A stretch of 34,044 nt of DNA. Origin: a virus. Below are positions 1 through 34,044 of this stretch, one piece after another. The DNA lies in IMG/VR virus record IMGVR_UViG_3300035698_015035, positions 1-34,044 of that record; one strand, 5' to 3'. The stretch's first letter is position 1. Every line of letters starts with the position of its first letter. The translations under genes were made by a program, and so were the position numbers. The notes beneath the pieces were generated by a model. That model had not been told where the DNA came from, ran no database searches, and worked only from the letters and a program-made list of their open reading frames with translations.

Positions 1-3
1 CCT

Positions 4-1317
4 ATGCTAGAGATTACTATTTCAGAAATACTGAAATACGATGTTGACCTTGAAATCTTCAGTGATTATATTGCGCTTAAAGAAGATTACACTAAAAACG
101 ATATGCTTATGACAGAGTTTATCGAAAGAATCAATACGCTGTTTGAAGATCCAAAGCTTAGAAAAGCTATCAAACGCTACATAGATGACGTTTATGATTA
201 TGAAGAAACAACAGCTAACACTGGTGTTAAGAGAAACATAAACCGTCAGCTAGTTTTGAATAAGAAACATTGCGTAGATATCCAACAAGTTGGGGCAGCA
301 ATGAAATATTTTATCCCCATCATAAGTGATTACTTCACTGTTGGCGAGGAAAAGATTTATAATCTGAATACATTCTATCTGATAGTATTCAAACTGCTAC
401 TAGCTAGCTACGATGAGCATAATATCACAAATAAGATATATAAACTAGCTGAGAGTAGAATTACTACGACACAGTACTCCAATCAATTCATATGGAAGTT
501 TCTAAGAAATCTAGGAAAGGATCCTGAGAACACTACACTCTCATTATACTATCGCATAGTGTTGAGTATTCTATATAAGTTGGATGCTGGACGAAACCCA
601 ATTAGCTATATACACACGGCTATAAAGAATCAACTAGACTTTACCTTTCAAGAGAATTCAGAGATTGAATTCCAGCCTCTTAATCCACGTTCCACCGATG
701 AGAATGGTGTTACAAGTATGGATAAGATGCAGATGGATTATGCTAGGTTAGATGAAGGATTAGAAGCTCTGCAGAATATCAATAAGCGAGTAGAGATCTA
801 CAACTTCCTAAAGAATAATCCAGAGATTAAAGTTACTGATGATGATATCAAAGAATACCAGGATATAGAGCTGAATAAATTTCAGATCAATCTAGTATTC
901 TTATTCTTTGCTAAGTATTTCAAGACATATGATATGTACGATTTGAGTCGTAATGACTTCATCTTGCTTATCGTAATTCTCAAGAAAGTCCTAAGAGATA
1001 AGATGAATCTAACGATTCTGGCAAAGTACCTCACTTCATTTGGCGAATTTCGTAGTAAGAAAATCATTATGAAGAAAGACTTCCTCATCAGGCTTTCCAA
1101 AACTAAAATCTATAATAAGATTTTCAAGGAATATAAATTCGTTAATAAGAAATTCCTTGAAGGTAAAGATCCAATACTCTTTCTAATATCTACTGTTTAC
1201 TTTAACAAGTGGTTGAGCTACGAAGACTTCTTAGATGGTAAGAATGAATTCGAAGGCGTAGATGAACGGCTTGAAGAAATTAGTTACGAGATATTAACCT
1301 TCATACTACAAATATAA
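4..1317 (+). CDS. Hypothetical phage protein, 437 aa, possibly 5'-truncated by the window edge
   Basis: I do not recognise this protein. It is charged, predicted largely helical from its composition, and rich in Lys, Asp, Ile and Tyr. No signal peptide, membrane segment or catalytic motif is visible. The first ATG is at position 4, but the codon before it (cct) keeps the frame open to the window edge. The true start may therefore lie outside, and no ribosome-binding site can be judged. The stop TAA merges into the AAGG ribosome-binding site of the next gene, so the two are probably translated from one message. It heads a plus-strand run containing primase and RNase H, which hints at a DNA-metabolism role but does not show one. 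Coding status is well supported by length and context; function is unknown. Confidence 0.8.
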   Translation: MLEITISEILKYDVDLEIFSDYIALKEDYTKNDMLMTEFIERINTLFEDPKLRKAIKRYIDDVYDYEETTANTGVKRNINRQLVLNKKHCVDIQQVGAAMKYFIPIISDYFTVGEEKIYNLNTFYLIVFKLLLASYDEHNITNKIYKLAESRITTTQYSNQFIWKFLRNLGKDPENTTLSLYYRIVLSILYKLDAGRNPISYIHTAIKNQLDFTFQENSEIEFQPLNPRSTDENGVTSMDKMQMDYARLDEGLEALQNINKRVEIYNFLKNNPEIKVTDDDIKEYQDIELNKFQINLVFLFFAKYFKTYDMYDLSRNDFILLIVILKKVLRDKMNLTILAKYLTSFGEFRSKKIIMKKDFLIRLSKTKIYNKIFKEYKFVNKKFLEGKDPILFLISTVYFNKWLSYEDFLDGKNEFEGVDERLEEISYEILTFILQI

Positions 1318-1324
1318 GGAAGTT

Positions 1325-1813
1325 ATGAGAAACTTTATTGACATTGAGGAAATTAAAGAAACAACCTCTCAAGTAATAGAGCACATCAGGAAATTCCATA
1401 AGATCAAGGAAACTGAAGAACTGTTGCAACATCTTCTAATCAATCATGGTTTAACAGCATTTCTTTCACCGTTTCACAGGGAAGAAGTAGTGGAGAACCA
1501 ATTTGGGAAATACCCAACTACTAAGGTTCTCCATATCGTTTTAAACGGAGATAGTTCAAAAACAGATTTCGTTGATGAGGTTTTAGCCTTCCATGATCTC
1601 CATAAAGATGATTATGTGAAACACAAAGCCATAGCACTAAAGTTTGATGTCACTTCGACATATCCTGATGGAGCTGAGAAGATAATCGAGTATATGATCT
1701 ATGAGAATAGTAACCTAGATCGTGATATGAACCCTGATTTAGCTTACATGGTAGCTTTAGATCTCTCAATGATTAAGTACATAAAAAGTTATGGCGAATC
1801 AGAAGGAGAATAG
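1325..1813 (+). CDS. Hypothetical phage protein, 162 aa
   Basis: Function not recognised. The ATG is preceded by TAAGGAAGTT, giving an AAGG ribosome-binding site at good spacing that overlaps the upstream stop codon. The protein is soluble and mixed alpha/beta in appearance, with a Lys/Glu-rich helical N-terminus (about residues 1-45). A central beta-rich part contains the string VLHIVLNGDSSKTDFVDEV. No known catalytic motif was seen. Its 3' end overlaps the primase gene by 23 bases, which implies translational coupling and a place in the same replication-type operon. Confidence 0.8.
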   Translation: MRNFIDIEEIKETTSQVIEHIRKFHKIKETEELLQHLLINHGLTAFLSPFHREEVVENQFGKYPTTKVLHIVLNGDSSKTDFVDEVLAFHDLHKDDYVKHKAIALKFDVTSTYPDGAEKIIEYMIYENSNLDRDMNPDLAYMVALDLSMIKYIKSYGESEGE

Positions 1814-2861
1814 TTTACTCTACAAGATTTTAAAACGTAACGTTCATGTCTGTAGGTATGAGAATAACTATGCAAGGCGTGAAGTTATGGTTCGATGTCC
1901 TTATTGTGGGGATAGCATCAAGGATCCAAGTCATGCGCACTTCTATATAGAGAATAAACCTCCTTACAGGTATGAATGCAAACGCTGTTCTACCTCTGGT
2001 TTACTTACTGAAGAAGCAATGCGTGACTTGGGTTTCTATGATCCAGAATTTGTCATAATGATAGTGGAAGGAAAGAAAGCTATATTATCAGAGCTTTCCT
2101 CATCAACATCAACGACAAAGCGTTTTAATGATCGACAACATAGAATTACGAAGACTATAATTCCACCTTTAATTGGTGATGAAATGGAAGATGCTAATTT
2201 TGAGTATTTGTCAGCTAGACTTGGAATTACAGTTCCTCATAAGGACTATGCTAAACTTAAGATAGTATCTAACTTTTCGAAGTTCTATGAAGTAAACAAC
2301 TTAAGCAATATAAAGTATGATAAGTATATCAGTGCAAAGCTAGATGTCTTTGATACAAAGTATCTAGGGTTTCTAAGCTATGATAGACGTTTCATAACCT
2401 TTAGGTCTCGCTCTAAAAGTAGTAAACTTAGAAGATATGAGATATTCAATATATACAATTCCAGTTTCAATAACCGAAAATTCTATACCATTGGTACAAA
2501 AGTAAATACTCTCAATCCTAACTTCACACTCATTATATCTGAGGGAGTCATTGACATCCTCTCTGTGTTTTATAACATATACGATGGAGAAGAGAAAGAG
2601 AATAATGTATTCGCTGCTGTGAATGGTGCTGGTTATAGAAACGTGATAATGAACTTTTTAAGGCTTGGATTCCTTAATATGGAACTAATTATATACGGTG
2701 ATTCAGATTTTATAATAAAATATAAGAATCTGATTAGATCGTTTAAACTCCTACCAATTTCTTCTCTGACAGTTTATTATAATCAAGAACTAAATCCACA
2801 GAGAAAGACTGATTTTGGCGTACCCAAAAAGGACATTATGCGAAAGGTGATCCGTATATGA
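1791..2861 (+). CDS. DNA primase, small phage type (zinc ribbon plus TOPRIM)
   Basis: Probable primase that makes RNA primers for lagging-strand synthesis. Near the N-terminus is a zinc-ribbon-like Cys set: CPYC at residues 36-39 and CKRC at residues 63-66. The TOPRIM signature follows in the C-terminal half: IISEGVIDIL, with the catalytic-type Glu at residue 250, and then IIYGDSDF, with the DxD pair at residues 303 and 305. At 356 aa it is close to T4 gp61-type primases (about 340 aa) and lacks a fused helicase domain. The start overlaps the previous gene by 23 bases and has only a weak upstream purine stretch, so it probably depends on coupled translation. Its stop overlaps the RNase H start as ATGA. 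The domain call is strong; the exact primase subfamily is inferred. Confidence 0.88.
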   Translation: MANQKENSLLYKILKRNVHVCRYENNYARREVMVRCPYCGDSIKDPSHAHFYIENKPPYRYECKRCSTSGLLTEEAMRDLGFYDPEFVIMIVEGKKAILSELSSSTSTTKRFNDRQHRITKTIIPPLIGDEMEDANFEYLSARLGITVPHKDYAKLKIVSNFSKFYEVNNLSNIKYDKYISAKLDVFDTKYLGFLSYDRRFITFRSRSKSSKLRRYEIFNIYNSSFNNRKFYTIGTKVNTLNPNFTLIISEGVIDILSVFYNIYDGEEKENNVFAAVNGAGYRNVIMNFLRLGFLNMELIIYGDSDFIIKYKNLIRSFKLLPISSLTVYYNQELNPQRKTDFGVPKKDIMRKVIRI

Positions 2862-3418
2862 CGCAAAGAAAGATTGATGTATTTACCGACGGCAGTGTCA
2901 GTAAATACAAAGAAAAAGTTGGAAATGTTTTTTATGGCTCTTATGCCATTATATTTCTTGACCGTAAGGAACTCTTTGGTAGATATTGGGAGGTCTTTAA
3001 AGAGACTACAATTAACCAAATGGAGCTTATGGCTATAATAAAATCCCTGGAGATTCTCAAAGAAGAAGGTCTCATGCATGAAGCTATTTATATTTACAGT
3101 GATAGTGAGTATTCAGTTAAAGGTTTCAATGTATATCTTCCAAACTGGTTAAAAAAGAACTGGTGTTTAGCCTCTGGTAAGCCTGTCAAGAATAAAGAAC
3201 TCTGGGTTAAATTACTAGAAGTCAGTAAGCACTTTCCAGAGCTACAAATTACACATGTTAAAGCTCATCAATCTAAAGAAGTTATCGCTGAGAATTATGA
3301 AGCGGAATGGAATGATAAGGTTGACAAGATTGCTACTGGTGCAAAAGCTGATCTTGCATATGCTATGAATAATGAAATAGATATGGAATTCTCTAGTATA
3401 CAATGGTACGATGGCTAG
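2858..3418 (+). CDS. Ribonuclease H (RNase H1 type)
   Basis: Cleaves the RNA strand of RNA-DNA hybrids, here most likely to remove primers made by the adjacent primase. The acidic RNase H1 active site is visible in order: FTDGS with Asp11, NQMELMA with Glu56, YSDSEYS with Asp82, and WNDKVDKIA with Asp156. A His in VKAHQ (residue 137) sits where the conserved catalytic-loop His is found. At 186 aa it is typical, slightly longer than bacterial RNase HI (about 155 aa). The start overlaps the primase stop as ATGA, a classic coupled arrangement. It is unrelated to T4's own RNase H (a flap-nuclease fold), so this phage uses a different primer-removal enzyme from T4. Confidence 0.93.
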   Translation: MTQRKIDVFTDGSVSKYKEKVGNVFYGSYAIIFLDRKELFGRYWEVFKETTINQMELMAIIKSLEILKEEGLMHEAIYIYSDSEYSVKGFNVYLPNWLKKNWCLASGKPVKNKELWVKLLEVSKHFPELQITHVKAHQSKEVIAENYEAEWNDKVDKIATGAKADLAYAMNNEIDMEFSSIQWYDG

Positions 3419-4187
3419 TAAGCAATTAGCTAGGAGACATAATTACCTTAGTAAAGAAATAGAGTATCTTACCAAATCGAAAATCAGAGAGTATGATATT
3501 CGAGATGCTGGATTCTCTCTCATTAAGGTCTTTAAACTCCTAGATGAGAAGATGATAGCACGTATCTCTAAGATAACTAGTAAACTAGAGAAGAACATCT
3601 TCATTGGAAAACTAATACGGAACAATCCATCATTAGGGAAAGAGATGATGGATGGTTTCGTAACGGTAAGAATTGCCTTCTTTGAAGCAAATGATCTTAA
3701 CAAAGATTCTATTATTGCTATAAAGAAGGATGCTGTAATTACAACCAAATTCTGTAAGACCCTTGAATTCTATGATAGTGGTATCGTTTTTGTACAGAAG
3801 AGTGTTTACACATCATTCTATACGTTTGATCGTATGGAATTCTACTATGATGGAATGACTAAGACTTTGGACATCAGAGGTGCTAGCAAGTTAATTAAGC
3901 GAGATAGTGAGTTCCTAGTACGTCTTAAAGAAGTCTTCAAGAGTGCTGAGAGAACAAAAAACAAGAAGGTGTCAATATCCCTATTAACTAAGTTAAGAGA
4001 GGATTACCTCAGAGGTGAGCTTGAGAAAGAAAGCTATAGAGAATTGAAGAGTGGAATGTTTAGAATAGATATTAACTTTGGTTACGCTAAAGTGATTTAT
4101 GTAAAGGACATTGCAAAAAAAGAAGACATCAATTTAGGATACAACTATACTGAAATAGTTGTACCATTAATTTCATTAATATTATAG
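3411..4187 (+). CDS. Conserved-looking phage protein with a KKDA motif, 258 aa, function unknown
   Basis: Not assignable to a function. The N-terminal third is basic and helical. It is followed by a compact region with the strings IIAIKKDAVITTKF (about residues 101-114), IVFVQKSVYTSFYTFDRMEF and LDIRGASKLI, which look like buried beta strands carrying conserved polar residues. My recollection is that similar IKKDA / KN-x-YTS patterns occur in unannotated proteins of other large phages; I cannot verify that here. The start overlaps the RNase H stop by 8 bases with no clear ribosome-binding site, so it is probably coupled to RNase H and belongs to the same operon. The stop codon lies inside the 5' arm of a strong terminator. 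Confidence 0.8.
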   Translation: MASKQLARRHNYLSKEIEYLTKSKIREYDIRDAGFSLIKVFKLLDEKMIARISKITSKLEKNIFIGKLIRNNPSLGKEMMDGFVTVRIAFFEANDLNKDSIIAIKKDAVITTKFCKTLEFYDSGIVFVQKSVYTSFYTFDRMEFYYDGMTKTLDIRGASKLIKRDSEFLVRLKEVFKSAERTKNKKVSISLLTKLREDYLRGELEKESYRELKSGMFRIDINFGYAKVIYVKDIAKKEDINLGYNYTEIVVPLISLIL

Positions 4188-4228
4188 AGGAATAGAGCTA
4201 ATGCCCTATTCCTCTATTTATTTTTTTT
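4184..4228 (+). terminator. Intrinsic terminator closing the primase-RNase H operon (convergent junction)
   Basis: A 12-base-pair stem, ATAGAGGAATAG (4184-4195) with CTATTCCTCTAT (4206-4217), and a 10-base loop, followed on the plus strand by a run of about ten Ts with one A. The 5' arm includes the stop codon of the upstream gene. A convergent minus-strand gene ends immediately beside it. The T-tract favours the plus direction. Confidence 0.9.
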
Positions 4229-4830
4229 TACCCTAGCTTAAGCCCGATACCAGATCTTTTAACTAAAGAATTATATCTGTTCTCTATTGGCATAAAGTAA
4301 GAAGGTTTAGAATAAGGGTAATTAAATTCTCCACCGTTCCAAAGCTTAATTCGTTTTAATACTGAGATGTCTTGACCAAATTTACCTTCCATATATAGGA
4401 AATACTGGTTAGCATATTCTAATTGGATCGATATGTTAGCAAGGAATTCTTCTGGCGAATTGACTGTAGTTAACTTTGGGAATAGTTTCTTAAGAGCTTT
4501 AACTGTATCCCATTTCATTTGCCAGTATCCAAGAGCTATTTCAGCTTTATTAACATCATTTTTAAAGTTGGTTTCTCCTTCCATAATGGAGAAGAGCAAG
4601 AAGTGGTATAATTCTTCTTTAGTGATTTTCTGCATAGCCACAAAGATTTCTGAGGCTTCTTCATGTCCCATATTCTCTCTTAGCATAGTTAGAGTTAATG
4701 GAATCTCAGGTCCAAAAGGTTCAGATGCTATATAGATTATTTGATAGTCATCTAAAGTTACTTCATCATACATCATTGAGGAGCTTATACTTGTTATAAC
4801 GAGTATAAAGACAATCAAGGATCTTATCAT
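4228..4830 (-). CDS. Secreted lytic transglycosylase-like protein
   Basis: Probably cleaves peptidoglycan. Residues 1-18 form a signal-peptide-like segment (MIRS, then a hydrophobic run, then small residues), so the product is expected to be exported. The SLT-type core can be read as IMEGETNFKNDV, with the likely catalytic Glu86 in the E-T-N-F arrangement, followed by ALGYWQMK, matching the family's A-x-G-x-x-Q pattern. Further on, LWNGGEF corresponds to the NGG stretch of this fold. At 200 aa it is about the size of small stand-alone transglycosylases. The start is supported by AAGGA eight bases upstream. It is transcribed alone, between a convergent terminator and a divergent promoter region. 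It could act in lysis or in wall penetration, but an exported enzyme fits lysis or superinfection effects better than a tail-borne one. Confidence 0.7.
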   Translation of the reverse strand: MIRSLIVFILVITSISSSMMYDEVTLDDYQIIYIASEPFGPEIPLTLTMLRENMGHEEASEIFVAMQKITKEELYHFLLFSIMEGETNFKNDVNKAEIALGYWQMKWDTVKALKKLFPKLTTVNSPEEFLANISIQLEYANQYFLYMEGKFGQDISVLKRIKLWNGGEFNYPYSKPSYFMPIENRYNSLVKRSGIGLKLG

Positions 4831-4951
4831 ATGTTATTTCCTTTTCTTTTAAAATCAAGAATATAATATATTATTAAATACTGTTTCTTTTTCCAACAGT
4901 TAAAAAATGCTCTAACAAATCTATATAGAAGAAATAAATGAAAGAAAATTT
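4831..4951. promoter_or_regulatory. Divergent intergenic region, likely holding two promoters
   Basis: A 121-base, very AT-rich gap between divergent genes. It includes the string aatataatatattattaaata at about 4860-4880. No clear -35/-10 pair could be assigned with confidence; the promoter inference rests on the divergent gene arrangement. Confidence 0.45.
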
Positions 4952-5689
4952 ATGAAAACTCCTAATAGCATTGACCCTGAGAAGCGAGTCAAGAAAGAGA
5001 TAGCCACTCTTAACAAAGATGAAATGTTTCTTCCTACCGATTTCTATGTTCCTATGGATAGGGAAGATTTTAAAGCTTATCTCAGACAGATCAGAACATT
5101 AGAGCAAATGGTACGACAAAGCCTAGAATATAAAAATTTTGTGAAATATTTAAAGCAAGAGCTTAATCTAAATAAATGTATATTCCTTCCAGGCGTTGAC
5201 CAAACTAATGAAAGAATTAAACAGTCTGTAACGATAGAGCTACATCACTATCCTTTTACTCTCTTTGACATAACTGATACTATTGTCAAACGAGAAAGAG
5301 CACTAGGCTTTTATCCTATAGATAGGTTTAAAGTAGCCAACCTTATTACTCTCCTGCACTATCAGCTGAAGATAGGTTTAGTTCCCCTCAGTAGTACTGC
5401 TCATGAGTTAGCCCATGCTGGTAAACTCTTCATTCATTTAGATCAGGTTCATGGAAACTATGAAGGATTTTTAAAAGAATTTTATCCTTATATCAGTGAC
5501 GAACTCAAGGAGACCTTAGAGAGTATTGATGGTCTAGGTAAAGCCACTGGTAGAGAAGGGTTAAAAGATACATCAAACATCTTAGATATATCCTATAGGA
5601 CGGTCATTATGCCAGATAGGAAAGTTCCAGAAGAAATTGGAATGAAAACTGAAAGTAACGTAGAATTGAAAGAAATTGAACAGATATGA
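4952..5689 (+). CDS. HNH-like phage protein with an ELHHYP motif, 245 aa
   Basis: Possible HNH-type nuclease or a protein built on that fold. The telling stretch is VTIELHHYPFTLFDI (about residues 92-106). It is followed by LVPLSSTAHELAHAGKLFI and then HLDQVHGNY. The ELHHxP string and a later H-x3-H are typical of HNH metal-finger folds, with His-His and downstream His as metal or catalytic candidates. No zinc-binding Cys pairs are seen. The N-terminus (about residues 1-80) is charged and helical, and the C-terminus is probably disordered and Glu-rich. The ATG at 4952 has only a weak purine-rich leader. The stop overlaps the next start as ATGA, so this gene and the membrane protein that follows are coupled. 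Nuclease activity is inferred from motif resemblance only. Confidence 0.6.
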   Translation: MKTPNSIDPEKRVKKEIATLNKDEMFLPTDFYVPMDREDFKAYLRQIRTLEQMVRQSLEYKNFVKYLKQELNLNKCIFLPGVDQTNERIKQSVTIELHHYPFTLFDITDTIVKRERALGFYPIDRFKVANLITLLHYQLKIGLVPLSSTAHELAHAGKLFIHLDQVHGNYEGFLKEFYPYISDELKETLESIDGLGKATGREGLKDTSNILDISYRTVIMPDRKVPEEIGMKTESNVELKEIEQI

Positions 5690-6303
5690 ATGAGATAGAT
5701 CCAACCGCAATAGACTTGATCATTAGCAATCCAGGTATATCAGGACTTGTAATGTACAGTCTCATAGTATTAGTCTTCATGATTTACGTAGCTCTTAGAT
5801 ATAGAGAGCAGAAAGATGTAGCCGATCAATTGGGCTTAGAACTTGAACATTCTAAATTCTTGGTAGAGAAACATCAACTCATTGAAAGTAGCCTGCAAGC
5901 TCAGATATCCCTCATTAAGAATGATGGTACTAATATCTTTAAGTTTATGGACAAGCTTATAGATAGTGAAATCGCTATTCTCATAGAGATAAAGGTAAGG
6001 AACAAGGTCTCTAAAGATGATAAGGTTCTCTTTATCGGAGATGCTGAGTTTCAAGAATACGTAACACAAGTTTCAACTGCTACTATAGCGAAGCTTGGCG
6101 AGCATATGAAATCAACAGCCATGCTGTATCTTACTGATGATGGTCTTTACAAGTATATGCTTCAGAATTCGTACCTCAAGCTATTCAAATTAGTAACTAC
6201 TATCAATAAGATATCATTGAAAAAGGGTACTAGATTGACTGAAATGTTTAATGAAACAGAGATGTCAAGTGATACTAACTCACCTCCTGCTTCACCGAAT
6301 TAA
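5686..6303 (+). CDS. Single-pass membrane protein with coiled-coil region, unknown function
   Basis: Residues 15-37 form one clear transmembrane helix (SGLVMYSLIVLVFMIYVALR), preceded by a short acidic N-terminus and followed by basic residues. By the positive-inside rule the C-terminal bulk is predicted cytoplasmic. After the helix comes a coiled-coil-like stretch (about 40-80) and a helical domain to about residue 185. The last 15 residues are Ser/Pro-rich and probably flexible. It overlaps the ELHHYP gene by 4 bases, so the two are co-expressed and may act together. It resembles in layout the N-terminally anchored proteins encoded at 29726-31347. No function recognised. Confidence 0.78.
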   Translation: MNEIDPTAIDLIISNPGISGLVMYSLIVLVFMIYVALRYREQKDVADQLGLELEHSKFLVEKHQLIESSLQAQISLIKNDGTNIFKFMDKLIDSEIAILIEIKVRNKVSKDDKVLFIGDAEFQEYVTQVSTATIAKLGEHMKSTAMLYLTDDGLYKYMLQNSYLKLFKLVTTINKISLKKGTRLTEMFNETEMSSDTNSPPASPN

Positions 6304-6305
6304 CT

Positions 6306-6344
6306 AATATTTCCCCTATACATAATTTGTATAGGGGAAATATT
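6306..6344. terminator. Bidirectional stem-loop terminator with a 16-bp perfect stem
   Basis: Perfect inverted repeat AATATTTCCCCTATAC (6306-6321) and GTATAGGGGAAATATT (6329-6344) around a 7-base loop, between convergent genes. The stem is AT-rich at its base, giving U-tract-like ends on both strands. It shares the CCCCTAT core with the stem-loops at 11086 and 31406. Confidence 0.85.
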
Positions 6345-6347
6345 GAT

Positions 6348-6782
6348 TTACTTAGCTTGACTCATTTCTAAAGCTATCTTCATTTGCGGTGTAGATAAGT
6401 CTTCGAAACTATCTTTGCGAAAAGTATTCTTTATAATACCTGTCATAGTCTTACGATATTCAAAGCTTTCAGAAAGCTTTTCGTGATTAGAGAGATATAT
6501 GCTTTTTTTCTTTTCATGAGTATCGTTCAATACTTCTTCAGAACCATCATCTACTTTCTTTTCAGCAGATTTAATATCTAGTATACTATGCATTGGATGA
6601 TCATCTAATGAATCATCATGGACTAAGGCATCTTCTAGTTCCTCTAAGAATAGAGTAGTTGAACGCTCTCCTAGATGTTCTATGTCGGAAACACCATATT
6701 CCCTTAACTGTTCGTTTATAATAGACTTGATACCATCCGTATCTTCCAATAGCAGTAGTCTACCAATATCATTCATTTTCAT
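6348..6782 (-). CDS. Small hypothetical protein downstream of the prohead protease operon
   Basis: 144 aa, acidic in the middle and basic toward the end, helical in appearance, with no recognised motif. Leader AGGATAACATT gives an AGGA ribosome-binding site for the ATG at 6782; a second in-frame ATG lies two codons on (6776) and could be used instead. It is the last gene of a minus-strand trio with the prohead protease and a virion-type protein, four bases after the latter, so a role in head assembly or completion is a reasonable guess. A convergent terminator follows directly. Confidence 0.7.
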   Translation of the reverse strand: MKMNDIGRLLLLEDTDGIKSIINEQLREYGVSDIEHLGERSTTLFLEELEDALVHDDSLDDHPMHSILDIKSAEKKVDDGSEEVLNDTHEKKKSIYLSNHEKLSESFEYRKTMTGIIKNTFRKDSFEDLSTPQMKIALEMSQAK

Positions 6783-6786
6783 AATG

Positions 6787-7491
6787 TTATCCTGTATATA
6801 TTTTTCTTCTATGAGCTGATTTGAAGAAGTTTTTCCTGAGAGTTTCTTCTATCTCTATTCTCTGACTTTGCATATCAGAAACACTCTCTATATCGATCTC
6901 AATACTACCAAAAGCTGATGCGATATTAGGGAAATTCTTCCTGATATTGAACAGAGCTGACTTAACATCTATGAGAGCAAGAGTCTTAAAGGTATCTACA
7001 AGCTGTACTGGTATTGTAAAGAAGTTCTTATGATGAGTAACAGCTGCAAATATTAGTACGTTTTGGTAATATAGGTTTTTAGGTGAAATATCAATGATGT
7101 TAGGTGGATAGAATGTATATGTAGTCTTTAACATCTTAGCCGAAATATCGTTCATTTCCATCTGCTGAGAGAAGATATCAGTATTCTGAGGAATAAACTG
7201 TTCTCTACTACGCCAGTATGTATCTGGAATAAACTTAAGGATGTTTCGTAAGGCTGTACCACCCATCATATCTAAAGGAATTCTCATCATACCTTGTCTG
7301 TTCTCCATCTCATGTTCCTTAACATCTAACACGACCCTATGGATTCTAGGGTAATAATTAGAGAAAGTTTCAAGAGTACGATTTCTGACAACAGTAATGA
7401 GAAAGTCATCTGTTACTTCTAAACGACTATGGGAGATACCCAATTCCACACCAAGGAAATGCAATAAAGTGGTAGGATTGAGAGCTGCCAT
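6787..7491 (-). CDS. Probable virion structural protein, 234 aa
   Basis: Not identified to a named protein. The sequence looks structural: an N-terminal region (MAALNPTTLLHFLG) leads to a central beta-rich part with TFYPPNIIDIS (about 126-136) and YYQNVLIFAAVTHHKNFF. A C-terminal helical part follows, with VKSALFNIRKNFPNIASAFG and a basic tail. The ATG directly abuts the stop of the prohead protease gene (TAA then ATG), so translation is coupled to it. By position it could be a neck or head-completion protein, but that rests only on adjacency. Confidence 0.72.
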   Translation of the reverse strand: MAALNPTTLLHFLGVELGISHSRLEVTDDFLITVVRNRTLETFSNYYPRIHRVVLDVKEHEMENRQGMMRIPLDMMGGTALRNILKFIPDTYWRSREQFIPQNTDIFSQQMEMNDISAKMLKTTYTFYPPNIIDISPKNLYYQNVLIFAAVTHHKNFFTIPVQLVDTFKTLALIDVKSALFNIRKNFPNIASAFGSIEIDIESVSDMQSQRIEIEETLRKNFFKSAHRRKIYTG

Positions 7492-8337
7492 TTATTTACC
7501 TCTCAGACCTACTAGATGGTTCATATAAGCTTTAGAAGAAGTTAATTCCTTTTCTAACTGAAGGATGATACTGTTTCTACCATCTTCTTCAATAAGGATT
7601 CTACCAAAGGCTTCAAAGAGAACCAAGCGTTTACTTGCTGTAATTTCAAGAGCTTCTAAGGTTTTCTTAACAGTCTCAGAAGTATCATTGAGGAAATTCA
7701 TCATGGTATCTTCGGATAGTGGAATGAGTACATCTCCATTCTCTTGTAACATACCTGTGGATTCATCTAAAATTATAGGTTGAAAGACTGTTCCTTCACT
7801 AAGGATTCTAGTCTGGTAAGCTGACTTATGAGAAGGAAAAGTAACACTATCGTAGGTCAGAATCTTAACTGGACCATCAACATCTATATCACCGTTACTC
7901 ATTTTCTTAACAGCAGACATTCCACGCATTGAATACGATGGAATTACGCCAAGTCTCATTTCATCACGTAGAGCTATTCCCATTGGGAACATAGTGGTTT
8001 CAAGGATTCCAGTGATGTTTGTACCTGGATTATGTTTATAGGAAAGTATTCTATGGCTTGAGTTACCACGATCAATACGCATCTGTCTTTTTACGTCATC
8101 AGAAAGTGGGTGGCCGTTTTCTCCATACCAAGAGTTAGCACTTATCATTTCTTGAATGTGAGGAGCTTGAAGACCTTCTACAAGACGTTGTTCAGAATAG
8201 CGTCTCTTGTTACGATTTCTAATGAAATCTTGAAGGATAGCTTCACTGACAATACTATCTTTCTTTTCTTTGACTATTTTCATTTCGTCAGCTTGAACTG
8301 CGCTTTCGTTAATGATATAGCCTACAATTTCGTTCAT
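7492..8337 (-). CDS. Prohead core protease (T4 gp21-like serine protease)
   Basis: Serine protease that cuts scaffold and capsid proteins inside the prohead. Signatures of this herpesvirus-protease-like family can be read in order: GENGHP (residues 72-77), a candidate catalytic His95 in SSHRI, a G-I-L-E-T strand, and the nucleophile motif PSYSMRG with Ser136. TYDSVTFPSHKSA follows (161-173). Possible self-cleavage sites of the L/I-x-E-(A/G/S) type appear at RLVE/G (54/55), IINE/S (11/12) and RILSE/G (181/182). At 281 aa it is somewhat longer than T4 gp21 (212 aa), the extra length being C-terminal and helical. GGAG lies upstream at 6-7 bases. It is divergent from the scaffold-like and capsid genes and opens a three-gene minus-strand operon. 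Confidence 0.86.
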   Translation of the reverse strand: MNEIVGYIINESAVQADEMKIVKEKKDSIVSEAILQDFIRNRNKRRYSEQRLVEGLQAPHIQEMISANSWYGENGHPLSDDVKRQMRIDRGNSSHRILSYKHNPGTNITGILETTMFPMGIALRDEMRLGVIPSYSMRGMSAVKKMSNGDIDVDGPVKILTYDSVTFPSHKSAYQTRILSEGTVFQPIILDESTGMLQENGDVLIPLSEDTMMNFLNDTSETVKKTLEALEITASKRLVLFEAFGRILIEEDGRNSIILQLEKELTSSKAYMNHLVGLRGK

Positions 8338-8447
8338 ATCTATCTCCGATTTAATACTATAAAATAAATTTGCACTTATATAATTATAAGATTGTTTGAA
8401 ACACTTATATAAATCTAATTATAAAAATTTGAGTATGAGGTCATATA
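8338..8447. promoter_or_regulatory. Divergent promoter region with duplicated CACTTATATAA element
   Basis: Between the divergent prohead protease and scaffold-like genes. The 11-base sequence CACTTATATAA occurs twice on the plus strand (8373-8383 and 8402-8412), 29 bases apart. Each holds a TATATAA box resembling those upstream of the capsid, sheath and polymerase genes. The second copy is followed by AT-rich sequence ending AAAAATTT (about 8422-8430). Promoter function is inferred from position and recurrence. Confidence 0.5.
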
Positions 8448-9104
8448 ATGGGTAAAGTCGAAGCGTTTATGTTCATTACCGAAGCACCAGCTAAGAAAAA
8501 AGAAGATGAAGAAGAAGTAATTGATGATACCGAAGCTGATGATGATGAGGAAATTGATGATGAGGAAATACAGTCTCATGCTGATAAGCTAGAAATAGAA
8601 GCTGAAACTGGTGATCATCATGAAGAAGAAGATCATCCTAGCGATGAAGATGATGAAGGAACAGATGGTGAAGACGATCCTATTCCAGAAGACAACGATG
8701 AGTTAGATAATCCTGATGATCCTGCCCTAGATGGAGAAGAAGCTGAACCAGAAGAGGTAGTAGATCCTGGTCCAACGGAAGAAGAGATTGCTAAGAAAAA
8801 AGAAGAAGATGAAGAGCTAGGTAATGCTAAGTTCTCTCTCTTCGAGAAATTTCAAGAGTTAGAGAAAATCAATAAAACATTATTGGAATTCTTAACTACC
8901 AACGTTCTTCTTTTAAAAGAGAAGAATTCTGGTGATATAATTGCCAACTTGGAAAAATCTATACAAGAAAGTATTACTGACTTAGAGTTCTTACTGCTAA
9001 AGAAGTTTAAGAACCTTGACTACAAAATTCTACTGAATTTATATGTCAGTTTTAAAACTAAATCCGATATGGCAGTTAAAATTCTCGGCAAAAAGAAGTC
9101 TTAA
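8448..9104 (+). CDS. Acidic scaffold-like or prohead core protein with N-terminal MFITEA peptide
   Basis: Likely part of the internal scaffold of the prohead. Residues 20-125 are dominated by Asp and Glu, with stretches such as DDDEEIDDEE, as in prohead core proteins. Residues 125-218 form a helical domain ending in a Lys-rich tail. The N-terminus reads MGKVEAFMFITEAPAKKK. The FITE/A part fits the I/L-x-E-(A/G/S) cleavage rule of T4-type prohead proteases and resembles the T4 internal-protein targeting peptide, which ends FIAE/A. The ATG at 8448 has AGG about 8 bases upstream; Met8 is an alternative that would give an N-terminus starting MFITEA. It sits directly before the major capsid gene and across from the protease. 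Function is inferred from composition, motif and position. Confidence 0.72.
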   Translation: MGKVEAFMFITEAPAKKKEDEEEVIDDTEADDDEEIDDEEIQSHADKLEIEAETGDHHEEEDHPSDEDDEGTDGEDDPIPEDNDELDNPDDPALDGEEAEPEEVVDPGPTEEEIAKKKEEDEELGNAKFSLFEKFQELEKINKTLLEFLTTNVLLLKEKNSGDIIANLEKSIQESITDLEFLLLKKFKNLDYKILLNLYVSFKTKSDMAVKILGKKKS

Positions 9105-9209
9105 CTTACTACCAATTGTCTATCTATAATGATTAATGAGTAAACATTTAAATAATTAAAATTTCGAAACTCTAACCCCGCATAACTATATATAAGGAGA
9201 CATTTAAAT
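9105..9209 (+). promoter_or_regulatory. Leader and promoter region of the major capsid gene
   Basis: Contains AAACATTTAAATAATTAAAATTT in two parts at 9142-9164, then TATATATAAGGAGAC at 9187-9201. ACATTTAAATA is repeated at 9144-9154 and 9200-9210, the second copy running into the start codon. A closely matching element lies upstream of the tail sheath gene at 16396-16437. GGAG at 9196-9199 is the ribosome-binding site. Confidence 0.5.
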
Positions 9210-11063
9210 ATGTTAAATTATGCACATGATAGAGTTAACGTTCCGAAAGATGGGGCTTCCCAAGTAATCCGTGAAGCTTACAATCACTTTAAAGATGAGC
9301 GCAATATCTCTATCTTGGGTGATGGTTATAAAGAACTTCTTTCTGACGCAACTCTCTTCGAAGAATTTATTGAGCAACTTTCTGATGGATTAGAAGTTGA
9401 CAGTAAAGCTGTATTTACTACATTAGCCGAAAACATGAGACTTGAAACTCTTTCTGAGGGTTCAATGAGTGGAATTTCCCCAGTTGCTAGCCTTCAGGGT
9501 TCAATGCTGAGAAAATTCTTTCCTCGTCTCGTTGTAAAAGATTCAATGCCTATGGAAGTAGCTGAAAAACCTGCTTTCTGGTTGACCTACATGACACCTT
9601 ACTACGTTGATCGTACTGGTGCTCGTCATGAACTTCCTGCATATACACGAGCTGGCTTTGCCTCTGGTGCTCTTGCTACTGATGCTGGTTTACTTCCTGT
9701 TCTCGGTGTAATGATTGATGGATCTGCTCTTGCTGATCTGAACATCATGACTGGAAAAGACAGTGATGGATCTGCTGTTACCGATGGTGACTTCGGAGCC
9801 ACAGCTGGTGTTTCCTTAGTTACTCCTGCCGCAGCTGCTGTTGCACTTGCTGCTTCAAATGATACTCTGGATAAAGTTTTTGGTATCAAAACAATACGTT
9901 TCGGTTTGAACAACGGTTACGATACTGAAGCCACAACTACTCCTGACAATGAAGCTGATACTCGTATTGATGTAGATGTTGACTTTAAAGCTGACATCAA
10001 TGGTAATATCCAAGGCGCAGTTGAGTTTACTCTTCCTGCTTCTGGTGATATTGATACTGCTGCTATGGGAACTGGTTATACTGTAATCAATCCTGTTGCT
10101 GTTGGTGCTTCTGGTACGTTTATTGCTGTTGGTACAAATTTCGCAGATCAAGTTCCTGCTAGTACTGTAATCAAAGGTCGGGTAACTGGTCATGTTGATT
10201 TCAAAACTGGTTTTGTTTATCTTGCTTTCCTTGGTGACTATGCTAAAGCTGCTGCAATCGCTGGTTATGTATCCTCTGAAAACAACAGTTACGGTGGATC
10301 CGTAGAGTTCGATATCGACAAGCGTGAAGTTAATATCGGTACTGGCGAGCACGTAAATGCTGCTATCCCTGCTGAGTATACTAAAGATATCATGGCAATG
10401 TATAACATCGATGGTCATGTAAAGACTGTTGATCTTATGTCTACTTATCTTGCACAGAAAACTGAGTTTGATGGTTATGACTTCATGAAGAAATCTTTTG
10501 TGAATAATAAACTTGGAGCTGGTGGTGCTGGATATGCTGGTACCTTTAACTGTTTTCCTGCTCGTGAATTCGCTGGTCGTCCTCAAGACTGGATCGAAGA
10601 GCTGAAACGTCTTATTGACTATTACTCAGTCAAAATGCGTAATGACAGTAACTATCCTGGTGGTCGTTTTGTTGTTTATGGCAACCCCATTGACATCAAC
10701 CTGATTACTAATGTAACATGGTCTTTCCGCACAGGTGCTGGCACCGAGCGTGAAGGTGTTGAAGTTAACTATAGCGTTGGTAGCTATCAAGGTGCAAACC
10801 TTTACCACGTTGTTTCTTCAGAAAACCTTGTTCAAGGTGAATTGCGTATCTATTTCTATCCCACACAGGATGATCAGATGACGTATAAGTATTTTCCATA
10901 TGCTTTTAACGTGGAAAACAACTATCGTGATCCAAATAAACCAAACGTGCCATCGATTATGATGACTAAACGTCATAAATTTGAAGAGTTTACTCCTCTC
11001 CAAGCTGTTCTGACGATTACGAATAACGCTGGTTCTTTGCCTGAACGTGCTGCTGCTTCCTAA
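9210..11063 (+). CDS. Major capsid protein (T4 gp23-like)
   Basis: Main shell subunit. The 617-aa protein has a helical N-terminal delta-like region. A probable maturation site, ETLSE/GSMSG (Glu83/Gly84), follows and fits the I/L-x-E-(A/G/S) rule. Right after it, ISPVASLQGSMLRKFFPRL corresponds to the gp23 segment just downstream of the T4 cleavage site. The C-terminus, with FPYAFNVENNYRDP and IMMTKRHKFEEF, is typical of the gp23 group. Residues about 180-370 are Gly/Ala/Asp/Thr-rich, look like an inserted beta domain, and account for its length over gp23 (521 aa). Codons are richer in GCT, GGT and GTT than in neighbouring genes, which suits very high expression. GGAG precedes the ATG by ten bases. 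A terminator follows about 20 bases after the stop. Confidence 0.9.
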   Translation: MLNYAHDRVNVPKDGASQVIREAYNHFKDERNISILGDGYKELLSDATLFEEFIEQLSDGLEVDSKAVFTTLAENMRLETLSEGSMSGISPVASLQGSMLRKFFPRLVVKDSMPMEVAEKPAFWLTYMTPYYVDRTGARHELPAYTRAGFASGALATDAGLLPVLGVMIDGSALADLNIMTGKDSDGSAVTDGDFGATAGVSLVTPAAAAVALAASNDTLDKVFGIKTIRFGLNNGYDTEATTTPDNEADTRIDVDVDFKADINGNIQGAVEFTLPASGDIDTAAMGTGYTVINPVAVGASGTFIAVGTNFADQVPASTVIKGRVTGHVDFKTGFVYLAFLGDYAKAAAIAGYVSSENNSYGGSVEFDIDKREVNIGTGEHVNAAIPAEYTKDIMAMYNIDGHVKTVDLMSTYLAQKTEFDGYDFMKKSFVNNKLGAGGAGYAGTFNCFPAREFAGRPQDWIEELKRLIDYYSVKMRNDSNYPGGRFVVYGNPIDINLITNVTWSFRTGAGTEREGVEVNYSVGSYQGANLYHVVSSENLVQGELRIYFYPTQDDQMTYKYFPYAFNVENNYRDPNKPNVPSIMMTKRHKFEEFTPLQAVLTITNNAGSLPERAAAS

Positions 11064-11085
11064 GCCGTACATCTATAGATAATAT

Positions 11086-11118
11086 AAATCCCCTATGCTT
11101 CGGTATAGGGGATTTTTT
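11086..11118 (+). terminator. UUCG-tetraloop terminator after the major capsid gene
   Basis: Stem AAATCCCCTAT (11086-11096) with ATAGGGGATTT (11105-11115), extended by a G-U and a C-G pair that close a TTCG loop, then further Ts. C(UUCG)G loops are exceptionally stable, and this stem-loop separates the capsid gene from the peptidase gene on the same strand, probably limiting read-through. Confidence 0.9.
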
Positions 11119-11157
11119 ATTGCCAACTATTATTTAATAGAGATGGAAGGAGATAGA

Positions 11158-11970
11158 ATGTTCATCACTGAAGGCATACAAAGTATTCATGCCAGTAAAT
11201 TTCAAGAATACTTTCACAATATTGCAAGACGAAAAGATATCAAGAAGAATCTACTTGACCTCGTAACAACTACAAAAAAGATATATAAATTTAAGAAATT
11301 TAACTTCATAACATCAATATCAAGCCACAAAGGTCTAGATCTGATGTCAATTCACTTTGACCCTAAAGATATGAGTAGAATAGCTCAACATGTCGCTGAT
11401 ATGATGGATCAAGAGATTGAGATAACAGATGCGATGTTGATAGCTAGAGACAAAGAGCTAGAGGATATGGAAGTATCTATAATCTGTGATTCAGATCTCT
11501 TATTCAATACACTAGATGTAAAGTTTACTGATAGAGAAATAACAGCTATATACCTACATGAAATAGGACATATCAAGAGATTTCCAAACTATATCTACCT
11601 AGCATCAATAGAAGCTCAGAGACGTATAGACGAACAACCTATGTTGAAGACTCTTTCCAGGGTTAAACTCCTTACGATCATCATCCAGCCGATAATCGGT
11701 ATGTTCTTAACCAATAGTGGCTATATTGAATCAGCAACAGCTTTGAATCAGACAGAAGCAGACCGTTGGGCTATTGAACATGGATACGGTAGAGAGATTC
11801 ATTCTTCAATGAAGAAATTAGAGATTGTAGCTAAGAAACGTAAGTACAAGCTAGCTGAGAGTTCAGCTCATCGTAGAAAAGAAATCCAACGTATTACTAG
11901 AGATGAAATAAAACAAGCTAGTGATCCTGAAGTGAAAGCTTATCTACAAGACCAATTGAGAAAAATGTAA
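11158..11970 (+). CDS. M48-like zinc metallopeptidase with capsid-targeting-like N-terminus
   Basis: Predicted metal-dependent protease, 270 aa. The core motif is IYLHEIGHIKRF with HEIGH at residues 134-138 (two His ligands and catalytic Glu). Downstream, NQTEADRWAIEHGYG holds Glu200 and Asp202 in the E-x-D arrangement used by M48-type peptidases for the third ligand. SSAHRRKEIQRI near 235-246 resembles the family's late His/Arg motif. A hydrophobic stretch at about 171-184 lies between the two parts. The ATG at 11158 is chosen because AGGAGATAGA precedes it ideally; longer upstream extension would read through the terminator. The product begins MFITEG, shared with the scaffold-like protein and matching a prohead-protease cleavage site. 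That suggests packaging in the head and trimming after Glu5. Peptidase fold is fairly secure; packaging is inferred. Confidence 0.78.
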   Translation: MFITEGIQSIHASKFQEYFHNIARRKDIKKNLLDLVTTTKKIYKFKKFNFITSISSHKGLDLMSIHFDPKDMSRIAQHVADMMDQEIEITDAMLIARDKELEDMEVSIICDSDLLFNTLDVKFTDREITAIYLHEIGHIKRFPNYIYLASIEAQRRIDEQPMLKTLSRVKLLTIIIQPIIGMFLTNSGYIESATALNQTEADRWAIEHGYGREIHSSMKKLEIVAKKRKYKLAESSAHRRKEIQRITRDEIKQASDPEVKAYLQDQLRKM

Positions 11971-11972
11971 TA

Positions 11973-12006
11973 TAAAGTGGAATACCAATTATGGTATTCC
12001 ACTTTA
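11973..12006. terminator. Bidirectional terminator between convergent genes
   Basis: Perfect 14-bp stem TAAAGTGGAATACC (11973-11986) with GGTATTCCACTTTA (11993-12006) and a 6-base loop, lying just beyond the peptidase stop and just before the end of the opposing gene. Confidence 0.85.
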
Positions 12007-12011
12007 TTATG

Positions 12012-12824
12012 TTAGATTTCTTTCAAAATTTCTTCAACTTCGGCTTGAGTTTCTTCAGCTTCAGCTTCATTCTCTTCATATTTTTTATAAAGAGGTTCGA
12101 AATCGTTGCCTAGAATTATCTTTTCATCATCCTCTATATTAGCAAGAATCTTCTTCATCTTAAGCAAGAATGTAGGTGTTTTAGCTCTAATGACATTTAA
12201 AAAGTTTGAAATGAGGTAATAATTCTCCGATAAGTCAGCATCTATAGTATACTGAATTATCCGAGCAAAGAGAGGACTGAAATCCTTAATCTCTGTTATA
12301 GAATAACTACCAAAGGTATCAATAATTGAAGGATAGCTGAATGTGGGATCTAATTCAAGCTTTTCTTCAGCTATAAAAAGGTTCTTCAAGAAGAGTTCTT
12401 TATCTCCTTGATAAGCAGATATATCTGTATCAGCAAGAAACTTCATATCATACGAGAGCTTAAACTGTTTCATCAGGATTCTATATCTCTTAAGCTTTTC
12501 ATCAACCATAGGAAGCTGAATTGGAGAATCTTCTTGTTTATTAGGATGCTCTATCATCTCTTCTCTGATAAATTCAAGCTTTTTAATAATTTCACCAACA
12601 GTCTTTTCACCATGCTCTCTCATAGCAAGCTTATTATCCTTAGACATAAGTGCAATCTCTTGCATAGTTTCTGCCTTCTGAAGTTCTAGCTTGTTGAGAT
12701 CAAAACTAGCTTTACCACGTTTTTGAGATTGCTTCTTACTAACTCTAACTCTAGCAAGAGACTGTTTCTTAGCTTTAGTTCTTTGGACTTTCTTTTTTGC
12801 TTTGTGTGTTGTCTGATGTGTCAT
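12012..12824 (-). CDS. Hypothetical protein with highly basic N-terminal tail, 270 aa
   Basis: Function not recognised. The first 40 residues contain about 18 Lys/Arg (runs such as KAKKKVQRTKAKK) with almost no acidic residue, as expected for a nucleic-acid-binding tail. The middle (about 45-240) is helical, with LMKQFKLSYDMKFLADTD. The last 25 residues are acidic (EENEAEAEETQAEVEE). This basic-to-acidic polarity is unusual. It is the last gene of a minus-strand operon with terminase. An AGG in the leader overlaps the stop of the gene before it. It could be a DNA-binding packaging accessory or small-terminase analogue, or a packaged protein; the sequence does not decide. Confidence 0.75.
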   Translation of the reverse strand: MTHQTTHKAKKKVQRTKAKKQSLARVRVSKKQSQKRGKASFDLNKLELQKAETMQEIALMSKDNKLAMREHGEKTVGEIIKKLEFIREEMIEHPNKQEDSPIQLPMVDEKLKRYRILMKQFKLSYDMKFLADTDISAYQGDKELFLKNLFIAEEKLELDPTFSYPSIIDTFGSYSITEIKDFSPLFARIIQYTIDADLSENYYLISNFLNVIRAKTPTFLLKMKKILANIEDDEKIILGNDFEPLYKKYEENEAEAEETQAEVEEILKEI

Positions 12825-12830
12825 AATAAC

Positions 12831-13616
12831 CTATTCTAATATCTTTCCTGTGATTTCACCTAAGACCGAACCAATTTCGTCATAGGTAAGAAACGTTTCA
12901 AAGTACTTCTCTGTGAAGTTACCATCCACGAAATAACCTTCATCTTGGCTAAACATCTCGTCTATCTTAATAAAGTTTAATTCATCTTTGTCAAACTCCA
13001 CAATATCAGTAATGATGTCTAAACCATTCTCGTATTGCTGAATAATTGACCTAAGTATTCTCTCAAGATTGTTTACTAACATCATCTTATTCTTGGAAGT
13101 ACTCTTGCTACCTGTAGTGACTAAGTCCTTCTTGTCAAGGGATCTGTCTGCAAATAGTGACTTAGCTAACTGAGCTTCATTCTCTCTAATATTATTCATA
13201 AAAAGGTTTATGATATTATCTTTATAATTCAGTACGAAAAAATAGTATAGATGCTTAACATCGTTCTCTAAATCATCCCAATTCATTTCTTCAATCTCAT
13301 GAGAGTACTTAATATCATAAGCCTCTGACATCAAATTGTACAGGGATAGATATAGTTCTTTACGCTTATTAAAAAGCTTTTCAAGATAAGCTTCATCACC
13401 AGTATGCATCTCAGCTAATAGGTTATAGCGTTCCTTGATTATCTTAAGTAGATTACCTAGCTCTCTATTGAAAATAATCCTATTCTTTACCTGATTCACT
13501 AAAGCACTGTGTATAAAGAATCCGCTACTACTAGCGTGTACGTTCAAGTCATGTTGGTTTTCGTCACTTACAAAGAAGTTATGTAGATTCGTGCTGAATT
13601 CAATATCGTTATTCAT
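12831..13616 (-). CDS. Hypothetical protein between terminase and the basic protein, 261 aa
   Basis: Function not recognised. Almost entirely helical in appearance, acidic, with a long central stretch rich in Leu, Asn and Glu (for example NRELGNLLKIIKERYNLLAE). No signal, membrane or catalytic motif is visible. The start at 13616 has only a weak GAGAG leader and lies 15 bases after the terminase stop. Co-transcription with terminase suggests a DNA-packaging or head-vertex role. Confidence 0.75.
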   Translation of the reverse strand: MNNDIEFSTNLHNFFVSDENQHDLNVHASSSGFFIHSALVNQVKNRIIFNRELGNLLKIIKERYNLLAEMHTGDEAYLEKLFNKRKELYLSLYNLMSEAYDIKYSHEIEEMNWDDLENDVKHLYYFFVLNYKDNIINLFMNNIRENEAQLAKSLFADRSLDKKDLVTTGSKSTSKNKMMLVNNLERILRSIIQQYENGLDIITDIVEFDKDELNFIKIDEMFSQDEGYFVDGNFTEKYFETFLTYDEIGSVLGEITGKILE

Positions 13617-13631
13617 TGTTTAGTTCTCTCA

Positions 13632-15548
13632 TTATTTTTTGTATAATTTGTCTAATACCGTTGAGACGTTTTTGATTGATGCTCTCTCTTCATTTGCTAT
13701 AATAGTTTTAGAAAACTCAGAATAGCCAGATGTGTCAGCACCTAAATCCCTAAATGATTTAGAGAATTTTCTTGCTACATCTACATTCTTCCTGCTTCCA
13801 ACTCTAAAGAATTTTCTAAAGGTGGATTGCTCTCTAGCATATTTATAGATAAGAAAGGACATAATATTATCATCATGTTCTCCATCTCGGTGCTCTATCT
13901 TACCGTTACGCTTTGTCTCAAGATTTTGTAAGTCATCAAACAAGGGTTTATAAGCTAGAACGTCTGGCGTATCACTTACTACGTCACCTAAGATGTCTAT
14001 CATCTCATTACGACTTGGACCAGTTGTATTTACACCATACACTTTAGTTAATTTATTTTTATTACTCTTTATTTTTCCTAAATCTTTAATTCCTGCCTTA
14101 GTAGCAGTTTCAAACTCTTTATAGAAATAGAAAAGCCTACTTCTCATACCATAGTATTTATGACCTTCTAGTATGTCTTGAATTATAGTTAGACCATAAC
14201 TATTACGTTCTATTATTATGGCACCCTGAGTTATCCAACGTAAAGATATTGTCCTTATAAGTTCTCTGAGCTTTGGAACTGATATAACATTAGAGGCAAA
14301 CCTAGCTGCCAATTTATCCGTCTTAGGATCTATAATATTGATAACTGAATTATCTCTTTGGAGTCCACCAGCAACATCAACAGAAATAGCATAAGGGTAA
14401 TCAATGTCTATAGGTTCGTATACCTCAAAGCTCCATTTTTTATCTATGAGCTTACGGTCTATAGGATCATTTATGTTATTTTTAATATAGTCAAGCTGTT
14501 CTTCTTCAAAAGGACTGAGACTAGAAGCATATGTCCATACGATATCTACTTCTTTCTTAATCTCTGCCATTTTCCAGTTAAGAGAACGACACTGTTCTTC
14601 ATACCATGCCTCACTATGCCCTAACTGTCTCCAAGAATATTCTACATGAATAAAGTCATTTCTTGAATTCTCATAGATATAAGCTTTAATCTCATCTCTG
14701 CTAAAGTCATAAATAGCTTCATCCCAAGGAGCTGCCATATCGATTATCTCTTTAATAAACTTGGCAGTTGGATCCTCTAGGAAGTTAGGAGTAGTAGTGA
14801 AAAGTTTAAAGTGGACCTTTCCATTCTTCTCAGCAGCTTCTGCAGCTTTGATAAGTACAGGAGCAGCAGATGCATATACCTTCTCAAAGAACCTGACAAA
14901 AGCAGTTTCATCCCAGTATATAATAGGAGAAGTTAAACCCCTACCTAATTTAGCAGCTTGTTCCAAAGTAACTGGAGTTGGAAGAGCATCTATCTTATTA
15001 CTAAGAGAAATCTTTGTGATACTATGAATATTATCTACATCCTTCTTATTATAACCTTTGATATAAGCTGGAGCATATTCATGTATAGATTTATATCTAG
15101 ATAAATTGAGATCAGCATCACCTTGAATCTTATTTCCGAATAAGATAGACGTATTGTTTGTTCCGAAATTGTATATCCAGTCCAGAAGACATATAGCTGA
15201 TATAGTTTTACCATTCTGTCTAGGTAGGAGGAGAATAGTGTTTATACTATTCAACATAAGAAAAATTTCAGCTAGATTTCCAGGATTCATTTTAAACCTT
15301 GTATATCCACCTGTCTCTGGTATCCTGATAATCTCTCTGAGGTAATAGTATGGATTCTTAATAATCTCTCGAATCACTCTACTTTTAATCTCATCAGAAA
15401 GGTTATCAGCTAATGGATTTACATTCAGTAGTTTGATGTCATACAGTTTCAAAAAGAACTTATTATTACGTATACCTTTGCTTTTCAGATAACGATACAT
15501 CTCCAGAAACGAAAGGTTATTTGTAGTGGTGTGGTAATTATGTTCCAT
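13632..15548 (-). CDS. terL: Terminase large subunit (packaging ATPase and nuclease)
   Basis: Motor that pumps DNA into the prohead and cuts it. The ATPase half shows Walker A LPRQNGKT (residues 108-115), Walker B IIYWDE (209-214) and the coupling motif TTTPN (251-255). The nuclease half shows the RNase H-like triad as SVDVAGG (Asp391), IIIERNSYG (Glu447) and GEHDDNIMSF (Asp559/560). At 638 aa it matches T4 gp17 (610 aa). AGGA precedes the ATG by six bases. It leads a minus-strand operon of three genes. No linked small terminase was identified; the two downstream genes are candidates by position. Confidence 0.95.
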   Translation of the reverse strand: MEHNYHTTTNNLSFLEMYRYLKSKGIRNNKFFLKLYDIKLLNVNPLADNLSDEIKSRVIREIIKNPYYYLREIIRIPETGGYTRFKMNPGNLAEIFLMLNSINTILLLPRQNGKTISAICLLDWIYNFGTNNTSILFGNKIQGDADLNLSRYKSIHEYAPAYIKGYNKKDVDNIHSITKISLSNKIDALPTPVTLEQAAKLGRGLTSPIIYWDETAFVRFFEKVYASAAPVLIKAAEAAEKNGKVHFKLFTTTPNFLEDPTAKFIKEIIDMAAPWDEAIYDFSRDEIKAYIYENSRNDFIHVEYSWRQLGHSEAWYEEQCRSLNWKMAEIKKEVDIVWTYASSLSPFEEEQLDYIKNNINDPIDRKLIDKKWSFEVYEPIDIDYPYAISVDVAGGLQRDNSVINIIDPKTDKLAARFASNVISVPKLRELIRTISLRWITQGAIIIERNSYGLTIIQDILEGHKYYGMRSRLFYFYKEFETATKAGIKDLGKIKSNKNKLTKVYGVNTTGPSRNEMIDILGDVVSDTPDVLAYKPLFDDLQNLETKRNGKIEHRDGEHDDNIMSFLIYKYAREQSTFRKFFRVGSRKNVDVARKFSKSFRDLGADTSGYSEFSKTIIANEERASIKNVSTVLDKLYKK

Positions 15549-15642
15549 ATATTCCTATTCCATATCTTTAATAAATAATTCAATTATTACTTAATAAATA
15601 AAACTCTGGAACAAATCTATAACCCAAATTTGAGGAATAGCA
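15549..15642. promoter_or_regulatory. Divergent region between terminase and the sheath operon
   Basis: AT-rich 94-base gap with TAATAAATAA-type sequence twice (about 15570-15578 and 15593-15601). CAAATTTGAGGAATAG next to the plus-strand start supplies the GAGG ribosome-binding site. Promoters in both directions are inferred from the divergent layout. Confidence 0.4.
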
Positions 15643-16386
15643 ATGGTAAAATTATTTAAGGAAAACAAAGAAGGAGTAGCTTTAGTCGCTGTACCCAATC
15701 TACGGATCTATATTCCGACAACCTACTTCGAAGGCACAAGTCCATTAGCTACAGTTCAGGATGATACGGTTACTACTCTTGGTCTGTTCTTCATGAGTCA
15801 ATCATCTAAAGAAGCTTTATCAGATAAAGAAGTTAAATTTCTAGGTAAGTTTCCAGCTGAGTTATCAATTAAGACAAGAAACATAGAAGACCGTCTTGTA
15901 ATGATTAAGAATGATAAAATACCTTGTAAGGTGTTATATCTCAAAAAAGATGACCCTCTTATGTCAACACATATCAAAGAGGACATTAAATTTGTAGTAA
16001 ACTTCATTCAGAAAATGTTGCATGCAGGTAAGATTCCTGGTGCAGCTGGCTATACCAATATACTAAGCTACTATTTAGACATCTTAACTTTCCATAAGCT
16101 AGACTTAAAGGTTTCAAACTTCATTTTAGAAGTTATTGTCTCTGAATTGTCTCGTATCAAAGGTAAGAAAACTCAACGCTTTAGAAATGAGATAGGAAAG
16201 GATAATAGCTCACTGTCAGAAGTTGACTTTGAGATGTGTAATATCAAAGATTTACCTCATTTAAGCTCTAACTTTAGTTCCCTAACTTCGGAGAATATGA
16301 ACAAGGGATTACAAGTCTCCATAGAGCGCACAAACACTGGGAAAGACCAAGCGTACTCCCCAGTGGAAAAAATCATTAATTACTAG
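15643..16386 (+). CDS. Hypothetical, probable structural protein upstream of tail sheath, 247 aa
   Basis: No confident identification. The N-terminal half is beta-rich (VALVAVPNLRIYIPTTYFEG; LGLFF). The second half is helical, with HAGKIPGAAGYTNILSYYLDI followed by FILEVIVSELSRIKGKK. The C-terminal 40 residues are Ser/Asn-rich and probably flexible. GAGGAATAGCA gives a good ribosome-binding site. Placement just before sheath and tube and opposite terminase suggests a tail or neck component such as a sheath-completion protein, but I see no specific signature. Confidence 0.75.
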   Translation: MVKLFKENKEGVALVAVPNLRIYIPTTYFEGTSPLATVQDDTVTTLGLFFMSQSSKEALSDKEVKFLGKFPAELSIKTRNIEDRLVMIKNDKIPCKVLYLKKDDPLMSTHIKEDIKFVVNFIQKMLHAGKIPGAAGYTNILSYYLDILTFHKLDLKVSNFILEVIVSELSRIKGKKTQRFRNEIGKDNSSLSEVDFEMCNIKDLPHLSSNFSSLTSENMNKGLQVSIERTNTGKDQAYSPVEKIINY

Positions 16387-16507
16387 CATTTTCCTAAACA
16401 TTTAATTAAAATTTATATTAAGTATTATATAAGAGACCCAATTTTATTTTGGGCACACTTGATTGAATTTAGGAAATTTTAACCAATTAACCAAACGGAG
16501 ATACCGC
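16387..16507 (+). promoter_or_regulatory. Leader and promoter region of the tail sheath gene
   Basis: AAACATTTAATTAAAATTT at 16396-16414 is nearly the same as the element before the capsid gene, and TATATAAGAGAC at 16426-16437 matches the capsid TATATAAGGAGAC. A small hairpin CCCAA/TTGGG (16437-16441 and 16449-16453) follows, then a direct repeat of AACCAATT and the CGGAG ribosome-binding site. Confidence 0.5.
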
Positions 16508-18952
16508 ATGGAAATATTACGTCCGATCATCTCAAGTACGATTATCGACAATACGAATTATTCCGTAGCGCAAGGTAGCTTTGAAGATGTTGTAATGGCT
16601 GTTATCACTGCTGATACTGGTAGAGATAGCAAGTTTCTTGAGTTTGCTAGTGCTTCCGACTTATTGAGTGAATTCTCTTTAGACGGAAAGCCTAACGATA
16701 AAGCTCATGGACAAGCCATTATGGATGTTCTACAAGCTATGGAAGTTGGTGCAAGAAGTTTGGTAATGCGTGTCGTTCCCGACGATGCTTATTTACCCAA
16801 TGGACTTCTGGCTCTACATTCCAGTGCTAAGATTTACGGTCTAGATGTGTCGAATATCAACACTCCAGATGAAATTATCGGTGGTGCAGGGGCTACAAAG
16901 GATATTGTTGTATCCTTAACTAACAGCACCCCATTCGAAACTAAAACAGTCGCTACACTATATAAGAAAGCTGATGTACAAGAACTCATCGATTTCTATG
17001 CTGGTGATATGACTGCTGCTGCTTTGGCACTTGAAACTCTAGGAGTTGTTATTGCCACATCAGCCGAAACTACTGTCGCTAAGAATGCTTCTGAAGATGT
17101 GACTTTTAGTGTATCAGGTGACGACATTGGTATTGCTGTTGATGGTGAGACTGCAGAGCTTGCTGTGTTACTCAGTGATGCCTCAACTTACAAAGGTTAT
17201 GTTGCTAAGAATCCTTTTCTTAGTGCCGTAATGACTGGAGCAGCTGCTCCAGTTGCTGATACGACTGATACAGTTATTGTAAACAAGAGATTACAGATTA
17301 AACCTATCACTATTGCTCATAATGCTCTTACGAGTAAAGCTGATTTTGAGCTGATGATGACTACATCTCCTGTTTCAGCTGATGACCTCAACACTACTGA
17401 TTTTGGTGCAGTCTTACCGATTTTTGGTTTCTGCTCTAAGTCTAAGAGTCCTGATGAGTATTCAATTACAATCAATCCTACTAGTAAATATGACAAAACA
17501 TACGCATTCAGAGTTTATGAAGTTTCAGTAACTAAGAAAAACCTTCTTGGTAATGCTGTTCTCGTAGACAATGGTGGACCTTTTGTTGTTTCCCTTGATC
17601 CAGATGCCATTGATGGTGCTGGAAGTTCTCTTTTCATTAAAGATGTATTAGAGAAATATTTTGAGGAGTTAGACTTCTTCTTCAATGAAGATAATTATGC
17701 TCTTTACCTTACTGCATTAGAAGCTAACCTAGATCTAGTTATAGGTACTAACACTTTGGATCCTTCCTTAGTAGACCCTCTGTACAATACCATGTATGAA
17801 GGTTCAGGTATCGATAACTTGTATCAAGTGTTGAATTTCAAAACTAATATCGTAAGTGACAAAGAAGATATTGATATTACTGATGATTCAGTTAATCTTG
17901 CTGAAAATGCTGTCTTCGATACCAAGTATACTGCTGCTCACTATGTAATTGAAACAATTACTACTGTGACAAATCCAGCTACTCCTAGTCCATTAGAAGT
18001 GGCTACACCTCTTTACAGCTATGCTGTTAGCTCATATAAATATGATCTGCTTCATGGTTCTAAAGGTCTGTTTACTGCAATAACAGAACCAACGGTTATG
18101 ACCGCTGAAGAAGTACGATTTGCTAAGATCGTTTCTGGTTATGCAGGAACTATTGATGCAGATGTTCATAACAAACGTCTCTTCCAGGTTGATTTACTGT
18201 TCAATAGTAACCAACATGCTTCGATAAATACAGCTATTGCTAGTTTTGTTGCCACTCGTGAGGATTGCTTTGCAGTCATGGCTCTGAGTGTTACCGATAC
18301 TAAAGTGTATCCTGTTAAACTTTCTGCTCTTCTTTCTGGTTATCAGTTTGACTCAAATCGGATTGCTCTGTTTACACAGCATTTCAATGAGACAAATAAA
18401 TACACAGGCAAGAAAATGTTAGTTTCAGCAAGTTATCATATTGCTAGAAAACTCGTTTCTAACGATATCAGCAATGGAACACATAAAGCTATCGCTGGTA
18501 AAGTCTATGGTATAGTTGGTGCACAGGATATGGATATTTCCTTTGTTCCCAATTCTCCTCAAGAAGAAGAACTTTATGGAAGTAAAGTAAACTACTTCAT
18601 AAAGGATCGTCAAAGCACTAGACTGCATACTCAGTTAACTTCACAGGCTAAGAATTCACCTCTAAGTGATATTCCTACTATTAGAAATCTTCTGAAAACG
18701 ATTCGTAAAGTTGAAAACTTTTCTGAATTGTATCAGTACTCAGATCTCAATGATGCTAGTGAAATGACCAAGTTGCAGAGTGGAATCAATAACATTCTAA
18801 ACGCTGAAGTTTTAGCAGGTGCTTATTCAGAAGCTTCTGGCGAAGTATATGCCAGTGAGTATGATAAAGTCCGCAAAAAAGGCAGAGTTAGAATTAAACT
18901 TACCAGTCCTAAGTTCTTAGAACAGATCTTAATTGACTGGATAATCAACTAA
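16508..18952 (+). CDS. Tail sheath protein
   Basis: Contractile sheath subunit, 814 aa, larger than T4 gp18 (659 aa). The N-terminus RPIISSTIIDNTNYSV and a following LVMRVVPDDA are typical of sheath N-terminal domains. The C-terminal core, with SASYHIARKLVSND, then VNYFIKDRQ and the end KFLEQILIDWIIN, matches the conserved sheath handshake region. The central part (about 130-560) is Ala/Thr/Asp-rich and variable, as expected for surface domains. The ATG at 16508 is chosen because GGAGATACCGC precedes it. A TTG 45 bases upstream is in frame but has no ribosome-binding site. Tail tube follows 11 bases after the stop. Confidence 0.92.
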   Translation: MEILRPIISSTIIDNTNYSVAQGSFEDVVMAVITADTGRDSKFLEFASASDLLSEFSLDGKPNDKAHGQAIMDVLQAMEVGARSLVMRVVPDDAYLPNGLLALHSSAKIYGLDVSNINTPDEIIGGAGATKDIVVSLTNSTPFETKTVATLYKKADVQELIDFYAGDMTAAALALETLGVVIATSAETTVAKNASEDVTFSVSGDDIGIAVDGETAELAVLLSDASTYKGYVAKNPFLSAVMTGAAAPVADTTDTVIVNKRLQIKPITIAHNALTSKADFELMMTTSPVSADDLNTTDFGAVLPIFGFCSKSKSPDEYSITINPTSKYDKTYAFRVYEVSVTKKNLLGNAVLVDNGGPFVVSLDPDAIDGAGSSLFIKDVLEKYFEELDFFFNEDNYALYLTALEANLDLVIGTNTLDPSLVDPLYNTMYEGSGIDNLYQVLNFKTNIVSDKEDIDITDDSVNLAENAVFDTKYTAAHYVIETITTVTNPATPSPLEVATPLYSYAVSSYKYDLLHGSKGLFTAITEPTVMTAEEVRFAKIVSGYAGTIDADVHNKRLFQVDLLFNSNQHASINTAIASFVATREDCFAVMALSVTDTKVYPVKLSALLSGYQFDSNRIALFTQHFNETNKYTGKKMLVSASYHIARKLVSNDISNGTHKAIAGKVYGIVGAQDMDISFVPNSPQEEELYGSKVNYFIKDRQSTRLHTQLTSQAKNSPLSDIPTIRNLLKTIRKVENFSELYQYSDLNDASEMTKLQSGINNILNAEVLAGAYSEASGEVYASEYDKVRKKGRVRIKLTSPKFLEQILIDWIIN

Positions 18953-18963
18953 GGAGACTAATT

Positions 18964-19770
18964 ATGTCTACATTTTTCGACAATCTGTCCGTACAGTCGT
19001 TAGCTGGCATCTTTAACTCTGGTGTTGGTGGCATTAAGAATATTGCTGATCCATACCTATCGGGGTATAGTTTTATTAAACTACTGCCTGGGAATCTGAA
19101 ACAAGACGAAATGGGACTTGATCCTAAGTTCTTGGAGCTATTAGAAAAGACCTTTAAAGAAGTCGGTGGACTGCCTCGTATCGAGATGGGAACTACTTCT
19201 ATTAATGGTGGCTTCACTCAGAATGAACACATGTATCCTTCTGAGATTTCGAAGAATATTACAGAAGTCACTCTTCGTTTTCAAGAGTTCAGTGGCTCTC
19301 CGTATACTACGGAATTTCGTAAATGGGTAGAAGCTATCCGTGATCCTGAAAGTGGTTTGTATCAGCTTTCTGAATATGGGTTAAAACACTACTCAATGTC
19401 AATGCTTTATGTTAATACATCTCCAGGTGTCGGTTCAAAGAGTGCTACTGCTCGTGCAGCTTCTCTTGAATTTGCATGTTTACTGACTGGTATGTATCCT
19501 AGAGCTATTGATTATGATAAATATAATTACACTGCAGGTGACCATGCTCCTAATGAGCTTGACCAACCTTTCAGTTGTAACTTTCATACTGGAAAAGCGA
19601 TCTTTGATGCTGCTAGAACACATCTTTCAACAGCTGCGTTCTATGAGAATATGCGTCTTGCACAACAGAGTGTTTATGATGGTGTCTTAGATGCCGATCT
19701 TGGACTCACTGGTGTTAAAGGTGACAACGTTAAAGATGATACTTCAATCACAGTAGTTCCACAGTTTTAA
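18964..19770 (+). CDS. Tail tube protein
   Basis: Subunit of the inner tail tube, 268 aa (T4 gp19 is 163 aa). The order sheath then tube on one message is the classic arrangement. The N-terminal hydrophobic-polar strand region, with LSGYSFIKLLPGN and MGTTSINGGFTQNEHMYP, and the following ITEVTLRFQEFSGSPYTTEF suit tube beta-barrel folding. YSMSMLYVN and FACLLTGMYPRAIDYD are typical of the C-terminal part. AAGGAGACTAATT before the ATG is a strong ribosome-binding site. The tube call relies on these features plus position. Confidence 0.85.
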   Translation: MSTFFDNLSVQSLAGIFNSGVGGIKNIADPYLSGYSFIKLLPGNLKQDEMGLDPKFLELLEKTFKEVGGLPRIEMGTTSINGGFTQNEHMYPSEISKNITEVTLRFQEFSGSPYTTEFRKWVEAIRDPESGLYQLSEYGLKHYSMSMLYVNTSPGVGSKSATARAASLEFACLLTGMYPRAIDYDKYNYTAGDHAPNELDQPFSCNFHTGKAIFDAARTHLSTAAFYENMRLAQQSVYDGVLDADLGLTGVKGDNVKDDTSITVVPQF

Positions 19771-19780
19771 ACTGCATTAG

Positions 19781-19814
19781 AAGAGGCTATACCGTAATTG
19801 GTATAGCCTCTTTT
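19781..19814. terminator. Terminator between tail tube and portal (convergent)
   Basis: Perfect 13-bp stem AAGAGGCTATACC (19781-19793) with GGTATAGCCTCTT (19800-19812), a 6-base loop, and Ts on both ends. Confidence 0.88.
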
Positions 19815-19824
19815 ATCGTTAACT

Positions 19825-22251
19825 TTATACTTTAGTGTCAGCAGAATCATCTACTTTTTCATCAGCACTATCATCTATTTTCTCAGTACCAGCATCTTCG
19901 TCACCACCACCGCTAACTTCTTCGGTACTGTCAGGTGCAGGTTCTTCAGTTTCATCAGATAGTTCAGCAGTTTCATCAGGTTCAGCACCTAGAGCACTAT
20001 CGGGTTCTGCGCCAAGATCTTCTTCAGCATCGTCTTCCTTTTTTCTATTAGCGTCCTTTAGAGTCTGTTTAGCAACTTCTTTCAACATGACGTCATAAAG
20101 TGACCAGTCAATATTAGGAATCATCTTCTTTGTAACTTCTTTAGTGAAGTTATATCGTACACTATCTACATCGGCTTCTCCATAAGCTCTTTCCTGATCA
20201 GATACCAGAGTATCAACAATCTTAGAGATAATAGGTTCAGCGTTTCCAATCAATTCTTGTAGATTTGTATAGTTCAGGCTAGCAGGAGAAGGAAATGTTA
20301 CAGCTATCCCTTTAGGGACAAATGCATCTTTCTCAGCACCTTTTAGGTATTCATTTCTGTAAAGAATGTCAACCATCTTAGTAGTTGGCTTACTGTATGC
20401 TTTCTGGTAAGTTATAATACGTCTTATAAGTTTACCATTCATCATTGTCAGTGTTTTAGCTAATTCAATATCTTCTGTATAATTCAAATGAGCAGATGGA
20501 ACACCCATTCCAGAAATCATAGTTTTTCTCAAGTATTCCAGGAATTCATTATTCTCAAGGTCAGGTTTCTGCCCTTCAATGATTTCCATATCCAAAGGTT
20601 TCTCACCTTCAAACATTGGAAAGAAGTAATCATCAAACATACCTACCATATTAATAACATGCTGTAGATCACCAAAATCATTCATCTTGATTTCACGACC
20701 CTTGATGTCTTGAATGGCAGCATTGATTACGTTCTCTTGATCACCTTCTATACCAGTTTCTACGTACCAAGCACGTTTATCAGATCCTCTAACGAGCATC
20801 ATCATAAGCATACTGATTAGGACTGAGAGATATAACTTCGCTGTAAAGAGAATATCAGCATAGATAGAAGTACCATATTCATTGTCTTCATTCGCATTAG
20901 GTTGAAAGTGAACAACCTTCTGAGGTGGAAGATAAAGAATTTTAAGTTTCTTGAGATAGAGTTCTTTCTGTTGCAAGGCGTTATATATGACCTTCTTGAA
21001 CTCTGGTTTATCTTTGATAAACTTCTTATTCAGCTTTTTAATAATATTTGAAAAGATAAGCTCGTACATGAATTCCTGTTTGCTCTTCATGACGTCTGAA
21101 CCCATAGTGGTAGCTGAGAGAAGGTTATTTAGATTGCTGTTTCCACCTTTGACAGTAGGAGCATCTAAGAAAGAATTATTAACTGTATCGATGTAGTAAT
21201 AACCATAATTAAAGCCGTCAGCCCATAACTTAATGATTCTCTCAGGAAGCAATTCTTTGATGATAGAACCATTAATTTCCATAATGTCTTCATCTCGTAC
21301 TGCGTTCTTTTCCTTATTAGTATCAGGATTGCCGATAGTTGGAACATCAACACCAGACTTCATTAGCTTACCATAGTCTTCACTCAGGATAGCAGACTCA
21401 GAAAGTAAGTCAGTAGGATCGTTTGTTATCTCAACAGACTCATTTACAAACTTAAGAACTTCCGCTTTAAGGACTTTAATCTCATCATCTTTCATCTCAA
21501 ACTTAGTCTTGAAGTCTTCTTCGGGAAAGAGCATGGTATCCTCTGTAAGAGGTTCCAATTCCATAGCTTCATCTTCCAGCATTCTGGTAGCTTTAGCATC
21601 TTCCTTTTCGTCTTCAGTTAAGACTTTTTGAGCAATTCCTTCACCGACTGAATCAATGAATATGAAGAGATCCCCAAGAGTAAGTGATTTCTCTAGATAG
21701 CCAGAAATTTTATCTTCTATGCTATAAGCCTGTTCCAAAGCTTTCATATTCTTCTCAAAGGTACTCTGATTCTCACCTGTAGTCAAGTTACCAGCAGAGA
21801 TATTGAGAGATGTCTTAGTGAAATCATCTGGAGAGATAATATTATCAACAATAGTTTTTACAGCTTCAGAAATCTGAGGAATCATTTTATGTATCATTCT
21901 ATAATTTTGATACATGACGATTCTTTCTTTCTCATTAACCATCATATGATTTAGATGAGTAAGATTATCGCTGTTTAAAGTATTTTCTATTCTGCTTTTA
22001 GTCTTTTCGTATTGCTTAGATTTATTAGGGCTTTTACCCTTATCCCCAGCAACGTTATTGACTGAAGCAATTAGCTCAATTATGTTACCTTCTTTATCAC
22101 CAATATCCGAACTAAAGGATGTTAGCATGCTAGAAACTTTGGTTTTTATGTCTTGAAGGTCTTCAATCTGTTTTGCCTTATTACCATAAAGAGTTTCTTT
22201 GATACTAGCATCTAGTTTATCTGGATTAGGCTTTTGAGTTTTCTCTGCCAT
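19825..22251 (-). CDS. Portal protein (T4 gp20-like)
   Basis: Forms the dodecameric ring through which DNA enters the head. The 808-aa protein is longer than T4 gp20 (524 aa). Core features include KVVHFQPN and YGTSIYADILFTAKLYL, then RAWYVETG. The portal stem and crown part follows, with MISGMGVPSAHLNYTED and AKTLTMMNGKLIRRI. The N-terminal 300 residues are helical and charged. The last about 80 residues are an acidic, repetitive tail (ALGAEPDSALGAEPDET; VDDSADEKVDDSADTKV), probably disordered. The leader has only GTGGA at long spacing. It is alone in its transcription unit, separated from the polymerase operon upstream by a terminator. The neighbouring tail genes are on the opposite strand. 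Confidence 0.88.
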   Translation of the reverse strand: MAEKTQKPNPDKLDASIKETLYGNKAKQIEDLQDIKTKVSSMLTSFSSDIGDKEGNIIELIASVNNVAGDKGKSPNKSKQYEKTKSRIENTLNSDNLTHLNHMMVNEKERIVMYQNYRMIHKMIPQISEAVKTIVDNIISPDDFTKTSLNISAGNLTTGENQSTFEKNMKALEQAYSIEDKISGYLEKSLTLGDLFIFIDSVGEGIAQKVLTEDEKEDAKATRMLEDEAMELEPLTEDTMLFPEEDFKTKFEMKDDEIKVLKAEVLKFVNESVEITNDPTDLLSESAILSEDYGKLMKSGVDVPTIGNPDTNKEKNAVRDEDIMEINGSIIKELLPERIIKLWADGFNYGYYYIDTVNNSFLDAPTVKGGNSNLNNLLSATTMGSDVMKSKQEFMYELIFSNIIKKLNKKFIKDKPEFKKVIYNALQQKELYLKKLKILYLPPQKVVHFQPNANEDNEYGTSIYADILFTAKLYLSVLISMLMMMLVRGSDKRAWYVETGIEGDQENVINAAIQDIKGREIKMNDFGDLQHVINMVGMFDDYFFPMFEGEKPLDMEIIEGQKPDLENNEFLEYLRKTMISGMGVPSAHLNYTEDIELAKTLTMMNGKLIRRIITYQKAYSKPTTKMVDILYRNEYLKGAEKDAFVPKGIAVTFPSPASLNYTNLQELIGNAEPIISKIVDTLVSDQERAYGEADVDSVRYNFTKEVTKKMIPNIDWSLYDVMLKEVAKQTLKDANRKKEDDAEEDLGAEPDSALGAEPDETAELSDETEEPAPDSTEEVSGGGDEDAGTEKIDDSADEKVDDSADTKV

Positions 22252-22310
22252 AAATATATTCCACTTTTATAATTTGTTAGAATTTATTAGAATGTTACTA
22301 TATTAGAATA

Positions 22311-22351
22311 AAGAAAAAAAGAAGAGGGGAATAGCAATCGCTACTCCCCTC
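22311..22351 (-). terminator. Intrinsic terminator of the polymerase operon
   Basis: Stem of 12 positions with one A-C mismatch (22324-22335 with 22340-22351, GAGGGGAATAGC against GCTACTCCCCTC) and a 4-base loop. Reading on the minus strand it is followed by TTCTTTTTTTCTT. It separates the polymerase operon from the portal gene downstream. Confidence 0.9.
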
Positions 22352-22356
22352 ATTCC

Positions 22357-22998
22357 TTAATAGTTAATCACTGTTACCCTTTGTAGAAGAGTGAAGAACA
22401 GAGATTTATACTTTTCTACTATATAGGTGTCAAACACGACACCCTTGTCGTCTCTTGATACAGGATATATAAGTAGCTCACTTTTAGAAGTTGGTTTGGA
22501 GAAAAATAGAGTGATAGGTAGATGAGCTTTATAGTCATCATATATTAGCTCTATAACATTTTTCTTCAGCATATCCCTCTTTTCTTCAGAGAGATCCATC
22601 TCAAATAAAGCGTCATTTTCTATTATAGCAAGTTTAGCAAGTATAGCTTCCTTTGTTACATCAGTATGTCCTGGAAAGAACTTAAGAGTTATACCCTTAT
22701 AAAGTATCTCACTACCGTCTGTATCAAAACCTTCGAAGAATTTAGTATTCTCCCTGTGTGTTTGAAACAAGAGGTCACTATCTACAGTAATTGAAAGTTC
22801 TTCAATTTTCTTCAAGGTTTCTATTTTCTTTGTTTGGGCTTTAGTTAGACCTTCGGTATCTGGAAAGTCAAACCATCCGACAAATTTTTTACCTCTAACT
22901 ATACCATTGCTAACAGTATACATGTCATCTATCTTACAGAGCTGATTGACATCGTATAAGAGTTTAGTAAGTTTCTTCTGATCGCTTATTTCAAGCAT
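22357..22998 (-). CDS. Unknown replication-linked protein, possible sliding clamp analogue, 213 aa
   Basis: No family signature is certain. The protein is beta-rich with regularly spaced strands (YTVSNGIVRGKKFVGWFDFP, EILYKGITLKFFPG, LPITLFFSKPT, SELLIYPVS). Its length is close to T4 gp45 sliding clamp (228 aa), and it follows the two polymerase genes on the same message. This makes a clamp-like role plausible but unproven. The start at 22998 is preferred because CGGAGATCAATA precedes it; an ATG 24 bases further upstream lacks such a site. It overlaps the polymerase exonuclease-half stop by 8 bases, so translation is coupled. An unrelated replication accessory protein is equally possible. Confidence 0.7.
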   Translation of the reverse strand: MLEISDQKKLTKLLYDVNQLCKIDDMYTVSNGIVRGKKFVGWFDFPDTEGLTKAQTKKIETLKKIEELSITVDSDLLFQTHRENTKFFEGFDTDGSEILYKGITLKFFPGHTDVTKEAILAKLAIIENDALFEMDLSEEKRDMLKKNVIELIYDDYKAHLPITLFFSKPTSKSELLIYPVSRDDKGVVFDTYIVEKYKSLFFTLLQRVTVINY

Positions 22999-24901
22999 TA
23001 TTGATCTCCGATTCCAGTACATCTACCATTTCTGATAAGGAAGGTAATTCCAAGAAGTCTCTTCCAATTGACACATGGTCACCTGAAATATGGCTATCTA
23101 TAATTTTCCATCCATCATCTATAAGTGTAAACAGACCTTCTTCTTTCTCACTAGGTATTCTACGCTTAAGCTGAATCTTACCTACCAAAGTAGGATCCTC
23201 GATACCTAAAGCAATAATGATACTTGGATATTGACTTGCAAGATCCTCATCTATTACATTAGCAAATATCATAGATGACCGTTGGTCAGTGAAATCAAGA
23301 TTGACACCAGTATGATTTATATTATTAGGATCAGCGACAAATCCACCAGTCTTCTTACCAGAGCTACTCCGTTCACCAATGTATTGCATGTTATGATTAT
23401 TACTCAACATGTAACCTTGTTCTCTGTACATCTTCCTAGCTAGATTACGAATAGCTACAGTCTTCTTACCAGCTTTACTCAGTCTAGTAGAAGAACCTTG
23501 AGAACTTGTCCAGAGCAACTGCATGTCTTTGTTCTTTTCTTCAAGCTTAACTTGAAGTATAACATCATGGACATTGTAATGTAGAGATAGGATATAGGCT
23601 TTAGAGAAGAAGTTCTTCATACTGACACCCTTTGGTAAGGGATCTTTTCTATCCTCTAGTTCCTCATCAGCAACATTATCGAGAGCATAACTGCTCTTTT
23701 TGTTAGACTTACGTATGTAAGCATACATAATCATCTGATCAACATAGTTGGTATAACTGACACTCTTAAAACTATCACCTCTATCAGATATATTATTTGT
23801 ATTACCATCTTTATAGTAATAAGCTTTAGAGAGATTAGCTACAGTTAGCTTTCTTACCTTCTCATTAAGTTCTTTGAGATAAGCTCTCTGGTCACTGCTA
23901 AGAGAATCATCAGTAAGTTGATTTCTTGTAGTGGCTCTAAGCTCTTTTATCTTTCCAGCAATAAGATCTGAATCACAAATCATCTCTCTGGCTTCTTGAG
24001 TAAAGAAACTACGTTCATAGCCAAAGCTACGTCCACTAGTATCTTGTTCTACATCTTCAAGAGTTATGAAAGAATTGCCTAGTAGATGAGAATACCTGTT
24101 GAGACTGTACCCGATATCATATTCCAGATTCCAAGCAGCTGCCATTTCAGGTTTGATTTCGTTCATAAAAACATAGAAGCCTTCAATCATTTCCTTTTCA
24201 TCTTCATAGAAATAAAATTCAAGTGCTTCAAGACCAGCATCCTTTTCTTTCTTGAGAATACTTGCTCTCACATCTTCACGGAAATCTTCCTCATCAAAGA
24301 GTCTATCTATCTCACGATCCTCAATCAGAGGATCTCTAAATAGGAATTCATGGAAAGTACCATTGAAGAATACACCCATCATTACAATAGGTGCTCCAGG
24401 TTCTTTATGCCAATCATTACCTTGAGCTTGAAAGTTCACACCGTTACTCTCGATATCAAAGAAAGCTTTTTCTATAGGAAGTTCTTTATCAAATTTCTGA
24501 TCAAGCACATCCATAAAGTAATCTTCAATATCCATATCAGCATCGTGTATCATTGGGTCTTTCAGATAACGCTGTCTTAGCTCATTAAGCCTGACTTTGT
24601 AATCCCAATTTTCACTCTCACCAAATAAATCGGCAATAGCTAACATCTTCTTCTTCGGAGCATAGGGAACTTTGAATTTATTCACACTGTCCAATGGAAC
24701 ATACAGAGGTAGTACACTGGGGTCTTCTGGAACTTCCTTACTGATTCCAATGTATACTTGTGGATGAACCACGACGTTTAGTTTCTTTTCACCTTCAGCA
24801 TCCTTAGTAAACATCATAAAGACATCTGGCATGCCTTTTTCACCTCTTACAACCATGCGGTAATAACCGTTGGAATATAGGAGTCCAGTCTTTTCACTCA
24901 T
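22991..24901 (-). CDS. DNA polymerase family B, N-terminal half: 3'-5' exonuclease and palm motif A
   Basis: First half of a split replicative polymerase, 636 aa. Exo I is FFDIES (Asp149, Glu151), Exo II is AAAWNLEYDIGY (Asn258, Asp262), and an Exo III-type Y-x3-D occurs in YNVHDVILQ (Tyr442, Asp446), so proofreading should be active. A KSSYALDNVADEEL stretch and GGFVADP precede palm motif A, which reads DLASQYPSII with metal-binding Asp553. After motif A only about 75 residues remain; motifs B and C are absent and lie in the neighbouring gene. The start has GGAGATATAAG before it and follows the stop of the other half by one base (TAAGATG), so translation is coupled. Although it encodes the N-terminal half, it is the downstream gene of the pair. 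Confidence 0.92.
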   Translation of the reverse strand: MSEKTGLLYSNGYYRMVVRGEKGMPDVFMMFTKDAEGEKKLNVVVHPQVYIGISKEVPEDPSVLPLYVPLDSVNKFKVPYAPKKKMLAIADLFGESENWDYKVRLNELRQRYLKDPMIHDADMDIEDYFMDVLDQKFDKELPIEKAFFDIESNGVNFQAQGNDWHKEPGAPIVMMGVFFNGTFHEFLFRDPLIEDREIDRLFDEEDFREDVRASILKKEKDAGLEALEFYFYEDEKEMIEGFYVFMNEIKPEMAAAWNLEYDIGYSLNRYSHLLGNSFITLEDVEQDTSGRSFGYERSFFTQEAREMICDSDLIAGKIKELRATTRNQLTDDSLSSDQRAYLKELNEKVRKLTVANLSKAYYYKDGNTNNISDRGDSFKSVSYTNYVDQMIMYAYIRKSNKKSSYALDNVADEELEDRKDPLPKGVSMKNFFSKAYILSLHYNVHDVILQVKLEEKNKDMQLLWTSSQGSSTRLSKAGKKTVAIRNLARKMYREQGYMLSNNHNMQYIGERSSSGKKTGGFVADPNNINHTGVNLDFTDQRSSMIFANVIDEDLASQYPSIIIALGIEDPTLVGKIQLKRRIPSEKEEGLFTLIDDGWKIIDSHISGDHVSIGRDFLELPSLSEMVDVLESEINNA

Positions 24902-24902
24902 C

Positions 24903-26888
24903 TTATATCTCCAATGTATTATCGGTTATGTTTGTATAGTGCTCAGTACCTCTGACTGTCACTATAGACAATCCAGTACTCTCTAATAGGGGATAGATAT
25001 GTTTGAGGTTATCCTCAACTATTGTATCACGATCTATAAATTGAATAAGCCATTTAGGTATGTTATCTTCTGAAAATGGGATAGATATTACACTCATCCC
25101 AAAGTTAGCAAAATTCTCGTTGCTAAATACAGTTTCCTTGAGAATCTTATATTCTCTTGGATTGCTCTTTTCAAGACCAGCAATATCATCAAGCTTTCTA
25201 GTGGTACATTTGTAGGTCATACACTTGTCACCAAATGAAATCTTCTTATTTGGATAGAGCTTATTCCAGACAACAGCACCTCTAAATACACCTATACGAT
25301 ATGGGTATACATAGTTAGTCTTAGGATTAACCGTTTCGGTTTTACTGTACTCTATAGAACCTTTTCCAAGCTCGTCATGAATGAGTATCTTAAAATTAGC
25401 TAATTTCTTTAGGATAGAAAGGATATCAATCTTTTCAGCAAAGAATTCAACTTCTAGAAGATCTTTAAAGTAAGCTCTGATGTTCTTATGAATACCAGAC
25501 TTCTTAATAGATATACCTTTCATCGTAAGTTCTGGTGAAGCAAAGATATTACCCTCTTGAGCGATAGCTGTATAAGCATACCATTTCTTACGAGAGGTTA
25601 AAATAATGCGATCAATCAAAAGCTCATTCTTCATAGCAATAAACCCAGCTAGGTGATCAGGTATATTAAGCTTGTCGGTCATCATTTTGAAATTCTTGAC
25701 TAGTAGAACAGTCAAGAAAACAGTAAGTATATTAACTACTGAGACACGATTATGTACAGTTTCTTTAAGCTTAAAATTAGCTTTACAGAACTGGTAGAAT
25801 GGATCAAGGTTGACATAATTTGAATCAGTATCAACTGTCAGCACATGGTCTCTGTTCTCTTCCAATGACCTTCTAAAGCGGTTGTAATAGAAGTGATAGT
25901 GTGAGACAATGTTTTCCAGGTATTCCCATACAGTAGCTAGGAGTGCCTCTGGCTCACTTGCATCATCTTTATCCATGTTGGCAATAGTTTTGTCAACATC
26001 TATAAAGTCATCCCCAACAACTAATTCTTCTAGAGCAGATTTGATAGAATCTAACTTGATAAACTCATAGAAGTTATTACGATAGTAAAGAAGATATTTC
26101 ATAAATTCATCATCTTTATATCTATCTAAGAATCCTTCTAGAAGTTCTATCTCTCTGTTGCTAATATTCTTAGTATTCGAAATAAATCTCTCTGTTAACA
26201 TCTCCATTGTGATATCTACTTCATCAGAATCTATGAAGTAGTCTTCACCTACTTCATCAAAGTCATTGACAATTTCTAATAGATACTTCGACAACTCAGT
26301 AAAGTTATCAAACAATATATTTCCGAGAAAAGTTTCAAAGGTAACTAGAGCTGTAGTGATAGTAGCTCTACCAGTCCAAGTAACCGCTTCTACGTTAAAT
26401 TTATTGAAGAAAATTGAATTAGCTTCACCTAGAATTCCATAGTATGAATTCATCATAAGCTTATTATCCAACTGAGCTATATTCTTGGCATCAGCTTTAC
26501 CTTGAAGCTCTTTATATTCAGGGCTTTCTTTATCAGGGTGTTTATCCCTTTCATTAAGGAAACCAAACATCTGACCTTTATTTTTCTTTCTCATATCTTT
26601 CAAAGAGAGTAGCATTTTAGGAGCTAGAGGAGATTCCCTATTGTCATATATGGCTCCATTTACACCTATCGAATGATGCTTCTTAGTTAACAGATTATCA
26701 AACACTTCTAGCATAGGCATTGAAGTAGCGGTTCGTCTATAGTTATTTACAAACTCGACTGTTTCACCACCTACTTCTTCGTTGATTTTGTCTTCTACAA
26801 GTTCAGTAATGATGTCTCGTTTGTCTTCTCCATAGTATAGAAGAAGGGAGTTTACCATCTGATCTCTATAGTTTTCTAATATAGACAT
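24903..26888 (-). CDS. DNA polymerase family B, C-terminal half: fingers, palm motifs B and C, thumb
   Basis: Second half of the split polymerase, 661 aa. Motif B reads NKLMMNSYYGILG (Lys143, Asn147, Tyr150, Gly151) and motif C reads VLTVDTDSNYV (DTDS at 353-356). A KKWYAYTAI stretch corresponds to the KKRYA motif, followed by LTMKGISIKKSG leading into the thumb. No exonuclease or motif A is present. The spacing between motifs B and C is about 200 residues, far more than the roughly 60 in T4 gp43, indicating a large insertion (about residues 200-340) rich in acidic residues. AAAGGATCCT precedes the ATG. It is the promoter-proximal gene of the operon, so the order is C-half then N-half, reversed relative to an intact enzyme. 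Confidence 0.92.
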   Translation of the reverse strand: MSILENYRDQMVNSLLLYYGEDKRDIITELVEDKINEEVGGETVEFVNNYRRTATSMPMLEVFDNLLTKKHHSIGVNGAIYDNRESPLAPKMLLSLKDMRKKNKGQMFGFLNERDKHPDKESPEYKELQGKADAKNIAQLDNKLMMNSYYGILGEANSIFFNKFNVEAVTWTGRATITTALVTFETFLGNILFDNFTELSKYLLEIVNDFDEVGEDYFIDSDEVDITMEMLTERFISNTKNISNREIELLEGFLDRYKDDEFMKYLLYYRNNFYEFIKLDSIKSALEELVVGDDFIDVDKTIANMDKDDASEPEALLATVWEYLENIVSHYHFYYNRFRRSLEENRDHVLTVDTDSNYVNLDPFYQFCKANFKLKETVHNRVSVVNILTVFLTVLLVKNFKMMTDKLNIPDHLAGFIAMKNELLIDRIILTSRKKWYAYTAIAQEGNIFASPELTMKGISIKKSGIHKNIRAYFKDLLEVEFFAEKIDILSILKKLANFKILIHDELGKGSIEYSKTETVNPKTNYVYPYRIGVFRGAVVWNKLYPNKKISFGDKCMTYKCTTRKLDDIAGLEKSNPREYKILKETVFSNENFANFGMSVISIPFSEDNIPKWLIQFIDRDTIVEDNLKHIYPLLESTGLSIVTVRGTEHYTNITDNTLEI

Positions 26889-27004
26889 AGGATCCTTTCG
26901 GTTTATATATTGTAATTATTTGTTTTTATTTTAAATTTTTCCTAAAAAGCTAAATGCAACTATACCATTAAGAAATGGTATAGTTAAAAATGTAAGGAAA
27001 TTAT
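26889..27004. promoter_or_regulatory. Divergent region upstream of the polymerase operon
   Basis: On the minus strand a TATATAAAC box (26901-26909) lies about 15 bases before the polymerase start codon, with an AAAAATTTAAAATAAAAAC stretch upstream of it. This resembles the capsid and sheath leaders. The plus-strand half holds a stem-loop listed separately. Confidence 0.45.
26958..26985 (+). promoter_or_regulatory. Stem-loop in the leader of the 27005 gene, possible RNA operator or terminator
   Basis: Perfect 12-bp stem AACTATACCATT (26958-26969) with AATGGTATAGTT (26974-26985) and loop AAGA, ending about 19 bases before the start codon and close to the AAGGA ribosome-binding site. It is not at the end of any gene, so a terminator role would be unusual; a translational operator or mRNA-stabilising hairpin is possible. 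Confidence 0.6.
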
Positions 27005-27871
27005 ATGTCGGTTGAAGAGGGAAAAGAACTACTTAGCACGGATGAAATTAAAGAGATTGAAGAGACGACTAGAAAGATCATCGATGTCGGCAACGATTTT
27101 GGCATTAGTCAAAATCTAATTAATAGTGAGATCACTCAAGCGGATAGTCTTTATGAGGAAATGAAAACACACTGGGATACAGTTAAGAATTATAAACCAT
27201 CTTCCAGAGATATGAACCTTGGAGAAGATAGTGGAGCTAAAGTTCCCAATACACTTTCTTTCATTCATCAACAGAGCGCAAACCTCATTGCACTTAAGCA
27301 ATATAAATTGGCTCTTATCAAAGAATTAACTTCTATCGTTAAAATTAAAGCTGATCTTACACTCAAAGAGTTCATTGTCATACTTAGAGAAAAAGCAGCT
27401 GCATCAGATGGTAACGATGGGGCTATAACTCAAATGGCACTCAAGATGGTAGAAATAATGATGAACGATGATAAGATGCAAGTCTTCAGTGGCAATCCAG
27501 AAGTAGAGGACGGTGAAGTAACTGAAAGTCTAGATAACACATTAGACGCTAGATTAGAAGAAGAAACATCAGGAAATAAATTTGATACTGGTGCTGTAGA
27601 TAATGAACCTGTCGAAGAGGATGAAGTAGTATACCCTTATATCCAAATAGAAGGTTTAGAAGAACGTTATCGGTTCGTTAAAGATGCTAACAAAGCTGAC
27701 ATTTATGTTCATGATGAAACAGCAGATGAGTACTTAGAAGTAGAAGATGCTACAGAACGTTCAGGCTTTGACCTGACAAATGTCACTCTAGAATATGACC
27801 ATGAGGAAAACTTAGTGGAAACCACTGTTTCTAGTGATATTCAGAGAGTAGAGTTAGTAGAGTTTGAATAA
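27005..27871 (+). CDS. Acidic hypothetical protein, 288 aa
   Basis: Function not recognised. The N-terminal 160 residues are helical (LSTDEIKEIEETTRKII; LKEFIVILREKAAAS). Residues 165-215 are an acidic low-complexity linker. The C-terminus is a small beta-type domain (YPYIQIEGLEERYRFV through VELVEFE). The ATG has AAGGAAATTAT upstream. It is a single-gene plus-strand unit facing away from the polymerase operon and ending at its own terminator. The linker and strongly negative charge suggest a structural or DNA-mimicking protein, but nothing specific supports either. Confidence 0.75.
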   Translation: MSVEEGKELLSTDEIKEIEETTRKIIDVGNDFGISQNLINSEITQADSLYEEMKTHWDTVKNYKPSSRDMNLGEDSGAKVPNTLSFIHQQSANLIALKQYKLALIKELTSIVKIKADLTLKEFIVILREKAAASDGNDGAITQMALKMVEIMMNDDKMQVFSGNPEVEDGEVTESLDNTLDARLEEETSGNKFDTGAVDNEPVEEDEVVYPYIQIEGLEERYRFVKDANKADIYVHDETADEYLEVEDATERSGFDLTNVTLEYDHEENLVETTVSSDIQRVELVEFE

Positions 27872-27874
27872 CCC

Positions 27875-27911
27875 ATTAGGAAGCTAAGCATTTATTGTTT
27901 AGCTTCCTAAT
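27875..27911. terminator. Bidirectional terminator between convergent genes
   Basis: Stem ATTAGGAAGCTAA (27875-27887) with TTAGCTTCCTAAT (27899-27911), extended inward by a G-T wobble and a C-G pair, with AT-rich flanks on both sides. Confidence 0.85.
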
Positions 27912-27923
27912 TATAATATATAC

Positions 27924-28784
27924 TTAAAACCTTTTTGTCAATTCTAATCCTACATCTGATGATGAGGAGAACTTAAGCTGTAATGACCAGCTATCTTTAT
28001 ACATACCACCACCGAGACCAATACCTATCTCTTGGGTTACTGTATTTTTCTGCACACCACCCGATGCTAAGAAGCCAAAGTTCTTTATAAGACTATTATC
28101 AGTTTCCTGGACTTCTTGAGCATACTTGACATCTAAGTAAACCTCTGAGCTATCTATAGTCATGTAATCTGAAAGAGACTCAGCATATACTCTTACAATA
28201 TTATCTTCAGTTACAGTTTGCACAATCTGAAGTTTTGGTGAGAATGAGATTTTTTCAAACTTACTATATGTTCCAACTGGTGTGTGAGAAGCTTCTATAG
28301 AGTCGGTATATACAGCATAGAAATCACCTTCTAATTCAAATTCAGTTCCAGCATAATCTAAGTTGTATCTTATAATTACTGAATTTGTATCTACTTCAAA
28401 ATCTAGTTTCATACCGTTAATTTCATCTAATAATTCTTGGTTGAGATCAGCTAATCTCTCAGCTTCAGCTTCTCTAAGACCGATAGTAATTCTTAGGTCT
28501 GCATTAACCTTCACTAAACTGTTAATACGCTCATCACGATTATCTATACCTTCAGCAAGATTTCCGTTGGTTTCTTCCAATAAATCTTTTTGATTCAGCA
28601 TGTCTGTAAAGGCTAACTGTAGCGAATCTCTGTCGTCTTCGATCTTCGAAGAATTGTAGAGTAGGGTTGTCTTTTCTTTTTCTAGATTACTTACTTTAAT
28701 ATTCTGTACAAAGCTGTAGACCGCTATTACAACTAGGAGTATGACTAAGAGCCATGTTTTGAGATTGCTTGCTGAGAAAGCCAT
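27924..28784 (-). CDS. Membrane-anchored coiled-coil protein with outer-membrane-like C-terminus (spanin-like)
   Basis: Residues 10-27 are a transmembrane helix (TWLLVILLVVIAVYSFVQ). A coiled coil follows at about 30-125 with abundant Leu, Glu and Asp. Next comes a beta-type domain (about 125-225). The end is a Gly-rich amphipathic segment with IGIGLGGGMYKDSW and LQLKFSSSSDVGLELTKRF, ending in the terminal Phe typical of outer-membrane beta signals. This layout suggests a protein anchored in the inner membrane with its C-terminus at the outer membrane, as a spanin would be. It differs from lambda i-spanin, which needs a separate lipoprotein, and from u-spanins, whose anchors are reversed. No overlapping lipoprotein gene is visible. 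AAAGG precedes the start. It follows the CHAP endolysin gene, which supports a lysis role. Confidence 0.68.
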   Translation of the reverse strand: MAFSASNLKTWLLVILLVVIAVYSFVQNIKVSNLEKEKTTLLYNSSKIEDDRDSLQLAFTDMLNQKDLLEETNGNLAEGIDNRDERINSLVKVNADLRITIGLREAEAERLADLNQELLDEINGMKLDFEVDTNSVIIRYNLDYAGTEFELEGDFYAVYTDSIEASHTPVGTYSKFEKISFSPKLQIVQTVTEDNIVRVYAESLSDYMTIDSSEVYLDVKYAQEVQETDNSLIKNFGFLASGGVQKNTVTQEIGIGLGGGMYKDSWSLQLKFSSSSDVGLELTKRF

Positions 28785-28842
28785 GATATGCGCCTTTATT
28801 TATGTAGATTTACTTTTATTTATTAATCTATATGTTGAATCA

Positions 28843-28874
28843 TTCCCGATAACCTAAATTTAGGTTATCGGGAA
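28843..28874. terminator. Perfect 32-base palindrome between endolysin and spanin-like genes
   Basis: TTCCCGATAACCTAAA (28843-28858) is followed without a spacer by its exact reverse complement (28859-28874). It starts four bases beyond the end of the endolysin gene. It probably folds as a hairpin with a tight loop. Ts on the minus strand after it are few, so termination may be partial. Confidence 0.7.
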
Positions 28875-28878
28875 AATT

Positions 28879-29733
28879 TTAGCGATTCAAATCAAAGTCT
28901 TCGTCACCCACTGCTTTAGCATCAGGCTTCATGATATTGATATTTGTTGGGGATTGTTGTGAAGGAGAGGCAAAACCTAGTAATTTGGCTTTCTTAGAAC
29001 TATCAAGCAATTCCTCATAGGAATATTTCTTGAGTTTGACCATATTACCAGAATTACCTTCTATAGTGTAAATCTTCTTCTCAGTAAGATCATTATAGAG
29101 AACTAAACCTGCATGACCTTGACCTTCTCCATAATACCAGAAGATTCCGTCACCTGTCCCAGTTTTGTTAATGCTTAACCTTTTATGAGGTATTGCATCC
29201 CAAACAGACTTCACATGGGCATAATATTTAGTGTAGAATTCTTCTTTGAAATCAGATTTCTTCCAAGCCCACTGAGTAAACAGCATGCACCAAGGCAAAT
29301 GATCCAAGTCGAACATCTCACCGAAGGGATTTTTGTTCTTATCTCCCTCTTTGAAGCCAAGCTGTACCATAGCGATCATAGCTGACTTGAGACCCAAGGA
29401 ACCTGCATTGTAGTATGTCAAATTGAGGAGATCTGGATCATGCTTGAAATCTAAACCGTGGATAGGAATCATATCATCTTCATCTAAAGTTATAATCAAG
29501 TCTTCAGTTCTAACGATATCATTCTCTCTGTAGGATACATTTGTGATAGAAATGTTTTCTTCATAAACATTATTCTTATCACCTTTAGCCATATTCTTAA
29601 ACCAGTTGATAGTAATACCAGAGTTTAATTTAGTTCTGATATCCTGTAGTTTCAAGACCTGAATAAGATCTGGCACATCAGAATTATCTGTGAGGAATTC
29701 TCTTAAGCTGAAATTTGTAGTTAAATTACCCAT
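28879..29733 (-). CDS. CHAP-domain peptidoglycan hydrolase (probable endolysin)
   Basis: Predicted amidase or endopeptidase. The CHAP core shows the nucleophile Cys149 in LPWCMLFTQWAW, the catalytic His207 in GQGHAGLVLYN, and the third polar residue in YTIEGNSGN (Glu225/Asn227). The N-terminus NFSLREFL and the following helices resemble the start of M15_3 peptidases, but no M15 zinc ligands follow, so this part looks like a degenerate or repurposed domain. No signal peptide is present, so holin-type help would be needed to reach the wall. The start overlaps the upstream gene by 8 bases. At 284 aa it is a normal endolysin size. Its neighbours are membrane proteins, supporting a lysis cassette. 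Confidence 0.82.
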   Translation of the reverse strand: MGNLTTNFSLREFLTDNSDVPDLIQVLKLQDIRTKLNSGITINWFKNMAKGDKNNVYEENISITNVSYRENDIVRTEDLIITLDEDDMIPIHGLDFKHDPDLLNLTYYNAGSLGLKSAMIAMVQLGFKEGDKNKNPFGEMFDLDHLPWCMLFTQWAWKKSDFKEEFYTKYYAHVKSVWDAIPHKRLSINKTGTGDGIFWYYGEGQGHAGLVLYNDLTEKKIYTIEGNSGNMVKLKKYSYEELLDSSKKAKLLGFASPSQQSPTNINIMKPDAKAVGDEDFDLNR

Positions 29734-30406
29734 TATCTCTACCCCAAGAACCGATTTTCTTCGCCATAGTGCTTTCGAAAGAACACATACCCTCTATCAT
29801 ATCAGTGAAATATTCGAATGAAAGCTGTAGGAACCGTTCTCTCTTTTCAATTTTTTCATCAGTAACTATTTTTTCCAATGATGTAAAGTATTCTTCTAAA
29901 ACAGGATTATGAGCTGCCCAATATTTATCGTTCCAACCATCCCCTAAATGATGAGATGTCTGACCTTTAGTATTTTCAAGACTAACTGTTATTATAGATA
30001 ACATTTGCTTCCACATAGTTGATGAGAACTTATCATAAGACGTAAGTATCTTAGCTACGAGAGCTATAAAGTTTTCACCTCGTATATCGGCAGCTGTCCT
30101 AGTCGAAAGTATCTTAAATTTATCTAGAGCTAGGCTTTTGTTAGATCGTAAATTTTCTATGTAAACCGCATTCTTTTTATTGGAATCGATTATAGTCCTA
30201 ACAACGGTCAAGCTATCTTCAACAGAGGCAAATTTAGTATCTATTTTAGTAGATATTTCACCAAGCTTTGTATTAAAGTAATGAACAAAGAGCGGTATTA
30301 GAACTGAAGCAATCAATGTTAGTATAATCGGTCCATAACTGAATGAGCTATCATCCATAGCATGTTTCACTGCATCGATTATGAGTAGACTATCAGTCGG
30401 AGTCAT
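29726..30406 (-). CDS. N-terminally anchored membrane protein, 226 aa
   Basis: One transmembrane helix at about residues 24-42 (YGPIILTLIASVLIPLFVHY), then a coiled-coil stretch (about 45-85) and a helical soluble domain ending basic. Function not recognised. It overlaps the four-helix membrane gene upstream by 14 bases and the CHAP gene downstream by 8, with no strong ribosome-binding site, so its translation is probably coupled. The layout resembles the protein at 30739-31347 and may reflect a shared origin. As part of the chain between holin-like and endolysin genes, a lysis-regulating or holin/antiholin partner role is possible. Confidence 0.75.
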   Translation of the reverse strand: MTPTDSLLIIDAVKHAMDDSSFSYGPIILTLIASVLIPLFVHYFNTKLGEISTKIDTKFASVEDSLTVVRTIIDSNKKNAVYIENLRSNKSLALDKFKILSTRTAADIRGENFIALVAKILTSYDKFSSTMWKQMLSIITVSLENTKGQTSHHLGDGWNDKYWAAHNPVLEEYFTSLEKIVTDEKIEKRERFLQLSFEYFTDMIEGMCSFESTMAKKIGSWGRDNG

Positions 30407-30752
30407 CAGACTTAACTCTATTAGCGACAGCTTTACTTACGAAATATGTGACCATAGTTGGTACACCATAAATAAAGTAGTCAGGGTTCTGGTACTTATA
30501 CACGAAATAGGCAAGAGCAGTCGTCACTGTAAAAGCGAATATTTTGCCAGGAGTCCAATGGACATGTGGGCTTACTTTATCACTTCCTTGAGTGAGGTTC
30601 TTGACTAAGAATAACGTGGATAATGAAGGTATAACAGTCATTACCATAGGAAAGATTTTAGTTGTATCTGTAATAACAAATGCTATTGCAAAGGTCAGAA
30701 AAGCTACATAGAAGCCAAATACCTTACTGAGACTCCAATTAAGTTTTGTCAT
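30393..30752 (-). CDS. Small four-helix membrane protein, holin candidate, 119 aa
   Basis: Four hydrophobic helices are apparent: about 10-28 (KVFGFYVAFLTFAIAFVIT), 34-51 (FPMVMTVIPSLSTLFLVK), 70-88 (KIFAFTVTTALAYFVYKY) and 91-108 (YFIYGVPTMVTYFVSKAV). The C-terminus is short and charged (RVKSDDSD), as is common in holins. Holins are not recognisable by sequence, so the call rests on size, membrane topology and the CHAP gene two places downstream. It overlaps both neighbours by exactly 14 bases, with AAAGGG before its ATG. Confidence 0.72.
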   Translation of the reverse strand: MTKLNWSLSKVFGFYVAFLTFAIAFVITDTTKIFPMVMTVIPSLSTLFLVKNLTQGSDKVSPHVHWTPGKIFAFTVTTALAYFVYKYQNPDYFIYGVPTMVTYFVSKAVANRVKSDDSD

Positions 30753-31347
30753 CCTGTATTTCCCTTTTGTTCATAAATTCAGCAAAGCTATCAATGAATT
30801 CTAGAAGGAAAGAATTTGAAACATTGATAACACGCTTCTTTTTATAGTTGTCTAAATCTGCAAAGATATCTCTAAGTCTTTTCTTATAATGAAAGTAGGT
30901 GATTGCATAACTCTCATAATACTCGTTTGCAAGATCTTCACCTATATGGAAACTCAGACGTTTCTTAGCTTCACTAAATCCGTTATCTAAAGCTATCAGG
31001 ACTTTTTCTTCATATTCCTTAGTCGTGATTACTTTCATTTTTCCCATATCGTCTACAATGCTTGTAATGATAGATATGAAGACATCACATTTGTTCTCTA
31101 TGGCAAAGCGTATTTTTCCATCCTTAAACCTAGTACTAACAGCGTGAGCTTTCATACGCTCCATCATATCAAAGTACTCTTTATTCTCCCTAAAGATATC
31201 AAAAGCATTACCAATGGAGACTATCATAGAATTCGTCTTTCCTAGTTCCTGAAAGATTTTCTTACTTGATAAAAAGTTTGTAAGTATAATAGCCCCTATT
31301 GAGAGAATGACAAGACCAATGTACATTCCCAATGATATATGATCCAT
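30739..31347 (-). CDS. N-terminally anchored membrane protein, 202 aa
   Basis: One transmembrane helix at residues 8-27 (MYIGLVILSIGAIILTNFL) followed by a helical, charged domain with no known motif. First gene of the membrane/lysis cassette; AGGAATAATACT gives a good ribosome-binding site. It resembles the 226-aa protein encoded two genes downstream in architecture (single N-terminal helix, coiled coil, helical domain) and faintly in sequence around IENKCDVFISIITSIVDD versus RGENFIALVAKILTSYDK. Function unknown. Confidence 0.75.
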   Translation of the reverse strand: MDHISLGMYIGLVILSIGAIILTNFLSSKKIFQELGKTNSMIVSIGNAFDIFRENKEYFDMMERMKAHAVSTRFKDGKIRFAIENKCDVFISIITSIVDDMGKMKVITTKEYEEKVLIALDNGFSEAKKRLSFHIGEDLANEYYESYAITYFHYKKRLRDIFADLDNYKKKRVINVSNSFLLEFIDSFAEFMNKREIQDDKT

Positions 31348-31405
31348 AGTATTATTCCTATATATTAATTTTCTTATATTCAGATTTAATAGTATGTTTT
31401 AAATA

Positions 31406-31437
31406 TTCCCCTATGACTTGTTATAGTCATAGGGGAA
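31406..31437. terminator. Stem-loop terminator before the membrane/lysis cassette
   Basis: Stem TTCCCCTATGACT (31406-31418) with AGTCATAGGGGAA (31425-31437), a 6-base loop and T/A-rich flanks. It lies just after the end of the 185-aa gene on the minus strand and ahead of the next unit. It shares the CCCCTAT core with two other stem-loops. Confidence 0.85.
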
Positions 31438-31444
31438 AATCTAT

Positions 31445-32002
31445 TTATTTTTTCTTGTCAATTTCTGCTTGGGCTTTACCTTTAGCATCCATCATATAGT
31501 CAAAGAAATCCATACGAGCACTGGTAGTCTGAGCTACGAAGTTTTCATAGAAGAATTCAACACGATTAGCTGCATATACCATATCGGCAGGTTTGGCATC
31601 GATCTCAAATTCTGATTCCAGGTTATCTTTAGAAGATTCTTCAAGAAGGTCAAGAACACGGTTAATGATCCGCTGATCAATAATAGAAAAAGCTTTGGGG
31701 ATTGGACGTCCCTGTTGGTCTTTCTTAACTTTCTTGTTTTCAGTTTCATAATCGGCTCCACTGAGAATTTCATACAATTCATTACCATAATGAAGAGTAT
31801 CTTCTCTGGATTCAATCTGTGCTTCGAGTTCTTTTTTACTCTCCTCGAATTTCTCAAAGGTGTCAATTGCTACAATAGAGTCAGCAGAGACTTGTAACTG
31901 GGTGTTTTTCCTACGTCTGAAAGACTTAGAAAGCATCTTCATTTTCATTGGTGCTACCTTTCTGGGCATTGGTTTTGGTGGGGCTATAGTATTTTTTGTC
32001 AT
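31445..32002 (-). CDS. Hypothetical protein with basic N-terminus, 185 aa
   Basis: Not recognised. The first 35 residues are rich in Pro, Met, Lys and Arg (APPKPMPRKVAPMKMKM, then SFRRRK) and probably flexible. The remainder is helical and charged, with a coiled-coil-like stretch at about 45-70. AGGATAAACCCAA precedes the ATG. It stands alone between two terminators, so it is regulated independently. No link to the adjacent fibre or membrane genes can be shown. Confidence 0.72.
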   Translation of the reverse strand: MTKNTIAPPKPMPRKVAPMKMKMLSKSFRRRKNTQLQVSADSIVAIDTFEKFEESKKELEAQIESREDTLHYGNELYEILSGADYETENKKVKKDQQGRPIPKAFSIIDQRIINRVLDLLEESSKDNLESEFEIDAKPADMVYAANRVEFFYENFVAQTTSARMDFFDYMMDAKGKAQAEIDKKK

Positions 32003-32061
32003 TTGGGTTTATCCTAACTTCAAGTAAGTTTATAGATTAGTTTGTTTTAAAATTAACAAAA

Positions 32062-32099
32062 AAAGTGCTAGAAAATCATCTAAGACTTTCTAGCACTTT
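32062..32099 (-). terminator. Intrinsic terminator after the tail fibre and Hint genes
   Basis: Stem AAAGTGCTAGAAA (32062-32074) with TTTCTAGCACTTT (32087-32099) and a 12-base loop. On the minus strand it runs into TTTTTTTGTT, a strong U-tract directly after the Hint gene stop. Confidence 0.92.
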
Positions 32100-32100
32100 G

Positions 32101-33192
32101 TCAATCAATATCTATACGAACTAAAATATCATTCGCATAATAAGTAGTGGCTCCATTAGAGAGCTTTGATATATTGTATGTGGGCACTGGTGGAACTTTA
32201 TTAATCTTAATAGAGTTAATGAGTTTCCCACTACAAACTTGACCAACAAACAGTCGTTTTGTATAAGGAATATCGCCTCTGTTGAATTGAGGTTCTATCG
32301 AAGACCAACCATGATCGTCTACTTTAATAGGATGATCAATGGAAACATCTAATTTTGTCCCATCAGTAAACCCAATTTGTCCCATTATCTTATGCTGAAC
32401 TGTTTCAAAGACAATAACTTTCTCTAATTTTCCGTCACCAGTCAGGACTTCACCACCAGTAGTTATATCTTGTATAGGGATTTTTAACCCATAGTTTCCA
32501 GTAATCATTGTATCTTTACCGAAACATTTATTATGTACCACAATTCCATTAGCTATAAAGGTTGCCCACTGCTTAACTCTTAAAGAGTATGTCTGAATGG
32601 GAGTCCTCACGACTTCAATGCTTGCAATCTTAGTTGTAGAATTATCTCTTTTCACACAAGGATCTCCAACTGTCAATTGATTTGCTTGAACTAAATAGTC
32701 TTCTCTTGTCTTGGTTGGATTGTAGGAACACCAATCTTTTCCAGGAATCCACATTGGATTCGAATCTGTGCAATGATTAATAGTTCCATCTTCCCAAGTA
32801 ATTACAATAGTTAAATCATCATTCTCTCCTGAATGGAGAGTTTCTAGAGTAAGTAATACTTCTTTAGATTCAAATATTTCTCTATATGGATTGTAGGCGA
32901 TAACAAAATCGCCTACTTCCACATCTTCTATATTCTTTTCACTTTCATCAGCCATAAGAACTTTAGTTCCAGCTACGAAGCAATCAGAAGAGTAATTCCC
33001 ACTATAAAAGTCATGCAACCCAATATCAGGAGCATCAGGAACTTGACCATAATAAACATCTGCGTTATTCCACCAAGTATCCATAGTACCTTGAAGGTCA
33101 AATGGAGCACCTGCTCCATCACCCATATTAGTTGATATTTTATCGCAATCAATAGCCCCACTACTAGGTAAAGGCTCTGGACCATCAGCCAT
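32101..33192 (-). CDS. Tail-fibre-associated protein with two tandem Hint (intein-like) domains
   Basis: Predicted self-processing protein, 363 aa. After about 70 residues with a phage-tail-like stretch (IGLHDFYSG), Hint domain 1 begins at Cys71 (SSDCFVAGTKVLM). Its central block is degenerate (INHCTDSNPMW), and it ends ATFIANGIVVHN, with HN at 220-221. Hint domain 2 starts at Cys223 (CFGKDTMI), has a better block B (VSIDHPIKV, His287) and ends TYYANDILVRIDID without the terminal HN. The residue after the first HN is Lys, not Cys/Ser/Thr, so ordinary splicing is unlikely; N-terminal cleavage is more plausible. The start at 33192 is chosen because GGAGG lies 8 bases upstream, whereas an ATG two codons earlier is only 2 bases from it. 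It overlaps the fibre gene end by 8 bases. Confidence 0.82.
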   Translation of the reverse strand: MADGPEPLPSSGAIDCDKISTNMGDGAGAPFDLQGTMDTWWNNADVYYGQVPDAPDIGLHDFYSGNYSSDCFVAGTKVLMADESEKNIEDVEVGDFVIAYNPYREIFESKEVLLTLETLHSGENDDLTIVITWEDGTINHCTDSNPMWIPGKDWCSYNPTKTREDYLVQANQLTVGDPCVKRDNSTTKIASIEVVRTPIQTYSLRVKQWATFIANGIVVHNKCFGKDTMITGNYGLKIPIQDITTGGEVLTGDGKLEKVIVFETVQHKIMGQIGFTDGTKLDVSIDHPIKVDDHGWSSIEPQFNRGDIPYTKRLFVGQVCSGKLINSIKINKVPPVPTYNISKLSNGATTYYANDILVRIDID

Positions 33193-34044
33193 TTGCATAA
33201 CCTCCTAACGCTTCAACTTGTTTCTCAAGCTCATCAACTCTATCTTTGAGTTGACTAACTTCACTATCAACTTCTTGAAGACCAACAACTAAGATTGGTA
33301 GAACTTCACCCATCCTAATGTTTTTATACTTAGTCTCACTATCTGGAGAATGGAAAGGCATTACGTCTTCTGAAACTAGATTTGGAAGAATTTTCTCCAT
33401 ATCATCAGCTATCCATCCGTAATGTACGCCACTCTTATTATATTTATACTCGAAAGTAACTGATTCAAGTTTTCGGATTATATCCATTCCACCTGTTATC
33501 ACTTCTACATGCTCTTTTAATCTTCTATCTGAAGGTACAGTTGAATTTGCATAGAGATTTCCTCTAATATACAAATTACCAGCACCTCTCAGACTCATAT
33601 TTGACTGGTAAGTAGAACCATTCCCAGTAAACCATTCAAGAGAAGATGTTCTAACTGTATCAGATAATGCAGCTCTAGCATAAGCTTGAACGGAAGCAAC
33701 AGCATAATCACTTCCAGTTGAAGTTGAAAAATCAATTTTACCAATCAGTTCATTTATATCAGTACTAGTATCGGCTCTTTTCAACTCTAGAACACCGCCA
33801 GTAGTCCAATATGACATAATCTTGGCATTAATAGCACTAAGAGATCCCGATGCGTAAATACCCCAGTCAGTACTCTCTCTTAGAAATTGAGTTCCTAAGT
33901 ATAAGTAACCTGATGTAGAGGTAAGTTTATTGGCAGCTGTAATATCCCAACCAGACGTAATACTACTGGCTATTGAAGCTGTATATGCAATTATATCACC
34001 GCCTATACTAACATCACCGCCTATACTAACATCACCGCCTATAC
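33185..34044 (-). CDS. Tail fibre or spike protein, C-terminal part, with S74 intramolecular chaperone (5' end outside window)
   Basis: Host-recognition fibre. The frame stays open from the stop at 33185 to the right edge, so the start lies beyond the window; an internal ATG at 33817 has no ribosome-binding site. From the edge inward it shows SIGGDV repeats, then beta-type sequence with YLGTQFL and NLYIRGNLYANS. The S74 chaperone begins at VPSDRRLKEHV (Ser codon near 33532), with the Ser and Lys of the auto-cleavage site. The chaperone continues with TFEYKYN, VHYGWIADDMEKILP and a C-terminal coiled coil (LKDRVDELEKQVEAL). The chaperone assembles the trimer and normally cuts itself off just before the Ser. 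The last codons double as the ribosome-binding site for the Hint gene. Confidence 0.88.
   Translation of the reverse strand, partial: IGGDVSIGGDVSIGGDIIAYTASIASSITSGWDITAANKLTSTSGYLYLGTQFLRESTDWGIYASGSLSAINAKIMSYWTTGGVLELKRADTSTDINELIGKIDFSTSTGSDYAVASVQAYARAALSDTVRTSSLEWFTGNGSTYQSNMSLRGAGNLYIRGNLYANSTVPSDRRLKEHVEVITGGMDIIRKLESVTFEYKYNKSGVHYGWIADDMEKILPNLVSEDVMPFHSPDSETKYKNIRMGEVLPILVVGLQEVDSEVSQLKDRVDELEKQVEALGGYANG
33995..34044. repeat. 18-base tandem repeat encoding GGDVSI units in the tail fibre
   Basis: Unit ATCACCGCCTATACTAAC occurs at 33995-34012 and 34013-34030, with a partial third copy (14 bases) cut by the window edge; the visible copies are identical. On the minus strand it encodes repeated SIGGDV hexapeptides, likely a repeated beta-strand turn in the fibre shaft. 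The array probably continues outside the window. Confidence 0.9.

Follow-up and report, generated by a model that had tools for sequence, protein, structure and literature searches.

The window analysed here comprises all 34,044 nucleotides (34 kb) of IMG/VR record IMGVR_UViG_3300035698_015035, a genome fragment, and our account of its polymerase genes covers this stretch, the remainder of the genome lying outside view. Two neighboring genes on the minus strand encode the halves of a family B DNA polymerase (Table 1). The gene for the C-terminal half (C-half) lies directly upstream of that for the N-terminal half (N-half), with a single base between them (...ATA TAA G ATG AGT...). The C-half contains K143-LMM-NSYYG (motif B), D353-T-D-S (motif C), KKWY and the thumb, and the N-half contains FDIES (D149, E151), WNLEYD (D262), YNVHD (D446) and DEDLASQYPS (motif A, D553). 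In nearly all of the 36 relatives aligned, the catalytic residues of both halves are kept.

Table 1. The split polymerase genes, their motifs and their neighbors, with positions in the window.
Feature	Position	Strand	Size, evidence and remarks
Divergent neighbor upstream of the C-half (PHROG_27823)	27005..27871	+	Possible L058 counterpart, weak (E 1e-4, single comparison)
C-half of the split DNA polymerase (family B): fingers, second part of the palm (motifs B and C) and thumb	24903..26888	-	661 aa; Pfam, PHROG, AlphaFold model
Motif B, KLMMNSYYG (C-half)	26436..26462	-	Sequence; conserved in relatives
Motif C, DTDS (C-half)	25821..25832	-	Sequence; conserved in relatives
GGAG, ribosome-binding-site-like, for the N-half gene; within the end of the C-half gene	24909..24912	-	Sequence
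N-half of the split DNA polymerase (family B): N-terminal domain, 3'-5' exonuclease and first part of the palm (motif A)	22991..24901	-	636 aa; Pfam, PHROG, AlphaFold model
Exonuclease motif I, D-I-E (N-half)	24449..24457	-	Sequence; conserved in relatives
Exonuclease motif II, N-L-E-Y-D (N-half)	24116..24130	-	Sequence; conserved in relatives
Exonuclease motif III, Y-N-V-H-D (N-half)	23564..23578	-	Sequence; conserved in relatives
Motif A, DEDLASQYPS, catalytic Asp = D553 (N-half)	23222..23251	-	Sequence; conserved in relatives
Gene X (~213 aa), 8 nt overlap with the N-half gene; stands where relatives have a small gene between the N-half and portal genes	22357..22998	-	Weak likeness to L058 X (E 5e-5, single comparison); AR9, BpSp and Staphylococcus phages have their small gene at the same place
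Portal protein; anchors the conserved block N-half / X / portal	19825..22251	-	MarsHill portal 26% identity, E 1e-61; L058 34%, E 8e-121

BLASTP detected no likeness between X and its counterparts in AR9 and MarsHill, or between the gene upstream of the C-half and the AR9 upstream gene. Elsewhere the window contains a cluster of genes for an RNA polymerase-like protein (PHROG_25005), primase and RNase H (4-1317 and 1791-4187, both on the plus strand). It also contains a major head protein, a terminase large subunit and a tail sheath (9210-11063, 13632-15548 and 16463-18952), and from these three genes we assign the fragment to a jumbo phage with a contractile tail.

Among Pfam families the C-half matched divDNApol (PF20286) with 114.8 bits against a cut-off of 25.7, and also DNA_pol_B, while the N-half matched DNA_pol_B_exo1 (PF03104) with 28.8 bits against a cut-off of 23. 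The corresponding PHROG matches were PHROG_2927 (E 2.2e-70) for the C-half and PHROG_3011 (E 4e-37) for the N-half. AlphaFold models, made from the window and IMG/VR sequences, had mean pLDDT values of 87.7 for the C-half and 76.2 for the N-half. The N-half model from residue 5 onward matches RB69 gp43 from residue 1 (Z ~28), and residues 70-661 of the C-half model match RB69 gp43 452-901, that is, to its end (Z ~16). The two halves are complementary parts of one T4/RB69-type family B polymerase. A preliminary description of this DNA had claimed a split polymerase with the motifs as assigned above, in reversed adjacent order and one base apart. The reading frames, the motifs, the profile matches and the RB69 structural matches bear out the first part of that claim, and the coordinates of the reading frames the second. 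Confidence in the N-half model is low in the region of motif A (block means of ~36-55 pLDDT over residues 505-590), as would be expected if the palm took shape only once the chains had paired, the sheet partners of this region being on the other chain. In the C-half model helices fill residues ~163-343, a long insert that separates motif B from motif C; such an insert is a stated peculiarity of the polymerases of group 1 jumbo phages (PMC7824862).

Single-protein scans of viral contigs gave no close relatives, but alignment queries did find them. The relatives detected by tblastn, in Bacillus phages PBS1, AR9 and BpSp, the Staphylococcus jumbo phages, Yersinia phage phiR1-37 and Listeria phage LPJP1, are split, and wider profiles located separate halves in phiKZ, EL, OBP, N1M2, VP4B, pEt-SU and Fnp4. 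As a positive control, fused T4 gp43 matched both wider profiles in a single frame. The same split was present in six named AR9-group phages, whose genomes, searched whole, contained no fused family B polymerase, and in dozens of IMG/VR records; every phiKZ/AR9-type member that we examined carries it. PHROG_2062, which matches the N-terminal part of T4-type enzymes, did not match the phiKZ group. From the profile coverage of T4 gp43 the break lies between residues 434 and 450 in T4 numbering, separating motif A from the fingers, and the structural ranges agree. A split-subunit DNA polymerase in phiKZ is described in PMC5105663, citing Cornelissen 2012, and the phiKZ/AR9-type polymerase is presented as split in PMC5105663, PMC5312081 and PMC7824862; in AR9 both halves are expressed in the same temporal class (PMC5312081). 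The split in the window is this known jumbo-phage split and not a new one. A split intein was rejected: Pfam hits at E 0.01 included no intein model, both tails align with the tails of the relatives, and no intein-like splice junction was seen by eye at the break.

Some relatives have further irregularities. IMGVR 3300025000_000053 (249,853 bp; L145 and L146) contains two copies of the C-half, at 14071-15996 and 241926-244192, with 88-90% identity between them; one copy is broken into two frames. This points to a duplication or a chimeric contig. The C-half is also interrupted in L042, L043, L045, L047, L050, L054 and L056, and the N-half in L014, L079 and L083. These interruptions, possibly introns or other inserts, fall near motif B, near motif C or near position 415-452 of the N-half profile.

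To place the arrangement of the window among its relatives we compared gene order in 36 genomes with both halves, seven phiKZ-group phages and seven further IMG/VR records, a set that includes some near-duplicates. Both orders and both strands occur. Order means little when the two genes of a circular or permuted genome are far apart, and it is the short distances that are informative. The C-half lies upstream of the N-half on the same strand, 9-21 kb away, in AR9, BpSp, MarsHill and SA1, and also at a distance in G041 and phiKZ. Same-strand distances in several lineages range from 6.5 to 21 kb, and the closest N-then-C case has a gap of 3.1 kb (L150). Direct C-then-N adjacency was found in only 3 of ~50 records: the window, L010 (IMGVR 3300026512_000002) and L058 (3300035698_029652), the last two appearing as G002 and G029 in the genome numbering. 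Downstream of the N-half there is often a small gene and then the portal gene, as in AR9, BpSp, MarsHill, SA1, LPJP1, L058, many others and the window itself. The two halves behave independently of each other: in most cases the N-half keeps to the neighborhood of the portal gene, while the C-half moves.

What is new in the window is the direct adjacency, common only to it and two distant relatives; the two-chain polymerase was already known. The preliminary description had derived the order from duplication with complementary loss or from translocation, and had held that neither a stop codon nor a simple insertion could give it. The latter point is upheld, and duplication with complementary loss may have produced the founding split. 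However, no special local event is needed, since the halves are independent genes throughout the group, both orders and strands occur, and the C-half is already upstream at 9-21 kb; the C-upstream order need not be a local swap of an N-C pair.

In rooted trees the split polymerases form one clade, apart from the fused T4-type outgroups (support 100/100). The tandem clade of the window, L010 and L058 has an SH-aLRT of 100 in a 36-row tree and support of 100/99 and 100/100 in rooted trees. One rooted tree places it as sister to all other split polymerases (82/82), a position that dissolves with other outgroups and rows. A fused family B polymerase of 859 aa in L087 (9311-11887), present also in L086, has a motif A (DEDLASLYPS) closely like that of the window and makes a useful outgroup.

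How the two genes came to be adjacent may be read in two ways. We give roughly even odds to a later juxtaposition, in which the halves would have lain apart in the ancestor and been brought together when the genes between them were lost or the C-half relocated. This is consistent with the same-strand distances given above and with AR9 and the Staphylococcus phages, in which an RNA polymerase gene, an SbcC-like gene and small genes stand between the halves and the N-half / X / portal block is intact. Within the tandem clade, however, we found no intermediates, and the rooting leaves the direction unsettled. Alternatively, the C-N adjacency may be ancestral. The pair could be the original product of the split, a tandem duplication in which the first copy lost its N-terminal part and the second its C-terminal part, the halves becoming separated in other lineages. 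Such complementary loss gives exactly the C-then-N order, the 82/82 tree points the same way, and the C-half is upstream, at a distance, in AR9, BpSp, MarsHill, SA1, G041 and phiKZ. Nevertheless we consider this unlikely: the basal position is weak, and orientation varies so widely that a secondary juxtaposition would be equally easy. We regard as quite unlikely the fuller proposal that the split jumbo-phage polymerase began as a tandem C-N pair, circularly permuted through duplication with complementary loss, which the window clade kept and all other lineages later scattered.

It is very improbable that the one-base C-N arrangement is adaptive and sets the subunit ratio by translational coupling. 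The one-base spacing (TAAGATG), from which the preliminary description had proposed coupling and a chosen ratio of the halves, is real, but it is no special feature. Among same-strand neighbor pairs in the window 14 of 23 are at most 10 nt apart, tight spacing being the usual style of this genome; a GGAG of its own precedes the N-half gene; and the spacing is not conserved, the gap in L058 being 226 bp. A ratio set in this way is accordingly unsupported. A contig misassembly at ~24.9 kb, the caveat entered in the preliminary description, is ruled out as a one-off event since the adjacency recurs in two other metagenome records, L010 (227,696 bp) and L058, at ~30% protein identity and in L058 with matching X and portal genes, and no sign in its favor was found.

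Taken as a whole, the gene pair is best explained as encoding the split replicative polymerase (family B) of a jumbo phage of the phiKZ/AR9 type, one subunit from each gene (probability about 0.93). The N-half would supply the N-terminal domain, the exonuclease for proofreading and that half of the palm which bears motif A, and the C-half the fingers, motifs B and C and the thumb. As the catalytic aspartates of motifs A and C are on different chains, non-covalent pairing would be required, and we infer that the separate chains combine into one polymerase-exonuclease. An ordinary two-subunit assembly is most likely. On the simplest reading the split arose once, before the radiation of the phage group, after which the genes would have moved independently, the N-half mostly staying near the portal gene and the C-half relocating. 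In the window clade, which is a deep, little-sampled clade with an unusual gene arrangement, the C-half lies directly upstream of the N-half, giving a C-half / N-half / X cluster ahead of the portal gene. This cluster is probably co-transcribed, each gene having its own ribosome-binding-site-like sequence.

A pair that looks rearranged belongs to a large, old family, whose replicative polymerase would already have been two-chained before the phiKZ/AR9 group radiated. With its two genes in a compact cluster, the three-member tandem clade lends itself to co-expression and structure solving of such an enzyme, and may hold a clue to the origin of the split.

The closest known arrangements are those of L058 and L010, in the same clade as the window, in which the C-half gene directly precedes the N-half gene (26-35% identity). 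L058 has the X and portal genes in the same order as the window and differs in the wider gap between its halves; in L010, unlike the window, no portal gene follows the N-half within the available stretch. AR9 (BI022_gp131 and BI022_gp151), BpSp (gp206/207 and gp217), MarsHill and SA1 share with the window the split site, the distribution of motifs, the C-half upstream of the N-half on one strand and the N-half / X / portal block. In the AR9/PBS1-type phages, however, genes for RNA polymerase and other products occupy the 9-21 kb that separate the halves, and the proteins are 27-33% identical to those of the window. The window C-half model likewise has the long insert of helices that separates motif B from motif C in phiKZ/AR9-type polymerases. 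phiKZ, EL and OBP (PF20286, divDNApol) have the same split and split site, but their halves are far apart, mostly on opposite strands (in phiKZ on the same strand), and motifs A and B are very divergent. These jumbo phages are a nearer precedent than the Aeromonas phages put forward in the preliminary description, which was correct as to the N-then-C order there. Aeromonas phage 44RR2.8t, which is T4-like, also encodes a split T4-type polymerase in adjacent genes, gp43 (498 aa) and then gp43B. Its break at ~residue 498 lies in the fingers, as against 434|450 for the window, and its order is N then C and not C then N; site and order rule out an origin of the Aeromonas type, and the 44RR split is an independent event in a different lineage. 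For a two-chain polymerase as such, phage 25 provides a precedent, its gp43A and gp43B being active and co-purifying (PMC2988022).
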